Below are positions 1 through 64,000 of a stretch of 64,000 bases of DNA, piece after piece; position 1 is the stretch's first letter; each line of letters begins with the position of its first letter. The stretch lies in the NCBI RefSeq assembly GCF_002286985.1, contig NZ_NSKC01000001.1:248001-312000 (forward strand). Reading direction: 5' to 3'. The notes beneath the pieces are model-generated. The model made no database searches. It was not told the DNA's origin and saw only the letters and a list, made by a program, of their open reading frames with translations. Both the position numbers and the translations under genes were made by a program. This DNA is from Halorubrum salipaludis (GTDB lineage Archaea > Halobacteriota > Halobacteria > Halobacteriales > Haloferacaceae).

Positions 1-247
1 TCCTATTATTAGTAATAGCAGTAGAACTATATTACTCCTCTTCTTTCTGGTCGATAACGGAGACCCGATTCAAAAACGGACCTCGCTGCTGGAACAGCAG
101 GTCCGCACGGGCTTCCGTGAACCAGCCACGAAAGCCATGTCAGCAAAGACGATAGGGGGTATTCAATCCCCCCACGACGGATGGGATCGCACGGCAACCA
201 GCGACTGGGACCAGTTTCACTTTCAGTCCCCGTACAAGGATTTCGTC

Positions 248-257
248 TTTTATATAC
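248..257 (+). promoter_or_regulatory. TATA box for the mini-gene operon
   Basis: TTTTATATAC is centred about 25 bases upstream of the ATG at 278. This spacing implies a leaderless or nearly leaderless transcript. It supports starting the first gene at 278 and not at the upstream ATG at 137. Confidence 0.6.
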
Positions 258-277
258 ACTGTCGTCGGGGTGAGGTG

Positions 278-532
278 ATGCCCTCAAAGGAACTCGTTCG
301 CATCGAGAACGAGACCGATCGCTGGCGGTATATCTGCCCTCTCGGCCACCGGACGTGGGAACCGACGAATCACCATTTCTGGTGTCAACACTGCGCGCGC
401 CGGGACGATGTCGATGGTGCGTTCTACCAGTTGCGCGACCGGAAGACCGACGCGCTTCTGCTCCGTCACCAGGTGCAGCTCGTCACGCCGACCGGACCGT
501 ACGACGACGATCTCGACGGGGGCGCGCGATGA
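278..532 (+). CDS. Small Cys/His-rich protein, first gene of integrase operon
   Basis: An 84-residue protein of unknown function. The start at 278 is preferred over an in-frame ATG at 137 because a TATA box lies 25 bases upstream and the region before it has no coding look. The sequence has CPLGH near residue 23 and CQHC near residue 40, which could form one zinc-binding knuckle. Its last bases overlap the next start (ATGA). Small zinc-finger proteins of this kind are common cargo near integrases of haloarchaeal viruses. The function is inferred only from context, possibly DNA or protein binding. Confidence 0.6.
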   Translation: MPSKELVRIENETDRWRYICPLGHRTWEPTNHHFWCQHCARRDDVDGAFYQLRDRKTDALLLRHQVQLVTPTGPYDDDLDGGAR

Positions 533-696
533 GTGACGATCTCAATCCTGTCGCTCACAATATCACCTGCGGCGAGTGTGGTCTCGAAACTCGTCGTCTC
601 GTGTTTCATGACGCTTCGATCGGTGAGGAAACGGGCGTCTTCTGCCCTCACTGTAGAGTCTTCGCTTCCGGGACGATCGGGGTGCCGGTCCTATGA
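529..696 (+). CDS. 55-residue zinc-ribbon-like protein
   Basis: A very short protein with the pair CGEC and CPHC about 30 residues apart, the spacing expected for a zinc ribbon. It starts in a 4-base ATGA overlap with the gene before and ends in another ATGA overlap with the gene after, so translation is probably coupled along the operon. I do not recognise a named family. The reading frame is supported by the tandem overlaps and the paired Cys motifs, not by length. Confidence 0.6.
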   Translation: MSDDLNPVAHNITCGECGLETRRLVFHDASIGEETGVFCPHCRVFASGTIGVPVL

Positions 697-881
697 CGAC
701 GCTCTACTGTGCGATCTGCGGGAACCGCTTCGAGCCCGACGACGATCACATGTGGATCGACGCGGAGCGGAAGCCGCGGACTTGCCACCCGACCGCACCT
801 CTCTACGAGGCTGACGCGGAGTACGCGTTTCACGTCGACTGTTGGGAACGGGAAACCTCGGGATGGAGGGCTCCGGCATGA
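693..881 (+). CDS. 62-residue Cys/His-rich protein
   Basis: A short protein that begins with a CAIC knuckle and continues with further Cys and His residues (CH near residue 31, HVDC near 47), consistent with a treble-clef or related zinc site. It overlaps both neighbours by ATGA. It resembles the single-domain zinc proteins encoded in haloarchaeal viruses, but I cannot name a family. No other features are visible. Confidence 0.6.
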   Translation: MTTLYCAICGNRFEPDDDHMWIDAERKPRTCHPTAPLYEADAEYAFHVDCWERETSGWRAPA

Positions 882-1057
882 GTTCGAACACTCTCGCCGA
901 GGACCTCTCTATCTGTCCCGTCTGCGACGCCTCGATCGACCCGGACCCGCCGGACGGGTTCACCGAGTACGCTCGGCAGGTCGCGGGCTACCTCGACCAC
1001 TTCGCCGAAGACCACCCGGACCACCCGATCCTCGACGCGCCGGAGGGCTACCTATGA
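878..1057 (+). CDS. 59-residue acidic protein with CPVC motif
   Basis: The start at 878 gives a 4-base overlap with the previous stop. An upstream in-frame ATG at 842 would overlap more and is less likely. The protein has CPVC near residue 14 and later histidines (HFAEDH), so a C2H2-like finger is possible. It is strongly acidic. It ends in an ATGA overlap with the integrase gene, which suggests both are made from the same transcript. Function unknown. Confidence 0.55.
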   Translation: MSSNTLAEDLSICPVCDASIDPDPPDGFTEYARQVAGYLDHFAEDHPDHPILDAPEGYL

Positions 1058-2088
1058 GCGACGACCTCCAACCCCTCGAACCTCACGAGGGCGTCGAACG
1101 CTTCCTTCGATACCGGAAGCCGTCCGTTCGGCCGTCGACGCTCAACAACGCCCAGACTCGACTGAATCACTTCCTTGAGTGGTGCGACGAACGGGAGATC
1201 GAGAACCTGAACGACCTCGACGGTCGGGACCTCGCTGACTTCGTCGCGTGGCGGCAGGGGGATATCGCACCGATCACCCTGCAAAAGCAGTTGAGTACGG
1301 TTCGGGCGGCCCTCGAATGGTGGGCGGACATGGAAGCCGTCGACGAAGGGCTCCGCGAGAAGGTCCATTCGCCCGATCTCCCTGACGGTGCCGAGTCCCG
1401 CGACGACCACCTCTCGGCCGAGCGCGCCCGAGCGATCATCGCCTCGCTCGACCGGTATCACTACGCGAGCCGCGACCACGCGCTGATCCTCCTGCTCTGG
1501 GTCACCGGGATGCGCCGGTCCGCAGCTCGGTCGATCGATGTCGACGACCTCCGCCTGGACGACAACGCGATTGTCGTCGAGAATCGCCCGGATACCGGAA
1601 CCAACCTGAAGAACGGCGACGGCGGGAACCGTTGGGTCTACCTCGGTCCCGAGGTCTTCCAGGTGATCGAGGACTACGCCGAGAATCCCGACCGGAAGGA
1701 TGTGGTCGACGACTACGGCCGGCGTCCCCTGTTCACCTCGAAGCAGGGTCGCCCGACCGGAGACACGCTTTACGTCTGGGTGAACAGAGCGACCCAACCC
1801 TGCCAGTACGGTGGTTGTCCGCACGATCGTGACCTCGACGAGTGCGACGCGCTCGGTCACGACGGCTACCCGAGCCGGTGTCCGTCGTCGTGTGGTCCGC
1901 ACGCGATCCGGCGCGGCTCGATAACTCACTTCCTCAACGCTGGGACGACGCCGGAGATCGTCAGCGAACGGATGGATGTGACGCTTGAGGTACTGTACCA
2001 GCACTACGACGTTCGGAGTGATCAGGAGAAGATGACCGTCCGCAAGGATGTTCTCGATGATTCGGAGGTGTTGTCAGATGATCGATAA
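1054..2088 (+). CDS. Tyrosine recombinase/integrase (XerC/D-like)
   Basis: A 344-residue site-specific recombinase. Residues about 10-95 match the SAM-like core-binding domain and 120-330 the catalytic domain. Visible catalytic residues are Arg154 in the TGMRRS box, the HAIRRG box with His283 and Arg286, and a Tyr nucleophile in YQHYD (most likely Tyr318). An extra Cys cluster (C250, C255, C264, C276, C280) sits just before the HxxR box and probably binds zinc; such knuckles occur in haloarchaeal integrases. The enzyme should catalyse integration and excision of the element whose end is seen here. The start at 1054 is set by the ATGA overlap. Confidence 0.85.
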   Translation: MSDDLQPLEPHEGVERFLRYRKPSVRPSTLNNAQTRLNHFLEWCDEREIENLNDLDGRDLADFVAWRQGDIAPITLQKQLSTVRAALEWWADMEAVDEGLREKVHSPDLPDGAESRDDHLSAERARAIIASLDRYHYASRDHALILLLWVTGMRRSAARSIDVDDLRLDDNAIVVENRPDTGTNLKNGDGGNRWVYLGPEVFQVIEDYAENPDRKDVVDDYGRRPLFTSKQGRPTGDTLYVWVNRATQPCQYGGCPHDRDLDECDALGHDGYPSRCPSSCGPHAIRRGSITHFLNAGTTPEIVSERMDVTLEVLYQHYDVRSDQEKMTVRKDVLDDSEVLSDDR

Positions 2089-2335
2089 AGCTCCTGCCCC
2101 GCGAGTCCATAGCAGTCCCCGTTTCTCGCGAAGGTACCCAGACCCAATAGAGAAGACGCCTCGCTGTCGTTTCGTCCGCGGGACTAACGGAACGAAGACG
2201 ATCGCCGATCAGAGTTCACCCCGACGCCTCTAGATCCCCTCGCCGTCCGGCGAAGGAAATGCGGCGCGTTCGAAGCGAAACGACGCCGTCCGGCGACCCA
2301 GACACCTTATATACTCCGAGTCAGATCGACCTCAC
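2089..2335. other. Intergenic stretch after the integrase
   Basis: No convincing gene, tRNA or inverted repeat is seen here. The chromosomal junction of the integrated element probably lies in this stretch or just inside it, but I cannot define an attachment core without the other end. The last 30 bases carry the promoter of the next small gene. Confidence 0.4.
2307..2314 (+). promoter_or_regulatory. TATA box of the 42-residue membrane peptide
   Basis: TTATATAC is centred about 25 bases before the ATG at 2336, the spacing of a leaderless haloarchaeal promoter. Confidence 0.6.
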
Positions 2336-2464
2336 ATGGGCATCTCCGAGTTCCTTGAGGGCCAGAACCTCACGCACCGGCAGATGGGGGCGATCATGGT
2401 CGGGTGGATCCTGCTGGTCACGATCGTCTCCGTCGGAATGCTGCTGTACACGGCCTCCACGTAA
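2336..2464 (+). CDS. 42-residue single-span membrane peptide
   Basis: A small ORF with its own well-placed TATA box. The product has a short polar N-terminus (MGISEFLEGQNLTHRQ) followed by one hydrophobic helix of about 22 residues and a three-residue tail. It would insert as a small membrane protein with its N-terminus probably cytoplasmic. Length and composition fit the many conserved haloarchaeal mini membrane proteins. The function is unknown. The promoter and clean hydrophobic segment are the main support. Confidence 0.6.
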   Translation: MGISEFLEGQNLTHRQMGAIMVGWILLVTIVSVGMLLYTAST

Positions 2465-2526
2465 CCGATCCGGTGCGTAGGGCCGCGAACGCAACCCTCT
2501 TTTAGCCGTTCGTTGTCGGGGGCGGT

Positions 2527-3105
2527 ATGGCACGCGACAGCGACGCACACAGCGACGAGGAGAGCGATCGTCGGCTCGTCGGCGGTTGGGAGGGGCGCTA
2601 CTACGAGGACTTCGCGGTCGGTGACGTGTACAAACACCCGTACGGCCGGACCGTGACCGAGACGGACAACGTCTGGTTCACGAACCTCTCGATGAACCTC
2701 AACCCGATGCACTTCAACGAGGCGTACGCCGCCGAGACGGAGTTCGGCGAGCGCCTCGTCGACGGCACCTTCGTCATCGCGCTGGCGGTCGGGATGAGCG
2801 TCATCGACGTGAGCGCCAACGCCACCGCGAACCTCGGCTACGACGACATCCGCCACCACGCCCCCGTCTTCCACGGCGACACGCTGTTCGCGGAGTCGGA
2901 GGTGCTCGACAAGCGGGAGTCCTCCTCGCGCGACCACGTCGGGATCGTCACCACGGAGCTGCGCGCGTACAACCAGAACGACGAGCTCGTCCTCTCCCTG
3001 GAGCGCACGCCGATGGTGCTCAAGCGCTCGCACGCCGAGCCGAGCGCGGCGCAGCCGACGGGGTGGCCCGAGGGGATCGGCACCCAGCCGGAGGACCTGG
3101 AGTGA
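2527..3105 (+). CDS. MaoC-type hot-dog hydratase (enoyl/mesaconyl-CoA hydratase-like)
   Basis: A 192-residue MaoC-like dehydratase. The family hydrates or dehydrates CoA thioesters, and this sequence resembles the N-terminal half of mesaconyl-CoA hydratases. The R-hydratase motif around residues 55-66 is recognisable, with His62 in place, but the catalytic Asp position is Asn57 (MNLNPMHFNEAYA), so activity or substrate may differ from classical R-specific hydratases. A second conserved segment, HHAPVFHGDTLFAESEV (about 110-126), matches the hot-dog core. A TATA-like CTTTTAG lies 25 bases upstream of the start. The gene overlaps the CoA-transferase that follows by GTGA, so the two are likely co-translated and act on one pathway. 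Confidence 0.75.
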   Translation: MARDSDAHSDEESDRRLVGGWEGRYYEDFAVGDVYKHPYGRTVTETDNVWFTNLSMNLNPMHFNEAYAAETEFGERLVDGTFVIALAVGMSVIDVSANATANLGYDDIRHHAPVFHGDTLFAESEVLDKRESSSRDHVGIVTTELRAYNQNDELVLSLERTPMVLKRSHAEPSAAQPTGWPEGIGTQPEDLE

Positions 3106-4616
3106 CGCCGTCCCCCTCCGGCCCCGCGGCGCCGACGCTCGACGACCCGGTCCCCGAGACGCGGCTCGGCGGCGACCTGCCGATCGCGACGCCCGAGAAG
3201 GCGGCCGCGCTGGTCCCCGAGACCGCGACGCTGCTCGTCTCCGGCTTCGGCGGCGTCGGGTACCCCAAGCTCGTCCCGGAGGCGCTGGCGGCGGCCGACG
3301 AGGAACGCGAGCTCACGGTGGTCTCCGGCGGGGGCGTCGGCGACGAGATCGACCGCGACCTCGTCGAGTCCGGCGACATGGCCCGGCGCTACCCGTTCGT
3401 CCCGAACGAGACCTCGCGCGCGGCCGCCAACGACGGCCGGATCCAGTTCCACGACCGCCACATCTCGCGGCTGGCCGACGAGGTGCGGTTCGGCGGGCTC
3501 CGCGCCGGGATGCGGGGCGAGACCGTCGCGGTCGTCGAGGCAGTCGCGGTCGGCCCGGACTGGCTCGTCCCCTCCACGTCGATCGGCCACACCCCGGCGT
3601 ACGTCGGCGCGGCCGACCGCGTGATCGTCGAGGTGAACCGCGCGCAGCCGGTCGAGCTCGCCCGCGTCCACGACGTACACGTCCGGGACGACCCGCCGAA
3701 CCGGAGCCCGATCCCCCTCGACGACCCCCTCGGCGAGACCGGCGGCCCGGCCGTCCGGTTCGACCCCGCGAAGCTGGCGGCCGTCGTCGAGACCGACCGG
3801 GCGGACGACCCCTACGAGTTCCGCGAGGTCTCCGCGACCGACGAGGCGATCGCCGACAACCTCGGCGCGTTCCTGGAGGCCGAGCTGGAGCGCAACCCGC
3901 TGTTCGACGAGGCGGCGAACCTCCAGTTCGGCGTGGGGAGCCTCGGGAACGCCCTGATGGGCGCGCTGGCGGACGTCGACTTCGGCGACCGACCCGTGTC
4001 GTACGTGGGCGAGGTCGTGCAGGACGGTCTCCTCGACATGCTCGACGCGGGCGACCTCCGCGGCGCGAGCGCGACCTCGCTGGCGCTGTCGGCGGAGGGA
4101 CAGGAGCGGCTCTTCGACGACGTGGAGCGCTACGCCGAGGACGTGGTGTTGCGGCCGGCGGACGTCTCGAACGCCCCGGAGCTGATCGACCGGTTCGGCG
4201 TCGTCGGCGTGAACAGCGCGGTGGAGGTCGACCTGTACGGGAACGTGAACGCGACCCACATCGGGGGCACCCGCGTCGTCAACGGGATCGGCGGCGGCGG
4301 GGACTTCGCGCGCAACTGCCGGCTGGGGATCGTCGCGCTGCCGTCGACCGCGGTCGGCGGCGACGTGTCTCGGATCGTGCCGCTGACGCCGCACGTCGAT
4401 CACACGGAACACGACGCCAGCGTGATCGTCACGGAACACGGCGTCGCCGACCTCCGCGGCCGCTCGCCGCGCGAGCGGGCCGAGGCGCTCGTGGCGGTGG
4501 CCGATCCCTCGTTCCGCGCCGACCTCGACGCGTACCGCGAGCGAGCCGCGGACGACGGCGGCAACACGCCGCACGACCTCGAGACGGCGTTCTCGTGGGA
4601 ACGAGATGACAGTTGA
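3102..4616 (+). CDS. Acetyl-CoA hydrolase/CoA-transferase family protein
   Basis: A 504-residue member of the class I acetyl-CoA hydrolase/4-hydroxybutyrate (succinyl) CoA-transferase family. These enzymes move CoA between carboxylic acids through a glutamyl-CoA intermediate. The expected catalytic Glu lies in SYVGEVVQDGLLD (about Glu304), and the GxGG segment VVNGIGGGGDF is present. The GTG at 3102 is chosen because it makes a 4-base overlap with the upstream stop and has GGAGG about 8 bases ahead. An in-frame ATG at 3063 would overlap by 43 bases. With the MaoC enzyme upstream and the TRAP transporter downstream, it probably activates an imported carboxylate as its CoA ester; the substrate is not known. 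Confidence 0.8.
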   Translation: MTPSPSGPAAPTLDDPVPETRLGGDLPIATPEKAAALVPETATLLVSGFGGVGYPKLVPEALAAADEERELTVVSGGGVGDEIDRDLVESGDMARRYPFVPNETSRAAANDGRIQFHDRHISRLADEVRFGGLRAGMRGETVAVVEAVAVGPDWLVPSTSIGHTPAYVGAADRVIVEVNRAQPVELARVHDVHVRDDPPNRSPIPLDDPLGETGGPAVRFDPAKLAAVVETDRADDPYEFREVSATDEAIADNLGAFLEAELERNPLFDEAANLQFGVGSLGNALMGALADVDFGDRPVSYVGEVVQDGLLDMLDAGDLRGASATSLALSAEGQERLFDDVERYAEDVVLRPADVSNAPELIDRFGVVGVNSAVEVDLYGNVNATHIGGTRVVNGIGGGGDFARNCRLGIVALPSTAVGGDVSRIVPLTPHVDHTEHDASVIVTEHGVADLRGRSPRERAEALVAVADPSFRADLDAYRERAADDGGNTPHDLETAFSWERDDS

Positions 4617-4738
4617 GACCACCATGTAGAAGGTTTCATCCGGGACCACAGAGAAATAACTCTTAGTTGACTCGCCCCGTAGTAAAAAGCAGCACATCGG
4701 CCGGCAGCGGCGGCGAAATTCTCCCCTGCTACGACACG

Positions 4739-4747
4739 CTTTTACTA
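4739..4747 (+). promoter_or_regulatory. TATA box of the TAXI-TRAP operon
   Basis: CTTTTACTA is centred about 28 bases upstream of the ATG at 4771, consistent with a leaderless transcript starting at or near that codon. Confidence 0.5.
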
Positions 4748-4770
4748 ATCGGCGCTCAGAAGTGAGCTAC

Positions 4771-5868
4771 ATGATAGATGGTGACAAGACGACTCGGCGC
4801 GACGTTGTAAAGGGCGCGGCCACGCTGGGCGCGGTCGGTCTGGCCGGCTGTTCCGGCGACGGCGGCGACGGCGGTGACGGCAGCGACGGCGGTGACGGCG
4901 GCGATGGCGGCGACGGCGGTGACGGCGACGTCACGATCACGATCGGCGGCACGTCGACCGGGAGTTCGACGCAGGCGGCGGGCCAGGCGCTCGCCCGCGC
5001 GGCACAGCAGCACAGCGACTTCCTCAACATCTCCGTCCAGGAGACGCAGGGGTGGACGGCGAACCTCTACGAGTACGACGACGACCAGATCCCGGCGATG
5101 GGCGTCGACAACAACTCGCTGGCGAAGGCGCTCAACGACGAGGGGCCGTTCGCCGACGACCCCGTCGACACGCTCCCGAACCAGGGGTTCCTGTTCACGT
5201 CGCTGCAGATCCACTGGGTCGGTCTCGACGGGAGCGGCGTCGAGTCCGTGTCCGACCTCCGCGATGGCGGCTACACGATCTACCCGATCCAGCCCGGCTT
5301 CGGGACGCGGCTGCTCACCGAAGAGATCCTGAAGGAGGCCGGCGTATGGGAGCCGAACGACATCCTCAACGTCGACACCGGCGACATCCCGGGCGCCGTC
5401 GAGGAGGACCGCGTCGACGCGCTGTGTCTGTACGGCGCCAACGGCGTCAACCTCTCCGGCTGGTGCCAGGAGGTCGACGTTCGCAGCAGCGAGCGGCTGA
5501 ACCTGCTCGAGGTCGACGACGACTTCCGCCAGGTCATCGAGGACCACCCCGGCGCGATCCTCGAGGAGGTCGAACCGTACGGGTACGAGCAGGACGTCAC
5601 CGAGTACACCGACACCCTGACGGCCTGGTCGCTGGCCGGTCAGTGGGCGTTCAGCCCGGACATCCCAGCCCGCGCGACCCGGGAGGTCTGCCGGCTCGCC
5701 ATGGAGCACGAGGAGACGCTGCGGGAGTCCGACCCGACGACCCTCGAGTACTCGCCCGAGGCGATGACGCAGACGGTCATCCCGGAGATCGACGTCCACG
5801 CCGGCGTCGCGGACTTCTTCGAGGAGAACGACGTCTGGGACGACTCCTGGAACCGCGGCGACGAGTAG
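4771..5868 (+). CDS. TAXI-family TRAP transporter solute-binding lipoprotein
   Basis: A 365-residue extracytoplasmic receptor. The N-terminus has a twin-arginine motif (TTRRDVVKG) and a lipobox LAGC at residue 27. A Gly/Asp-rich linker follows (about 30-52), then the TAXI-type binding domain. The protein would be exported folded by Tat and lipid-anchored to capture a small carboxylate or amino acid. An in-frame GTG at 4762 also exists, but the ATG at 4771 fits the promoter spacing. The fused TRAP permease follows 44 bases downstream, so the pair forms a complete sodium-driven uptake system. Confidence 0.88.
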   Translation: MIDGDKTTRRDVVKGAATLGAVGLAGCSGDGGDGGDGSDGGDGGDGGDGGDGDVTITIGGTSTGSSTQAAGQALARAAQQHSDFLNISVQETQGWTANLYEYDDDQIPAMGVDNNSLAKALNDEGPFADDPVDTLPNQGFLFTSLQIHWVGLDGSGVESVSDLRDGGYTIYPIQPGFGTRLLTEEILKEAGVWEPNDILNVDTGDIPGAVEEDRVDALCLYGANGVNLSGWCQEVDVRSSERLNLLEVDDDFRQVIEDHPGAILEEVEPYGYEQDVTEYTDTLTAWSLAGQWAFSPDIPARATREVCRLAMEHEETLRESDPTTLEYSPEAMTQTVIPEIDVHAGVADFFEENDVWDDSWNRGDE

Positions 5869-5912
5869 TACCGGTCGCCTGACCGCCCGAACACCCCTAT
5901 ATTTCACGACGG

Positions 5913-8231
5913 ATGGCCACCAACCCCGATAACACGACCGATCCGATCGACCCGACCGAAGACTCCGGGGGCGGACTGCTCGACGACGAGGAGTCGCTCG
6001 AACTCGCCCCCGGCGACCGCGGTCGCAGACAGCTCTGGCTCTACCTCCTCTCGCTCCCGTTCTGGTTCCTCGTCATCTTCCTGCCGACGCTGATCGTCCC
6101 GAACTTCCTGTCGGGGGCGTACGGCGCCTCGCTCCCGGCGCTCCTGTTCGACGATCCGGCGGGGCTCGCGACCGCGATCGAGGAGTCGGCGACGACGATC
6201 CTCGGCGTCGGCGCCGGGCTCGGCGTCGCGGGCGTCTCGGCGCTCATCCTCCGGCTCGGGTCCGGGATCGAAGAGCGGCTCCGGATGGCGCTCGTCTCCT
6301 TCTCGATCCCGTTCTGGATGATCGTGATGTGGTACTCGTACACCCAGCTGATGCCCCGCGGGCAGTACGCGGTCGCGTTCCTCGGCGGCATCCTCGCGCT
6401 GTACGTGATCTCCGAGCTCGACGACCCGCTCATCGAGCGCAACTGGGTCGAGGTGGCGCTGCTGGTCGGGTCCGGGCTGGTCTCGCTCGGGACCAGCGGG
6501 TACCTCTTCGTGAACTACCAGTCGGTCGCGATCGACACCGTCGGGCGCGCGACCGAGCCGCAGCTCGCGATGGCGTTCGCGTTCACGCTCGCGATGATCT
6601 ACCTGACGTGGCGGTCGTTCGGGATCACGTTCCTCGCGGTCGTCCTCGTCGGGATCGGGTACGGGTTCGCGGGGCCGTTCATGCCCGGCGCCCTGAGCCA
6701 CGGCGGGCTCTCCGGGACGCGCATGCTCCGGATCCTCGTGGTGAGCGTCGACGGGTTCTACGGGTTCCTCACCCGCCTCGTGGCGGCGTGGATCGCCCTG
6801 TTCCTGCTGTACGCCGGCCTGCTGAAGGCGTACGGCGCGTTCGACCTCATCCTCCGGATCGCGGTGCGCTCGGCGAAGTACGTCGACTCCGGGATCGCGC
6901 AGACCGCCGTGGTCGCCAGCGCGGTCATCGGCTCGGTCAACGGGAGCCAGACCGCAAACGCCGGCATGACCGGCTCGTTCACGATTCCGCTGATGAAGGA
7001 GAACGGGATCAAACCGGAGACGGCCGGCGGCATCGAGGCGGTCGCCTCCACGTCCGGACAGGTGCTCCCGCCCGTGATGGGCGCCGGCGCGTTCATCATG
7101 GCGAACCTCATCACCGGGATCACCTACGTCGACGTCATCGTCTCCGGGCTGATCCCGGCGGCCATCCTCGTCGTCTCCATCGTCATCGCGGTCCACTACG
7201 TGGCCGCCCCGCAGATCGAGAACCCGGAGATGGACGGGCTCATCGGCGACCAGATGGACCGGCGGACGATGGTACTGGAGTCGGTGAAGTACGGCGTCCC
7301 GCTGTTCATCCTGATCTACGTCCTCGGCATCCTGCAGTACACGGTGATGACCGCCGCGCTGTACACCGCGGTTTCGATGGTCGTCTTCGGGGTCGGGGTC
7401 CCGCAGATCCAGGCGGCGCTCGACGGCGAGAGTCACAAGGAGACCCTGTTCGACACGCTGAAGCAGACGGTCGACGGGTTCCGCGAGGGCGTCATCGTCG
7501 TCGCGCCGGTGACGATCATCCTCGCCGCGATCAACGGCGTCGTCGACATCCTGATGGCGACCGGCGTGCCGACGGCGATCTCGCTCACGCTGCTCGATCT
7601 GTCGGGCGGAATTCCGATCGTCGCGTTCGTGCTGGCGATGATCATCTGTATCCTGCTCGGGCTCGGCATGCCGACGACGGCGGCGTACACCGTCGTGGCG
7701 CTGCTGGTCGCGCCGACGCTCATCAGCCAGTTCCTCGTCCCGGACATCGCGGCGCACTTCTTCGTGTTCTACGCCGCGATTCTGGCCGGGCTGACGCCGC
7801 CGATCGCGACCTGCGTCGCGGTCACCTGCGGCATCTCCGGCGGTGGGTTCTGGGGCAGCTGTAAGGAGGCGTTGCGCATCTCCGCGCCGCTTTTCGTCCT
7901 CCCGTTCGCCTTCGTCTACCACCCCGAGCTCGTCTCCGGGACGTTCAACTACGCGTCGCTGTCCGCGGGCGCGATCGCGATGGTCGGCGCGCTGGCGATC
8001 ATCCACGGGATCAACTACCGGTTCGTCTTCGGCCGCGGCCAGACGTACGGGCTCCGCGTGGCGTTCTTCGTCGCCGGGGTGCTGGCGATGGTCCACCCGA
8101 GCCAGATCGTTCAGATCGGGTCGATCGCGGCCGTCGGCGCGCTGTACGCCCTGCAGATCGTGATCGGGCGGCCGAACCCGCTCGGCGCCCTCCGCGGGGC
8201 GGCCGGGACGCTCTCCGGTCGGAAGCGGTAA
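5913..8231 (+). CDS. TRAP transporter fused permease (4TM/12TM)
   Basis: A 772-residue integral membrane protein in which the small (DctQ-like) and large (DctM-like) permease subunits are fused, the standard partner of TAXI receptors. After a 45-residue acidic cytoplasmic N-terminus there are many hydrophobic helices. The large-domain region (about 300-640) contains conserved stretches such as SAVIGSVNGSQTANAGMTG and LGLGMPTTAAYTVVALL. It imports the ligand of the preceding lipoprotein, coupled to Na+ or H+. There are about 45 bases between the two genes, with no strong promoter, so co-transcription is likely. Confidence 0.9.
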   Translation: MATNPDNTTDPIDPTEDSGGGLLDDEESLELAPGDRGRRQLWLYLLSLPFWFLVIFLPTLIVPNFLSGAYGASLPALLFDDPAGLATAIEESATTILGVGAGLGVAGVSALILRLGSGIEERLRMALVSFSIPFWMIVMWYSYTQLMPRGQYAVAFLGGILALYVISELDDPLIERNWVEVALLVGSGLVSLGTSGYLFVNYQSVAIDTVGRATEPQLAMAFAFTLAMIYLTWRSFGITFLAVVLVGIGYGFAGPFMPGALSHGGLSGTRMLRILVVSVDGFYGFLTRLVAAWIALFLLYAGLLKAYGAFDLILRIAVRSAKYVDSGIAQTAVVASAVIGSVNGSQTANAGMTGSFTIPLMKENGIKPETAGGIEAVASTSGQVLPPVMGAGAFIMANLITGITYVDVIVSGLIPAAILVVSIVIAVHYVAAPQIENPEMDGLIGDQMDRRTMVLESVKYGVPLFILIYVLGILQYTVMTAALYTAVSMVVFGVGVPQIQAALDGESHKETLFDTLKQTVDGFREGVIVVAPVTIILAAINGVVDILMATGVPTAISLTLLDLSGGIPIVAFVLAMIICILLGLGMPTTAAYTVVALLVAPTLISQFLVPDIAAHFFVFYAAILAGLTPPIATCVAVTCGISGGGFWGSCKEALRISAPLFVLPFAFVYHPELVSGTFNYASLSAGAIAMVGALAIIHGINYRFVFGRGQTYGLRVAFFVAGVLAMVHPSQIVQIGSIAAVGALYALQIVIGRPNPLGALRGAAGTLSGRKR

Positions 8232-8399
8232 CGGACGCTTTCACCCCTCGATCGCCGAGCGAGAACGGTCGGCTTCGTCGCGATCCGCTTTTCTGGCGGT
8301 CTCCCCTCGCGAAACAGCCCCTTGATCGATGACGGGAGTGGGTATAGCACGTTGGCTGATCGGTTGTTTATACGTGATCGAGTAGTGTTGCTGGCGGCT

Positions 8400-8696
8400 G
8401 TTTATAAGCGATCGACGGATCGACGGCGAAGACCTGCAAAGCCCCAGCCGGGAGGGCGGCGTACGCTCGCTGTGCTCCTCACTCGGTCGCGTTGCTCCCT
8501 CGTTGCGGTGCTTGCATCGCCTACGCCGCCCTCCCGGCTGCCCCTTTGAGTCCCACCCGCCCCGCAACCGCACAGCACCTCATACCTCCCCAGCCTCGTC
8601 GCTGGCGGCGATCGCCGCCAGCGACTCCCTCGCACGCGCTCCTCGCGGGCCGATGGCCCGCTCGGAGGCGCGCGCCGACCACAGTTCGTTTATAAA
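8400..8696 (+). repeat. Structured dispersed repeat, copy A
   Basis: Copy A of the five-copy family. Stem 1 runs 8437-8548: CAAAG, CCC, CAGCCG and GGAGGGCGGC pair with GCCGCCCTCC, CGGCTG, CCC (unpaired) and CTTTG. Hairpin 2 is a perfect 28-base palindrome at 8598-8625. Hairpin 3 is 8632-8676 with GCGGGCC/GGCCCGC at its tip. The copy ends at TTTATAAA (8689-8696). TTTATAAGCGATCGAC precedes the core. Similarity to copy C extends further, from about 8376 to 8770. It lies between the 3' ends of the convergent TRAP permease and acyl-CoA dehydrogenase genes. The whole 558-base gap holds nothing else I can support. Confidence 0.8.
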
Positions 8697-8789
8697 GGAT
8701 CATCGCGGTCGCTCACAGTCCGTTTAAATACTTTATCTCCGCCACCGATCTGCAATACTCACTCCCGATATCGCTCGCTGCGGGATGAG

Positions 8790-9992
8790 TCAGTACGACC
8801 GCGGGAGCCCGAGCACACGCTCGCCGAGGTAGTTGAGCGCGAGCTGTTGGGTCACCGGGACGAGCCGGGTGAGCCGGGCCTCGCGGAGGTACCGCTCCAC
8901 GTCGTACTCGCGGGCGACGCCGAACCCGCCGTGGGTCTGGACGGCAGCGTCGGCCGCCTCGAACGCGGCCTCGGCCGCGAGGTACTTCGCGACGTTTGCC
9001 TCGGCGCCGGCCTCGGTCCGGTCGAGGTCGTCGAGCCGGTCGGCCGCGTCGTAGATCACCTTCTTCGCGGCGAGCAGGTCGGCGTACGCCTCCGCGAGCG
9101 GGTGTTGGATCGCCTGGTTGGCGCCGATCGGCCCGCCGAACACCTCGCGCTCGTTGGCGTAGTCGATCCCGCTTTCCAGCGCGGTCTCGCCGAGTCCCAG
9201 ACACTCCGCGGCGATCACCAGCCGCTCCTCGTTGAGGCCGTCGAGCATCTGGTAGAACCCCTCGCCCTCCTCGCCGACGAGGTTCGACGCGGGCACGTGC
9301 ACGTCGTCGAAGTAGAGCTGGTAGGAGTGGACCGCCCGGCTCGCCGTCTTCGGGATGCGCTCGATCTCCAGTCCGTCGGCGTAGGCGTCCTCCAGGTCGA
9401 CGAGGATCATCGAGATGCCCCGCGTGCGCTTCTCGACCTCCTCGCGGGGGGTCGTCCGCGCCATCAACAGCAGGTAGTCGCTGTCCTCCACGCGGGAGAT
9501 CCACACCTTCTCGCCGTTGATCACGTACTCGTCGCCGTCCCGCCGTGCTCGGGTCTCCATCGCCGTCGAGTCGGAGCCCGCGTTCGGCTCGGTCAGCCCG
9601 AACGCCTGGATGGTCTCCTCGCCCGCGGCGACCTTCGGGAGCAGCTCCGCTTTCAGCTCCTCGTCGGCGTACTTCACGATGGGGACGGAGTTGTAGATCC
9701 CGCCGTGGATCGACTGGGGGGCGGCGAACCCGCCGCCGCTTGCCGCGATCTCCTCCATCATCACCACCGCCTCGCTGGTCGACATCCCCACGCCCCCGTA
9801 CTCCTCGGGGATCAGCATGCCGAGCCAGCCGTCGGCCGCGAGCTGGTCGACGAACGCCTGCGGATAGGTGGCCGTGCGGTCGCGCTCACGCCAGTACTCG
9901 TCGTCGAACTCCGAACAGAGGTCGCGGATGCTCCGCCGGACGAGCGCCTGCCGTTCGGAGAGATCGACCGAGTCGCGCCAGTCTCGTGGCAT
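8790..9992 (-). CDS. Acyl-CoA dehydrogenase
   Basis: A 400-residue FAD enzyme that introduces the alpha-beta double bond into an acyl-CoA. The family signature AFGLTEPNAGSDS (130-142) and the GEKVWIS flavin segment (160-166) are clear, as are the C-terminal GGFGVAREYDVERYLREAR helices. The catalytic Glu position of medium-chain enzymes is occupied by Pro379 in RLVPVTQ. Glu256 in GLNEERLV aligns with the alternative base used by isovaleryl- and long-chain-type dehydrogenases. The frame stays open upstream, but the ATG at 9992 is where family similarity begins. It is convergent with the TRAP genes and could oxidise an acyl-CoA made by the nearby CoA-transferase. Confidence 0.9.
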   Translation of the reverse strand: MPRDWRDSVDLSERQALVRRSIRDLCSEFDDEYWRERDRTATYPQAFVDQLAADGWLGMLIPEEYGGVGMSTSEAVVMMEEIAASGGGFAAPQSIHGGIYNSVPIVKYADEELKAELLPKVAAGEETIQAFGLTEPNAGSDSTAMETRARRDGDEYVINGEKVWISRVEDSDYLLLMARTTPREEVEKRTRGISMILVDLEDAYADGLEIERIPKTASRAVHSYQLYFDDVHVPASNLVGEEGEGFYQMLDGLNEERLVIAAECLGLGETALESGIDYANEREVFGGPIGANQAIQHPLAEAYADLLAAKKVIYDAADRLDDLDRTEAGAEANVAKYLAAEAAFEAADAAVQTHGGFGVAREYDVERYLREARLTRLVPVTQQLALNYLGERVLGLPRSY

Positions 9993-10151
9993 GCGCTGAC
10001 GTGGGCCGCGGCGTCGCATAAGGATTCGCGTCGTGGCGATCCGTGCTCTGACCGGTCGGGGACCTTCGGTCCCGGATATCCGCCGGCCCCCGCGGCCGCC
10101 GCTTGCCGAGAGCGGACCGCTTATGAATCGGGATGCGGTGGCTGACGGTGA

Positions 10152-11345
10152 ATGGATCGCGCCTACTGGCGGACGGTGTCGCTGGTCACGCTGTGGCAGG
10201 TGTCGGCGAGCATCTGTTACTACACCGTCTTCGCGGCGACGCCGTTCTTCCGCGACGAGTTCGGGCTCTCGCGGTTCAGGGTCGGGATCGTCGTCACGAC
10301 GCTCACCCTCGGGTACGCGATGTTCCTGCTGCCGGTCGGCGCGCTCACGGACCGGTTCGGCGAGCGGCGGACGCTCTCGCTCGGGCTGGTCGGGCTCTCG
10401 GCCGGGATGGTGCTCGTCGCCGGCGCGCCCACGTACGCGCTGCTGCTGGCGGCCGTCTTCCTGCTCGGGTCGGTGTACAGCACCGCGATGCCCGGGACGA
10501 ACAAGGCCGTGTACGACAGCATCGCGCCCGGCCGTCAGAACACCGCGATGGGGATCAAACAGGTCGGCGTCACCGGCGGCAGCGGGATCAGCGCCCTGCT
10601 CGTCACCGGGCTCGCCGGCTACTTCTTCTGGGAGATCGGGTTCCTCATCGCGGCCGCGCTGGGGGTCGTCGTCGCCGCCGGCTTCTACGTCCTCTACCGC
10701 GGCGCGGGCGGCGGGACGAGCAGCTACCCGGACCTCCGCGGACTGGCGTCGAACCGGCCGTACGTGCTGTTGGCCGTCTCCGGGCTGTTCCTCGGCGCCG
10801 CGCTGTTCACGACGACGGGGTACACCGTGCTCTACGTCGAGGAGTCGATCGGCGCGTCGGTCGCGTTCAGCGGCGTCGTGCTCGCGGTCGTCCAGCTGTT
10901 CGGGAGCGGCGGGCGGCTGCTCGGCGGCTGGCTCTCCGATCACCTCCCCGGCGACCCCCAGACCCGGATCGGCGCGATCCTGCTGGTGCAGACGGTCGCC
11001 AGCGCGGTCCTGTTCCTCGTCGTCGCGCGGACCTCGACCCCCGCGAACGCCGGGGTCGCGTTCGCGGCGCTCGGCTTCTTCGTGCTCGGCTTCACCGGCG
11101 TCTACTACTCCTGTATGGCGACGCTCGTCCCCTCCGAGCAGATGGGGAGCGCGACCGCGGGGTGCCAGCTCGCCCTGACCTCGGGGGCGCTGTTCGCGCC
11201 GCCGGCGTTCGGCTACCTCGCGGACGCCTTCGACTACCGGGCGAGCTGGACGCTGCTCGCCGGCGTGTGTCTCGTCGCCGCCGTTCTCGTCGTCGCCGTC
11301 ATCCGGTCGGACCCGCCCGTCGGGGAGACGGCGATGGCGGAGTGA
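10152..11345 (+). CDS. MFS transporter
   Basis: A 397-residue major facilitator carrier with 12 predicted membrane helices. Motif A between helices 2 and 3 is visible as GALTDRFGERR, and a weaker copy as GGWLSDHLPG after helix 8. The cytoplasmic loop between the two halves is short. A CTTATGAAT sequence about 28 bases upstream may be its TATA box; the gene diverges from the acyl-CoA dehydrogenase. Substrate unknown. With an acyl-CoA dehydrogenase and a PrpD-like enzyme close by, an organic acid is possible but is only inference. Confidence 0.85.
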   Translation: MDRAYWRTVSLVTLWQVSASICYYTVFAATPFFRDEFGLSRFRVGIVVTTLTLGYAMFLLPVGALTDRFGERRTLSLGLVGLSAGMVLVAGAPTYALLLAAVFLLGSVYSTAMPGTNKAVYDSIAPGRQNTAMGIKQVGVTGGSGISALLVTGLAGYFFWEIGFLIAAALGVVVAAGFYVLYRGAGGGTSSYPDLRGLASNRPYVLLAVSGLFLGAALFTTTGYTVLYVEESIGASVAFSGVVLAVVQLFGSGGRLLGGWLSDHLPGDPQTRIGAILLVQTVASAVLFLVVARTSTPANAGVAFAALGFFVLGFTGVYYSCMATLVPSEQMGSATAGCQLALTSGALFAPPAFGYLADAFDYRASWTLLAGVCLVAAVLVVAVIRSDPPVGETAMAE

Positions 11346-11466
11346 CCCCTGCTCCTGCCCCCGCGCCCGCACCTCGACCGGCCGCCTGCGCCCGTCGTCC
11401 ACCCTCTCGCGGCAACGGCGGCGGGTACCCCCGGACCTTTCACGAGCGACGGAGAACGCCCTTCCA

Positions 11467-12741
11467 ATGGACTCCGCCGAACGACGGATCGTGGCCTTCA
11501 CCGCCGGCTCCCACGGCCTCGTTCACACCTACGAGCTGTCGATCCCGATCCTGTTGACCGTGTGGATCGGGGAGTTCTCGACGACGGCGGCCGCCCTCGG
11601 GCTCGTGGTGACGGTCGGCTACGGGCTGTTCGGCGTCGGGGCGCTCCCCGGCGGCATCCTGGTCGACCGCTTCGGATCGAAGCCGCTCATCCTCGCCTGT
11701 CTCGCCGGGATGGCCGGCTCGTTCCTGCTCGTGAGCGTCGCCCCCAACCTCCTCACGCTCGCGGTCGCGATCGCCGCGTGGGGGGTCACGGCGAGCGTCT
11801 ACCACCCCGCGGGGCTGTCGCTGCTCTCGAAGGCGGTCGACCAGCGGGGGACCGCGCTCGGCTACCACGGGATCGGCGGGAACCTCGGGATCGCGTTAGG
11901 GCCGCTGGCGACCGCGCTCCTCCTCTTGGCGTTCGACTGGCGGCTCGTCGCGGCCGCGCTGACGGCCCCCGTGGCCGTCGTCGCCGCCTACGGCGCGACC
12001 GTCGACGTCGGCGACGCGATGCCGGACAGGGGGAACGACGCTGGTGGCGGCGACGGCGATGGAGGAGGCGGCTCCGGCGGCACCAAAGGCGAGATCTCGG
12101 CGTCGACGATCGTCGACGACACCCGCGTGCTGCTCGCCGGCGGCTTCCTGATCGTGTTCGCGTTCGTCACGTTCAGCGGGCTCTACTACCGGACGTTCCT
12201 CACGTTCCTGCCGGACCTCCTCGGCGACGTGCTCGGCGGGCTGATCGACGTCCAGCTCATCGACTCCGAGAGCCCGTACGCGGAGGAGTTCGACGTTGGT
12301 CGATACCTGTACGTGGCGGTCCTCACCGTCGGCGTGCTCGGGCAGTACCTCGGGGGACGGATCGCCGACCGCATGGCCCCGGAGCGGGGGCTGATGGTCC
12401 TGATGGGAATCCTGGCGGCCCTCGCGCTCCTATTCGTGCCCGCCGGGCGGACCACGGCGACGTTCGTCGCGGCCTCGCTCGCGCTCGGCGTCGCGCTGTT
12501 CACGGTCCAGCCGCTCTCGCAGGCGACGGTCGCGGCCTACTCCCCGAGCGAGGCGCGGGGCATCTCGTTCGGCTACACCTACCTCGGGATCTTCGGCGTC
12601 GGGTCCCTGGGCGCCGCCCTCGCGGGCGCCGTCCTGACGCGGGCGGGGCCGCGCGAGCTGTTCGTCGTCCTCGCGGGCATCGCGACCCTCGGCGCGCTGT
12701 CGGCCGCCGCGGTCACGCGGTTCGCGACGCGACAGGACTGA
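11467..12741 (+). CDS. MFS transporter (fosmidomycin-resistance-like)
   Basis: A 424-residue major facilitator with 12 predicted helices and motif A as GGILVDRFGSK. The YHPAGLSLLSKAVDQRGTALGYHGIGGNLG segment (about 118-146, over two helices) resembles Fsr-type multidrug exporters. A Gly/Asp-rich cytoplasmic loop of about 40 residues (185-220) separates the two six-helix bundles. It lies 121 bases after another MFS gene on the same strand but differs clearly from it in sequence, so the pair is not a recent duplication. Role: probable efflux, substrate unknown. Confidence 0.82.
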   Translation: MDSAERRIVAFTAGSHGLVHTYELSIPILLTVWIGEFSTTAAALGLVVTVGYGLFGVGALPGGILVDRFGSKPLILACLAGMAGSFLLVSVAPNLLTLAVAIAAWGVTASVYHPAGLSLLSKAVDQRGTALGYHGIGGNLGIALGPLATALLLLAFDWRLVAAALTAPVAVVAAYGATVDVGDAMPDRGNDAGGGDGDGGGGSGGTKGEISASTIVDDTRVLLAGGFLIVFAFVTFSGLYYRTFLTFLPDLLGDVLGGLIDVQLIDSESPYAEEFDVGRYLYVAVLTVGVLGQYLGGRIADRMAPERGLMVLMGILAALALLFVPAGRTTATFVAASLALGVALFTVQPLSQATVAAYSPSEARGISFGYTYLGIFGVGSLGAALAGAVLTRAGPRELFVVLAGIATLGALSAAAVTRFATRQD

Positions 12742-12755
12742 CCCGCCGACGGGCG

Positions 12756-12763
12756 CTTTTAAG
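12756..12763 (+). promoter_or_regulatory. TATA box of the universal stress protein gene
   Basis: CTTTTAAG is centred about 28 bases upstream of the ATG at 12788, the leaderless spacing. Confidence 0.6.
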
Positions 12764-12787
12764 ACGGCCCGTGATGAACCGTGAGAT

Positions 12788-13240
12788 ATGTACCACGTCC
12801 TGTTGCCCGTCGACATCGAGTCGAAGCGCGCGCTCTCGCAGGTGGACATCCTCGAATCGCTCCCCGTCGATCCGGAGGCGATCGAGGTCACGGTGTTGCA
12901 CGTGTACGAGTCGGTCGACGCGCCGGCCGACGAGGCGGGGTCGGCGGTCATCGACGACATCAACGAGTCGATCGAGGAGCTCCGCGGGATCCCCGACTCG
13001 CTCACCGACGTGGAGGACCGGCTCGACGCGCTCGGGATCGCTCACGACCGAGAGCTCCACGTCGGCGACGCCGCCGAGGCGATCCTCGAGGTCGCCGCCG
13101 ACCGAGACGTGGACGCGATCGCCCTCGGGATGCGCAAGCGGTCGCCGGTGGGGAAGGCGCTGTTCGGCAGCGTCAGCCAGACCGTCCTGCTCAACGCCGA
13201 CCGTCCGGTGATCGTCGGGAAGCCGAACGAGGACGAGTAG
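12788..13240 (+). CDS. Universal stress protein, UspA family
   Basis: A 150-residue single UspA domain with an alpha/beta nucleotide-binding fold. It begins with the strand [12 protein letters not shown] and carries the ATP-binding glycine pattern [17 protein letters not shown] near residues 116-132, followed by the final strand PVIVGKP. It is probably a soluble ATP-binding dimer that responds to stress. It has its own promoter and sits 46 bases after an MFS gene. Haloarchaea carry many paralogues, so no specific role can be assigned. Confidence 0.9.
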
Positions 13241-13277
13241 CGCTCCGGACGGCGCCGCCACGAACGAACTCCGCTTT

Positions 13278-14657
13278 TCACGCCGTCGCCGCGTCCACCA
13301 GCTCCGCGAGCGACCGGTCTCCGAGCGACTCGACGACCGCCGTCAGGCGGTCGGCGTCGACGCCGGTCCCGGCGAGCAGCCCCTCGGCCTTCGCCCGGGT
13401 GTCGGCGTCCGACATCGGCTTCGCGGGCTCGCCGAGGGGGACGCTCACCGAGCGCTCGCGGGTCTCGCCCCCGGCGGTCACGGCCACCTCGGCGCCCCAC
13501 TCCTCGGGGAACCGGCGCTCGATCGCCTCGTCGGTCGTCACGCTCGTGGCGTCCATCAGCCGGCGTATCACCGGGTCGTCCCAGCGCGGCGGGTCGTCGA
13601 ACCGCCCGACGGCCCGCAGGAACTCTTCGGCGCCGGCCGACCCCTCGATCAGCGTCAGCGCGGCGGCGAAGGGCGCCGAGAACTGACAGTCGACGAAGCT
13701 CTCGGGGCGCCGCTTCGCCGCGATTGGGTCGCCGGTGAGCCTGACGCCGGCGCTCGGGATCGCGATTTCGACCGATTCCACCTCGTCGATGTCGACCGCC
13801 GGCGCGATCTCCCGGAGGCCGTCGATCGCGGAGTGGAGGTACCGACAGCAGGGGTACGGCTTGCGCCCCGTCTCCGCGACCGCGTCGCGCTCGCCGAGCC
13901 GGTCGAACGCCGCGGGGTTCGGGTCGTCGCTGTACCCCGCAAAGAAGCCGTGCTCGCCGTCGAGGGGGTCGGCCGCGCCGACGACGCCGGCGGCGGCCAG
14001 ATCGGTCGCCTCGATCGCGCGGCGGGCGGCGAGCCCGGGGTGGAGCCGCTTGTTCCACGCGCCGTTCGCGAGGAACTGGAGGGAGCCGGCCGCCTGACTC
14101 CCGGCGATCCCGAGGGCGTTCCGGAGCGCGTCGGCGTCGAGGTCGCGCGCGACGCCGGCCGCCGCGACCGCGCCGAAGGTCCCGCAGGTGGCGGTCACGT
14201 GGAACCCGCGGTCGTAGTGGGAGTCGGGGCCGACCGCCTCGCCGACGGTACAGGCCACGTCGTAGCCGGCCGCGACCGCCGCGAGAAATCGGTCGGCGCT
14301 CGCGTCGGCGCCCTCGGCGGCCGCGAGCGCGGCCGCGACCGTCGGCGCGCCCGGATGCAGCGAGGAGGGGAGGTGCGTGTCGTCGAAGTCGAGGCTGTGC
14401 GCGAGCGCGCCGTTGACGAGGGCCGCGTCCGCGGGAGTCATCGCCTCGCCGGTCGGGAGGACGGTGGCCGTCTCGTCGGTCGCCGGGTCGGGGGTCGGGC
14501 CCGCGATCCGGTCGATCCCGTCGCGGATCGCGGGCGAGGAGTCGGCGTGGGCCGCCCCGCCGACGGCGACGGCGAACCAGTCGAGAAGGTGCGCCGGCAG
14601 GTCCGGGCGGTCGCCGTCGACCGACAGGGCGTGGTCGACGATGCGGTCTGTGACCAT
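13278..14657 (-). CDS. MmgE/PrpD family protein
   Basis: A 459-residue member of the 2-methylcitrate dehydratase/cis-aconitate decarboxylase/iminodisuccinate epimerase superfamily. The family motif LDFDDTHLPSSLHPG (about 108-122) with its conserved Asp and His residues is intact, and the all-helical N-terminal domain plus lid domain are of usual length. The start at 14657 is where similarity begins; the frame stays open upstream. The reaction is probably hydration or decarboxylation of a tricarboxylate or related acid. The genes around it (acyl-CoA dehydrogenase, carriers, CoA-transferase) fit a C4-C6 organic-acid route. The substrate is not determined by sequence. Confidence 0.85.
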   Translation of the reverse strand: MVTDRIVDHALSVDGDRPDLPAHLLDWFAVAVGGAAHADSSPAIRDGIDRIAGPTPDPATDETATVLPTGEAMTPADAALVNGALAHSLDFDDTHLPSSLHPGAPTVAAALAAAEGADASADRFLAAVAAGYDVACTVGEAVGPDSHYDRGFHVTATCGTFGAVAAAGVARDLDADALRNALGIAGSQAAGSLQFLANGAWNKRLHPGLAARRAIEATDLAAAGVVGAADPLDGEHGFFAGYSDDPNPAAFDRLGERDAVAETGRKPYPCCRYLHSAIDGLREIAPAVDIDEVESVEIAIPSAGVRLTGDPIAAKRRPESFVDCQFSAPFAAALTLIEGSAGAEEFLRAVGRFDDPPRWDDPVIRRLMDATSVTTDEAIERRFPEEWGAEVAVTAGGETRERSVSVPLGEPAKPMSDADTRAKAEGLLAGTGVDADRLTAVVESLGDRSLAELVDAATA

Positions 14658-14763
14658 GCCTATGGGTGAAAAGGGGACCGTATCAAGCTTCGCGTGTCGG
14701 CAGCGACGTGTCGGACGGGAGACCACGGTTCCCCCGGGCGCGAAATCGCTCGAGCGACCGGGC

Positions 14764-15843
14764 TCACTCGTCGTCGACGCCCGTGACCTCGAACCGCGCA
14801 CCCCCGTCGGAACCGTCGGTCACCCGGATCCGCCACCCGTGGGCCTCGGCGACCTGCTTGACGATGTTCAAACCGAGTCCCGTCCCCTCCTGTGACAGCG
14901 AGTATCCCATCTCGAACACCCGTTCTCGGTCCTCGACGGGGATCCCCGAGCCGTCGTCCTCAAAGTAGAACCCGTCGTCCAAACGGCCGACGGTCACCGT
15001 CACGTTCTCGCCTCCGTGTTCGACGCTGTTTCGGATGAGGTTCTCGAACAGCTGTCGGAGACGGCTTCGGTCGGCCCGAACCGCCTGATCGGTCTCGATC
15101 GCCATCGTCGCGTTCGCGGTCGCGACGTGTTCCCAACACCTCTCGACGACATCAGACAGCCGAACCTGTTCCGTCTCTTGGATGTCTCTCCCGCTCTTCG
15201 CGAGCGCGAGCAGCCCGTCGATCAGCGACTCCATCCGGTCGTGTGCGTCCGCCACCGCTGCTAAGTGCTCGCTCTCGCAGTCCGCCCGCGCCAGCTCGAG
15301 GCGTCCGGAGGCGACGTTCAGCGGATTCCGGAGGTCGTGACTGACGGTGTCCGCGAACTCGTCGAGGCGCTGGTTGCGTTCCTCGACTCGCCTCCGTTTC
15401 AGCTCCTGCCGCTCGGCGGCGAGCGCGCGCTCTATCGCCCGCGCCTCGAACAGGCCGATCGTGACGCCGCCCGCGCCACCGACGACCGCGGCGAACAGTC
15501 CCCACATGAGGTTGTTGTACAGGGCGTCGGCGGGCCACACGGAGATCATGAGCGCGTTCAGGGACAGGAATCCAACGAGTCCGCCGACGAACCACTTGCC
15601 GATGCGCGGGTATCGCCCCACCGGGAGTCGACTCCCGTCGAGCCAGTAGCCGGCATATATGATGCCGAACATGAACGGATAGGTGGTGATGATGCCGAAC
15701 ACGAAGTTATCGGAATACAGACCTTCTATTTCAAACCCGTGGAAGAAAAAGAAAACAATAAAGAATATGGCAAAAAATAACAATCCGGTTCCTTGGAGGA
15801 ACAAAGGCAATTGACGCCACCGTGCTCTCCCCTCAGAATCCAT
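14764..15843 (-). CDS. Membrane sensor histidine kinase
   Basis: A 359-residue kinase. Four hydrophobic helices fill the first 150 residues, with little extracellular loop, so the membrane part may itself sense. After a basic, helical linker come the H-box FADTVSHDLRNPLN with the phospho-acceptor His, the N-box LFENLIRNSVEHG, and the G-boxes EDDGSGIP and GTGLGLNIV. No receiver gene is adjacent. An upstream GTG at 15861 and an ATG at 15849 are possible starts. The ATG at 15843 is preferred because the TATA box at 15867-15874 lies about 28 bases ahead. Confidence 0.85.
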   Translation of the reverse strand: MDSEGRARWRQLPLFLQGTGLLFFAIFFIVFFFFHGFEIEGLYSDNFVFGIITTYPFMFGIIYAGYWLDGSRLPVGRYPRIGKWFVGGLVGFLSLNALMISVWPADALYNNLMWGLFAAVVGGAGGVTIGLFEARAIERALAAERQELKRRRVEERNQRLDEFADTVSHDLRNPLNVASGRLELARADCESEHLAAVADAHDRMESLIDGLLALAKSGRDIQETEQVRLSDVVERCWEHVATANATMAIETDQAVRADRSRLRQLFENLIRNSVEHGGENVTVTVGRLDDGFYFEDDGSGIPVEDRERVFEMGYSLSQEGTGLGLNIVKQVAEAHGWRIRVTDGSDGGARFEVTGVDDE

Positions 15844-15866
15844 ACGCATCCGTCCTATCACAAGAC

Positions 15867-15874
15867 GTATATAC
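15867..15874 (-). promoter_or_regulatory. TATA box of the histidine kinase gene
   Basis: GTATATAC is palindromic and centred about 28 bases from the ATG at 15843. The AT-rich stretch behind it (15887-15917) has imperfect inverted symmetry and could be a regulator site. Confidence 0.5.
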
Positions 15875-15918
15875 GTTATTGAAAATGTCGATATTCGATA
15901 TTTTGAATGAATCGATAC

Positions 15919-15939
15919 GTCCGCCTCCGTTCGGCGGAC
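15919..15939 (-). terminator. Hairpin downstream of the RNB ribonuclease gene
   Basis: GTCCGCC and GGCGGAC form a perfect 7-base-pair stem with a 7-base loop, about 60 bases past the stop codon of the ribonuclease gene. No clear T tract follows, so termination is only a guess; it could also stabilise the mRNA end. Confidence 0.3.
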
Positions 15940-15996
15940 CTCGACGCGCGCGCAGTGTGCTCACTCGGGAGGGGAGTCGCCGCCGGCGTCGCCCGA

Positions 15997-17298
15997 TCAG
16001 GCCGTGTGCTTCGCTTCCTCGGGGTCGTCGACGACCTCGACGCCGCGGTTGTTGACCGCGTGGGGGTCGAGGCCGACCTCCTGGAGGAACTGCTTGTAGA
16101 GCCGCTCGGCGGTCTCGCCGTCCTTCTGCTTGTCGCTGGCGTGGTCGCAGAGTTCGATGAGGTTCTCCGGCACGTCGTTCTCGTGGACGATCCAGTGGTT
16201 GATCGTGTCCGAGAGCCGGCGGATGGGCGAGGTGAAGTGGCCGTAGATGTCGAAGTTGAGCGCGTGGTGGCCGCCGAACGGGTCGTTCATGTACTTCGCG
16301 CGGGGCATCACCTTCAGCACGGCGCGCTGGATCTTGTTGAGCTGGCGGCCGGGGGACTCTTCGAGGGCGGCGTTGACCGCCTTCCGCGGGTCGTCGCCCC
16401 ACGCGTCGCCGGGGATGGAGACGCCGTCGAGCTCCTGGATCTCCTTGAGCGCCTCGCTCCACTGGTCGGGCGTCGGCTGCGGGTGGACGCGGTACATCGC
16501 CTCGACGCCGCGGTCCCACATCAGCGTGTGCGTCACCGCCTTGTTCGCCTTCAGCATCGACTCCTCGATGATGGTGTGCGCGCGGTCCCGGCGGGGGTTC
16601 AAGACGAGCGAGCCGTCCTCCTTGCGCTGCTCGTGCATGCTGTCGGCGAGCTCGAAGGCGAGCGCGTTCTCCTCGCCGAGGGGGAGCGAGGGGTCCTCCA
16701 GCCGCTCCTCGCACTCGCTGTAGGTGAGCCGCTCGTCGGAGTTGATGACGGACTTGTAGATGTCGATGTCCTCGAACGAGAGCGTCTCCTCGTCGATCTC
16801 CATCTCGACGGTGTGCGCGAGCCGGTCCTCGTTCGGGACGAGCGAGCAGACGGTCTCGGCGAGCACCGGCGGGAGCATGTGGATCGTGTAGTCGGGCAGG
16901 TAGACGGTGTTGGCCCGTTCGACCGCCTCCTCCCACATCGCGGTGTCGGGGGTGACGTAGTGGGTCACGTCGGCGATGTGGACCCACAGCCGGTAGGCGC
17001 CCTCCTCCCGCTTAATGGAGATGGCGTCGTCGAAGTCCTGCGCGTCGACCGGGTCGGTGGTCCACGTCGTGAGATCGCGGAGGTCCTCGCGCTCGTCGAT
17101 CTCGGCTTCGATCTCCTCGTACACGTCCTCGGTCCGGGCCTCGGCCTCGCGGAGGACCTCGCTCGGGAACTCGTCGCGAATCTCGAACTCCTCGAACAGC
17201 TCCTCGCGCTTCTCGGCGAGGCGGTCGGCCAGCTCCGGCGTGATCGTCACGGGACCCTGGTCCTCCGCGGACCCCGGTTTCGGCTCGTCGTCTGACAT
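15997..17298 (-). CDS. RNase R-like 3'-5' exoribonuclease (RNB domain)
   Basis: A 433-residue ribonuclease made almost only of the RNB catalytic domain. The acidic metal site is clear: DPVDAQDFDD supplies Asp82, Asp88, Asp90 and Asp91. The later stretch HHALNFDIYGHFTSPIRRLSD is the conserved RNA-channel segment. It lacks the cold-shock and S1 RNA-binding domains of bacterial RNase R, as is usual for halophilic homologues. Haloarchaea have no archaeal exosome core, and this enzyme is thought to be their main 3'-5' RNA-degrading exonuclease. The N-terminus is rich in Glu and Arg helices. Confidence 0.9.
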   Translation of the reverse strand: MSDDEPKPGSAEDQGPVTITPELADRLAEKREELFEEFEIRDEFPSEVLREAEARTEDVYEEIEAEIDEREDLRDLTTWTTDPVDAQDFDDAISIKREEGAYRLWVHIADVTHYVTPDTAMWEEAVERANTVYLPDYTIHMLPPVLAETVCSLVPNEDRLAHTVEMEIDEETLSFEDIDIYKSVINSDERLTYSECEERLEDPSLPLGEENALAFELADSMHEQRKEDGSLVLNPRRDRAHTIIEESMLKANKAVTHTLMWDRGVEAMYRVHPQPTPDQWSEALKEIQELDGVSIPGDAWGDDPRKAVNAALEESPGRQLNKIQRAVLKVMPRAKYMNDPFGGHHALNFDIYGHFTSPIRRLSDTINHWIVHENDVPENLIELCDHASDKQKDGETAERLYKQFLQEVGLDPHAVNNRGVEVVDDPEEAKHTA

Positions 17299-17333
17299 AC
17301 GGTGACCAACGCGTGTCCGTTAGAAAGGCCTGT

Positions 17334-17420
17334 CGGGGCGGGGAAGGGGCGGCGCGCGACGGAGCGGAAATAGGGGCGGGTAGGGGCGAGTAGAAGCAGG
17401 TAGGGGAGAAGGGGTAGGGG
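17334..17420 (+). repeat. Cluster of G4 runs upstream of the ribonuclease gene
   Basis: Two clusters of GGGG/GGG runs lie on the + strand: 17335-17349 (three runs of four G separated by 1-2 bases) and 17373-17420 (six runs, several in the form TAGGGG). They fill the gap between the zinc-finger gene stop and the ribonuclease start, both on the minus strand. The runs could form G-quadruplexes in DNA. See findings. Confidence 0.5.
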
Positions 17421-17422
17421 TC

Positions 17423-17731
17423 CTATCGGTCGCGTTCGGAGCGCTCGGGCGACTCGCCGGCGTCGGCGACGGCGTCGGCGTAGCGGTCGAGGAACTCCTC
17501 GCGGGAGAGGCCGTCGGACTCGATCGAGAGGAGCAGCGATTCGAGCCCGTCGCGCGGCTGGTGACAGATGTCGTCGTCGCAGTCGGTACAGAGGTACTCG
17601 AACTCCTTGTCGCGCCGGTTCCAGCGGTCACCCTCCTTGTCGTACTCGCGCGCGTCCTCGCGCAGCACGGAGTCCCCGCACGCGATGCAGATCACCGTCC
17701 GCCGGTCCCGGCTTTTCCGGGAGCGCCACAT
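17423..17731 (-). CDS. Small zinc-ribbon protein (DUF-type, haloarchaeal)
   Basis: A 102-residue basic-then-acidic protein. The CIAC and CTDC pairs (Cys15, Cys18, Cys48, Cys51) form a zinc ribbon, followed by an acidic helical tail that ends ESPERSERDR. The frame is open further upstream, but the ATG at 17731 (MWRSRK) is the first with coding character. It lies upstream of the ribonuclease on the same strand, 124 bases apart. It looks like a conserved haloarchaeal protein of unknown function, perhaps RNA- or DNA-binding. Confidence 0.7.
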   Translation of the reverse strand: MWRSRKSRDRRTVICIACGDSVLREDAREYDKEGDRWNRRDKEFEYLCTDCDDDICHQPRDGLESLLLSIESDGLSREEFLDRYADAVADAGESPERSERDR

Positions 17732-17862
17732 GTCCGACCCCTCGGACCGTGTGCACTTAGCGTTTGGTGCGCGGCAGACGCCCGTCGGACGGGATTCCGG
17801 CACGGGACGGTCGCGCCGGCCCGAACTACAGTACTAAGACCGTGGCCGCGCTTTGCCTCGGT

Positions 17863-18342
17863 ATGACGATTAGCGAATCCGACCTCCCGGGCGTCGGGAA
17901 GAAGTTCGAGATCGACCTCGGGGACGAGGAGATGATCGTCGTGATCCACAACACGGGCAAACGCGAGGTGTTCCGCCGCAGCGACCCGGACGCCGACTCC
18001 GAGAAGGTGTTCGCGTTCGGCGACGACCTCGCCCGGAAGATCGGGTCGATCATCGAGGGGGCGTACTTCCAGCCGGTCGAGCCGGACACGCAGGAGACGA
18101 CGCTGCCGGGCGGCATCCTCCTGGAGTGGTACGAACTCCCGCCGGGATCCCCGCTCGTCGGCGAGACGCTGGAGAGCGCCGACATCGGCAACCGGACCGG
18201 GCTCGCGGTGGTCGCCATCCAGCGCGGTGAGGAGGTGATCGACAGCCCGGGCGCCGAGACCACCCTCGGCGAGGGCGACACCGTGATCGGGGTCGGGACG
18301 CCCGAGAACTGCGAGGCGTTCGAGGAACTGCTCACCGGATGA
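17863..18342 (+). CDS. KhtT-like regulatory subunit with TrkA-C domain
   Basis: A 159-residue cytoplasmic protein. The first ~70 residues are an alpha/beta domain typical of KhtT-like subunits. The TrkA-C (RCK_C) domain follows from about residue 80, with the segments LVGETLESADIGNRTGLAVVAIQRG and TLGEGDTVIGVGTPEN. TrkA-C domains bind nucleotides and gate cation transporters. The antiporter gene lies 61 bases downstream on the same strand, so the two probably form one K+(Na+)/H+ antiporter like KhtTU. The start at 17863 is chosen over upstream open frame by family length. Confidence 0.85.
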   Translation: MTISESDLPGVGKKFEIDLGDEEMIVVIHNTGKREVFRRSDPDADSEKVFAFGDDLARKIGSIIEGAYFQPVEPDTQETTLPGGILLEWYELPPGSPLVGETLESADIGNRTGLAVVAIQRGEEVIDSPGAETTLGEGDTVIGVGTPENCEAFEELLTG

Positions 18343-18403
18343 GCGGCGGCCCCGTCTCCGTCGTATCCCTCTCCGCGAGGGAGCTCCGCGGAGGTGTCCG
18401 TTA

Positions 18404-19639
18404 GTGGCGCTGCTCGACGTGGGGATCATGTTCGCCGCGGTCGCGGTCGTCGGGATGGTCGCGGACCGGCTCGGCCAGTCGGTGATCCCCTTCTACATCC
18501 TCGCCGGCATGTCGCTCGGCGAGTTCGTCCTCGGTCGACTCTCGCTGCCGGTCGTCGGGACCGCCTACGTCCCGGAGACGGAGTTCATCGCGCTCGGCGC
18601 GGAGCTGGGGATCGTCTTCCTCCTCTTTTTCCTCGGACTGGAGTTCAACCTCGACCGGCTCCTCGCCCGGCGGACCCAGATCGGGACCGCCGGGACGATC
18701 GATCTGGCGAACTTCGGCGCGGGGCTCGTCCTCGGCTGGCTCGTCTTCGGCGCGTTCCTCCCGGCCTTCCTCGTCGCGGGGATCGTCTACATCTCCTCGT
18801 CGGCGGTGATCACGAAGTCGCTCATCGACCTCGGCTGGATCGCCAACGACGAGGCGGAGCCGTTGCTCGGGACGCTGGTGTACGAGGACCTGTTCATCGC
18901 CGTCTACCTCGCGGTCGCGTCCGCGCTGGTGCTCGGCGGCGGCGACGTCGCCGCGGCCGCGGTCGACATCGGGATCGCGATCGGGTTCATCCTCGGGCTA
19001 CTGCTCTTGGTCCGGTTCGGAACGCCGGCGTTCGACCGACTGGTCGCGACTGACAACCGGGAGTTCGTGGCGCTGCGGTCGATCGGGACGGTCGTGCTGG
19101 TCGCGGGCGCGGCGCTCGCGCTGGGCGTCAGCGAGGCCGTCGCCGCCTTCTTCGTCGGGATGGCGTTCTCGTCGACGGCGCACGCCCACGATATTGAGAC
19201 GCTGTTAGAGCCCGTGCGCGACACCTTCGCGGCGGTGTTCTTTTTCTGGATCGGGCTCGTCACCGACCCGACGCTGTTCGGCGGCGTGGCGGCCCTGATC
19301 GCGCTCGCGGTGGTCGTGACGACGCCGACGAAGCTGGTCACGGGGTACCTCGCCGGGCGCGCGTTCGACCTGGACACCCGCCGGTCGACGCGCGTCGCGC
19401 TCGGGATGACCACCCGCGGGGAGTTCTCGCTGATCATCGCGACGATCGCGGTGACCGGCGCGGACGCCGGGGCGTTCGACCCTGCGCTCGCGGCGACGAT
19501 CAACGCCTTCGCCGTCGGCTACGTGCTCGTGATGGCGGTGCTCGGGACGACGCTGATGCAGTACTCCGGGCCGTTCGAGTCGATCGCGGTCTCGTGGCTG
19601 GATCGCAGCGCTGGTGACGGCGGGAGTGATCGCTTATAA
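18404..19639 (+). CDS. Cation/proton antiporter, CPA2 (KefB/KhtU) family
   Basis: A 411-residue membrane protein with about 12 helices and the CPA2 fold. Conserved signatures include FLLFFLGLEFN in helix 4 and YISSSAVITKSLIDLG in the unwound helix region that holds the ion site. The C-terminal half has GMTTRGEFSLIIA. It has no fused RCK domain; the preceding KhtT-like gene supplies it. The GTG start at 18404 has GGAGGTG about 7 bases upstream, which decides the start. Likely role: K+ or Na+ extrusion for pH and osmotic balance. Repeat copy B begins just after its stop. Confidence 0.85.
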   Translation: MALLDVGIMFAAVAVVGMVADRLGQSVIPFYILAGMSLGEFVLGRLSLPVVGTAYVPETEFIALGAELGIVFLLFFLGLEFNLDRLLARRTQIGTAGTIDLANFGAGLVLGWLVFGAFLPAFLVAGIVYISSSAVITKSLIDLGWIANDEAEPLLGTLVYEDLFIAVYLAVASALVLGGGDVAAAAVDIGIAIGFILGLLLLVRFGTPAFDRLVATDNREFVALRSIGTVVLVAGAALALGVSEAVAAFFVGMAFSSTAHAHDIETLLEPVRDTFAAVFFFWIGLVTDPTLFGGVAALIALAVVVTTPTKLVTGYLAGRAFDLDTRRSTRVALGMTTRGEFSLIIATIAVTGADAGAFDPALAATINAFAVGYVLVMAVLGTTLMQYSGPFESIAVSWLDRSAGDGGSDRL

Positions 19640-19668
19640 GTTGCTCCTGAGAACTCGTCGGTGAACAC

Positions 19669-20044
19669 CTCCAAAGCCCCAGCCGCTCGGTACTATGTGA
19701 TCGACGACGCTGCGCTGAAGGTCTGCAAAGCCCCAGCCGTGAGGCGGGCGCACGCTCGCTGCGGTTCTCACTCGGTCGCTAGCTCCCTCGTTGCGGTCCT
19801 TGCGTCACCTGTGCCCGCCTCACGGCTGCCCTTTTGAGTCCCGCACAGCACCGCACGCCTCCCCAGCCTCGTCGGGCGCGTGCTTCGGGCTCCTGTCGGT
19901 CGCCCTCGCCGCGCCCGACTCCCTCGCGCGTGCTACTCGCGCCCTTATCAGGGCGCTCGGAGGCACGCAGGGCGAGAGCTCCGCTCTCGCTTGCAGCCGG
20001 CGGCGGAGCCGCCGGCGACGCCACCGCCTTTGTTCCTTTATAAG
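19669..20044 (+). repeat. Structured dispersed repeat, copy B
   Basis: Copy B. An extra half-motif CAAAGCCCCAGCCGCTCGG (19672-19690) lies before the full element. Stem 1 runs 19726-19836 with TGAGGCGGGC opposite GCCCGCCTCA. Hairpin 2 is 19871-19920 (GTCGGGCGCG/CGCGCCCGAC) with a long loop. Hairpin 3 is 19926-19968 with CGCCC/GGGCG at the tip. Unlike other copies it carries two additional small hairpins, GAGAGC/GCTCTC (19974-19989) and GCCGGCGGC/GCCGCCGGC (19996-20016), before TTTATAAG at 20037-20044. It fills the gap between the convergent antiporter and DUF302 genes. Confidence 0.75.
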
Positions 20045-20094
20045 CGTCTGTCGTCGCTGTCAGGATTCGTTATAAAGCCGCTGACGACGGTCTC

Positions 20095-20586
20095 CTACTC
20101 CTCTAGCTCCGCGAACACGGCGTCGACCATCTCGCCGGTGTCGCCGATGATCGCGTCCATCTCCTCGTCGTCGGTCGGGAGGCCGAGCAGTCGGGCGATC
20201 TTCATGATCGAGACGTGGTACACCTCCTGGGTGCCGGGCTCGACCTCGCGGATGATCATGTTACAGGGGAACAGCGCGCCGATCCGCTCGTCGGTCGCGT
20301 CGAGCGCGCGGTTCGCCATCTGTGGGTTGCAGGCGCCGAGGACGTAGTAGGGGTCGCGATCGGCGTCGTCGGACTGCGTCCGACTGCCTGAGGCGCTTCG
20401 CGCCTCTCTGTCGACCTTCTCGTTGAGCAGTTCCGACGGGGAGAACTCCACGGGGACCCCGAACCCCTCGTCGAGGCACGCCTCGCGGACGCGTTCGATC
20501 GCCGACTCGTGGTCGGTTTCGAGCGTCGTCCGCGCTTCGCCGTACTCCTCGGGATCGAGCTCGTGCGGATCGAACGGGAGCGTCAT
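20095..20586 (-). CDS. DUF302 family protein
   Basis: A 163-residue protein of the DUF302 fold. The segments MTLPFDPHELDPEEYGEART, GFGVPVEFSPSELLNEKV and YYVLGACNPQMANRALDATDERIGALFPCNMIIRE match the family, whose biochemical role is unknown. A stretch at about residues 61-76 (REARSASGSRTQSDDAD) interrupts the domain and is encoded partly by a palindrome, GAGGCGC TTC GCGCCTC at 20390-20406. It appears to be an in-frame insertion. The gene is convergent with the antiporter and separated from it by repeat copy B. Confidence 0.8.
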   Translation of the reverse strand: MTLPFDPHELDPEEYGEARTTLETDHESAIERVREACLDEGFGVPVEFSPSELLNEKVDREARSASGSRTQSDDADRDPYYVLGACNPQMANRALDATDERIGALFPCNMIIREVEPGTQEVYHVSIMKIARLLGLPTDDEEMDAIIGDTGEMVDAVFAELEE

Positions 20587-20679
20587 ACCGGGAGTCGGCG
20601 TCGACCGGACAAAAAGCCCGCGACGGGGACGAGAGGAAACGGTGGCGGGGCGGAGCGACGGGGGAACGGGGGAAAACGG

Positions 20680-20967
20680 CTACTCGGTCGCGACCGGACC
20701 GCGACCGACGACGTCCTCGATCTCGGTCACGAACTCGCTCCGGCTCTCGAACAGCGGGACCTCGGACTCGTCGAGCACGTCGCCGAGGTTTCGGGCGCCC
20801 TCGGGCGTTCGGATGGTCGCGTCGCCCTCCTGGGCGCGCAGGTCGCTGCGCTTCGCGGGCCACGTGAGCCGGGACGCGACGCGGGCGATCGGCTCGCCCG
20901 CCACGTCCGGCCCCTCGCCAAGCTCGACGGCCGGCTCCTCCGCCTCGGCCTCGTCGGTGTCGCTCAT
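20680..20967 (-). CDS. Small acidic conserved haloarchaeal protein (DUF5789-like)
   Basis: A 95-residue, very acidic, soluble protein with the stretch ARVASRLTWPAKRSDLRAQ followed by DATIRTPEGARNLGDVLDE. The pattern resembles the haloarchaeal DUF5789 family as I remember it. That assignment is moderate and rests on memory of the pattern. It has no Cys, no signal and no membrane helix. It is 93 bases upstream of the DUF302 gene on the same strand. Function unknown. Confidence 0.65.
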   Translation of the reverse strand: MSDTDEAEAEEPAVELGEGPDVAGEPIARVASRLTWPAKRSDLRAQEGDATIRTPEGARNLGDVLDESEVPLFESRSEFVTEIEDVVGRGPVATE

Positions 20968-21260
20968 ACCCCGCGCTTTCGCTCCGGCGACACTAATGGT
21001 TTCGATGCGAACCGGGAGCGCCGGGCCGAACCGGGGGCGTCGGTCCGAACCAAAGACGCCGGACCGGGGACGCCGGACCGGACTGAAACGCGAAGGAGAT
21101 CCCGCGGCGTCCGCCGCGAGGGCACCGGATCGGGACACCCGAAATAATTCGGTGGAGAGATTATGCATTCCGGCAACAAGTTCTGGTTGGGATCACGCAC
21201 ACGATTCCCGCGATCGCGCGCCCGGAGGGCGCGTGAGTTCGTGAGTTCGTCGACCGCTTT

Positions 21261-22409
21261 TCAGTACGTCTCTCCCGTGCGCCAGCCGCGGTCGGTGTCG
21301 TTCAGCCGCTCGCACCCGTCCTCGGTGACGACGACGAGGTCCTCGATCCGACAGCCGAACCGACCGTCGAGGTAGATCCCCGGCTCCACCGAGAAGACCA
21401 TTCCCGGCTCCAGTTCCCGGTCGTTGCCGGCCACGACGTACGGCTCCTCGTGGACGTCGAGCCCCACGCCGTGACCGGTGCGGTGGAAGAACGCGTCGCC
21501 GTAGCCGGCGTCCTCGATCACCCCGCGGGCGGCCCGGTCGACCGCCTCGGCGGGGACGCCCGGTTCGACCGCTTCGACCGCGGCCGCCTGCGCCTCCCGG
21601 ACGGTCTCGTGGACGCGCTCGTACTCGGCCGGCGGCTCGCCGTCGAAGACGAGCGTCCGGGTCTGGTCCGAGGGGTACCCCTCGACGCGAGTCCCGAAGT
21701 CGAGCACGACGGGCTCGCCCGCCCGGACCTCGCGGTCGCCGCACCCGTGGTGGGGTTTGGCTCCGTTCGGGCCCGCGCCGACGATCGTCTCGAAGGCGGT
21801 CCCGTCGCCCCCGTGGGCAGCGAGCCGGTCCGCGATCCGGTCGGCGAGGTCGCGCTCGGTCATCCCGACCGCGTCGGCCCCGAGCTCGCGGAGGTCCCGG
21901 ACCGTCGCGTCGGCCGCGGTCGCGGCCGCGCGCATCGCGTCCAGCTCCGCCTCGTCCTTCCGCACCCGGAGGTCGGCGAGCGCCTCGCTCGCGAGCCCCC
22001 ACTCCGCGTCCGGCGCGGCGGCCCGGAGGTCCTGTGTGAACGTCGCCCACATCGTGTCGTCGACGAGGAGGCGCCCATCGCGGAGCCCGAGGTCGGCGAG
22101 GAGCTCCCGGACGGCCGCGGTCGGGTCGTCGCCGTCGGCCCACGTCCGCACCGCCTCGACCGTGGTCTCCTCGCGGACCTGCGCCTCGTAGAGCGCCGGA
22201 ACGAGGAGGGTCGGGCCGTCGCCGCGGTCGTCGGAGGGCGTTCCGGCCGCCGGGACGACGAGCAGGAGGTGTCGCTCGCCCGGCTCCTCGGCGAATCCGG
22301 TGAGGTACTGGAGGTTCCGGCTGGGGAAGCAGACCGCCCCGTCGGCGCCGGTCTCCCGGAGCCGCGCCGCCGCGCGCTCGCGTCGTTCCGCATGGACGTC
22401 TTCGGTCAC
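21261..22409 (-). CDS. M24 family Xaa-Pro peptidase
   Basis: A 382-residue creatinase/prolidase-like metallopeptidase. The N-terminal creatinase domain (1-150) is followed by the pita-bread catalytic domain. All five metal ligands are visible: Asp237, Asp248, His313, Glu342 and Glu356. HGVGLDVHE and VEPGIY are textbook motifs. It should remove N-terminal residues before proline, or cleave X-Pro dipeptides, in the cytoplasm with two divalent metals. The start is GTG at 22409, supported by CTTATAAG centred about 27 bases upstream, the spacing of a leaderless message. Confidence 0.9.
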   Translation of the reverse strand: MTEDVHAERRERAAARLRETGADGAVCFPSRNLQYLTGFAEEPGERHLLLVVPAAGTPSDDRGDGPTLLVPALYEAQVREETTVEAVRTWADGDDPTAAVRELLADLGLRDGRLLVDDTMWATFTQDLRAAAPDAEWGLASEALADLRVRKDEAELDAMRAAATAADATVRDLRELGADAVGMTERDLADRIADRLAAHGGDGTAFETIVGAGPNGAKPHHGCGDREVRAGEPVVLDFGTRVEGYPSDQTRTLVFDGEPPAEYERVHETVREAQAAAVEAVEPGVPAEAVDRAARGVIEDAGYGDAFFHRTGHGVGLDVHEEPYVVAGNDRELEPGMVFSVEPGIYLDGRFGCRIEDLVVVTEDGCERLNDTDRGWRTGETY

Positions 22410-22432
22410 GGTCGAACTCGGACCGGCGATCG

Positions 22433-22440
22433 CTTATAAG
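22433..22440 (-). promoter_or_regulatory. TATA box of the M24 peptidase gene
   Basis: CTTATAAG is centred about 27 bases from the GTG start at 22409. It is the same word that ends the dispersed repeats, but no other part of the repeat is present here. Confidence 0.6.
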
Positions 22441-22504
22441 TAGGGAGTCGTTGCGGGGCGGCAAGCGGCACATAACGATATGCGAAGCGCTCGCACGGAC
22501 AGGT

Positions 22505-22648
22505 ATGAGCATCCAGCCGGAGTCGACGTTCGACTGCCCCGAGTGCGACGTGACCGCCCCCTCGGCGTCGGTGCCGTACGACGCCCTCGGCTACGCCGTC
22601 TGTCCGGTCTGTTCGCACGCGACGGCGCCCGCGGGCGACGGGGCCTGA
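22505..22648 (+). CDS. 47-residue zinc-ribbon peptide
   Basis: A tiny protein with CPEC and CPVC about 24 residues apart, forming a likely zinc ribbon, and short flanks. It diverges from the M24 peptidase. The upstream frame is open, but the ATG at 22505 gives the compact zinc-ribbon form. Very small zinc proteins of this type are abundant and often conserved in haloarchaea; some are known to affect growth or biofilm formation in other species. The function here is unknown. Confidence 0.7.
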   Translation: MSIQPESTFDCPECDVTAPSASVPYDALGYAVCPVCSHATAPAGDGA

Positions 22649-22711
22649 CCGGGCGAAACCGAACCGCCGCCGAACCGCGTCGCTTTAGCCGCGTCGCGCG
22701 CGCTCTCCGGT

Positions 22712-22942
22712 ATGCCCTGGGCACTTGGACGCGAGGACGACGTGATCACCGAGTGGGAGCGCTCCGACGGCTACGCGACGGTCCGGATCCGCGAGCGCGG
22801 CGACGGCGGGTTCGTCGCCCGCCTCGACGTGATGGAGCAGGCGGCCGACGAGTCGGCCTACGAGCGCGAGCGGTTCGACGACCGCGAGGCCGCGCTCGAC
22901 CGCGCGGCGGCGTGGCGCGAGGAGCGCGACATCGACGGCTGA
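22712..22942 (+). CDS. Conserved small haloarchaeal protein
   Basis: A 76-residue soluble acidic protein (MPWALGREDDVITEWERSDG...). It consists of an N-terminal beta-rich part (YATVRIRERGDGGFVARLDV) and a C-terminal helix rich in Arg, Glu and Ala. CTTTAGCC, about 26 bases before the ATG, is a plausible TATA box. I do not recognise the family. It is probably a real gene because of its promoter spacing and acidic composition. Confidence 0.65.
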   Translation: MPWALGREDDVITEWERSDGYATVRIRERGDGGFVARLDVMEQAADESAYERERFDDREAALDRAAAWREERDIDG

Positions 22943-22983
22943 CGGTCGGGCCACCGGTCCGGCTCCCGAACTCCGACCGCCCG

Positions 22984-23349
22984 TCAGGGGAGCGACACCG
23001 CCTCGTCGAGGAACGCCTGACACTCGACGGTCCGCCCGTCTGGGTCCTCGGCGAAGAACTGGTAGATGTCGTACCGCTCGTTCTCCCGCGGCTCCTCGAT
23101 CGCGTCCGCGGCGACCGACCGGCGGAGCTCCGCGTGCATCTCGTCGACCGCCTCGCGGTCCGAGTAGACGAACGTGAGCGTCCCGCAGTCGTCGGTGTGA
23201 CCGCGCTCGCAGAACCCGAACAGCATGTTGTCGTACCGCAGTATCGTGCAGTCGGGCTGTTCGAGCCGCACCGTCGCACCCATCGTCTCGCGGTAGAACT
23301 CGACGACCGCGTCGTGCCGCTCCGTCGCGTGGAAGGCGATTCCGGACAT
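22984..23349 (-). CDS. VOC (glyoxalase/dioxygenase superfamily) protein
   Basis: A 121-residue protein with two beta-alpha-beta-beta-beta modules. The opening MSGIAFHATERHDAVVEFYRE is typical of the first module, and ENERYDIYQFFAEDPDGRTVECQAFL is the classic second half ending in the metal-ligand Glu. His7 and the Glu in VECQ are candidate metal ligands. The specific reaction in this broad superfamily (glyoxalase, dioxygenase, resistance) cannot be read from sequence. The frame continues upstream without a start consistent with the family, so 23349 is used. Confidence 0.8.
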   Translation of the reverse strand: MSGIAFHATERHDAVVEFYRETMGATVRLEQPDCTILRYDNMLFGFCERGHTDDCGTLTFVYSDREAVDEMHAELRRSVAADAIEEPRENERYDIYQFFAEDPDGRTVECQAFLDEAVSLP

Positions 23350-23488
23350 GGCCCGGTGAACGGGGACGGGCCACTTCACGGCACCGGGCGACGGCCAGAT
23401 CGGCCCGGCGTCCGACGCCGCGGGGAGGTGACCGTCGCCCGGCGGCGGCGGCGGAGCAGTCGCGCGAGTGCGCCGCCGAGGAGCGTGG

Positions 23489-23498
23489 CTTTTTATTC
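23489..23498 (+). promoter_or_regulatory. TATA box of the PQQ-repeat lipoprotein gene
   Basis: CTTTTTATTC is centred about 27 bases upstream of the ATG at 23521. Confidence 0.55.
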
Positions 23499-23520
23499 TC
23501 GCTGCGGGTAGGGGACCACC

Positions 23521-24858
23521 ATGACCGAACGAACGCGTCGCGACTGGCTCCGGGGCCTCGGCGCCGCGAGCGCCGCCGGCGCCGCGGGGCTGGCCGGCTG
23601 TTCCGCCTTCGACGCCGGCGGGTCCGACGAGGACGACACGTCCGGGAACGGGGGGTACGGAGACGGGGGCGACGGAGAGGACTCGGACGGGAGCGACCGC
23701 CCGACCGAAGCCCCAGACGACGGGGTGAAGACGCAGTTCCGACACGGACTCTTGAACACCGGGTACGTCGACGCGACGATACCCGAGTCGGTCGAAACCG
23801 CGTGGGAGGTGCCGGCGAACCGGGGCGACCACTCGGCCTCGAAGGGGAGCCCGGTCGTGGCGCCGAACGGGGCGATCGTCCTCGCCGACGACACGGGGCG
23901 GGTGCAGTCGATCGCGCCGGACGGCTCCGTGAACTGGGCGAGTTCGATCAGCGACCACGACCGCGGCAGCCACGGCACGCCGGCGATCGCGGACGGGCGC
24001 CTCTACGTCGGCTCGTACGACGGCGTGGTCTCGGCGCTGGCGCTCGACGACGGCGAGATCCTGTGGCAGACCGATATCGGCGGCTCGGCCGCCGCGAGTC
24101 CGACCTACCACGACGGGAAGCTCTACGTCGCGGTCGAGTACGCGGACCCGAGCGGGGGCCTCGTCAAGATGGACGCTGAGAGCGGCGAGGTCGAGAAGCG
24201 AGACGACCGCCCCACCGACCACCCGCACTCGACGGTCGCGATCGACCGCGAACACGGGCGTCTCATCTTCGGCTCCAACGACGGCCACTGCTACGCGTGG
24301 TCGTTCCCGGACCTGGAGCGCGAGTGGGCCTACGACACCGGCGGCGACGTGAAGCTCCCGCTCGCGATCAGCGAGGGGATCGCCGTGGTCCCCTCGTGGG
24401 CGGGGACCGTCACGGGGCTCGACGTCGAGGACGGCTCGATGCTGTGGGAGTTCGAGACCGACGGCGGCGAGACGTCGAAGGGCGACCCGTCCCCCGGGAG
24501 CACGGGCGGCGTCATGTGCGCGCCCGCGGTCCACGACGGGGAGGTGTACGTCGGCAGCCACGACAGCAACGCCTACGCGATCGATCTGGAGACCGGCGAG
24601 AAGCTGTGGTCGACTCCGACGGGGGGGTGGATCACCGGGAGCGCGGTCGCCACGAACGACCACGTGCTCGTCGGCTCGTACGACGCGAAGCTGTACGCGC
24701 TCGACCGCGACGACGGCTCGGTCACCTGGACCGCTCAGGGCCGCGGCGACGTGACCAGCGCGGCGACCGTGACCGACGACGGGATCTACTACGCGGAGCG
24801 CGCCCCGGAGGACTCCGACGCGGCCGGGATGTGCTACAAGCTGGTCGAGAGCGAGTAA
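23521..24858 (+). CDS. PQQ-like beta-propeller lipoprotein
   Basis: A 445-residue exported protein. The N-terminus has a twin-arginine motif (RTRRDWLRG) and a lipobox LAGC at residue 27, then a Gly/Asp-rich linker to about residue 70. The rest is a series of PQQ-type blades, each with a pattern such as LYVGSYDGVVSALALDDG or VYVGSHDSNAYAIDLETG followed by a Trp-containing strand (ILWQT, KLWST, VTWTA). It resembles BamB-like propellers. No catalytic dehydrogenase motif is seen, so it is probably a surface scaffold or binding protein rather than an alcohol dehydrogenase. Confidence 0.87.
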   Translation: MTERTRRDWLRGLGAASAAGAAGLAGCSAFDAGGSDEDDTSGNGGYGDGGDGEDSDGSDRPTEAPDDGVKTQFRHGLLNTGYVDATIPESVETAWEVPANRGDHSASKGSPVVAPNGAIVLADDTGRVQSIAPDGSVNWASSISDHDRGSHGTPAIADGRLYVGSYDGVVSALALDDGEILWQTDIGGSAAASPTYHDGKLYVAVEYADPSGGLVKMDAESGEVEKRDDRPTDHPHSTVAIDREHGRLIFGSNDGHCYAWSFPDLEREWAYDTGGDVKLPLAISEGIAVVPSWAGTVTGLDVEDGSMLWEFETDGGETSKGDPSPGSTGGVMCAPAVHDGEVYVGSHDSNAYAIDLETGEKLWSTPTGGWITGSAVATNDHVLVGSYDAKLYALDRDDGSVTWTAQGRGDVTSAATVTDDGIYYAERAPEDSDAAGMCYKLVESE

Positions 24859-24921
24859 CGGCCGCCCCCAGGGCCTCGTTCCGCCCGGCTCACCGCACCA
24901 CCGACTCACCGTTCTACCGGC

Positions 24922-26328
24922 TCACCGCTCCGGGTGCGTCGGCCCGTCGAATCCGCCCCGAATCAGCGGCTTCGCGACGTGTCGGCGGGCGCTCGGCGGG
25001 ACCTCGTACCAGCCGATCTCCAGGTCCCGCTCGATCGGAACCTCAACCTTTCCGGGCGCATCGGTGCCGCAGTCGCGACAGCGGTACCCCTGCCCCCGCC
25101 CCGCCGAGGACATCGACCGCCCGCAGTCGGGGCAGGTCGGCACGGCGGGTGCCGTCTCGACGCGGTCGCGCACGGCGAACTTCTCCAGTTTCAGCGTCGC
25201 TTCGAGCGCGCCCTCGACCGACCGGACCTCGTGTTCGCCGCACAGCGTCACCCGGTCGCCGGGGCGGAGCGCGCGCACGCGGTCCCGAAAGCGGCCGGTC
25301 GGCTTGAACGCGACACATCGGAGGCGCGGAGAGGGGGCGTCACCGGTCGTCGCGTCGGTCGAGTCACCCGACGCCGCCACGTCGACGTGGACGTGGCCCC
25401 CGCGTTTCGTCTCCGGGTCGCTCGCGACCACGCCGTCGACGCGGTAGCCCGCGCCGTCCCGGAGGTCGCCGATCGCGCCGGGCGCGAGGTGTGCGTCGGT
25501 GCCCTGGTTCGTCAGGAACGTCGCGGCGCGCTCGACCGGCTCGGAGTTGATCGCCGCGGCGACCGCGCGGCACGCGTCGGCGTCGTCGCCGCGGATCCCG
25601 TGGAGGATCGGTCCGGGGGCGTTCGGCACGCAGACAGCCTCGCCCGTCCCGCGATCGACGGTGTCCCAGACGGTCGGGTACCCGCGGTCGGCGGCCGCGA
25701 ACACGCTCTCGACGTCGACGTCGCGGGGGGTGCCACAGCGGTCGAGCTCGCGGTAGGAGATGCGCTCGACGGTCCAGTCGTCGAACGCGGCGGGGGCGCC
25801 GACAGCCGCGAGCGCGCCGATCCGGCCGCGTCCCGCGACGGCCTCCGCGTCCGTCTCCCCGCCGGACCCGAACGCCGCGTGGCGGAAGCCGTGTTCGTCG
25901 GCGAGGTCGAGGGCCTCGTCGAGCGAGAGGCGGCGTCGGAGCGCGCGGCGGGCGAAGTCGGCGACTTCGGCGGGGATCTGCGCGCCGTCGGACGCGGTCG
26001 GGTCGAGGCCGTCGGCGTCGAGGCCCCCCGCGTCGATATCGGCGGCGACGACCCCGGGCGAGGTCCGCGGGTCGTCGGCCGCGGCGAACTCCCGGACGGT
26101 CTCCGCGGCGAGGTCGAAGGCCGCCTCGGCGTCGACGCCGGAGACGTGGAGCGCGACCGCGGCGTTGCCCCGGGTCTTGTGTTTCACCGCGGGGTTGAGC
26201 CGGACGAGGAGCCGGCGGCGGACGCGGCCGCCCGCCGCGTCGAGCCGCTCGGTCAGCCGCGCGCCGACGTACGTCGTGCACATCCCGCGCTCGCGGGAGT
26301 CGGTGTCGTCGACGGCGACGATGGGCAT
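24922..26328 (-). CDS. tiaS: tRNA(Ile2) 2-agmatinylcytidine synthetase TiaS
   Basis: A 468-residue enzyme that attaches agmatine to C34 of the CAU anticodon of tRNA-Ile2 so that it reads AUA codons, using ATP. It has the TiaS N-terminal domain opening MPIVAVDDTDSRERGMCTTY, the conserved SGGETDA and GTDAHL segments, an OB-fold-like part, and a C-terminal zinc ribbon CPDCGRSMSS...YRCRDCG that holds the tRNA acceptor. It is essential in archaea that lack a separate TilS. The start at 26328 fits the family, and an HTH regulator diverges upstream. Confidence 0.92.
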   Translation of the reverse strand: MPIVAVDDTDSRERGMCTTYVGARLTERLDAAGGRVRRRLLVRLNPAVKHKTRGNAAVALHVSGVDAEAAFDLAAETVREFAAADDPRTSPGVVAADIDAGGLDADGLDPTASDGAQIPAEVADFARRALRRRLSLDEALDLADEHGFRHAAFGSGGETDAEAVAGRGRIGALAAVGAPAAFDDWTVERISYRELDRCGTPRDVDVESVFAAADRGYPTVWDTVDRGTGEAVCVPNAPGPILHGIRGDDADACRAVAAAINSEPVERAATFLTNQGTDAHLAPGAIGDLRDGAGYRVDGVVASDPETKRGGHVHVDVAASGDSTDATTGDAPSPRLRCVAFKPTGRFRDRVRALRPGDRVTLCGEHEVRSVEGALEATLKLEKFAVRDRVETAPAVPTCPDCGRSMSSAGRGQGYRCRDCGTDAPGKVEVPIERDLEIGWYEVPPSARRHVAKPLIRGGFDGPTHPER

Positions 26329-26483
26329 ACGCGCCCTTTCGCGCTCCCGGACAAACCGGTTTCGGGGCGAGACGGAGGTCGGAGGAGGGCTGAGCCGACG
26401 AGCGAGTATATAACTGCATCGGCGCCCGGATCGGGAAAACCGCAGGCTGGCAGGGAGTTCGAGCGCGTACGACTGACACAACG

Positions 26484-26492
26484 CATATATAC
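26484..26492 (+). promoter_or_regulatory. TATA box of the HTH regulator gene
   Basis: CATATATAC is centred about 26 bases upstream of the ATG at 26514, consistent with a leaderless transcript. Confidence 0.65.
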
Positions 26493-26513
26493 GGCGAGCC
26501 GCTTATCTCGACC

Positions 26514-27485
26514 ATGTCCCGGACTGCGCTGATCGAGAACGTCACCGCGATGCTGGAAGACGCGGACTTCCTCGTCAGCGACCGGTGTGCGGTCCGGCCC
26601 AAGAGCTTCGACGTGGCGGCCCGACGCGGCGACGACCTCGTCCTCCTGAAGATCCTCGGGAACGTCGACGCGCTCGACGCGGAGACCGGCGCGGAGATGC
26701 GCCGGCTCGGCGAGTACCTGCAGGCGACGCCGATGGTGATCGGGATCCGGACCCGCGACGAGGAGCTGAAGCCGGGGGTCGTCTACTTCCGGCACGGCGT
26801 TCCGGTGATCAACCCGGACACGGGGTACGACCTGTTCGTCGAGGAGATGCCGCCGCTCATCTACGCGGCCCCCGGCGGGCTCTACGTCAGCCTCGACGGC
26901 GACCTGCTGGCCGACGAGCGCGAGGAGCGCGGCTGGTCGCTCGGCCGCCTCGCCACCGAGCTCGGCGTCTCCCGCCGCACCGTCTCGAAGTACGAGGACG
27001 GGATGAACGCCTCCATCGAGGTGGCGATCCAGCTGGAGGAGCTGTTCAACGAGCCGTTCTCCAGTCCGGTCGACGTGCTCGACGGCGCCGACGAGGTCCG
27101 CGACGCCGAGCCCACGCCCTCGGCGCCCGAGACCGACCCCGACGACGAGCACGTCCTCCACGTGCTCACGAACGCGGGCTTCACGGTCCACCCGACCGCC
27201 CGCGCGCCGTTCAAGGCCGTCTCCGAGGACGAGGGGAGCGCCGTGACCCGGGTGCTCACCGGCCACTCGACGTTCACTCCGGCGGCCGAGAAGCGCGCCC
27301 GGATCATGTCCTCGATCGGTGAGGTGGCGCAGACTCGCTCGGTCTACTTCACGGAGGGGGACGAGGAGCGCGAGTCGGTCGACGGGACCGCCCTGGTGTC
27401 CTGCGAGGAGCTCGCCGGCATCACCGACCCCGAGGAGATCCGCGAGCTCATCCGCGACCGGGCGAAGGCGCCGTCCGAGGCCTGA
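26514..27485 (+). CDS. Archaeal HTH-type transcriptional regulator (XRE family)
   Basis: A 323-residue protein of the archaeal family that joins a nuclease-like alpha/beta N-terminal domain (about 1-120) to a Cro/C1-type HTH (about 130-175: [28 protein letters not shown]). A C-terminal alpha/beta domain (about 205-320) resembles the N-terminal one. Members are widely conserved single-copy regulators in Euryarchaeota. The regulated genes are not known. It diverges from tiaS, and the shared intergenic region could carry control of both. Confidence 0.85.
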
Positions 27486-27549
27486 AGTCCCTCCGATCCG
27501 CGTCCCATATCGGACGTCTCGCAACCTGAACCCGGAGAAATATCGGTTC

Positions 27550-29289
27550 CTACCGACCGAGCAGTCGACTGAAGAAGCCGCCGTTCTCGTCTTCGTCGTC
27601 CTCGTCGTCCTCTTCCTCCGAGAGCACGGTGTTCATCGTCCCCGTGTCGTCGTCTCGGAACGGGACGCTGCCGGCGAGCTCGTCGTCCGGGTCGGGCTCG
27701 GACCCCTCGCTCGGCGCCGGCGCGGATTCCGGTTCCGGTGCGGTCTCCGCGTCCGGCACGGATTCCGGTTCCGGCGGGGAGCTCGGCTCACCGCCCGCTT
27801 CGGGCGCGTCGCCGCGTGACGGCTCCGTGGGACCCTCCTCCGCGGGGCTCTCGGTCTCCGCCGGACCGGCGGCGGTCGCGTCCTCGGCGGAGTCGGTGTC
27901 AGCCGCCCCGTCCGTCGGTCCGTCGCCCGACGACTCGCCGCCCGGGGTCGGCTCGGCGGGCTCCTCGTCGAACTGCTCCGCGTCGAGGTCCGACTCGATC
28001 ATCGCTTCGAGGTCGTCGCCGTCGACGTGGCCCTCGCCGACCGTCTCGGTCTCGCCGTCGACGGCGTCGACGTCGCCGGCTTCCGTTCCGCCCGCGACGA
28101 CCGCGTCGCTCGTGGCGTCGGCCTCCGCGTCGGCCGCCGAGCCGCTCGACGCCGGTTCCGCGTCGGCGGTCTCCGGTTCCACGCCAACCGCGTCGTCATC
28201 GGTGGGCTCGGCGAATTCATCGGGTTCGTCAGATTCGCCGGGCCCGACGGGCTCTGCCTCGTCGACGCCGTCGACGGGCGATTCGTCGGCGACGATGATG
28301 TCCTCCTCGTCGCCCGGCTCGCCGAGCCCGGCCCGCTCGGAGTCGGCGACGATGATGTCCTCCTCGTCGGGCGCGGTCTCGTCGCCCTCCGCCTCGTCTA
28401 TCTCGGTCGAGTCGGCCGGTTCGGCCGGCTCGTCCGGATCGTCTGAACCGTCGGCGTCGGCGACCGACCCCTCGGCGTCCAGCTCCTCGTCGGCGGCGTC
28501 CGTGGAGGAGTCGTCCTCGCTCGCGGCCGTCCCCTCCTCCGCGGCCACGTCGGCGGCGGCGAGTCCGGGTCCCTCGATCGGCGCGCCGGTCAGGGCTCGC
28601 GTCAGGTCCCGGTACGCGCGGGTCGCCGGGGCGTCCGGGGCGAAGACCGGGAGGGACTGGCCCGACTCCACCGCGCGCAACACCGCGTCGTCCTCGGGGA
28701 TGCGCCCGATCACCGGGGCGTCGAGGGTCCCTTCGACCGCCTCGATCGGATCGTCGCTTGCGGCGGTCGCGGGGTCGAGGCGGGTGATCGCGGCGCCCGC
28801 GACGGCGCCGCCGAGCCGCTCCGTCAGCTGGCGCGTCTTCTCGGTGTCGCCGAGGGCGCTCCGCTCCGCCGTGGAGACGAGCAGGGTCTCGTCCGCGAGG
28901 CCGAGCGGGAGCGTGGAGTCGTGCGAGAGCCCCGCGCCGGCGTCGACGAGCACGTAGTCGGCGTCGTCGAAGGCCTCGGCGACATCGCGGAGCCCGGAGG
29001 GGTCGGCCGCCGCGTACGCGTCGAGGTCCGCCGCGCCGGGGACAACGCGGAGGCCGGCCGGCCCCTCGTGGACCGCATCGAGGGGGTCGGCCGCCCCCGC
29101 GAGCACGTCGTGGAGGGTGATCCCGCCGGGGGGCACGCCCACGGCCGCCGCGAGGTTCGCCATGCCGAGGTCGGCGTCGATCGCGACGACGTCGGCGCCC
29201 GAGTCCGCCAGGAGCGTCGCCACCGCCGCGGTCGTGGTGGTCTTCCCGACCCCACCCTTCGCCGACGCGACCGCATACACCGTTGCCAT
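27550..29289 (-). CDS. MinD4-like ParA/MinD ATPase with long acidic tail
   Basis: A 579-residue protein. Residues 1-245 form a MinD/ParA ATPase with the deviant Walker A KGGVGKTTT (11-19) and the conserved IDADLGMANLA and YVLVDAGAG segments. Residues 246 to about 565 are a disordered, extremely acidic linker that contains EEDIIVAD twice. The end is a conserved-looking short amphipathic piece, GGFFSRLLGR. Haloferax volcanii MinD4, which lies near the atp genes there and helps position archaella and chemosensory arrays, has this architecture. I infer the same family from domain layout and gene neighbourhood. It diverges from atpH. Confidence 0.78.
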   Translation of the reverse strand: MATVYAVASAKGGVGKTTTTAAVATLLADSGADVVAIDADLGMANLAAAVGVPPGGITLHDVLAGAADPLDAVHEGPAGLRVVPGAADLDAYAAADPSGLRDVAEAFDDADYVLVDAGAGLSHDSTLPLGLADETLLVSTAERSALGDTEKTRQLTERLGGAVAGAAITRLDPATAASDDPIEAVEGTLDAPVIGRIPEDDAVLRAVESGQSLPVFAPDAPATRAYRDLTRALTGAPIEGPGLAAADVAAEEGTAASEDDSSTDAADEELDAEGSVADADGSDDPDEPAEPADSTEIDEAEGDETAPDEEDIIVADSERAGLGEPGDEEDIIVADESPVDGVDEAEPVGPGESDEPDEFAEPTDDDAVGVEPETADAEPASSGSAADAEADATSDAVVAGGTEAGDVDAVDGETETVGEGHVDGDDLEAMIESDLDAEQFDEEPAEPTPGGESSGDGPTDGAADTDSAEDATAAGPAETESPAEEGPTEPSRGDAPEAGGEPSSPPEPESVPDAETAPEPESAPAPSEGSEPDPDDELAGSVPFRDDDTGTMNTVLSEEEDDEDDEDENGGFFSRLLGR

Positions 29290-29407
29290 ACGGTGAGGGT
29301 CCGGCGACTGCTACTTAAATGTAGGCGGCGACGGTCCGATCGAGGCGGCGTTTCGGCGCGATCGACCGTCCGAGCCGGCGGAAGCGCGCGGGCACTTTCG
29401 CAAACAC

Positions 29408-29415
29408 CTTATACG
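29408..29415 (+). promoter_or_regulatory. Promoter of the atp operon
   Basis: CTTATACG is centred about 34 bases before the atpH ATG, which would give a short leader of roughly 8 bases. It lies in the divergent gap between atpH and the MinD-like gene. Confidence 0.5.
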
Positions 29416-29445
29416 TCGCTTGTGGAGTTTCAGGCGATTAGTAGC

Positions 29446-29802
29446 ATGGCGAGACCAGAGGTGCTCAACGCGATCAAGCAGGCCGAACGGGATGCGGACG
29501 AGACCATCGCCGAGGCGGAATCGGACGCCGACGAGCGCCTCGCCGAGGCTCGAGAGCGCGCAGACGAGATCCGCGCCGAGGCCGAGGAGGAGGCGGAATC
29601 CGAGGCCCAAGAGCGGCTCGAAACGGCCCGCGAGGAGATCGAGGAACGCCGCGAGGAGATCCTCGAATCGGGTCGTGCCGACCGCGACGAGCTCGAACGC
29701 GAGGCCCGCGACCGCGTGGACTCGGCCGTCGACTACGCCGTCGAACGGTTCGAAGAAGCGGTGAACCAACAGGCCGAGGAGGCGGTGGATGCTCAGGCCT
29801 GA
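29446..29802 (+). CDS. atpH: A-type ATP synthase subunit H
   Basis: A 118-residue subunit that is almost entirely a Glu/Ala/Arg-rich coiled coil (AERDADETIAEAESDADE...). With subunit E it builds the peripheral stalks of the A-type ATP synthase. It is the first gene of the atpHIKECFAB series. The start is the ATG at 29446; the longer open frame upstream lies antisense to the MinD gene and is not coding. Its 3' end overlaps atpI by 14 bases. Confidence 0.88.
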   Translation: MARPEVLNAIKQAERDADETIAEAESDADERLAEARERADEIRAEAEEEAESEAQERLETAREEIEERREEILESGRADRDELEREARDRVDSAVDYAVERFEEAVNQQAEEAVDAQA

Positions 29803-31981
29803 GCGGATGAGCAAGGTGTCGGTGACGGGCTCGAAGCGCGTCATCGACGACGTGATCGAAGCAACGTACGAACACCACTCCCTGCACGTCACGGACTACG
29901 ACGAGCGCTACGAGGGCTTCTCGCCCGGCGAGTCGCTCGACGGCGCGGAGACCGTCAACGAGAAGCTCGTCACGGTTCGCTCGCTGGAGAGCATCCTCGA
30001 CATCGAGGGCGACGAGGTCGACGGGGCCCGTCCGCTCGGCGACGAGGAGCTCGAAGCGGAGCTCGCCGACGTGCGCGAGCGCGTCAACGATCTCAACGAC
30101 CGGCGCGACACGCTCCAGGCCGAGATCCGCGACCGGCAGGAGGAGATCGACCGGATGGAGCCGTTCGCAGATCTGGGCATCGAGCTCGACCTGCTCGGCG
30201 GCTACGACTCGCTCGAGGTCGTCGTCGGCGAGGCGAAGCCGGACGCGGTCGAGGCGACGCTCGCCGACGCGGACGGGATCGAGACGTTCGAGGTGTTCGC
30301 CGGGGGCGACGTCGTGGCGATCTTCGCGCGTCCCGCGGACGGCGCCGAGGAGGGCGTCCTCCAGGACTCGCTCGTCGGCGTCGACATCGCGCTGCTGGAA
30401 GTGCCGGACGCGGACGCCAGCCCCGGCGAGTACGTCGCAGATCTGGAGCGCGAACGCGAGGTGCTTGAAAGCGACCTCGACGAGGTCGAGGCCGAGCTCG
30501 CGGCGGTGAAAGAGGAGGCGGCCGGCTTCCTCCTGCGCGCCGAAGAGCGGCTCACCATCGAGGCCGAGAAGAAGCAGGCGCCGCTCTCCTTCGCGACCAC
30601 GGAGAACGCCTTCATCGCGGAGGGATGGGTCCCGACCGAGACGTTCCCGGAGCTTGAGGCGGCCATCACCGACGCCGTCGGCGAGCACGCCGAGGTCGAG
30701 GAGCTCGAGCGCGCCTCCTTTACCCCGGACGGCGACCACCACACGGAGGCGGTCGCGGACGGCGGCGCCGGGCGCGAGGCGGCCACCGACGGCGGCCACG
30801 CGGCCCACGGCGGCGACGACCCGCCGGTCGTTCAGAACAACGGGAGCGCGGCCGGCCCCTTCGAGCTGCTCGTGCAGGGCTTCGGGCGGCCGAAGTACTC
30901 GGAGTTCGACCCGACGCTCCTCGTCTTCCTCACGTTCCCGCTCATGTTCGGCTTCATGATCGGCGACGTGGGGTACGGCGTGTTGTACGCCGCGATCGGC
31001 GCGTTCCTCTACAGCAGGTACGACGGGACGTTCCGCGAACTCGGCGCCGTCGCGCTGTGGGCCGGCGGCTTCACGATCCTGTTCGGGATCTACTTCGGGA
31101 TCGACGTGTTCGGCTACCACGCCTACCAGCTGCTGCCCGGCGACATCCACTGGCCCGTCGACGGGAAGGGCCTCTCGCCGGCCGACATCGACTGGGCGCT
31201 GTCGTTCCTGGTCGCCAGCGTGCTGTTCGGGCTCGTGCACCTGAACGCGGGGCACATCCTCTCGTTCGTGAGCAACTACCAGCAGCACGACCTGAAGCAC
31301 GCGCTGTACGAGGGCGGCTCGTGGCTGCTGATCCTCAACGGCGCGTGGATCTGGATCTTCAGCCAGCACCTCCCCGGCCCGAAGCCGGACTTCCTGTTCG
31401 AGTCGTTCTCGATCCTCACCTTCGGGGCGGTGTCGTTCGCCGGCTTCCCGGTCGCGGTCGGCTACGCCGCCATCGCGGCCATCCTGCTCGGGGTCGTCCT
31501 GCTCGCGATCGGCGAGCCGCCGGAGCTCGCCGAGGTGCTCTCGCCGATCGTCAACGTCATCTCGTACGCCCGGATCATGGCGGTGCTGCTCGCGAAGGGC
31601 GGAATGGCGCTGGCGGTGAACCTGCTGGCGTTCGGGGCGTACATCGGTGAAGGCGGCGAGGGGAGCTTCCACTTCATCTTCTCCGCCGAGTACCTCGAGT
31701 ACATCCGGAGCCATCCGGAGGAGTACGAGCTCGTCTTCGCCGGGATCACGACCGCGTTCGACCCGGCCTCGATCGGCCTCGTCGGGATCGTCGCGCTCGT
31801 GGGCGGGATCGTCGTCGCGGTCGTCGGGCACATCGTCGTCCTCGCGCTCGGGATCACCTCCGCCGGCATTCAGGCGGTGCGTCTCGAGTACGTGGAGTTC
31901 TTCGGGAACTTCTACGAGGGCGGCGGGGACGCGTACCTGCCGTTCGGCTACGACCGGCAGTACACCGCCGACGAGGACTGA
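29789..31981 (+). CDS. atpI: A-type ATP synthase subunit I (a-subunit)
   Basis: A 730-residue subunit. The cytoplasmic N-terminal half (to about 350) has two coiled-coil stretches. A Gly/His/Asp-rich linker (about 315-350) leads to about seven to eight membrane helices. SYARIMAVLLAKGG contains the essential Arg595 that faces the ion-binding Glu of the c-ring. It forms the proton half-channels and the stator. The ATG at 29789 (MLRPERMSK) is chosen because, as I recall, the MLRPE opening is conserved in halophiles; the ATG at 29807 is the alternative. It overlaps atpH by 14 bases. Confidence 0.9.
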   Translation: MLRPERMSKVSVTGSKRVIDDVIEATYEHHSLHVTDYDERYEGFSPGESLDGAETVNEKLVTVRSLESILDIEGDEVDGARPLGDEELEAELADVRERVNDLNDRRDTLQAEIRDRQEEIDRMEPFADLGIELDLLGGYDSLEVVVGEAKPDAVEATLADADGIETFEVFAGGDVVAIFARPADGAEEGVLQDSLVGVDIALLEVPDADASPGEYVADLEREREVLESDLDEVEAELAAVKEEAAGFLLRAEERLTIEAEKKQAPLSFATTENAFIAEGWVPTETFPELEAAITDAVGEHAEVEELERASFTPDGDHHTEAVADGGAGREAATDGGHAAHGGDDPPVVQNNGSAAGPFELLVQGFGRPKYSEFDPTLLVFLTFPLMFGFMIGDVGYGVLYAAIGAFLYSRYDGTFRELGAVALWAGGFTILFGIYFGIDVFGYHAYQLLPGDIHWPVDGKGLSPADIDWALSFLVASVLFGLVHLNAGHILSFVSNYQQHDLKHALYEGGSWLLILNGAWIWIFSQHLPGPKPDFLFESFSILTFGAVSFAGFPVAVGYAAIAAILLGVVLLAIGEPPELAEVLSPIVNVISYARIMAVLLAKGGMALAVNLLAFGAYIGEGGEGSFHFIFSAEYLEYIRSHPEEYELVFAGITTAFDPASIGLVGIVALVGGIVVAVVGHIVVLALGITSAGIQAVRLEYVEFFGNFYEGGGDAYLPFGYDRQYTADED

Positions 31982-32161
31982 CGGTCGCGGCGCGGTCCGC
32001 GATCGTCCTCTCGGACGCCGCACCGGATCCGAAATTTGGCGTCGTTAGTCGGATTTTTATCCCGCGTCAGGGGCGCTCTATTCGGTCGTTTTGGGAAGCT
32101 TTATGACTACTGTGGCGGCAACTAGCAACTGTTCGGAGACGAGCAACCGCAACTACTACCA
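31982..32161 (+). promoter_or_regulatory. atpI-atpK spacer with possible internal promoter
   Basis: This is the only long gap between atpH and atpB. It holds a small hairpin, TCGCGG/CCGCGA, at 31985-32002. Two T/A-rich words follow (GATTTTTATCC near 32052-32062 and CTTTATGAC near 32099-32107) that could be TATA boxes. An internal promoter or mRNA-processing site here would raise c-ring subunit output. Not demonstrated by sequence alone. Confidence 0.4.
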
Positions 32162-32413
32162 ATGCTTGAAGCTACCAACGAACTCGGGAACGTCGCACTG
32201 CAGGCCGGTGGAACGCTGACTGACGCCAACGCCGCGGCAGCACTCGCCGTCGGGCTGGCGGCGCTCGGCGCGGGCTACGCCGAGCGGGGGATCGGTTCCG
32301 CGGCCGTCGGCGCGATGGCCGAAGACGACGATCTGTTCGTCAACGGGCTCATTCTGACGGTCCTCCCCGAGACGATTGTCATTCTCGCACTCGTCGTCGT
32401 CTTCATCGTCTGA
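32162..32413 (+). CDS. atpK: A-type ATP synthase subunit K (c-ring)
   Basis: An 83-residue proteolipid with two membrane helices. The first is AAAALAVGLAALGAGYAERGIG with the family's glycine repeats. The second is LILTVLPETIVILALVVVFIV, with the ion-carrying Glu70 in LPET. It forms the rotating ring that transports H+ (or Na+). A single two-helix hairpin indicates the simple, undoubled form. It is separated from atpI by 180 bases, unlike all other joints in the operon. Confidence 0.92.
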   Translation: MLEATNELGNVALQAGGTLTDANAAAALAVGLAALGAGYAERGIGSAAVGAMAEDDDLFVNGLILTVLPETIVILALVVVFIV

Positions 32414-32435
32414 GCGGCACCCCCTTTCCACACCA

Positions 32436-33014
32436 ATGAGTTTGGACACTGTCGTTGAGGACGTTCGAGACGAAGCCCGCGCGCGTGCAGAGGAAATCCG
32501 TGAGGCGGCGGAGTCCGAGGCGGACGAGATCGTCGCCGAGGCGGAGGCCGACGCCGAGCGCATCCGCGAGGAGCGGCTCGCCGAGGTCGATCGACAGATC
32601 GATCAGGAGCGCGAGCAGACGCTCTCCTCGGCCAAACTCGAGGCCAAGCAAGAGCGGCTCGGCGCCCGTCGCGACGTCTTAGAGGACGTTCACGACGACG
32701 TCGAGGCCGCCATCGAGGGGCTCGACGGCGACCGGCGCCACGAGCTGACCGAGACGTTGCTCGACGCGACGCTCGCGGAGTTCGACGACGACGAGGAGGT
32801 CGCCGTCTACGCCCGCGCCGAGGACGTCGACCTCGTCGAGGAGCTCGTCGAGGGCCGCAACGCCGCGGTCGACGGCGAAGTCGACTGCCTCGGCGGCGTC
32901 GTCGCGGAGAGCGACACCTCTCGCGTTCGCGTGAACAACACGTTCGACTCGGTCCTGGAGTCCGTCTGGGACGACGAGTTGAAGAACATCTCGGAGCGAC
33001 TGTTCGACCAATGA
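32436..33014 (+). CDS. atpE: A-type ATP synthase subunit E
   Basis: A 192-residue stalk subunit. The N-terminal half is a long charged helix (RARAEEIREAAESEADEIVAEAEADAERI) that pairs with subunit H. The C-terminal globular domain (VDCLGGVVAESDTSRVRVNNTFDSVLE) docks on the catalytic head. The ATG at 32436 is preferred over the open frame upstream, which overlaps atpK. It ends in an ATGA overlap with atpC. Confidence 0.9.
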   Translation: MSLDTVVEDVRDEARARAEEIREAAESEADEIVAEAEADAERIREERLAEVDRQIDQEREQTLSSAKLEAKQERLGARRDVLEDVHDDVEAAIEGLDGDRRHELTETLLDATLAEFDDDEEVAVYARAEDVDLVEELVEGRNAAVDGEVDCLGGVVAESDTSRVRVNNTFDSVLESVWDDELKNISERLFDQ

Positions 33015-34057
33015 GCGCCGTCGGGAGCTCGAACCCAGAGTACGTCGTCGCGCGGGTTCGTGCCCGCCGCGGCAGCCTCTACGGGGACGAGGAGTACCGG
33101 AAGCTGACCCGGATGGGCCCGGCTGAGATCGCCCGGTTCATGGAGGAGTCGAGCTACGGCGCGGAGATCAACGCCTTGGGGAGTCGCCACGGCGGCGTGG
33201 ACCTGATCGAGTACGCGTTGAACCGGAACCTCGCCGAGCAGTTCGACGACATCCTCGACTGGAGCGAGGGCGCGCTGTACGACCTGATCGCCCGCTACCT
33301 CCGCAAGTTCGACGCCTGGAACGTGAAGACCGTCATCCGCGGCGTCTACACCGACGCGGACCAGTCGGCCATCGAGGTCGACCTGATCCGCGCCGGCGAG
33401 TTCGACGACCGCCGGATGCGACGGCTGCTCGAGGCCGACTCGATCGACGCAGTCGTCGAGGTCTTAGAGGACACGATCTACGGCGATCCCCTGCGCGAGG
33501 CGTACGCCGAGTACGAGGAGACGGACACGCTGGTGCCGCTGGAGAACGCCGTCGACCGCGCGTTCTACGAGCGGCTCCTGTCGGGGCTCGGCGGCGGCGA
33601 GCCGACCCGTCAGTACGAGGCGTTCCTCAAGGCGGAGGTCGACTTCCGGAACGCGACGAACGCCCTCCGGCTCGCCCGGTCGGGCGCCGACATCGACCCC
33701 GCGGCGTACTTCATCGAGGGCGGCGAGCTGTTCACGCGGGGGTCGCTCGCGCGGCTCGCGCGGAACCTCGACGACCTCGTGGAGTACATCGCCGACAGCC
33801 AGTACGGCGAGGAGCTCGGTCCCGCGCTGCGCGAGCTCGAGGAGGCGGACAGCCTCATCGCGTTCGAGCACGCGACCGACGCCGCCCTGCTGGCGTACGG
33901 CGACCGGCTCGGCACGATCCACCCGGTGTCGGTGACGCCGGTGATCTCGTACATCCTCGCGAAGGAGCGCGAGGTCGAGAACATCCGGGCGATCGCCCGC
34001 GGGAAGGAGGCCGGGCTGTCGGCCGACGAGATCGAATCGGAGCTGGTGATAACATGA
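33011..34057 (+). CDS. atpC: A-type ATP synthase subunit C
   Basis: A 348-residue helical subunit homologous to V-ATPase subunit d. It has three similar helical lobes and sits between the central stalk and the c-ring. The opening SSNPEYVVARVRARRGSLYG and repeated LLEADSIDAVVEVLEDT/LEEADSLIAFEHATD segments are family features. It overlaps atpE and atpF by ATGA at both ends, which suggests translational coupling to keep stoichiometry. Confidence 0.92.
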   Translation: MSAVGSSNPEYVVARVRARRGSLYGDEEYRKLTRMGPAEIARFMEESSYGAEINALGSRHGGVDLIEYALNRNLAEQFDDILDWSEGALYDLIARYLRKFDAWNVKTVIRGVYTDADQSAIEVDLIRAGEFDDRRMRRLLEADSIDAVVEVLEDTIYGDPLREAYAEYEETDTLVPLENAVDRAFYERLLSGLGGGEPTRQYEAFLKAEVDFRNATNALRLARSGADIDPAAYFIEGGELFTRGSLARLARNLDDLVEYIADSQYGEELGPALRELEEADSLIAFEHATDAALLAYGDRLGTIHPVSVTPVISYILAKEREVENIRAIARGKEAGLSADEIESELVIT

Positions 34058-34383
34058 GCCAGGAGATCGCCGTCGTCGGGAGCCCCGAGTTCACCACCGG
34101 GTTCAGGCTCGCCGGCGTGCGGAAGTTCGAGAACGTACCGGACGACGAGAAGGACGAGCGGCTCGACGACGCCGTCGAACGGACCCTCGACGACGAGGAC
34201 ACCGGCATCATCGTGATGCACGACGACGACCTCGACCACCTCTCGCGGGGGACCCGCGAGTCGGTGGAGGGGAGCATCGAGCCCGTGCTCGTGACGCTCG
34301 GCGGGTCCGGCGCCGGCAGCGGCGGGCTGCGCGACCAGATCAAACGAGCCATCGGGATCGACCTGATGGAGGAGGACGACTAA
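34054..34383 (+). CDS. atpF: A-type ATP synthase subunit F
   Basis: A 109-residue alpha/beta subunit of the central stalk. It opens [22 protein letters not shown] and contains [17 protein letters not shown], both characteristic. The C-terminal helix (residues after about 75) inserts into the AB head and regulates catalysis. It overlaps atpC by ATGA and stops one base before the atpA start. Confidence 0.92.
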
Positions 34384-34384
34384 T

Positions 34385-36163
34385 ATGAGCAAAGCAGAAT
34401 CCACGGAGACCACCCCAAGCGAAGACGGTGTTATCCAAAGCGTGAGCGGTCCGGTCGTGAGCGCCCGCGACCTCGACGCCCGCATGAACGACGTCGTCTA
34501 CGTCGGCGACGAAGGCCTCATGGGGGAAGTGATCGAGATCGAAGGCGACATCACGACCATTCAGGTGTACGAGGAGACCTCCGGGGTCAGCCCCGGCGAG
34601 CCCGTCGAGAACACGGGCGAGCCGCTGTCGGTCGACCTTGGTCCGGGCATGCTGGACGCCATCTACGACGGCGTTCAGCGCCCCCTGGACGTGCTGGAGG
34701 GCAAGATGGGCAGTCCGTACCTCGACCGCGGGGTCGACGCCCCCGGCATCGACCTCGAGAAGGAGTGGGAGTTCGAGCCCACCGTCGAGGTCGGCGACGA
34801 GGTCGGCCGCGGCGACGTGGTCGGCGTCGTCGAGGAGACGGTCACCATCGACCACAAGGTGATGGTGCCGCCGGACGCGCTCGACGAGGGCGAGACCACC
34901 GAGGTCACCGCCGTCGAGTCGGGCTCGTTCGACGTCACCGAGACGGTGATCGAACTCGCCAACGGGACCGACGTCTCGATGCACCAGGAGTGGCCCGTCC
35001 GCGAGGCGCGCCCCTCCGCGAACAAGAAGACCCCCCGGACGCCGCTGGTGTCCGGGCAGCGCATCCTCGACGGCCTGTTCCCGATCGCGAAGGGCGGGAC
35101 GGCCGCGATCCCGGGCCCGTTCGGCTCCGGGAAGACGGTCACGCAGCACCAGCTCGCGAAGTACGCCGACGCGGACATCATCATCTACGTCGGCTGCGGC
35201 GAGCGCGGCAACGAGATGACCGAGGTCATCGAGGACTTCCCCGAGCTCGAGGACCCGGCCAACGGCAACCCGCTGATGGCCCGGACCTCGCTCATCGCGA
35301 ACACGTCGAACATGCCCGTCGCGGCGCGTGAGTCCTGCATTTACACGGGGATCACGATCGCCGAGTACTACCGCGACATGGGGTACGACGTGGCGCTGAT
35401 GGCCGACTCCACCTCGCGGTGGGCGGAGGCCATGCGCGAGATCTCCTCCCGGCTGGAGGAGATGCCCGGCGAGGAGGGGTACCCCGCGTACCTCGCCGCC
35501 CGCCTGGCGCAGTTCTACGAGCGCGCCGGCTACTTCGAGAACGTCAACGGGACCGAGGGGTCGGTCTCCGCGATCGGCGCGGTGTCGCCGCCCGGCGGCG
35601 ACTTCTCCGAGCCGGTCACCCAGAACACGCTGCGTATCGTGAAGACGTTCTGGGCGCTCGACGCGGACCTGGCGGAGCGCCGCCACTTCCCGTCGATCAA
35701 CTGGAACGAGTCGTACTCGCTGTACAAGGATCAGCTGGACCCCTGGTTCGAAGACGAGGTCGCCGACGACTGGGCCGAGAAGCGCCAGTGGGCGGTCGAC
35801 GTGCTCGACGAGGAGACCGAGCTGCAGGAGATCGTCCAGCTCGTCGGGAAGGACGCCCTGCCCGACGACCAGCAGCTCACCCTGGAGGTCGCCCGCTACC
35901 TGCGCGAGGCGTACCTCCAGCAGAACGCGTTCCACCCGGTGGACACGTACTGTCCGCCGGAGAAGACGTACCTCATGCTGACGACGATCGAGACGTTCAA
36001 CGACGAGGCGTTCGACGCCCTCGAGGCGGGCGTGCCCGTCGAAGAGATCGTCGACACGGAGGCCGCACCCCGGATCAACCGGATCGGCGTCCAGGAGGAC
36101 TACGAGGAGTACGTCGAGGAGCTCAAAGCGGAGATCACCGAGGAACTCCGGAGCCTCTACTAA
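34385..36163 (+). CDS. atpA: A-type ATP synthase catalytic subunit A
   Basis: A 592-residue catalytic subunit. The P-loop GPFGSGKT is at residues 244-251, and the catalytic [10 protein letters not shown] and the [11 protein letters not shown] segments follow. The A-type non-homologous insertion lies before the P-loop (about 120-200). No intein is present; the frame is continuous across the P-loop, a known intein site in some archaea. It converts ADP and phosphate to ATP in the A3B3 head. Confidence 0.96.
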
Positions 36164-36164
36164 C

Positions 36165-37586
36165 ATGAAAGAGTATCAGACCATCACCGAGATCAGCGGT
36201 CCCCTCGTGTACGCCGAGGTCGACGAGGCCATCGGCTACGACGAGATCGTCGAGATCGAGACGGCACAGGGGGAGACGCTGCGCGGACAGGTGCTCGAAT
36301 CCTCGGAGGGCGTCGTCGCCATCCAGGTGTTCGAGGGCACCTCCGGTATCGACCAGAACGCGTCCGTCCGCTTCCTGGGCGAGACGATGAAGATGCCCGT
36401 CACCGAGGACCTGCTCGGGCGGGTCCTCGACGGCTCCGGCCGCCCGATCGACGACGGCCCGGAGATCGTCCCCGAGGAGCGACAGGACATCGTCGGCGCG
36501 GCGATCAACCCGTACTCCCGGGAGTACCCCGAGGAGTTCATCGAGACGGGCGTCTCCGCCATCGACGGGATGAACACCCTCGTGCGCGGACAGAAGCTCC
36601 CGATCTTCTCCAGCTCCGGCCAGCCGCACAGCGAACTGGCGATGCAGATCGCCCGGCAGGCCAGCGTGCCAGAAGAGGAGGAGGGCGACGACGAGGAGAG
36701 CTCCGAGTTCGCCGTCATCTTCGGCGCGATGGGGATCACTCAGGAGGAGGCCAACGAGTTCATGGAGGACTTCGAGCGCACCGGCGCCTTGGAGCGCTCA
36801 GTCGTCTTCATGAACCTCGCGGACGACCCCGCCGTCGAGCGGACGGTCACCCCGCGGATGGTGCTCACCACGGCCGAGTACCTCGCCTTCGAGAAGGACT
36901 ACCACGTCCTCGTCATCCTGACGGACATGACCAACTACTGCGAGGCGCTCCGCGAGATCGGGGCGGCCCGCGAGGAGGTCCCGGGTCGCCGGGGTTACCC
37001 CGGGTACATGTACACCGACCTGGCGCAGCTGTACGAGCGCGCCGGGCGGATTCAGGGCCGTGAGGGATCGGTCACGCAGATCCCGATCCTCACGATGCCG
37101 GGCGACGACGACACTCACCCGATCCCGGACCTGACCGGGTACATCACGGAGGGGCAGATCTACGTCGACCCCGACCTGAACAGTCAGGGACTCCAGCCCC
37201 CGATCAACGTCCTCCCCAGCCTGTCGCGGCTGATGGACGACGGGATCGGCGAGGGGCTCACCCGAGAGGACCACGCCGACGTGAAAGACCAGATGTTCGC
37301 GGCGTACGCGGAGGGCGAGGACCTGCGCGACCTCGTGAACATCGTCGGTCGCGAGGCGCTCTCGGAGCTCGACAACAAGTACCTCGACTTCGCGGACGCC
37401 TTCGAGTCGGAGTTCGTCGACCAGGGCTTCGACCAGAACCGCGACATCGAGGAGACGCTGGAGATCGGCTGGGACCTGCTCTCGATGCTCCCGAAGGACG
37501 CCCTCAACCGGATCGACGAGGAGTTCATCGAGGAGTACTACCGCGAGGACGACTCCGAGCGCGAAGTCGTCGAAGCGGCCGACTAA
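36165..37586 (+). CDS. atpB: A-type ATP synthase regulatory subunit B
   Basis: A 473-residue non-catalytic nucleotide-binding subunit. The P-loop is replaced by the degenerate [17 protein letters not shown], as expected for B subunits. An acidic insert [13 protein letters not shown] near residues 168-181 is a halophilic addition. It alternates with subunit A in the head. It is the last gene of the compact atp operon. A pyrimidine-rich run follows its stop codon. Confidence 0.95.
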
Positions 37587-37591
37587 CGCGG

Positions 37592-37613
37592 CTTCTCTAC
37601 TCTTACTCTTTCA
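37592..37613 (+). terminator. Pyrimidine tract after atpB
   Basis: A run of T and C with several TCT/TTC repeats follows 5 bases after the atpB stop and precedes the end of the convergent regulator gene. T-rich runs are the typical archaeal termination signal; this one is interrupted, so support is modest. Confidence 0.35.
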
Positions 37614-37641
37614 CGCGCAATACGACGAGCGGCTGCGCCGG

Positions 37642-38928
37642 TCAGTCGGCGTCGTCCGAGCCGTCAGAGTCGTCGGAGGTGTCGGGGTCGACCGGATCGT
37701 CAGCGTCGGCGAGGTCGATCACGTTCTCGCGGCCGATCCGGAGCTTCTCGACCTCCCCGGCGTCGGCCATCCGCGAGAGCACGCGCGAGGTCTTCGACTT
37801 CGACCAGTCGAATTCCTCGACGATCGCCGACTGCTTCATCCGGCCGCCGCGCTCGCGGAGGGCGCGCCTGATCCGGTCCTCGTCGGTGAGGAGTTCGGGG
37901 TCGATCGCGTCGGTCCCGTCGTCGGCGGTCTCGGCGACTGTGGCGGCGTCCTCGAGGTCGGAGTCCGAGTCAGTGTCAGCGGACCCAGCCGTCCCGGCCG
38001 CCGATCCGCCCGCCGCACCGGCGTTCGCCGCCGGTGAAGTGGGGTCCGGGCCGTCGCCTCCCCGCCCGTCGTCGTCGGTCGGGCCGCCCTCGGGTTTCTC
38101 CCCGTCGTCCGTCTCCGCTCCCCCGAGGTCGATCCGATCGGACCGCACGGCGTAGGCGCCGACCCCGACCGCCCCGACGAGGAGGAGGGCGCCGAGCCCG
38201 GAGAGGAGGGGCGGGCCGCCGACGTCCGGAGCGCTTTCGCCGTCAGCGCCGGTATCGTCGCCGCTACCGCCGGTCGCCGGCACGGCGCGGACCCGAGGCC
38301 GACCGTCGCCGAAGTCCTCGCGGCCGCGCCACTCGACGACCCCGTCGCCGGCCTCGTCGGGTTCGGGATCGGCGGACTCGACCGCGTACCCCTCCGGCGC
38401 AGAGACGGCCAGCGCGTCGTCGTCGTCGATGAAGAACCCCCCAGCGAAGACGTCGCCGGCGACCACCGCGTCGCCGTCGACCGCGGCGAAGCCGGTCCAG
38501 GTGAACCGGAAGGTGACGACGCCCCAGCGGCGGGGGACCTCCTGGATCCCGGTCTCGGCCTCGAACTCGGTCGCGCGCATCTCGCGGTCTGCGGAGTCGT
38601 TCGCGGCCGAAACGACGCCGGACATGCGCTCGGCGAACGGGTCGAGGTAGCGGCTCGTGTTCGATCGGAACCGCTCCTGGAACCGCTCGTACTCCGCCAC
38701 GTCGGAGTCGTTTTCGAGCCGGGTCCGGAGGGTGACCTCCCACGTCGCCGAGCCGTCGGCGGCCAGATCGATCCGGGTGATCGTGTTGTCCGGAGAGGGC
38801 TGGTCGTCGGTCTGCGGGACGGCGGGGGACTGCGCGCCCGTGGGAGCGGCGAACCCGACGGCCGCCACGCAGCAGGCGGCGACGAGGAGGGCGAGGACCG
38901 CACGCGCGTTCCGATCGCTCGGTCGCAT
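37642..38928 (-). CDS. Membrane-anchored winged-helix regulator with signal peptide
   Basis: A 428-residue protein. It starts with a hydrophobic signal or anchor (AVLALLVAACCVAAVGFAAP), has an extracellular beta-rich domain (about 40-225) resembling DUF7345, then a membrane helix LLSGLGALLLVGAVGVGAYAV near residue 245. A low-complexity linker leads to a cytoplasmic winged helix (TDEDRIRRALRERGGRMKQSAIVEEFDWSKSKTSRVLSRM) near the C-terminus. The layout suggests a one-component transmembrane regulator that links an outside signal to DNA binding. The start at 38928 gives the best signal sequence. It is convergent with atpB. Confidence 0.75.
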   Translation of the reverse strand: MRPSDRNARAVLALLVAACCVAAVGFAAPTGAQSPAVPQTDDQPSPDNTITRIDLAADGSATWEVTLRTRLENDSDVAEYERFQERFRSNTSRYLDPFAERMSGVVSAANDSADREMRATEFEAETGIQEVPRRWGVVTFRFTWTGFAAVDGDAVVAGDVFAGGFFIDDDDALAVSAPEGYAVESADPEPDEAGDGVVEWRGREDFGDGRPRVRAVPATGGSGDDTGADGESAPDVGGPPLLSGLGALLLVGAVGVGAYAVRSDRIDLGGAETDDGEKPEGGPTDDDGRGGDGPDPTSPAANAGAAGGSAAGTAGSADTDSDSDLEDAATVAETADDGTDAIDPELLTDEDRIRRALRERGGRMKQSAIVEEFDWSKSKTSRVLSRMADAGEVEKLRIGRENVIDLADADDPVDPDTSDDSDGSDDAD

Positions 38929-39074
38929 CGGACGGGGGTACTCCGCCGTTCGGGTTAAAGCCACAGATGTCCGTCGTCGTCGCGCCCCCGGAGTTCGGGC
39001 GGTTCGTCGACGCGCCGGGTCGAGCCGCGTGCAACGCGGCGAAACTGGCCGAAACGGTGCGACACGAACGACGC

Positions 39075-39082
39075 GATATATG
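39075..39082 (+). promoter_or_regulatory. TATA box of the secreted repeat protein gene
   Basis: GATATATG is centred about 29 bases upstream of the ATG at 39108. Confidence 0.5.
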
Positions 39083-39107
39083 TGTTCGGCGTGCCACTAC
39101 GCCGACG

Positions 39108-41024
39108 ATGAACGGCACACGGATCCTGACCGTCCTGGTGGCGCTGGGGCTCGTCGTCGGGTCGGTCCCCGGCGGCGCGCTGGCGGCCGGAGCGGCTCCC
39201 GGCGGGGCGGCGGTCGACGCGAGCGACGCGTCGATCCGGTCGGCCGACGCGTCGAACTCACCGGTCCAGGCGGACGACGGAGGAACCGCCGCGGGAGAGG
39301 GGGGAGACGAGAGCGCGGTAGGGAACGCGAGCGACGGGAACGCGTCGCGGGCGGCGGTCGGCCAACAGCTCGCGACGGTGATCACCGTCACCGACGACGA
39401 GGTGAGCGACGGCGTCGCGGCGTCGTCGCTCGAGGCCGCGCTGGAGAACGGCAGCGAGGCGGAGCGTGCCACGATCCTCGCCGACCGGGCGGCCGAGCTC
39501 CGCGAGCGGGCCGACGCGGTCGTCGCCGACCACCGCGAGGCGCGCGAGGCGTACGAGGCGGGAGAGCTCGCGCCCGAGGCGTTCGCCCGGCGGCTCGCAG
39601 TGATCTCCGGGCGAGCTGGGACCGTCGACCGCGGCTTCGAGCGCCTCGACGACCGCGCCGCAGCGGTCTCCGCGCTGGAGCTGCGCGCCGCCGGCTACGA
39701 CCGGGGGGCCAACGAGGCGGCGCGCGACCGGCTCGCCCGTGCGACCGGCTCGGGAGCGAACGCGCTGCTCGCGCAGTACACCGGTGAGCGCGCCGGGGAG
39801 TTCTCGATCGATGTCGACGAGGGCGTCTCGATCGAGGTCGAGTCGGACGACGGGGAGCGCTCCCGCGAGTTCGAGCGCGACCGACCCGGCAACGGGACGT
39901 TCCGGGTGACTCACAGCGAGGCGCTGGCGGCCGCGAGGGAGCCGCTCTCGAACGGGAGCGACGGCGAGTGGACGCTCCGCTCCGTCGAGCGCGACGACGA
40001 CGGCTACTACGGGTTCGAGTTCGGCCTCCACGGCCCTGCGGCGACCGGCGAGGCCGCGGTGAGCGTCGACGGCAAGACCGGCGCAGTCTTCGAGTTCGAA
40101 GAGGAGATCGAGCCGCGCGAGGGCGCATCCGAGGGCGACGACGACGCCGACGAGGTGCCGCTGTCGATCGGCATCGTCGACGGCACCGCCGAGCCCGGGG
40201 CGACCGTCACTCTCCGGGTCACCGCCGCCGGCGAGCCGGTCGAGAACGCGACCGTCGAGGTCGGGGACCGGGACGCCGGAGCGACCGATTCGGACGGCCG
40301 GATCGCGGTGCGGCTGCCGGACGAGGACGAGGTCGAGGTCGATATCGAGGCGGGCGACCGCGAGGGAGAACTGGAGCTTGCGCTCCGATCGAGCCCGCCC
40401 GAGGTGGCCGAAGACGAGGCGATCCGCGAGCGCCTCGACGCGAGCGGGACCGTCGACAACGGCACCGTCACGGTCTCCGTGACGTACGACGGCGAGGGCG
40501 TCGACGGCGTGGCCGTCACCGCCGGCGGCGAGTCGGTCGGCGCGACCGGCCCGGACGGGACGCTCTCGTTCGACGCGCCCGGGACCGACGACGGCGGGCT
40601 GGAGATCGGGCTCGCGAAGGGGAGCTTCGAGGCCGAGATCGAGTTCGCGGTCGGGGACGGCGGCGCCCTCGAGGCGGAGAACGTCGAGATCGACGGCCGC
40701 GAGGCGGACGACGACTCCGATGAGTCGGACGATCCTGACGAAGACGACTCTGACGACTCCGACGATTCGGACGACCCCGACGACTCGGATGACTCCGACG
40801 ACCCTGACGACTCGGATGACCCTGACGACTCGGATGACCCTGACGACTCGGATGACCCCGACGACCCTGACGACTCGGATGACCCCGACGACCCTGACGA
40901 CTCGGATGACCCCGACGACTCCGACGACCCTGACGACTCCGACGACCCGGATGACCCCGACGACTCCGACGACCCGGATGACCCCGACGACTCCGACGAC
41001 CCTGACGACCCCGACGACAACTGA
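39108..41024 (+). CDS. Secreted protein with C-terminal Asp/Ser/Pro repeat tail
   Basis: A 638-residue exported protein. A Sec-type signal peptide (MNGTRILTVLVALGLVVGSVPGGALAAGA without the final part shown beyond residue 25) is followed by an Ala/Glu-rich helical region. A PepSY-like beta segment (YGFEFGLHGPAATGEAAVSVDGKTG) comes next, then two Ig/CNA-B-like repeats (TVTLRVTAAGEPVENATVEV; TVTVSVTYDGEGVDGVAVTAGG). From about residue 530 the chain is almost only Asp, Ser and Pro in DDPDDSDDP units. The tail is probably a rigid, highly charged extracellular stalk. No PGF-CTERM or membrane anchor follows it. It diverges from the membrane regulator. Confidence 0.75.
   Translation: MNGTRILTVLVALGLVVGSVPGGALAAGAAPGGAAVDASDASIRSADASNSPVQADDGGTAAGEGGDESAVGNASDGNASRAAVGQQLATVITVTDDEVSDGVAASSLEAALENGSEAERATILADRAAELRERADAVVADHREAREAYEAGELAPEAFARRLAVISGRAGTVDRGFERLDDRAAAVSALELRAAGYDRGANEAARDRLARATGSGANALLAQYTGERAGEFSIDVDEGVSIEVESDDGERSREFERDRPGNGTFRVTHSEALAAAREPLSNGSDGEWTLRSVERDDDGYYGFEFGLHGPAATGEAAVSVDGKTGAVFEFEEEIEPREGASEGDDDADEVPLSIGIVDGTAEPGATVTLRVTAAGEPVENATVEVGDRDAGATDSDGRIAVRLPDEDEVEVDIEAGDREGELELALRSSPPEVAEDEAIRERLDASGTVDNGTVTVSVTYDGEGVDGVAVTAGGESVGATGPDGTLSFDAPGTDDGGLEIGLAKGSFEAEIEFAVGDGGALEAENVEIDGREADDDSDESDDPDEDDSDDSDDSDDPDDSDDSDDPDDSDDPDDSDDPDDSDDPDDPDDSDDPDDPDDSDDPDDSDDPDDSDDPDDPDDSDDPDDPDDSDDPDDPDDN
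40725..41015 (+). repeat. Tandem 18-base coding repeat (Asp/Ser/Pro tail)
   Basis: Imperfect tandem copies of an 18-base unit, GACTCGGATGACCCTGAC, with variants that swap TCG/TCC and CCT/CCC. They encode DSDDPD units inside the secreted protein. All variation is synonymous or exchanges Ser for Pro, so the protein pattern is kept. The number of units is likely to vary by slippage. Confidence 0.8.
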
Positions 41025-41202
41025 CGGAGAGCCAAGTCCGATCCGCCGTCGCCGCGCTCCGTCGGGAGTCCGTCGACCCGCGAAACGCTGACCGCGGCGA
41101 CCCGTGGAACGCTGACCGCGCCGGCGCGCCGGGCCCGGGCGAGTGCCGTTTCCTCCCCCATTTGACCCCGTACGTTTTGGTCGTCCGACACCGTATGTAA
41201 CT

Positions 41203-42870
41203 ATGACACGCCGGGAGTTCCCGACCGACCCGGAGCCTGAGCGGTCGGAGCGCGCGGACCGTTCGGCGACGTCGGCGAGCACCGACGCCGTCGACGAGGC
41301 GCTGAAGACCCGCGCGATGGACGAGGCGCCCGTCGGGATCACGGTCGCTGACGCGACGCGGCCGGACATGCCGTTGGTGTACGTGAACGCCGCGTTCGAG
41401 CGGATAACCGGGTACTCGACCTCGTACGCGATCGGCCGCAACTGCCGGTTCCTGCAGGGCCAGGCGACCCGGGAGCGCCCGGTGAGCCGGATGCGCGCCG
41501 CCATCCAGCGCGAGGAGCCCGTGACGGTCGAACTCCGCAACTACCGGCGGAACGGCGAGCTGTTCTGGAACGAGGTGACCCTCGCGCCGCTCCGGGACGA
41601 CGCGGGCGAGATCGCGTACTACGTCGGCTTCCAGCAAGACGTCACGCGCCGGAAACGGGCCGAACAGGCCGTCGCGGACCGGGCGGCGCGGATCGAGCGC
41701 GAGCGGGCCGCGCAGACGCGTCTCCTGGAACGGCTCGACGGCGTCGTCGCCGACGTCACCGAGGCCGTGGCGCTGGCGTCATCGCGGGAAGAGCTCCGAC
41801 GCGAAGTCGTCCGGAGCATCGCGGACACGTACGCCGGCGCGTGGATCGGGACGTACGACCCGGCAACCGAGACGGTCGAGCCGCGAGCGGCGGACGGCGA
41901 GGTCGCCCCGGAGCCCGAACCGATCCGCGTCGGAGCCGCCGACGCGGGCGAGCGTCCGGTGACGCTCGCCGTCGCGACCGCTGTCGAGGAGCGGGACGTG
42001 CGGTTCGAACCGATCGGCACGGACGGCCCCGACGGGGCGGGAGAGGCGGTCGCCGGCGTGCCGCTTCACTTCGGCGAGGCGACGTACGGCGCCCTCGCCG
42101 TCTACGTCCAGACCCGAGAGTTCCAGGAGTACGAGCGCGACGTGCTGGCGGCGGTGGGGCGGACCGTCGCGATCGGGATCAACGCCATCGAGAGCCAGCG
42201 GACGCTCCGCGGGGACGGGGTCGTCGAGTTCCGGCTGGCGCTCGGCGATCACCCGTTGGCGTCGTTCGGCGAGGCGCTGTCCTGCTCGCTCCGACACCTC
42301 GGAACCGTCGGCGACCGCGGCGAACGGTCGCTCCTGTTCGAGCTCACGGATGGGGACGGCGCGGACGAGGAGGCGATCCGGGCCGCCGGCGAGCGCGCGG
42401 GCGTCACGGTCCACGGCGTGCTCGCGTCGACGACGGCGACGCCCGTCGTCGAGGTCGGGGTCGAGGAGACGGCGTTCGAGGAACTGCTCAGGGAGTACAG
42501 CGGCGACCTGTGCGGGTGGGCCGTCGAGGACGGGATCGCGATCGCGACCGTCGAGGTCGGCCGAGAGACGCTCGCCCGGTCGCTCGCGTCCGACGCCGTC
42601 GAGGAGTTCGCGCACGCGGAGCTCCGCAGCTATCGCCGCCGCGAGCGGGACCACGAAACCCGGCGCGAGTTCGTCGGCGACATCGAGACGCAGCTGACGG
42701 AGCGTCAGCTGGCCGCGCTGCTCCGCGCCCACACGAGCGGGTACTTCGAGTGGCCGCACGAGACCACCGGCGACGAGATCGCCGACTCGATGGGCATCAG
42801 CCGGTCGACGTTCCACCAGCACCTGCGGGCGGCACAGCGCAAGATCGCCGCGGCGATCTTCGACCGCTGA
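41203..42870 (+). CDS. bat: Bat-type bacterio-opsin activator with LOV, GAF and HTH_10 domains
   Basis: A 555-residue regulator. Residues 35-150 form a PAS domain with the canonical LOV photosensor motif GRNCRFLQG (78-86). It includes the adduct-forming Cys81, the flavin contacts Asn113 and Asn123, and Gln144 in GFQQDVT. A coiled linker leads to a GAF domain (about 185-340), a bacterio-opsin activator domain, and the C-terminal HTH_10 (LTERQLAALLRAHTSGYFEWPHETTGDEIADSMGIS and onward, over two helices). It ends 126 bases before the bacteriorhodopsin start. Known Bat proteins activate bop under low oxygen and light. The ATG at 41203 is chosen over an upstream ATG at 41143. Confidence 0.88.
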   Translation: MTRREFPTDPEPERSERADRSATSASTDAVDEALKTRAMDEAPVGITVADATRPDMPLVYVNAAFERITGYSTSYAIGRNCRFLQGQATRERPVSRMRAAIQREEPVTVELRNYRRNGELFWNEVTLAPLRDDAGEIAYYVGFQQDVTRRKRAEQAVADRAARIERERAAQTRLLERLDGVVADVTEAVALASSREELRREVVRSIADTYAGAWIGTYDPATETVEPRAADGEVAPEPEPIRVGAADAGERPVTLAVATAVEERDVRFEPIGTDGPDGAGEAVAGVPLHFGEATYGALAVYVQTREFQEYERDVLAAVGRTVAIGINAIESQRTLRGDGVVEFRLALGDHPLASFGEALSCSLRHLGTVGDRGERSLLFELTDGDGADEEAIRAAGERAGVTVHGVLASTTATPVVEVGVEETAFEELLREYSGDLCGWAVEDGIAIATVEVGRETLARSLASDAVEEFAHAELRSYRRRERDHETRREFVGDIETQLTERQLAALLRAHTSGYFEWPHETTGDEIADSMGISRSTFHQHLRAAQRKIAAAIFDR

Positions 42871-42976
42871 ACGGATCGGAGAGGGGTGGAACCGGTGGAA
42901 CGGCCCCTGTCGTCGACGGCGTCGCGTCCGGAATCGGCGACCAAACCAGTTGTGTACGTCCCTTAGTACAGACTAC

Positions 42977-42990
42977 GCCGTATATATACG
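42977..42990 (+). promoter_or_regulatory. Palindromic AT-rich element before bop
   Basis: CGTATATATACG (42979-42990) is a perfect 12-base palindrome that ends only 6 bases before the ATG. It is too close to the start to serve as the TATA box of a leaderless mRNA. It may be an operator. TTAGTAC near 42963-42969 is at a better TATA distance (about 31 bases). Confidence 0.45.
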
Positions 42991-42996
42991 CGCGTC

Positions 42997-43746
42997 ATGA
43001 TGGCACAACCCGGCAGCGAAGCGATATGGCTGTGGATCGGGACGTTAGGCATGTTCCTGGGGATGCTGTACTTCATCGCCAGGGGCTGGGGCGAAACGGA
43101 CAGACACCGCCAGGAGTTCTACATCGTCACGATCTTCATCACCGCCATCGCGTTCGTCAACTACCTCGCGATGGCGCTCGGGTTCGGGGTGACGACGGTG
43201 AGCCTCGGCGGCGAGGAGCTGCCCATCTACTGGGCCCGCTACACCGACTGGCTGTTCACGACCCCGCTCCTGCTCGTCGACCTCGGCCTCCTGGCCGGGG
43301 CGACGCGGAACCAGCTCGCCTCGCTGGTCGGCCTCGACGTGCTGATGATCGGCACCGGCGCGATCGCGACCCTGTCGACCAGCGCGGCCGTGCTCTCCGC
43401 CGGCGGGACGCGGCTCGTCTGGTGGGGCGTCTCCACGGGCTTCCTGCTCGTGCTCCTGTACATGTTGTACGGGTCGCTCGACGAGAAGGCGTCGCAGCTG
43501 TCCGGCGAGGCCGCGTCGACGTTCGGCACCCTCCGGACGCTGATCGTCGTCGTCTGGCTCGTGTATCCGGTGTGGTGGCTCCTCGGGACCGAGGGGCTCC
43601 GGATCCTCTCGCTGAACGTCGAGACGGCCGGCTTCATGGTGCTCGACCTGGTGGCGAAGGTCGGCTTCGGCTTCATCCTGCTGTCGAGCCGCGAGGTGCT
43701 CGACGCCGCCGGCTCGGCGATGGCCGGGACGAGCGCCGCCGACTGA
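42997..43746 (+). CDS. bop: Bacteriorhodopsin/archaerhodopsin, light-driven proton pump
   Basis: A 249-residue seven-helix retinal protein. All pump residues are present: Lys221 (retinal Schiff base), Asp84 (primary acceptor), Thr88, Asp95 (donor), Asp217 and Arg81. The release pair Glu199/Glu209 is also kept. [17 protein letters not shown] has the DTD motif of proton pumps, and Leu92 predicts green absorption. The N-terminus [16 protein letters not shown] resembles Halorubrum archaerhodopsin-type sequences. The protein moves protons outward in light, feeding the ATP synthase encoded on both sides of it. The bat gene precedes it. Confidence 0.96.
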
Positions 43747-43919
43747 GCGGGCCCCGAGCGACCGCGCCCCCGGCGCGGTTCGGAAGGGATTGGCCGCCGG
43801 AAAGCCCGGGAAACCGAGAACGACTGACCCCGAACAAACGGCGCACAGACCGCCGCGCGCGGCGCCTCGTCGACGAACAGTAAAAGGTTAACAGGCTCGG
43901 CTCTCTACGTCCGGACAAG

Positions 43920-44615
43920 ATGGCCAAGGACGTCAAGCCGACGCGCAAGAACCTAATGGCGATCGAGGACCGCATCGAACTCTCGGAGCGCGGTCACGAC
44001 ACGCTCGAACAGAAGCGTGACGGCCTCATCATGGAGTTCATGGACATCCTCGATCAGGCGCAGGACGTCCGGTCGGACGTGTCCGAGAACTACGAGACGG
44101 CCCAGCGCAAGATCGACATGGCTCGCGCGATGGAGGGCGACGTCGCCGTCCGCGGCGCGGCCGCGGCGCTGAAAGAGCACCCCGAGATCACGACCCAGTC
44201 GAAGAACATCATGGGCGTCGTGGTCCCGCAGATCGAGTCCTCGAAGGTGAAAAAGAGCCTCGACGAGCGCGGGTACGGGCTGCTCGGCTCCTCCGCGCGG
44301 ATCGACGAGGCCGCCGACGCCTACGAGGAGCTGTTAGAGAAGGTCATTCTCGCCGCCGAGGTCGAGACGGCGATGAAGAAGATGCTCACGGAGATCGAGA
44401 CGACCAAGCGCCGCGTGAACGCCCTGGAGTTCACACTCCTCCCGACCCTGTACGAGAACCAGGAGTACATCGAGCAGAAGCTCGAAGAGCAGGAGCGCGA
44501 GGAGATCTTCCGCATGAAGAAGATCAAGGCCAAAAAGGAGGAAGAGGAGGCGGAAGCCGAGGCCGAAGCCGCCGCCGAGGCCGCCGCGACCGAGGAACCG
44601 GAGCCCGCGGACTGA
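43920..44615 (+). CDS. atpD: A-type ATP synthase subunit D
   Basis: A 231-residue central-stalk (rotor) subunit. The two long antiparallel helices are evident: [21 protein letters not shown] at the N-terminus and the [18 protein letters not shown] stretch near residue 160, the family signature. A charged Glu/Ala tail ends the protein. It is separated from atpB by about 6.3 kb that contain four other genes and probably has its own promoter (GTAAAAGG about 35 bases upstream). It links the catalytic head to the c-ring with subunits F and C. Confidence 0.95.
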
Positions 44616-44703
44616 ATCGCTCGAAACGGTCCCCGCTCGCGTCTCTCGATCGCACCTCTCTCCCTCGATCCCACCTTTCTCCCTGATCCCACCTTTCCAC
44701 TCG

Positions 44704-45096
44704 ATGTCCTGTCCTCACTGCGACGCCCCCGTCGTCGCGTTCGCCGTTCCGCCCGCGCTCCGCGAGCACGCGCCGGACTCGTCGAGCGCGATCTGCACCC
44801 GTTGCCTCCGGACGTTTCCGGCGGACGACGTCCCGACTGACGAACCGGCCACCGCCGATGCCCCCGACTTCACCGCGGTCGACCCCGCGTTCCCCACCGG
44901 GGAGGCGGGCGTCGCCCTCGCGCTCGCCTGCGGCCAGTTGGAGTCGCTCGCGCTCAACCGGGCGTCGATCGAGGCGCTCGTCGAACACGCGGAGCGGTCC
45001 GGCGCGGACGCCTTCGCCTTCTTCGAGCGGCTCGACGCCCCCGACGCCGCGTTCGACCTCGAACGGCGGCGGTCGGCGCTGCTCGACATGGTGTAG
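44704..45096 (+). CDS. Small zinc-finger protein (DUF6276-like)
   Basis: A 130-residue acidic protein. The N-terminus has CPHC (Cys3, Cys6) and, about 25 residues later, CTRC, forming a zinc ribbon. The rest is helical (AGVALALACGQLESLALNRASIEALVEHAERSGADAFAFFERL over several helices). I believe it matches the haloarchaeal DUF6276 family, but that rests on memory of the pattern. It follows atpD by 88 bases on the same strand and may be co-transcribed. Function unknown. Confidence 0.7.
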   Translation: MSCPHCDAPVVAFAVPPALREHAPDSSSAICTRCLRTFPADDVPTDEPATADAPDFTAVDPAFPTGEAGVALALACGQLESLALNRASIEALVEHAERSGADAFAFFERLDAPDAAFDLERRRSALLDMV

Positions 45097-45236
45097 CGAC
45101 CCGTTGCGGTCCTCGGGACGTGAGCCGTTTCGACCCCGTGACCGGTACGGACGACGTTACGATCGGTAGTGAGAGTGGATCCATCGAGACGGTGATTCGG
45201 CCATTTATAAGTAGAGTTGTGGTGTTGCTGGCGGCT

Positions 45237-45541
45237 GTTCATAAGCGATCGACGATGCTGCGGTGAAGACCTGCAAAGCCCCAGTCGCTGTGGGCGGCGC
45301 ACGCTCGCTGCGCTCCTCGCTCAGTCGCTTCCGCTCCTTCGCTGCGGTGCTTACGTCGCCTGCGCCGCCCACAGCGACTGCCCCTTTGAGTCCCACCCGT
45401 CCGCACCGCAACTGCACCTCACGCCTCCCCAGCCTCGCCGCTCGCGCTTCGCGCTCGCGGCGTCCCTCGCGCGTGCTCCTCGGCCGCAAAGCGGCCTCGG
45501 AGGCACGCGCCACCGCATCGTTCTTTATAAGCAATCGTCGC
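45237..45541 (+). repeat. Structured dispersed repeat, copy C
   Basis: Copy C. Stem 1 runs 45274-45388, with a perfect 20-base arm pair at 45282-45301 and 45361-45380 (CTGTGGGCGGC opposite GCCGCCCACAG). Hairpin 2 is 45436-45462 with CGCCGC/GCGGCG arms. Hairpin 3 is 45469-45510 (GCGCGTG...CACGCGC, tip GGCCGC/GCGGCC). The copy ends with TTTATAAG at 45534-45541. Similarity to copy A continues on both sides (about 45212 to 45614, including ACTCACTCCCG). The gap from 45097 to 45705 has no other feature I can support. Confidence 0.8.
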
Positions 45542-45705
45542 CGTCGCTCACATTCCTTTTAAATATTCTCTCGTCACCGCCGATCTGCGAGACTCACTCC
45601 CGTTATCAATCGGGAAGCGCAGTTCGCCGGCCAGCTGTTTCACGCGAGAACAGGTCCGAAGACGGGGTGGTAACAGCACCAGTGCAGCCGTCCCGACGTG
45701 GTCCC

Positions 45706-46089
45706 TCAGCGGTCTCTGTCGTCGTCGATTTCGATCCCGTCCGGGTCGTTCCACTCGTCGTCTCCGTCCGCTCCGTCCTCGTCGCCGTCGGCGGCCTCGG
45801 TCCCTGCCGGGCCGAGTCGCTTCTCTCCGCGCCGCCGCTCGTGGACAGCGAGTCCGGCCGTGCGGGCGTCGCTCCCCGGCGCGTAGGGGTCCTCGGACGG
45901 GTCGTAGTCGCGTTCGCCGCGCTCGAACACGTACGCGAAGAAGCCGAACAGCGGGACGAAAAACGCGATGAGCGCCCACTTCCGCCGGTCCATGCCGTGG
46001 TTCGGCGCGTCGAGGTAGGCGTAGGCGGCGAAGGCGACGAGCCACGCAAGCGGGACGCCGACGAGGATGACGGCGACGAGCGGGTCCAT
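45706..46089 (-). CDS. Two-helix membrane protein with acidic tail
   Basis: A 127-residue protein with two hydrophobic helices (LVAVILVGVPLAWLVAFAAYAYL and WALIAFFVPLFGFFAYVF), joined by a short charged loop, and an acidic cytoplasmic tail ending DDRDR. The helix pair resembles the PLDc_N type of two-helix hairpins. The start at 46089 places the first helix near the N-terminus. It is divergent from the photolyase. Function unknown; it may be a small membrane scaffold. Confidence 0.65.
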   Translation of the reverse strand: MDPLVAVILVGVPLAWLVAFAAYAYLDAPNHGMDRRKWALIAFFVPLFGFFAYVFERGERDYDPSEDPYAPGSDARTAGLAVHERRRGEKRLGPAGTEAADGDEDGADGDDEWNDPDGIEIDDDRDR

Positions 46090-46193
46090 ACCTCCCGCTT
46101 CGACCTCGACGACATAAGCGCACGGGTGGATTCGCCGGGTCGACGCCGAGCGACCGCCGAAGGACACTATCCGGCGGAGCCCGTATCGAGTCT

Positions 46194-47666
46194 ATGCAGC
46201 TGTTCTGGCACCGACGCGACCCGCGAACGCGCGACAACGCCGGGCTCGCCGCGGCCGCGCGGGCGGGGACGACGGTCCCCGTCTTCGTCTGCGACGCCAA
46301 TCTGTTCGAGACGACCGGCGCGCGCAAGCGGGCCTTCTTCCTCCGGCACGTCGAGCGACTGGCGGAGCGCTACCGGGAGCTCGGGAGCGACCTGATCGTC
46401 CGCGCGGGCGACCCCGAAAACGTCCTCGTCGAGCTCGCGGACGAGTACGGCGCCGAGAGCGTCTTCTACAACGAGTACTACCGCCCCGAGCGGCGGCGGC
46501 GACAGCGAGCGGTCGAGGAGGCGCTCGCGGACGCCGGCGTCGAGACCGACGCGCGGACCGACGCCGTGCTGGTCGATCCCGGCCGGCTGGAGGAGCGCTA
46601 CCCGAACCACGGTCGGTTTCGCGACGACTGGGCGGCGGTCCCGAAGTCCGAGCCGTACCCGGAGCCCGAGCCGGACGCACTCGCGAGCGTGCAAGACGAG
46701 GGCGTCTCCGGTTCCGACCTCGGCTCCGGATCCGACTTCGGCTCCGACTCAGGATCTGGCCTCGTCGACTTCGCCGACCTCAACGCCGATCTCGATCTCG
46801 ACGCCGAAGCCGACATCGACCTCCCGGAACCGGGCTACCGCGCCGCCCGCGAGCGGTTCGACGGGTTCCTCGACGGCGGGATCCGGTCGTACGCCGACAC
46901 GCGCGACGACCTCTCGCGGGCCGTCGAGGCGCCCACCCTCGCGGTCTCCCGGATGTCGCCGTACCTCGCCGTCGGCGCCATCGGGATCCGGGAGGTGTGG
47001 GCGGACGCGACCGACGCGTTCGAGGCGGCGACGGGCGACGAGCGCCGCAACGTCGACAAGTACCGCGACGAGCTGTCGTGGCGCGAGCAGATGTACCACC
47101 TCCTGTACTACAACCCCGACCTAGCCGCGACGAACTACAAGTCGTTCCCGAACCCGATCGCGTGGCGCGACGACGACGCGGCGTTCGAGGCGTGGACGGC
47201 GGGGCGGACGGGCTACCCCCTCGTCGACGCCGGGATGCGCCAGCTGAACGCAGAGGGGTACGTTCACAACCGCCCGCGACAGGTCGTCGCGAGCTTCCTG
47301 ACGAAACACCTCCTGATCGACTGGCGGCGCGGGGCGCGCCACTTCGCGGAGCGGCTGATCGACCACGACCACGCCTCGAACCACGGCGCGTGGCAGTGGA
47401 CCGCCTCGACGGGGACGGACTCGGTGGACGTGCGCATCTTCGATCCGGTGGCGCAGGCGGCGAAGTACGATCCGGACGCGCGGTTCGTGAAGGCGTACGT
47501 CCCCGAACTGCGGGACGTGCCGGCCGAGACGGTCGTCGACTGGCCGACCCTCTCGCGGCGCGAGCGGGAGGCGCTCGCCCCCGACTACCCGCACCCGATC
47601 GTCGACCGGGACGAGGGGTACGAGCGCGCGCAGCGCGTCTTCGAGGAGGCGCTCGGCAAGCGGTGA
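46194..47666 (+). CDS. Deoxyribodipyrimidine photolyase (class I)
   Basis: A 490-residue light-dependent DNA repair flavoprotein that reverses cyclobutane pyrimidine dimers. The N-terminal Rossmann antenna domain opens MQLFWHRRDPRTRDNAGL. The C-terminal FAD domain has SRMSPYLAVGAI, ELSWREQMYHLLYYNP, GRTGYPLVDAGMRQL, the NRPRQVVASFLTKHLLIDWR segment and DHDHASNHGAWQWTASTG. A Gly/Ser/Asp-rich insertion of about 45 residues (165-210) lengthens the inter-domain linker. It fits an organism exposed to strong sunlight. A cryptochrome-like role is possible but less likely. Confidence 0.9.
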   Translation: MQLFWHRRDPRTRDNAGLAAAARAGTTVPVFVCDANLFETTGARKRAFFLRHVERLAERYRELGSDLIVRAGDPENVLVELADEYGAESVFYNEYYRPERRRRQRAVEEALADAGVETDARTDAVLVDPGRLEERYPNHGRFRDDWAAVPKSEPYPEPEPDALASVQDEGVSGSDLGSGSDFGSDSGSGLVDFADLNADLDLDAEADIDLPEPGYRAARERFDGFLDGGIRSYADTRDDLSRAVEAPTLAVSRMSPYLAVGAIGIREVWADATDAFEAATGDERRNVDKYRDELSWREQMYHLLYYNPDLAATNYKSFPNPIAWRDDDAAFEAWTAGRTGYPLVDAGMRQLNAEGYVHNRPRQVVASFLTKHLLIDWRRGARHFAERLIDHDHASNHGAWQWTASTGTDSVDVRIFDPVAQAAKYDPDARFVKAYVPELRDVPAETVVDWPTLSRREREALAPDYPHPIVDRDEGYERAQRVFEEALGKR

Positions 47667-47718
47667 GCCCGGCTCGTCCCCGGGTCATTTTTCACCCGCT
47701 GTGGTGAACACCGTCGTC

Positions 47719-48981
47719 ATGTCCTCCGTCACGATCGCGGACGTCGAGGCCGCCGCGGACCGACTCGAACCGGCGGCGATCGTCCAGCGCACGCCCGTCG
47801 AGCGCAGCCGGTCGCTGAGCGAGCGGTGCGGCGCCGACGTACGTCTCAAGATGGAACACCTCCAGCGAACCGGCTCGTTCAAGACGCGGGGCGCGTACAA
47901 CGCGATCTCGCGGGCGGTCGAGGGGGCCGCGGACGGGACCGACGGGCCCGATATCGACCGCGTCGTGGCCGCGAGCGCGGGCAACCACGCGCAGGGGGTC
48001 GCGCTGGCGGCCTCCGGCGCGGGGATCGACGCGACGATCGTGATGCCGGAGTCGGCGCCGGCGGCGAAGATCGAGGCGACCCGCGGCTACGGCGCCGAGG
48101 TCGTGCTCCGCGGGAGCGCGTTCCCGGAGGCGATGGCGCACGCCCAGACGCTGGTCGACGACCCCGGGACGCGGTTCGTCCACGCGTTCGACGACCCCGA
48201 CGTGGTCGCCGGGCAGGGGACGCTCGGGTTGGAGGTGATAGACCAGGTCCCCGATGTCGACACCGTCCTCGTCCCGGTCGGCGGCGGCGGGCTCGCCGGC
48301 GGGGTCGCGACCGCGGTCAAGGCGCGGTCGCCGGAGACGCGGGTCGTGGGGGTCCAGACCGAGGGGGCTTCCACGCTCTCGGAGAGCCTCGCGGCCGGCG
48401 AGCTGGTGACGCGCGAGGAGCCGGACACCATCGCCGACGGGATCGCGACCGGCGGGCTGAGCGAGCTCACCTTTGGCCTCCTGAACGAGCACCTCGACGA
48501 CGTGGTCGTCGTGAGCGACGACGACGTGGCGGCCGCCATCCTGCTCCTCCTGGAGCGCGCGAAGCAGATGGTCGAGGGCGCGGGCGCGACCGCCGCGGCC
48601 GCCCTCCTCGACGACGACGCTGTCGACGAGCTCGATCTGGCCGGCGAGACGGTCGTCCCCCTGCTCTGCGGCGGCAACATCGACGTGACGACGCTGAAGG
48701 AGGTGGTGACCCACGCCCTGGTCGAGCGCGGCCAGCTGATCGAGCTCTCCGTCAGGATCGACGACACGCCCGGGACGATGGGCGAGATCAGCACCCTGAT
48801 CGGCGCGGAGCGCGCAAACATCCGGACCGTGCGCCACGAGCGCAGCCGACCGGACCTCCCGGTCGGCGACGCAGACCTCGTGTTCGAGGTGGAGACCAAC
48901 GGGCCGGCCCACGTCGACCGCGTCCTGAAGGCGGTGCGCGAGGCGGGGTACGAGGTGGCGTGGACGACGCAGGAGGAGTGA
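47719..48981 (+). CDS. ilvA: Threonine ammonia-lyase (threonine dehydratase) with ACT domain
   Basis: A 420-residue PLP enzyme that deaminates L-threonine to 2-oxobutanoate, the first step of isoleucine synthesis. The PLP lysine is Lys55 in GSFKTRGAY, and the phosphate loop is VGGGGLAGG near residue 190. A C-terminal ACT domain (about 335-415: LIELSVRIDDTPGTMGEISTLIG) suggests feedback or allosteric control. The ATG at 47719 is chosen over an upstream GTG at 47701. Repeat copy D begins directly after the stop codon on the opposite strand. Confidence 0.9.
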   Translation: MSSVTIADVEAAADRLEPAAIVQRTPVERSRSLSERCGADVRLKMEHLQRTGSFKTRGAYNAISRAVEGAADGTDGPDIDRVVAASAGNHAQGVALAASGAGIDATIVMPESAPAAKIEATRGYGAEVVLRGSAFPEAMAHAQTLVDDPGTRFVHAFDDPDVVAGQGTLGLEVIDQVPDVDTVLVPVGGGGLAGGVATAVKARSPETRVVGVQTEGASTLSESLAAGELVTREEPDTIADGIATGGLSELTFGLLNEHLDDVVVVSDDDVAAAILLLLERAKQMVEGAGATAAAALLDDDAVDELDLAGETVVPLLCGGNIDVTTLKEVVTHALVERGQLIELSVRIDDTPGTMGEISTLIGAERANIRTVRHERSRPDLPVGDADLVFEVETNGPAHVDRVLKAVREAGYEVAWTTQEE

Positions 48982-48997
48982 GGGGCGGAATCGGTTG

Positions 48998-49294
48998 CTT
49001 ATAAACAGACCTGCGGTGGCGCGTGCCTCCGAGGCCGCTTTGCGGCCGAAGAGCACGCGCGAGGGACGCGGTGAGCGCTCGCAGAGCGCGAACCGCGAGG
49101 CTGGGGAGGTATGAGGCGCGGGGCTGTGCGGGGCGGGATTCGAAGGGGCAGCCGGGAGGCCGGCGCAGGCGACGCAAGCACCGCAGCGAAGGAGCGACAG
49201 CGACTGAGCGAGGAGCACAGCGAGCGTGCGCCGGCCTCCCGGCTGGGGCTTCGGAGAGGTCCGCGCGCTCGATCCGACGATAGCCGTTTATAAG
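48998..49294 (-). repeat. Structured dispersed repeat, copy D (inverted)
   Basis: Copy D lies on the minus strand. Stem 1 spans 49141-49253: arms 49149-49167 and 49227-49245 are a perfect 19-base inverted repeat with GGAGGCCGGC opposite GCCGGCCTCC. The basal helix is CGAAG/CTTCG instead of CAAAG/CTTTG, a compensated change. Hairpin 2 is about 49068-49096 and hairpin 3 is 49018-49060 with GCCGC/GCGGC at the tip. The copy ends (minus sense) at TTTATAAG, 48998-49005. Upstream TTTATAAG words occur at 49287 and 49350 on the + strand. It is the only copy between two genes of the same direction. Confidence 0.78.
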
Positions 49295-49402
49295 CGAACG
49301 ACCGGGACTTTAGACGCGTTCTCCGCCGCTCCGCCACCAGCAACGGTCGTTTATAAGCGATCGACAGACTACTCGTAGTGACGCTCTCAGTCGATCCGAC
49401 GG

Positions 49403-49409
49403 TTTAAAA
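49403..49409 (+). promoter_or_regulatory. TATA box of cysS
   Basis: TTTAAAA is centred about 29 bases upstream of the cysS ATG at 49435. Confidence 0.55.
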
Positions 49410-49434
49410 CTCTCACCGTAGCAACGACCCGGTA

Positions 49435-50958
49435 ATGAGTCTCGTCGTTACCGACACCCTGGAAGACGAGCGCGTCGAGTTCACGGCCGACGGCGACGTC
49501 ACGCTGTACGTCTGCGGCCTGACGGTGTCGGACGACCCCCACCTCGGACACGCCCGCCTGTGGTTCCACGCCGACGTCCTCCACCGGTGGCTCGAACACG
49601 TCGGCTACGACGTGCGCCACGTCGAGAACGTCACCGACGTCAACGAGAAGATCACGGCCCGCGTGGGCGAGCGCGACGACTGGACCGCAGAGCGCGACGT
49701 GGCCGAGACGTTCACCGCGACCACCTTCGACGCGATGCGCGGGCTGAATCTTTTGCGGGCCGAGGTGTACCCCCGCGTCACCGAGCACGTCCCGGAGATA
49801 ATCGACCTCGTCGAGACGCTGGTCGAGAAGGGGTACGCCTACGAGTCAAACGGCTCCGTCTACTTCGACGTGACCGGCTTCGACGAGTACGGGAAGCTTT
49901 CGAACCAGGAGATCGAAGAGCTCGAAGCGCAGGGCGAGCCCGACGAACGGTCGGAGAAGCGCAACCCGGCGGACTTCGCGCTGTGGAAGGCCGACGGCGT
50001 GAGCGAGACCGCCGCGCGCGAGCACGCGAAACACGACCACGGCGCCGAGACGCCCGCGGGCGAGACGTGGGAGTCGCCGTGGAGCGAGGGACGGCCCGGA
50101 TGGCACGTCGAGTGCTCGGCGATGTCGACGACGCACCTCGGCGACACCCTCGACATCCACATGGGCGGCCGCGACCTGGTCTTCCCGCACCACGAGAACG
50201 AAATCGCGCAGTCGGAGGCCGCCACCGGCGAGACGTTCGCGCGCCACTGGCTCCACGTCGGCCTCCTGGCGATGGACGGCGAGAAGATGTCCTCCTCGAT
50301 CGGCAACTTCTGGACCGTGCCGGACGCCTTAGACGAGCTCGGCGTCAACGTGGTCCGCACCTTCTACGCCGGGGCCGCCTACCGCTCCGAGCAGGCGCTC
50401 ACCGAGGAGACGATCGCCGAGGCCGAGGAGCGCTGGGAGCGGCTCTCGCGAACCTACGACCGCGCGGTCGACGCGCTCGACTCCGTGGACGCCCGCGCGA
50501 AGGCCGCGGACGACACCCTCCGCGAGGCCGTCGACGCCGCGCGCGACGACTTCGCGGCCGCGATGAACGACGACCTGAACCTCCGGGAGGCGACCGCGGC
50601 GCTCCTCGATCTCACCGACGCGGTGAACCGGCACGTGGACGGGGTCAACGACGCGGACGGGGCCGACGACGCGGACGGAGCCGCCGACGCGACGGCAGCC
50701 TACGACTACCGCGGCCTCCGCGAGGCCGTCGAGGCGTTTGAAGCGCTGGGCGGCGACGTGCTCGGCCTCCAGTTCGAGTCGACGACCGACGGCGACGTGG
50801 ACCTGGCCGGCGAGCTGGTCGAACTCGTGTTGGACGTGCGCGAGGCCGAGCGCGAGGCCGGCAACTACGAGCGCGCCGACGAGCTGCGGGACGCGCTACA
50901 GGAGGTCGGCGTCGAGATCGAAGACGAGCCGGACGGGGCGTCGTACCGGTTCGAATAG
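49435..50958 (+). CDS. cysS: Cysteinyl-tRNA synthetase
   Basis: A 507-residue class I aminoacyl-tRNA synthetase that charges tRNA-Cys. The HIGH motif is HLGH (36-39), and KMSSS begins at Lys284. The zinc site that selects cysteine is Cys27, the Cys in GWHVECSAM, and the His/Glu of FPHHENE. The CGPTV element of the family is CGLTV here. The C-terminal helical anticodon domain carries a Gly/Ala/Asp-rich insert (about 403-422). The gene is flanked by repeat copies D and E. Confidence 0.93.
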   Translation: MSLVVTDTLEDERVEFTADGDVTLYVCGLTVSDDPHLGHARLWFHADVLHRWLEHVGYDVRHVENVTDVNEKITARVGERDDWTAERDVAETFTATTFDAMRGLNLLRAEVYPRVTEHVPEIIDLVETLVEKGYAYESNGSVYFDVTGFDEYGKLSNQEIEELEAQGEPDERSEKRNPADFALWKADGVSETAAREHAKHDHGAETPAGETWESPWSEGRPGWHVECSAMSTTHLGDTLDIHMGGRDLVFPHHENEIAQSEAATGETFARHWLHVGLLAMDGEKMSSSIGNFWTVPDALDELGVNVVRTFYAGAAYRSEQALTEETIAEAEERWERLSRTYDRAVDALDSVDARAKAADDTLREAVDAARDDFAAAMNDDLNLREATAALLDLTDAVNRHVDGVNDADGADDADGAADATAAYDYRGLREAVEAFEALGGDVLGLQFESTTDGDVDLAGELVELVLDVREAEREAGNYERADELRDALQEVGVEIEDEPDGASYRFE

Positions 50959-51022
50959 CGTCGGGACGACGAATTCTCCGGGAACTGCTTGTCAATCGTT
51001 GCCGGCACGACCGCAGCGAACG

Positions 51023-51357
51023 CCTCCGAAGCCCCAGCCGCTCGGCTATACGTAGGTGCCGTCGACGACACGGATGAGACCTCCAAAGCCCCAGCCGCGA
51101 GGGCGGCGCACACTCGTTGCGCGCCTCGCTCGTTCGCTTCGCTCACTCGCTGCGGTGCTTACGTCGTCTGCGCCGCCCTCGCGGCTGCCCCTTTGAGTCC
51201 CACCCGACCGCGCAGCCCCGCACCTCACGCCTCCCCAGCCTCGTCCCTGGCACCCTCCGTTTCGCTTCGGGAGCCAGCGACTCCCTCGCGCGTGCTCCTC
51301 GCGGCCGCCTTCGGCGGCACGCTCGGAGGCACGCGCCACCGTCGCGTTTCTTATAAG
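51023..51357 (+). repeat. Structured dispersed repeat, copy E
   Basis: Copy E. A half-motif CGAAGCCCCAGCCGCTCGG (51026-51044) precedes the full element, as in copy B. Stem 1 runs 51084-51195, with perfect 19-base arms at 51092-51110 and 51169-51187 (CGAGGGCGGC opposite GCCGCCCTCG). Hairpin 2 is 51243-51281 (CTGG...CCAG, inner CTCCG/CGGAG with mismatches). Hairpin 3 is 51288-51338 with GCGGCCGCC/GGCGGC arms. The copy ends at CTTATAAG, 51350-51357. It separates the convergent cysS and pheA genes and occupies nearly the whole gap. Confidence 0.8.
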
Positions 51358-51376
51358 TAACTGTCCCCGTGGTGTC

Positions 51377-52183
51377 TTACTCCAACACGTGCTCGGTGTC
51401 GTACGACCCGAGCACCTTCACCCACCCCTTGTCGGCGATCGCCTCGATGTCCCCCACCGCCTTCGCCATGTGTTCCTCGTAGAGGCCGGCGTCGACGTCG
51501 AAGTGGAACAGGTAGTCGCCGAGGCGCTCGCCGCTCGGGCGCGACTCGATCCGCGAGAGGTTGAGGTTGCGGTCGGCGAACGCCTCCAGGAGCTCCAAGA
51601 GGAGTCCGGGATAGTTCGCGTTCGGGTAGACGATCAGGGTCGTCTTGCCGCCGGCGTCGGACTTGGCGGACTCGGGCGCGACGACGAGGAACCGGGTCGC
51701 GTTGGAGGTGCGGTCCTGGATGTCCTCGGCGAGGATCTCGAGGTCGTCGCCGGCGTTGTCCGGATGCCCGATCCCGGCGACGCGCGCGTCCTCGCGGGCG
51801 CGCTCGACCCCGCGGGCGGTGGAGGCGACCGCTTCGAGGCCCGCCGACGGGTAGTTGGCCTCCAGCCAGTTGCGACACTGCGCGAGCGCCTGCGAGTGGC
51901 TGGCGACGACGTCGAACTCCGACCCCTGCGCGAGGAGGGCGTGGCGGATCGGAGTGACGACCTCGCGAGTGACCGCGACGTCGTGGTTCGCGAGGGCGTC
52001 GAGGCTCTCCGTGACGGAGCCCTCGATGCTGTTCTCGATGGGGACGACTCCGCGCTCGAACTCGCCGGCCGCGACGGCGTCGACGATGGCGGTGACCGAC
52101 TCGCGGAACGACACCTCGGCGGCGACGGCCCGCGCCGCACGGTGCGAGTACGTGCCGGCGGGGCCGAGCGTGACGGCGTTCAT
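51377..52183 (-). CDS. pheA: Prephenate dehydratase
   Basis: A 268-residue monofunctional enzyme that converts prephenate to phenylpyruvate in phenylalanine synthesis. The opening NAVTLGPAGTYSHRAAR, the PIENSIEGSVTESLD segment and the TRF motif in SNATRFLVV (around 160-170) mark the catalytic domain. The C-terminal ACT domain has the phenylalanine-binding NLSRIESRPSGERLGDYLF stretch, so feedback inhibition is expected. The length matches the usual bacterial-type enzyme without chorismate mutase. Confidence 0.93.
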   Translation of the reverse strand: MNAVTLGPAGTYSHRAARAVAAEVSFRESVTAIVDAVAAGEFERGVVPIENSIEGSVTESLDALANHDVAVTREVVTPIRHALLAQGSEFDVVASHSQALAQCRNWLEANYPSAGLEAVASTARGVERAREDARVAGIGHPDNAGDDLEILAEDIQDRTSNATRFLVVAPESAKSDAGGKTTLIVYPNANYPGLLLELLEAFADRNLNLSRIESRPSGERLGDYLFHFDVDAGLYEEHMAKAVGDIEAIADKGWVKVLGSYDTEHVLE

Positions 52184-52263
52184 CGCTCCTACCTATCAGA
52201 CCGCGTTAGAAAAACGTGCGGGGTCGCGCGGATATTGGCTGGAGGGGCCGGGAGGACCGGGAC

Positions 52264-52803
52264 TCAGTCCCCGCCGTCGGTCGGCACCGCCGCCAGCGCC
52301 GACTCCGCGGTCCGGACCGCGGTCGCGCCGTCGCGCCGCCCCACCACGACGACGAGCGTCTCCCCGGCGACCCCCGCGGCCTCGACCGCGACGCCGGCGG
52401 CGGCGAGCCGGCGGAGGACCGCCGCGAGCGCCGCGGCGTCGACCGCGCCGGTCGCGAGGATCGCGGTGTCCGTCCCCTCCGGCACGACCGCCGCGCCGCC
52501 GACGCGGAGGAGAGGGCCGGCGCCGTCGATGTCGGCACCGTCGCCGTCGGCGTCCTCCCCGTCGACGACGCCGACCCCGCTCCGCATCGACACGCTGGCG
52601 GGTCGGTCCGCGGTCGCGTAGTCGGACAGCTCCTCGCGGAACCGGCGGAGCGCGGTCGCGATCGCGTCGGGATCGCCGTCGAGGCCGGCCTCGTCGGCCA
52701 GCCACGCGGCGGCGGCGCTGTGGTTGAGGACGCCGGCGCGGAGCGCGTCGAGGACGAAGGGGCGCGCGCGGGCGGCCTCGCGGGTCTCGGCTGCGAGCGA
52801 CAT
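52264..52803 (-). CDS. Conserved haloarchaeal protein (DUF7523-like)
   Basis: A 179-residue acidic protein. The N-terminal half (MSLAAETREAARARPFVLDALRAGVLNHSAAAAWL, a helical piece) resembles a small DNA-binding-like module conserved in haloarchaea. The C-terminal half is an alpha/beta unit (TLVVVVGRRDGATAVRTAESALA) that looks like an ACT-type fold. The DUF7523 assignment is from memory and uncertain. It lies upstream of pheA on the same strand, 80 bases apart, so it may be co-transcribed and could regulate amino acid metabolism. The start at 52803 is preferred over 52830. Confidence 0.65.
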   Translation of the reverse strand: MSLAAETREAARARPFVLDALRAGVLNHSAAAAWLADEAGLDGDPDAIATALRRFREELSDYATADRPASVSMRSGVGVVDGEDADGDGADIDGAGPLLRVGGAAVVPEGTDTAILATGAVDAAALAAVLRRLAAAGVAVEAAGVAGETLVVVVGRRDGATAVRTAESALAAVPTDGGD

Positions 52804-52943
52804 GGCCGGACCTGCGGCGCGGGGCGGCATGGCGGTTTCGGTCGGGATCCGGGGTTCTCGCGTTGGCCGAAAGAGCCGCCGCCGCGTTCCCGCGCGCCCG
52901 AACCCTCCGAAGTCCCTAAGAGCGGCGCGCCCCCAGCAGGCGT

Positions 52944-53813
52944 ATGCAGTCGCTCGTCATCGTCGCACACGGCTCACACCTCAATCCGGGGTCGAGCGCG
53001 CCGACGTACGACCACGCGGACACGATCCGCGCGACCGGCGCCTTCGACGAGGTGCGCACCGGCTTCTGGAAGGAGGAGCCGCACTTCCGCGAGGTGCTCC
53101 GCACCGTCGAGGGCGACGAGGTCTACGTCGTCCCGCTGTTCGTCTCGGAGGGCTACTTCACCGAGCAGGTGATCCCCCGCGAACTCCGGCTCGACGGCTG
53201 GGACGTCTCCGAGTGGGACTCCGACGGCCTCTCCGCCGATCAGGCAACCCTCATCGCCGAGGACATCGGCCGCGAGGTCCACTACTGCGGCCCGGTCGGG
53301 ACCCACCGCGCCATGACCGACGTGATCGTCCGGCGCGCGGAGTCGGTCACCGGCGACCCCGACGTGGGCGACGGGTTCGGCCTCGCCGTGGTCGGCCACG
53401 GCACAGAGCGCAACGAGAACAGCGCGAAGGCGATCGAGTACCACGCCGACCGGATCGCCGACCGCGACCGCTTCGACGAGGTGAAGGCGCTGTACATGGA
53501 CGAGGATCCCGAGGTCGACGACCTCCCCGAGCACTTCGAGAGCGACGACGTGGTCTTAGTCCCCCTCTTCATCGCCGACGGCTACCACACCCAAGAGGAC
53601 ATCCCGGAGGACGTGGGGCTCTGTGAGGACCACACCGAGGGATACGACGTGCCGACCGACGTGGACGGCACCCGGATCTGGTACGCGGGCGCGGTGGGCA
53701 CCGAGCCCCTGATGGCCGACGTAATCCTCGAGCGCGCCGCCGACGCCGGCGCCGACCTCGGGACCGCGCTCGACGACGTGCGCGAGACGACCCGCGTCGC
53801 CACGGGGGACTGA
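52944..53813 (+). CDS. cbiX: CbiX-type sirohydrochlorin cobaltochelatase
   Basis: A 289-residue protein with two similar chelatase halves. The first opens MQSLVIVAHGSHLNPGS (His9) and the second contains LAVVGHGTERNENSAK, each with the metal-binding His of the CbiX/SirB family. It should insert cobalt into sirohydrochlorin for the anaerobic cobalamin route. It is not in a visible cobalamin cluster in this window. The DR2241-type gene starts 2 bases after its stop, which suggests joint function. Confidence 0.88.
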   Translation: MQSLVIVAHGSHLNPGSSAPTYDHADTIRATGAFDEVRTGFWKEEPHFREVLRTVEGDEVYVVPLFVSEGYFTEQVIPRELRLDGWDVSEWDSDGLSADQATLIAEDIGREVHYCGPVGTHRAMTDVIVRRAESVTGDPDVGDGFGLAVVGHGTERNENSAKAIEYHADRIADRDRFDEVKALYMDEDPEVDDLPEHFESDDVVLVPLFIADGYHTQEDIPEDVGLCEDHTEGYDVPTDVDGTRIWYAGAVGTEPLMADVILERAADAGADLGTALDDVRETTRVATGD

Positions 53814-53815
53814 CC

Positions 53816-55033
53816 GTGCCGGAACCCACCGCCGATTCGGCCGACCCGCCGCAGGGCGACGACCCCGAGCCCCCCGAGATCGACCTCCCGAGCGACGCCT
53901 TCGACGCGGTCCTCGACGCGCTCGCCGAGCGCGACCCCGGCGACCCCCTCCGGTTCGAGGGGTTCAGCGTCGCGCGCGGCGAGGAGACCGACGACGAAGG
54001 CGACGGCGAGAGCGTCTCCGACGAGTACGTCCTCGCCGACGGCGACCGGCCGACCCGACTGAGCGAGCGCGAGCTCCACGCCGCCCTCTCCGAGCGCGCC
54101 CCCGCGGTCACCGACTGGTACGTCTTCGAGCGCGTCGTGGGCGAGTTCGGTCCCCGCCGCGCGTTCCTGCGCTGGCTGGAGGACGCCAACGGCGCGACGG
54201 TGGCGGCCCGGTACGCCGCGCTCGCCGAGGGGATCGAGCGCGCGTGGGGCGAACTACGGATTACGGCCACCGTCACCGACCGCGGCGAGCGCCGGTACGA
54301 CGTGCGCCACGCCGACGACGCCGGCGTCCCGGTCGACGAGCTCGACGCGTACGACGACCCCCTCGACGCCCGCGATCTGGTGACGTTCGACGAGAAGGGC
54401 CGGTACCGGCCCCTCAAGACCGCGCCGTCGCTCGCGGGCGACTGGGTCTTCCCCGACCTCGGCCCGCGCGACGCGTACGAGGCGGTCGAGACGATATACC
54501 CCGCGACGGTCGCCAACTGGCACCGGGAGCGCGAGGGCGAGCTCGACGTGACCCACTGGCGCGAGGCGATGGAGCGCCAGTCCGGCATCTACGGCGTGAT
54601 CAAGACATGGGACCGCGGCGAGGGGTACGAGCACGTGAACTGGGTCGCGGAGGCGTGCTGCGACGACTCGCAGTGCCTGAAGCGCCGCGAGTGGGAGTAC
54701 GACGACGAGACCGACCTCGACGTCGACGGCGGCGACGGCGTCTTCCCCTGCCGGGAGCCCTGCTCGGTGGTCGTCTCGGCCGCGCGCAAGTGGACCCGGC
54801 TGGAGAGCGAGGTCCCCCGGACCTACGAGTTCGAGCTGACGCCGAGCGAGAAGGAGCAGGTCGAGGACATCATCGACGCGGTCGCCGACGGCCGGATCGA
54901 CGAGATCCGCGAGGCCGACACGAAGGAGGGGGCGAACCGCTACCGCGCGCGGTTCCTGCGCGCCAAGCTGTTCGACGACGAGGGGAACCTCGGCGGCGTG
55001 CCGACCGACCCGGACGAGGAAGACGAGGAGTAG
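53816..55033 (+). CDS. DR2241 family protein, probable partner of CbiX
   Basis: A 405-residue protein of the DR2241 type. It has an Asp/Glu-rich N-terminus, a helical middle domain and a Cys-rich C-terminal part. Five cysteines (Cys281, Cys282, Cys287, Cys312, Cys316) could bind a 4Fe-4S cluster, as proposed for the family. It starts with GTG two bases after the cbiX stop, so coupled expression is likely. Members are found next to cbiX, and a supporting role in chelation is inferred. The reaction is unknown. Confidence 0.8.
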   Translation: MPEPTADSADPPQGDDPEPPEIDLPSDAFDAVLDALAERDPGDPLRFEGFSVARGEETDDEGDGESVSDEYVLADGDRPTRLSERELHAALSERAPAVTDWYVFERVVGEFGPRRAFLRWLEDANGATVAARYAALAEGIERAWGELRITATVTDRGERRYDVRHADDAGVPVDELDAYDDPLDARDLVTFDEKGRYRPLKTAPSLAGDWVFPDLGPRDAYEAVETIYPATVANWHREREGELDVTHWREAMERQSGIYGVIKTWDRGEGYEHVNWVAEACCDDSQCLKRREWEYDDETDLDVDGGDGVFPCREPCSVVVSAARKWTRLESEVPRTYEFELTPSEKEQVEDIIDAVADGRIDEIREADTKEGANRYRARFLRAKLFDDEGNLGGVPTDPDEEDEE

Positions 55034-55110
55034 CGGGGGTCGGCGCCGGGCGGAGGCGCCCGTTACGCGACCCGTTCAATTCTTGGACCGCCCGGCTCCG
55101 CGAGCCGTCC

Positions 55111-56601
55111 TCAGATCGGGTACTCGCGCGGTTCGTGCTGGATGGAGATCCACTTCGTCTCCGTGATCTCCCGGAGGAACGCGTCGCTGTTGTACTCGCC
55201 CACGCCCGAGGCGCCGATCCCGCTGAACGGGACGTGCGCCTCGTCGTTGATCGGCTGGTCGTTGATGTGGACGTTCCCGGTCTCCATGCGGCCGGCGATC
55301 TCCTTCGCGACCGAGAGGTCGCCGGCGTGGACGGCGCCGGAGAGCCCGTACTCGGTGTCGTTGGCGATCGCGACCGCCTCGTCCACGTCGGAGAACGGGA
55401 TAACCGGCGCGATGGGACCGAAGTGCTCGTTACACGCCGCCGCCATGTCGTTGGTCACGTCCGAGAGGACGGTCGGCCGCACGACGAGCGAGTCGTCGAC
55501 GCCGTCGATCTCTGCCGTCTCCCCGCCGGTTTCGAGGGTCGCGCCGGCGTCAACCGTCTCCTCGACGTACGCCAGCATCTCGTCGCGCTGCGACTCGTCG
55601 ATGATGGGGCCGACGACCGTGTCGGGCTCGTGGGCGCTCCCGACGGCCAGCGCCTCGGCGCGCTCCGTCAGCTTCGCGACGTACTCGTCGTAGACGTCCT
55701 CGTGGACGATGTGACGGTTGATCGAGATGCAGACCTGTCCCTGGTGGACGAAGGAGCCGAACGTCGCCGCGTCGACGGCGCGGTCGACATCGGCGTCGCT
55801 CGCGACGACGAACGCGTTGTTGCCGCCGAGCTCCATCGCCGGCACCGCGAGGTTCTCGCCCGCGAGCCCCGCGACGTGCTGGCCGACCTCGGTCGAGCCG
55901 GTGAACGAGACCACGTCGCTCTCCGGATGGCTGGCGACGCGGTCGCCGATCTCGGAGCCGCGACCGGTGACGACGTTGATCACGCCCTCGGGGAGGTCGG
56001 TCTTCTCGAAGAGCTTCGCGAACAGCAGCCCGCCCGTGATCGGGGAGTTCGTCGAGGGCTTGAGGACGACGCTGTTCCCGGCGGCGATGGCGGGGAGGAC
56101 GGCCCGCGCGCTCAGGTTCAGCGGGAAGTTCCACGGTGAGATGACCGTCACCACGCCCTTCGGGCCGCGCTCGACGATGTTCTCCTTGCCGGGGATGTTC
56201 GACTCCGCGTGCTCGCCCTTCATCCGGCGCGGCAGCGTCGCGGCCTCGCCGGCGTGGTCGGACGCGATCTGGATCGAGGTCTCGCCCATGATCGCCGAGC
56301 CGCCGGCCTCGTGGGCCAGCAGGTCGACGACCGCCTCGTCGTGCTCCTGGAGGGCCTGCAGGAACTGCTGGATCACCGCCGAGCGCTGCGCCGGCGGCGC
56401 CTCGGCCCACTCCTCCTGCGCGGCGGCCGCGGCCTCGTAGGCGGCGTCGACGTCGCCCTCGGTCGCGCTCGGCACCTCGGCGACGACCTCGCGCGTCGAG
56501 GGGTCCTCGACGGCGATGGTCTCGTCGTCACCGGCGGCGACCCACTCGCCGTCGATGTACTGTGCGCTCCAGTCGGCGTCGATGGACAGGTCGGTCGACA
56601 T
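55111..56601 (-). CDS. Aldehyde dehydrogenase family protein
   Basis: A 496-residue NAD(P)-dependent dehydrogenase. The nucleotide-binding segment FTGSTEVGQHVAG, the general-base Glu in AMELGGNNAF and the catalytic Cys in GQVCISINR are all present. The lead VVTVISPWNFPLNLSARAVLPAIAAGNSVVLKPS (an NAD-site stretch over two helices) is typical. The sequence resembles benzaldehyde/vanillin- or salicylaldehyde-type dehydrogenases in general pattern, but the substrate cannot be assigned. The start at 56601 (MSTDLSIDADW) is preferred to the upstream hydrophobic extension. It diverges from topA. Confidence 0.9.
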   Translation of the reverse strand: MSTDLSIDADWSAQYIDGEWVAAGDDETIAVEDPSTREVVAEVPSATEGDVDAAYEAAAAAQEEWAEAPPAQRSAVIQQFLQALQEHDEAVVDLLAHEAGGSAIMGETSIQIASDHAGEAATLPRRMKGEHAESNIPGKENIVERGPKGVVTVISPWNFPLNLSARAVLPAIAAGNSVVLKPSTNSPITGGLLFAKLFEKTDLPEGVINVVTGRGSEIGDRVASHPESDVVSFTGSTEVGQHVAGLAGENLAVPAMELGGNNAFVVASDADVDRAVDAATFGSFVHQGQVCISINRHIVHEDVYDEYVAKLTERAEALAVGSAHEPDTVVGPIIDESQRDEMLAYVEETVDAGATLETGGETAEIDGVDDSLVVRPTVLSDVTNDMAAACNEHFGPIAPVIPFSDVDEAVAIANDTEYGLSGAVHAGDLSVAKEIAGRMETGNVHINDQPINDEAHVPFSGIGASGVGEYNSDAFLREITETKWISIQHEPREYPI

Positions 56602-56768
56602 CTGTGTTTTACCAAATGGTAGAAAAACGGATAAGGCGGCCGATAGGAGTGAAATCGCCCGGATCACAGCTCGTCGACAGGTCTCCGGAGGCGGCTTTCG
56701 CCCGTCGTCGATCGGTCGTCGGCTGGCGGATCGCGCGCTCGCGTGCGTGCGATCAGGCGTCGCGAAAG

Positions 56769-56776
56769 CTTTAGAC
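56769..56776 (+). promoter_or_regulatory. TATA-like box of topA
   Basis: CTTTAGAC is centred about 29 bases upstream of the ATG at 56801. It is a weak match, but the spacing is right. Confidence 0.45.
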
Positions 56777-56800
56777 GGGGGAACGGCCTACGTCGGGGCA

Positions 56801-59395
56801 ATGAGTCGCGGCCCCGAGCTGATCATCACGGAGAAGGACAACGCGGCGCGTCGCATCGCCGACATCCTGAGCGGCGAGTCCGCGACGGCGGAGCGGGAGA
56901 ACGACGTGAACGTCTACAAGTGGGGCGGCAAGCGCTGTATTGGCCTCTCTGGCCACGTCGTCGGGGTCGACTTCCCCGCCGAGTACAACGACTGGCGCGA
57001 CGTGGAGCCCGTCGAGTTGATCGACGCGCCGGTCACCAAAGAGCCCACGCAGGAGGGGATCGTCGCCGCGCTCCGCAAGCTCGCGCGCAACGCCTCCCGG
57101 GTCGTCATCGCGACCGACTACGACCGCGAGGGCGAACTGATCGGCAAGGAGGCGTACGAGCTGGTGCGCGAGGTGAACGAGGACGCCCCGATCGACCGGG
57201 TCCGCTTCTCCTCGATCACCGAAAACGAGGTGCGGGAGGCGTTCGCGAACCCCGACGAGCTCGACTTCGACCTGGCCGCCGCCGGCGAGGCCCGACAGGT
57301 GATCGACCTGACGTGGGGCGCGGCGCTCACCCGGTTCCTCTCGCTGTCCGCCCGCCAGCTCGGCGACGACTTCATCTCGGTGGGCCGGGTGCAGGGGCCG
57401 ACCCTCAAGCTGATCGTCGACCGCGAACGGGAGATCCAGGCGTTCGACCCCGAGTCCTACTGGGAGCTGTACGGGAACCTGACCAAGTCCGGGGGCGACC
57501 CCTTCGAGGCGCGCTACTTCTACCTGAACGACGAGGGCAACGAGGCCGAGCGCGTCTGGGACGGCGACGTCGCCGAGGTGCTCACCGAGGCGCTCGACGC
57601 GACCGACGAGGCGGTCGTCGACGACGTGCGCCGTCGCACCCGCACCGACGACCCGCCGACCCCCTTCAACACCACGGCGTTCATCCGCGCCGCGGGCTCG
57701 CTCGGCTACTCCGCGCAGCGCGCCATGTCGCTCGCGGAGGACCTGTACACCGCCGGCTACGTCACGTACCCCCGGACCGACAACACGGTGTACCCCGACG
57801 ACTTAGAGCCCCGCGAGCTGATCGAGGAGCTCTCGGCGGCCTCGACGTTCGGGAAGGACGCGAAGTCGCTCCTCGAACAGGAGGAGATCGAGCCCACCGA
57901 GGGGGACGAGGAGACGACCGACCACCCGCCGATCCACCCGACCGGCGAGCTCCCCTCGGCCTCGGACCTCTCGGAGGACGAGTGGGAGGTGTACGAGCTG
58001 ATCGTCCGCCGCTTCCTCGCGACCTGCGCCGAGCCCGCGACGTGGGAGCGGCTCCGCGTCGTCGCCCTCGCGAACGACGCGGCGACGGAGGTCGCCGAGC
58101 GCGCGGACGGCCTCGCCGCCCTCCGCGACCCCGAGGAGGCGTCGAGTCCCGCCGACCTCGTCGCCGACGGCGGGCTCCGGCTGAAGGCGAACGGCAAGCG
58201 CCTGCTGGAGGCCGGCTACCACGACGTGTACCCGTACCGCTCCAGCGACGAGCGGATCGTCCCCGACGTGGAGGTCGGCGAGACGCTCGCGCTCGCCGAC
58301 CGGCGGACGGACGCGAAGGAGACCCAGCCGCCCCGCCGGTACGGCCAGTCCCGGCTCATCGAGGAGATGGAGAAGCGCGGCGTCGGCACGAAGGCGACCC
58401 GCCACCGCACCTTAGAGAAGCTCTACGACCGCAACTACATCGAGAGCGACCCGCCGCGGCCGACCCGGCTCGCGGAGGCGGTCGTCGAGGCGGCCGAGGA
58501 GTTCGCCGAGCACGTCGTGAGCGAGGAGATGACCGCCCAACTGGAGCGGGACATGCAGGCGATCGCCGCCGGCGAGAAGGGGTACGAGGAGGTGACCGAG
58601 GCGTCCCGCGAGCTGCTCGACCGCGTGTTCGACGACCTCACCGAGTCGCGCGAGGCGGTCGGCGACCACCTCCAGAAGTCGCTGAAGGCGGACAAGACGC
58701 TGGGTCCCTGCCCCGAGTGCGGCGAGGACCTCCTCGTCCGGAAGTCCCGACAGGGGTCGTACTTCGTCGGCTGCGACGGCTATCCCGACTGCGAGTACAC
58801 GCTGCCGCTCCCCTCCACGGGGAAGCCCCTCATCCTCGACGAGACCTGCGAGGACCACGAGCTCCGGCACGTGAAGATGCTCGCGGGCCGGAAGACGTTC
58901 GTCCACGGCTGCCCGCAGTGCAAGGCCGACGAGGCCGACGAACAGGAGGACGAGGTGATCGGCGTTTGCCCCGAGTGCGGAGAAGAGCACGGCGGCGAGC
59001 TCGCCATCAAGCGGCTCCGCTCCGGCTCCCGGCTCGTCGGCTGCACGCGCTACCCCGACTGCGACTACTCGCTCCCGCTCCCCCGGCGCGGCGAGATCGA
59101 GGTCACCGACGAGACCTGCGAGGAACACGGCCTGCCGCACCTCCGGGTCCACTCCGGCGACGAGCCGTGGGAGCTCGGCTGCCCCATCTGCAACTACCGG
59201 GAGTTCACCGCCCGACAGGAGGGGTCGGAGCTCCAGACCGTCGAGGGGATCGGCGAGAAGACCGCCGAGAAGCTGCAGGACGCCGGCGTCGACGGCGTCG
59301 ACGACCTCAAGTCGGTCGATCCGGACGAGCTGGCGGCCGACGTCGACGGCGTGGGCGCAGACACGGTGCGCGACTGGCAGGCGAAGGCGGACTGA
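56801..59395 (+). CDS. topA: DNA topoisomerase I (type IA)
   Basis: An 864-residue enzyme that relaxes negative supercoils. The Toprim domain has Glu11 (IITEKDNAARR) and Asp106, Asp108 and Glu110 (ATDYDREGE). The active-site Tyr323 is in YVTYPRTDN. Zinc fingers follow from about residue 640: CPECGEDLLV...CDGYPDCEY, then CPECGEEH...CTRYPDCDY, and a final CEEHGLPHLR...CPICN. A helix-hairpin-helix (GIGEKTAEKLQDAGV) closes the protein. The start is the ATG at 56801. The longer open frame upstream overlaps the divergent aldehyde dehydrogenase and lacks family similarity. Confidence 0.93.
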   Translation: MSRGPELIITEKDNAARRIADILSGESATAERENDVNVYKWGGKRCIGLSGHVVGVDFPAEYNDWRDVEPVELIDAPVTKEPTQEGIVAALRKLARNASRVVIATDYDREGELIGKEAYELVREVNEDAPIDRVRFSSITENEVREAFANPDELDFDLAAAGEARQVIDLTWGAALTRFLSLSARQLGDDFISVGRVQGPTLKLIVDREREIQAFDPESYWELYGNLTKSGGDPFEARYFYLNDEGNEAERVWDGDVAEVLTEALDATDEAVVDDVRRRTRTDDPPTPFNTTAFIRAAGSLGYSAQRAMSLAEDLYTAGYVTYPRTDNTVYPDDLEPRELIEELSAASTFGKDAKSLLEQEEIEPTEGDEETTDHPPIHPTGELPSASDLSEDEWEVYELIVRRFLATCAEPATWERLRVVALANDAATEVAERADGLAALRDPEEASSPADLVADGGLRLKANGKRLLEAGYHDVYPYRSSDERIVPDVEVGETLALADRRTDAKETQPPRRYGQSRLIEEMEKRGVGTKATRHRTLEKLYDRNYIESDPPRPTRLAEAVVEAAEEFAEHVVSEEMTAQLERDMQAIAAGEKGYEEVTEASRELLDRVFDDLTESREAVGDHLQKSLKADKTLGPCPECGEDLLVRKSRQGSYFVGCDGYPDCEYTLPLPSTGKPLILDETCEDHELRHVKMLAGRKTFVHGCPQCKADEADEQEDEVIGVCPECGEEHGGELAIKRLRSGSRLVGCTRYPDCDYSLPLPRRGEIEVTDETCEEHGLPHLRVHSGDEPWELGCPICNYREFTARQEGSELQTVEGIGEKTAEKLQDAGVDGVDDLKSVDPDELAADVDGVGADTVRDWQAKAD

Positions 59396-59462
59396 GGCGA
59401 AGACGGACCACCGCCGCACGTCGGGGCTCGCGGAGCCCCGCCGTCGGGGGGTTCCCTCGCTG

Positions 59463-59470
59463 TTTATAAG
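59463..59470 (+). promoter_or_regulatory. TATA box of the PAS histidine kinase gene
   Basis: TTTATAAG is centred about 26-30 bases before the two overlapping ATGs at 59493 and 59497. Confidence 0.6.
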
Positions 59471-59496
59471 TTCAGAGCCCGTCAAGCGGAGTATGG

Positions 59497-60915
59497 ATGG
59501 ATCGTGACGGCGAGTCGACACCCCGCGTCGTGCGGGCGTTCGTCGAGGCGGTTCCGACCCCGGCGATAGCCTGCGATCCGGAGACGCACGCGGTCCGGGC
59601 GGCGAACGGTCCGGCGGTCGCGCTGCTCGGACAGGACCGCGGAACGCTGACGCTGATGGGACTCACGGACCTCGGCGAGGCCGACGAGACGGTCGACGGC
59701 GAGTCGGTGACCGCGGCCGTCGAGGCGGCGGTCGACCGGGAGGGCGTCACCGATTTCGAGTGGGAGACCGGCGGGGAGCGCGGGCGTCGGCGGCTCTCAC
59801 TGTCGCTTCACACGACGACGATCGGCGACGAGCGGTGGCTGATCGTCGGGCTGACCGACGTGACCGACCGGGTCACGGCCGAGGAGGAGCTCCGGTCGCA
59901 GCTGCGGGTCGTCGACGCCGTCGCCTCGACGGTGCCGTCGGCGCTGTTCCAGTGTACCGCGGAGGGGACGCTCGCGCGCTGGAACGACCGGCTCGCGGCC
60001 GACGCCGAGCGCGGCGGCGAGGAGCTGTCCGGGACCGACCTGACGGCGCTGTTCGACGGCGAGACCCGCGGCGCCGTCGCCGGGGCGCTCCGGCGCGTGT
60101 ACCGCGACCGCGAGCCGGCCGACTGCGAGGCGACGCTGCTGACGCGGTCCGGCGAACGCGTTCCCTACCGGCTCGCGCTGGGACCGATCGTCGACGGGGA
60201 CGAGGTCGTCGGCGCGATCGGCGTCGGCGAGGACCGAACGGAGGCGTCGCTCCGCGAGGAGCGCCTCGCCGTCCTGACGCGGGTGCTCCGGCACAACTTC
60301 CGGAACGACCTCAACGTGGTGACCGGGTTCACGGAGCGGGCCATCGACGCTGTCGAGGACCCGGAGCTGGCGACGGAGCTCGAACGGGTCGTCGACACCG
60401 CCGAGCGCCTGCTCCGCGTCGGCGAGACCTCCCGGCGCGTCGAGCGGCTGCTCTCCGACCGGCCCGCCCCCCAGTCGATCGACCTCGCCGACGCCGTCGA
60501 CGAGGCGCTCCGCTCGCTCCCGCCGGAGCTCCGCGAGGGCGCCGACGTCGAGGTCGACGTGCCCGAGGGGATCACGGTGTCGGCGATCGGCTACCTCGCC
60601 GAGGCGATCGCGGAGCTCGTCGACAACGCGATCCGGCACAGCGACGCCGACCGCCCGCGCGTCGAGATCACGGCCGCCGAGCTCCCGAGCGAGTCGTGGG
60701 CGTCGCTCGTCGTCGCCGACGACGGACCGGGGATCCCGCCGGCCGAGCGGTCGGTGCTCACCGGCGAGGAGACGCCGCTGGAGCACGCCAGCGGGCTGGG
60801 CCTCTGGTACGTCAACTGGATCGTCACCGCCGGCGGCGGGGGGTTCGACATCGGGGACAGCAAGGCCGGCGGGACGCGGATCGAGATGGAGCTTCGGACG
60901 CCGAACGGCGGGTGA
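59497..60915 (+). CDS. Soluble PAS-PAS sensor histidine kinase
   Basis: A 472-residue kinase without membrane helices. Two PAS domains (about 10-130 and 140-255, the first ending in LIVGLTDVTDRV) precede the dimerisation domain with the haloarchaeal H-box RVLRHNFRNDLNVV. The N-box IAELVDNAIRHS and the G-boxes VADDGPGIP and ASGLGLWYV follow. It probably senses redox or small molecules in the cytoplasm. The start is the ATG at 59497. Another ATG at 59493 opens a four-codon frame that overlaps this start. Confidence 0.87.
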   Translation: MDRDGESTPRVVRAFVEAVPTPAIACDPETHAVRAANGPAVALLGQDRGTLTLMGLTDLGEADETVDGESVTAAVEAAVDREGVTDFEWETGGERGRRRLSLSLHTTTIGDERWLIVGLTDVTDRVTAEEELRSQLRVVDAVASTVPSALFQCTAEGTLARWNDRLAADAERGGEELSGTDLTALFDGETRGAVAGALRRVYRDREPADCEATLLTRSGERVPYRLALGPIVDGDEVVGAIGVGEDRTEASLREERLAVLTRVLRHNFRNDLNVVTGFTERAIDAVEDPELATELERVVDTAERLLRVGETSRRVERLLSDRPAPQSIDLADAVDEALRSLPPELREGADVEVDVPEGITVSAIGYLAEAIAELVDNAIRHSDADRPRVEITAAELPSESWASLVVADDGPGIPPAERSVLTGEETPLEHASGLGLWYVNWIVTAGGGGFDIGDSKAGGTRIEMELRTPNGG

Positions 60916-60945
60916 GCGACGGGGAGGGGGGTCCGAGCGCCGCCG

Positions 60946-61314
60946 TCACTCGACGAGCCGGAGCTCGTCGCCGACCGCGACCGGGTCGGCCGCGCCGGCC
61001 GGGAGCTCGATCACCGTGTCCGCGCGGCCGCGGCCCAGCCCGACGAACGGGGCGAGCCGCTTCGTCTTCTGCACCTCGCCGTCGACGAGCCAGACGGCGT
61101 CGATCGCGAAGGGGACGAACAGCATGTGGAGCCACTGCGTGTCGGGCGCGTCGAAGGGGAACACCAGGGCGTAGCCGTCTGGGATCGACCGCCGGAACAT
61201 CAGCCCGCGGCCCTGTTCGAATGCCGAGCGCGCCACGTCGACGTCGCTCGCGAGGACGGTCTCCTCGGAGCCGCCGGACCGGTCGCTGCGGTGGACGAGT
61301 CGCACGCTCCGCAC
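60946..61314 (-). CDS. DUF192 family protein
   Basis: A 122-residue soluble protein with the DUF192 signature GLMFRRSIPDGYALVFPF, then WLHMLFVPFAIDAVWLVDGEV and VIELPAGAADPVAVGDELRL. The family is widespread, often exported, and has no firm biochemical function. This copy lacks a signal peptide. It is convergent with the PAS kinase and lies downstream of the glutaredoxin gene on the same strand. Confidence 0.85.
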   Translation of the reverse strand: MRSVRLVHRSDRSGGSEETVLASDVDVARSAFEQGRGLMFRRSIPDGYALVFPFDAPDTQWLHMLFVPFAIDAVWLVDGEVQKTKRLAPFVGLGRGRADTVIELPAGAADPVAVGDELRLVE

Positions 61315-61375
61315 GTGACGGGCATCGGATAAATAGCCTCGCGATCGGCCGGCGTCGTCGGCGTCAGCTGCCGAG

Positions 61376-61630
61376 CTAGCTCGCGTCGCCGTACGTCTCC
61401 TCGAGGTACTCGACGATGTCGTCGCTCTCGGGCATCCCCTCGATCCCGTTGGCCTCGTCGACGAGGACGGGGACGCCGGTCTGGCCGGAGACCGCCTCGA
61501 CTTCCGTGCGCTCGCCGTGCGAGCGCGGCACCATCACCGACTCGTACTCCAAGTCGAGCTCGGCGAGCTTGGTCTTCACTTTCGCGCAGTACGGGCAGCC
61601 TTCCAGTTCGTAGAGCGTCAGGTCCGTCAT
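61376..61630 (-). CDS. Glutaredoxin-like thioredoxin-fold protein
   Basis: An 84-residue thioredoxin-fold protein with the dithiol centre CPYC at Cys12-Cys15 and the cis-Pro loop TGVPVLVDE. It opens MTDLTLYELEGCPYC, which resembles glutaredoxins and NrdH-type redoxins. It probably reduces disulfides with a low-molecular-weight thiol (gamma-glutamylcysteine in halophiles) or thioredoxin reductase. The start at 61630 follows the fold; the upstream frame is not coding. Confidence 0.87.
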   Translation of the reverse strand: MTDLTLYELEGCPYCAKVKTKLAELDLEYESVMVPRSHGERTEVEAVSGQTGVPVLVDEANGIEGMPESDDIVEYLEETYGDAS

Positions 61631-61750
61631 CACCGGCGGGTAGGGGACAGACGCGTAAAGAAGTACGGTGGGCGGTCGCGGCGCGCGCACGGGCGGCGGG
61701 GGTAACTGTGAGACCGAGAGACTGAAAGACCGCTTGTACTCTCTGGAAAG

Positions 61751-61758
61751 CATATATC
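61751..61758 (+). promoter_or_regulatory. TATA box of the small lipoprotein gene
   Basis: CATATATC is centred about 26 bases upstream of the ATG at 61781. Confidence 0.6.
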
Positions 61759-61780
61759 CGTGCCGAGCGGACGTGGGGGT

Positions 61781-62266
61781 ATGAACCGCCGTACGCTGCT
61801 CGGGGGCGTCGGAGTCGCGTTCGCGTCGTCGCTCGGCGGCTGTCTCGACGGCTCGGTCGGGGACGGCGACGGCAGTGGAGGCGGCACCGGGGGCGACGGC
61901 GACCGCCCCACCGAGCTCCGCGACGCGACGTTCACGACCGGGATCGAGGGCGCGCCGGCGGCCGACGAACCGCCCCGTATCGCGTTCGACGAGGCGGCGT
62001 CGCGGGTGACGGTGGAGGGAACAATCAGCTACTCGTCGAGCTCGTGCGGCGAGGTCGCGCTCGACCGCGCGACGTACGACGCGGCGGAGAGCGCGGCCAG
62101 CGTGCGGGTGGTTGGCCGCCGGGACGCCGAGGCGGGCGAGGAGTGCACGGACGACATCGCGGCCGACTCCTACCGGGTCGAGCTGACGTTCGACGGGGGC
62201 GTCCCCGAGACGGTCGAGGCGGTCGAGGACGGGGAGTTCGACGAGTTCGTCGTGACCGCGCCGTAG
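61781..62266 (+). CDS. Small Tat-exported lipoprotein
   Basis: A 161-residue protein with a twin-arginine start (MNRRTLLGG), a hydrophobic core and a lipobox LGGC at about residue 21, followed by a Gly/Asp-rich linker. The mature part (about 45-161) is a beta-rich domain with two Cys residues (SSSCGEVAL and GEECTDDI) that may form a disulfide. It would be anchored on the outer face of the membrane. No family is recognised. It has its own promoter and converges on the purine permease gene. Confidence 0.75.
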   Translation: MNRRTLLGGVGVAFASSLGGCLDGSVGDGDGSGGGTGGDGDRPTELRDATFTTGIEGAPAADEPPRIAFDEAASRVTVEGTISYSSSSCGEVALDRATYDAAESAASVRVVGRRDAEAGEECTDDIAADSYRVELTFDGGVPETVEAVEDGEFDEFVVTAP

Positions 62267-62315
62267 CGGCGGCGAACGGAGAGAGAAGGCCGAGCCGCGT
62301 TTGGACCGACCGTGC

Positions 62316-63695
62316 TTAGAGGATGACGCCGCGCGTCTGCAGCACGTAGTAGAGCGCCAGCAGCGCCGCGATCACGTACTGGCCGAGCGCGACCTCGTCG
62401 TACTCGCCGACCGCGACCTTGATCAGCGGGTAGGCGATGATCCCGGCCGCGAGCCCGTCGGCGATCGAGTAGGCGAACGGCATCACGGTGACGGTGAGGC
62501 CGGCGGAGACGGCCCACGCGGGGTCGTCCCAGTCGACATCGACGAGCCCCTGCAGCATCATCACGCCGACGACGATCAGCGCGATGAAGGAGGCGTACGC
62601 CGGGATGGCGGCGACGAGGGGGATCACGGCGAGCGACGCCAGGAACAGCAGCGCGACGACCAGCGCCGTCAGGCCGGTGCGGCCGCCCTCCTCGACGCCG
62701 GTCGACGACTCGATGTACGTCGTCACCGTGGAGGTGCCGAGCACCGCGCCCGCGGTCGTCCCCACCGCGTCGGCCATCAGCGGCTTGTCCATGTCGGGGA
62801 GGTCGCCGTCCTCGTCGAGGAAGTCGCCGAACTGCGAGACGCCGATGAGCGTCCCGGCGGTGTCGAAGAAGTCGACGAAGAAGAACGTGAACACGACCAG
62901 AACGAACGTCAGGGGGTCGATCTGTCCCAGCCCGTCGACGAACGCGCCCGCGAGCGGGGTGATGTCGTACTGGGCGCTCGGGAGTGACTCGGGCGTGATC
63001 GCGCCGCGCTCGAAGACCCCGGCGAGGGTGAGCCCCCAGCCGGCCAGCGACGTGGTCACGATGCCGATCACGATCGAGCCCGTGATCCCGCGGGCCCAGA
63101 GGCCGAAGGTGAACGCGAGCCCGAGCAGGCCTAAGATCGCCCACGGGTTCCCGAAGACCCCGCCGAGCGTGACGAGCGTCGCCTCGTCGGGGACGACGAT
63201 CTGGAGCTCCTGGAAGCCGATGAACAGCAGGAACAGCCCGATACCCGCTCCGACCGAGCGCTTCACCGGCTCGGGGAACAGCCGGATGACGTACTCGCGC
63301 GCGCCGACCGCGGTGAGGATCATGAACAGGACCCCTTCGACGAACACCGCGGCCAGCGCCGTCTGCCACGGGATTCCGAGCCCCAGCACGACCGTGTACG
63401 CGAAGAAGGCGTTGAGGCCGAGCCCCGGCGCGAGCCCGAACGGCCGGTTGGCGTACAGCGCCATCACCGCCGTCGCGATCGCCGCCGAGAGGATCGTGGC
63501 GATGGCGATCATCTGGAAGACCTCGTTCGGTCCGTACCCCTCGATCTGGATCGCTTCGGAGAGGATCGCGGGGTTCACCACGATGATGTACGACATCGCG
63601 AGGAACGTCGTGAGCCCCGCGACCAGCTCCGTCCGAGCGTCGGAGTCGTGCCCCTCCAGGTCGAACCGCGCAGCGAGCGTGTCTGTAAGCCCCAT
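62316..63695 (-). CDS. AzgA-type purine permease (NCS2 family)
   Basis: A 459-residue transporter with about 13-14 helices. It has the AzgA-like N-terminal segment ARTELVAGLTTFLAMSYIIVVNPAIL (reaching into helix 1) and the motifs NRPFGLAPGLGLNAFFAYTVV and FFFVDFFDTAGTLIGVS that line the substrate site. It is expected to import adenine, guanine or hypoxanthine with protons. The start at 63695 (MGLTDTLAARF) fits the family. A purine-type phosphoribosyltransferase lies upstream on the same strand. Confidence 0.9.
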   Translation of the reverse strand: MGLTDTLAARFDLEGHDSDARTELVAGLTTFLAMSYIIVVNPAILSEAIQIEGYGPNEVFQMIAIATILSAAIATAVMALYANRPFGLAPGLGLNAFFAYTVVLGLGIPWQTALAAVFVEGVLFMILTAVGAREYVIRLFPEPVKRSVGAGIGLFLLFIGFQELQIVVPDEATLVTLGGVFGNPWAILGLLGLAFTFGLWARGITGSIVIGIVTTSLAGWGLTLAGVFERGAITPESLPSAQYDITPLAGAFVDGLGQIDPLTFVLVVFTFFFVDFFDTAGTLIGVSQFGDFLDEDGDLPDMDKPLMADAVGTTAGAVLGTSTVTTYIESSTGVEEGGRTGLTALVVALLFLASLAVIPLVAAIPAYASFIALIVVGVMMLQGLVDVDWDDPAWAVSAGLTVTVMPFAYSIADGLAAGIIAYPLIKVAVGEYDEVALGQYVIAALLALYYVLQTRGVIL

Positions 63696-63821
63696 TGAAC
63701 GGGTGAGTGTACCCCGGGATCGGGTGATAAGCTTTGCTGAACGCCAGCGTCTAGTGTACAAGATGCTGCATAAAAATCCGCCTCTAACCGTTGGATCTCC
63801 GAGGGAAATGCGCGAACGTGA

Positions 63822-64000
63822 TTACTCGAACGTCGTCAGCGCGCCAACTGGGGCGTCGGTGATCGCCCGCGCGCGGTCCATCCCCTCGTCGCCGACGGCG
63901 ATGAGCGTGAACACGCCGGTGACGTCGGCGTCGGCCTGCAGGGCGATGTCCAAGAGGAGCTCCTGGGTCTCCCCCGACCGGATCAGGTCGTCGACGACGA
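63822..64000 (-). CDS. Purine phosphoribosyltransferase, C-terminal part (cut by window end)
   Basis: The last 58 or so residues of a protein whose 5' end lies beyond the window. The PRPP-binding loop VVDDLIRSGET is clear, followed by LLLDIALQADADVTGVFTLI and the end GALTTFE. It fits the haloarchaeal hypoxanthine/guanine or adenine phosphoribosyltransferase-like family. It would convert an imported base to its nucleotide. The neighbour on the same strand is the purine permease, so together they form an uptake and salvage pair. Confidence 0.8.
   Translation of the reverse strand, partial: VVDDLIRSGETQELLLDIALQADADVTGVFTLIAVGDEGMDRARAITDAPVGALTTFE

Follow-up and report, generated by a model that had tools for sequence, protein, structure and literature searches.

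Five copies of an unannotated ~112-nt sequence in a stretch of Halorubrum salipaludis DNA raise the question of whether their paired arms are maintained by selection on folding. To answer this, we first examined the five copies in the window (the whole 64,000-nt stretch that was analyzed). An earlier note had reported that one stem position is G-C in copies A and D, C-G in copy E and T-A in copy B, that the following segment changes between copies with its complement, that the basal helix CAAAG/CTTTG becomes CGAAG/CTTCG in copy D, and that an unpaired CCC/CCC loop is kept in every copy. The observation is confirmed by the sequence: the variable pair, the segment variants GAGGGCGGC, GAGGCGGGC, GAGGCCGGC and TGTGGGCGGC with their complements, and both forms of the basal helix are present, and the CCC/CCC loop is kept in all five copies (in B the adjacent basal pair is G-T). 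The element is larger than the note described, and the region it left as loop is also structured. The copies and the parts of copy A are as follows.

8437..8548, minus strand (the likely folding strand): hairpin element, copy A
8437..8441: 5' half of the basal helix, CAAAG, pairing with 8544-8548
8544..8548: 3' half of the basal helix, CTTTG
8442..8444: CCC of the symmetric CCC/CCC internal loop (GGG/GGG on minus), opposite 8541-8543
8541..8543: CCC, other side of the symmetric loop
8445..8463: hypervariable long stem, 5' arm, pairing with 8522-8540
8522..8540: hypervariable long stem, 3' arm
8481..8503, minus strand: inner ladder of 2-bp pairs (8481-8482/8502-8503, 8485-8486/8498-8499, 8489-8490/8494-8495) separated by TC/TC mismatches (8483-8484/8500-8501, 8487-8488/8496-8497), which are GA/GA on the minus strand
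19726..19836, minus strand: hairpin element, copy B
45274..45388, minus strand: hairpin element, copy C
49141..49253, plus strand (opposite to the others): hairpin element, copy D
51084..51195, minus strand: hairpin element, copy E

To test whether this folding exceeds chance, single copies were compared with dinucleotide shuffles, and they fold better than 199-200 of 200 shuffles (z = -5.4 for copy A). A covariance model of the element (R1) finds exactly these five copies in the window, with scores of 127 (A), 109.6 (B), 112.8 (C), 115.1 (D) and 130.5 bits (E), whereas the next, non-element hit scores 21 bits (E=0.04).

The earlier note had named a covariation test that considers phylogeny as the one its interpretation would have to survive. 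To perform a test of this kind, we took from 194 distinct cores in this and other Halorubrum genomes the 52 that are exactly 112 nt long, so that no alignment algorithm is involved. A FastTree tree was built, substitutions were reconstructed by parsimony and re-scattered on the tree 100 times, and all column pairs were scored by an APC-corrected G statistic; this is our own re-implementation on one length class and not R-scape itself. Nine column pairs reached E≤0.05, all nine are pairs of the hairpin, and none lies elsewhere. Five are in the long stem (core pairs 15-98, 20-93, 21-92, 23-90 and 26-87, 1-based), and four (38-73, 45-65, 49-61 and 52-58, 0-based; the last three are 46-66, 50-62 and 53-59, 1-based) fall inside the region the note had left as loop. 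In a separate count on 51 copies, 98.9% of cells form standard pairs against 86.3% after shuffling, 24 of 39 pairs show double changes, and there are 250 double-change cells against 68 in shuffles; sliding one arm by 1-3 columns drops pairing to 27-49%.

Inspection of the inner region showed that it alternates two Watson-Crick pairs with two mismatches: 45-67 and 46-66, TC/TC, 49-63 and 50-62, TC/TC, 53-59 and 54-58 (1-based). The mismatch letters are constant in 50-51 of 52 copies, while the pairs between them change with 94-96% complementarity kept (79% at pair 45-67). CCC/CCC is constant and unpaired in all 52 copies, and the basal helix CAAAG/CTTTG is invariant in them. These results bear on the rival that the note itself had raised as a possible refutation, copying between arms, here taken as a reading without selection in which replication-associated copying between arms (quasipalindrome correction) and gene conversion between copies keep the arms complementary. 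Such copying would turn the mismatches into pairs, so copying alone does not explain the symmetry, and the fold is also kept across many genera. In favor of this rival, 8 of 194 cores are inverted relative to the outer CAAAG-CCC/CCC-CTTTG part, which is evidence of exchange between the arms, whole elements turn over at orthologous sites, and single-sided intermediates are rare. The invariant mismatches already contradict this reading, and we consider it very unlikely.

To ask which strand folds, both strands were compared. On the strand opposite to the one described in the note, the mismatches read GA/GA, a stable tandem motif. With RNA energy rules, the minus strand of the inner region folds into the covariation structure and the plus strand does not (mean -5.1 against -1.2 kcal/mol); over the whole core the values are -68.3 against -59.1 kcal/mol, with minus better in 51 of 52 copies. 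RNAalifold on the minus strand returns the same structure plus three more pairs, and R1 scores copy A at 127 bits on minus and 44 on plus. In strand-neutral pairs, GU exceeds AC 32 to 13 on the minus strand when several genera are used, although cells are not independent and within Halorubrum alone the asymmetry was mixed by stem type. With DNA parameters, minus is also favored over the whole core (50 of 52), but the inner region is nearly equal (34 of 52). Based on these results, the folding strand is likely minus, and the data do not choose between RNA and ssDNA.

To determine how widely the element occurs, exact-pattern and R1 searches were performed. The window genome has 70 exact-pattern copies and other Halorubrum genomes have up to about 120; the strict pattern occurs in 48 of 52 genomes of this genus and in none of the other 27 genera of the family, and the named genome contigs it returned were Halorubrum or an uncultured archaeon recorded as A07HR67. 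R1 finds matches at E≤0.001 in 121 of 167 genomes of the family (21 of 28 genera) and at E≤1e-6 in 210 of 341 genomes of the class (57 of 81 genera, in at least eight families). R1 E-values are rough, per-genome counts in these two R1 searches are capped, and no non-archaeal GC-rich negative control was run; specificity rests on the window and on genomes without hits. Inspected relatives from 20 genomes keep a 5' GGGYGGGACT-like flank, a basal helix GAAAG/CTTTC or GGAAG/CTTCC, in most copies a GGG/GGG loop, a variable long stem, and the internal motif GACGYAAGCACYG..GA..GA..GCGCAGCGAG. In a 70-row multi-genus alignment fitted to the model, which leans towards the structure, 95.3% of cells pair and 34 of 39 pairs show double changes. 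Named plasmids of Halorussus, Halobaculum, Halopiger, Halorientalis and further haloarchaeal genera carry copies without an annotated feature, whereas searches of viral contigs and phages by exact pattern or blastn found none.

The interpretation offered in the earlier note, selection on folding, is supported, with two corrections: the folding strand is most likely the opposite one, and the copies recombine. Across 22 orthologous sites in different species with 73-90% identical flanks, the core and its adjoining parts are no more alike than random copies (core medians 0.81 against 0.80), so elements turn over as blocks and many double changes do not count as independent compensations. Between the closest pair (flanks 92%), copy A keeps its inner loop while both arms changed in concert. 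In addition, near-identical copies occur at unrelated loci, the element is present or absent at orthologous gene junctions, and one copy lost stem 1 completely, apparently by recombination between two CCCCAGCC repeats.

To test whether the hairpin is part of a mobile unit, its surroundings were examined. In Halorubrum, the following features lie around copy A.

8324..8349, plus strand: left terminal inverted repeat of the larger Halorubrum unit (GATCGATNNCGGGAGTGRGTAT..)
8751..8776, minus strand: right terminal inverted repeat of the larger unit
8401..8407, plus strand: TTTATAA promoter-like box, common in Halorubrum copies
8599..8624: second hairpin, a perfect palindrome whose sequence varies between copies
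8632..8676: third hairpin, which varies between copies

The function of the two further palindromes is unknown. In four copies, the second hairpin contains an inserted repeat module (CACCGGACTACGTCCGGTTGCAAGCGAGAGCTTCGCTCTCGCC), a palindrome inside a palindrome. In a genome of another haloarchaeal genus (G139), three copies lie in a ~210-bp, transposon-like unit with TIRs GGTMSTGTTTAGTTA, which resemble those of IS6-type elements, and 8-bp target duplications ATTCGACC, GCCAACGG and GCCGYTCG (two perfect and one 7 of 8). Halorubrum units have different TIRs and no duplication among 29 copies. MITEs, which are non-autonomous transposons, are defined by both properties, so the G139 copies fit and the Halorubrum copies fit only in part, which leaves assignment of the element to MITEs undecided; as TIRs differ between lineages while the hairpin is shared, the hairpin is not simply one MITE family.

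We next asked where the copies lie relative to genes. Copy A lies between convergent genes for a DctM transporter and an acyl-CoA dehydrogenase, and copy E between those for cysteinyl-tRNA synthetase and prephenate dehydratase. From a simple GC3-based gene call, contexts in Halorubrum are 70 convergent, 56 co-directional (27 against 29 by strand) and 20 divergent. The lack of orientation bias speaks against a cis-acting mRNA element and is expected of a mobile element. Inverted pairs occur in several genera, as in BIMEs: an inverted partner lies within 130 nt in 10 of 56 loci of other genera, and at seven loci of other genera two hairpins are in inverted 5'-to-5' arrangement about 40-50 nt apart.

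These contexts are also compatible with a DNA-level site, in which the hairpin extrudes as a cruciform or binds a chromosome-organizing protein in convergent intergenic regions, as both orientations are used and palindromic neighbors and inverted pairs are present. However, invariant mismatches with a one-strand folding preference are not needed for a duplex-DNA binding site, and a copy number ranging from 0 to ~120 among congeners is odd for an essential architectural site, so we regard this reading as unlikely.

Another possibility is a functional structured RNA family, in which the minus strand is transcribed from its own promoter or by read-through and acts, for example, as an ncRNA, a protein-binding sponge or a 3'-end stabilizer. 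Tandem GA/GA between short helices is a typical RNA motif, and the minus-strand fold, the GU excess on that strand, the class-wide conservation of internal-loop letters and the TATA-like boxes flanking the Halorubrum copies are consistent with this. The boxes, whose function was not tested, lie on both sides of the hairpin, at a distance plausible for a promoter of plus-strand RNA; a plus-strand RNA with such a promoter was rejected, as the plus strand does not fold into the covariation structure and no such boxes are evident beside the hairpin in other genera. The absence of an evident conserved promoter in those genera, the lack of orientation bias and the inverted cores also speak against the minus-strand RNA reading, which we consider possible but doubtful; no transcript data were available. 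The element does not have the features of a kink-turn (L7Ae site), as its GA/GA steps are in symmetric 2x2 loops without the 3-nt bulge, or of an intrinsic terminator, as its flanks are AGTCCCACCC on one side and a mixed sequence on the other rather than a T-run. Rfam gave no gathering match in the window, and the best permissive hit (E=1.7) is far below its cut-off.

Our preferred reading, held tentatively, is that this is an interspersed, mobile palindromic repeat of haloarchaea, a ~112-nt imperfect hairpin selected to fold as a single strand. The conserved pairing, the invariant GGG/GGG and GA/GA mismatches on the folding strand, the many intergenic copies and the relatives in most haloarchaeal genera are demonstrated by the analysis, whereas we infer from them that the element behaves like bacterial REP/ERIC elements. 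In this view, a protein would recognize the hairpin as single-stranded nucleic acid (ssDNA during replication or transposition, or a transcript), and the element would spread with or inside MITE-like transposons and by ectopic gene conversion, which would keep reshuffling the stem sequence while the shape is retained; it would settle mostly between convergent genes, where insertion is tolerated. The lack of strand bias and the strand-specific fold, which speaks against a plain duplex site, both fit a mobile palindromic element recognized as a single strand. Against this reading, no cognate transposase or binding protein was identified, Halorubrum units show no target duplication, and no copies were found in viral contigs or phages by exact pattern or blastn; a RAYT (Y1/HUH) transposase was not sought in the genomes.

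Bacterial REP/BIME elements, which have RAYT transposases, are likewise intergenic imperfect palindromes with conserved stem mismatches, strand-specific features, inverted pairs and both orientations. However, a REP is 20-40 nt, whereas the conserved unit here is ~104-120 nt with a long hypervariable stem, and REP-like families are normally lineage-specific, so conservation across a whole class is unusual. ERIC/IRU repeats of enterobacteria are ~130-bp intergenic palindromes whose arms vary in a compensated way; sequence relation to them was not examined, and the haloarchaeal element has the GGG/GGG loop and GA/GA ladder and spans many genera. Searches of open papers found no earlier description, although one under another name cannot be excluded, as most subscription papers were not covered: sequence strings matched only primers, oligos and a bacterial CRISPR repeat, and the repetitive G-rich hairpins of Methanomicrobiaceae (PMC8044849) are different.

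A more far-reaching possibility, which we consider less likely than not, is a new class-wide haloarchaeal family of multi-copy structured RNA (or ssDNA) hairpins, built on an alternating ladder of 2-bp Watson-Crick steps and tandem GA steps and read by a dedicated protein, with a free and rapidly reshuffled stem sequence and a shape under selection in most of the class. The element appears unannotated and absent from Rfam, and as its letters change freely while its paired shape and constant mismatches are kept, something in the cell probably reads the shape; the strand-specific mismatch ladder implies an unknown reader protein or process. The element offers a direct system for separating selection on nucleic-acid shape from arm-to-arm copying, and its function can be tested because haloarchaea are genetically tractable. 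Apart from the hairpin, the window contains at 40673-41063 a nine-base tandem repeat within a long open frame encoding an aspartate-rich repetitive stretch.
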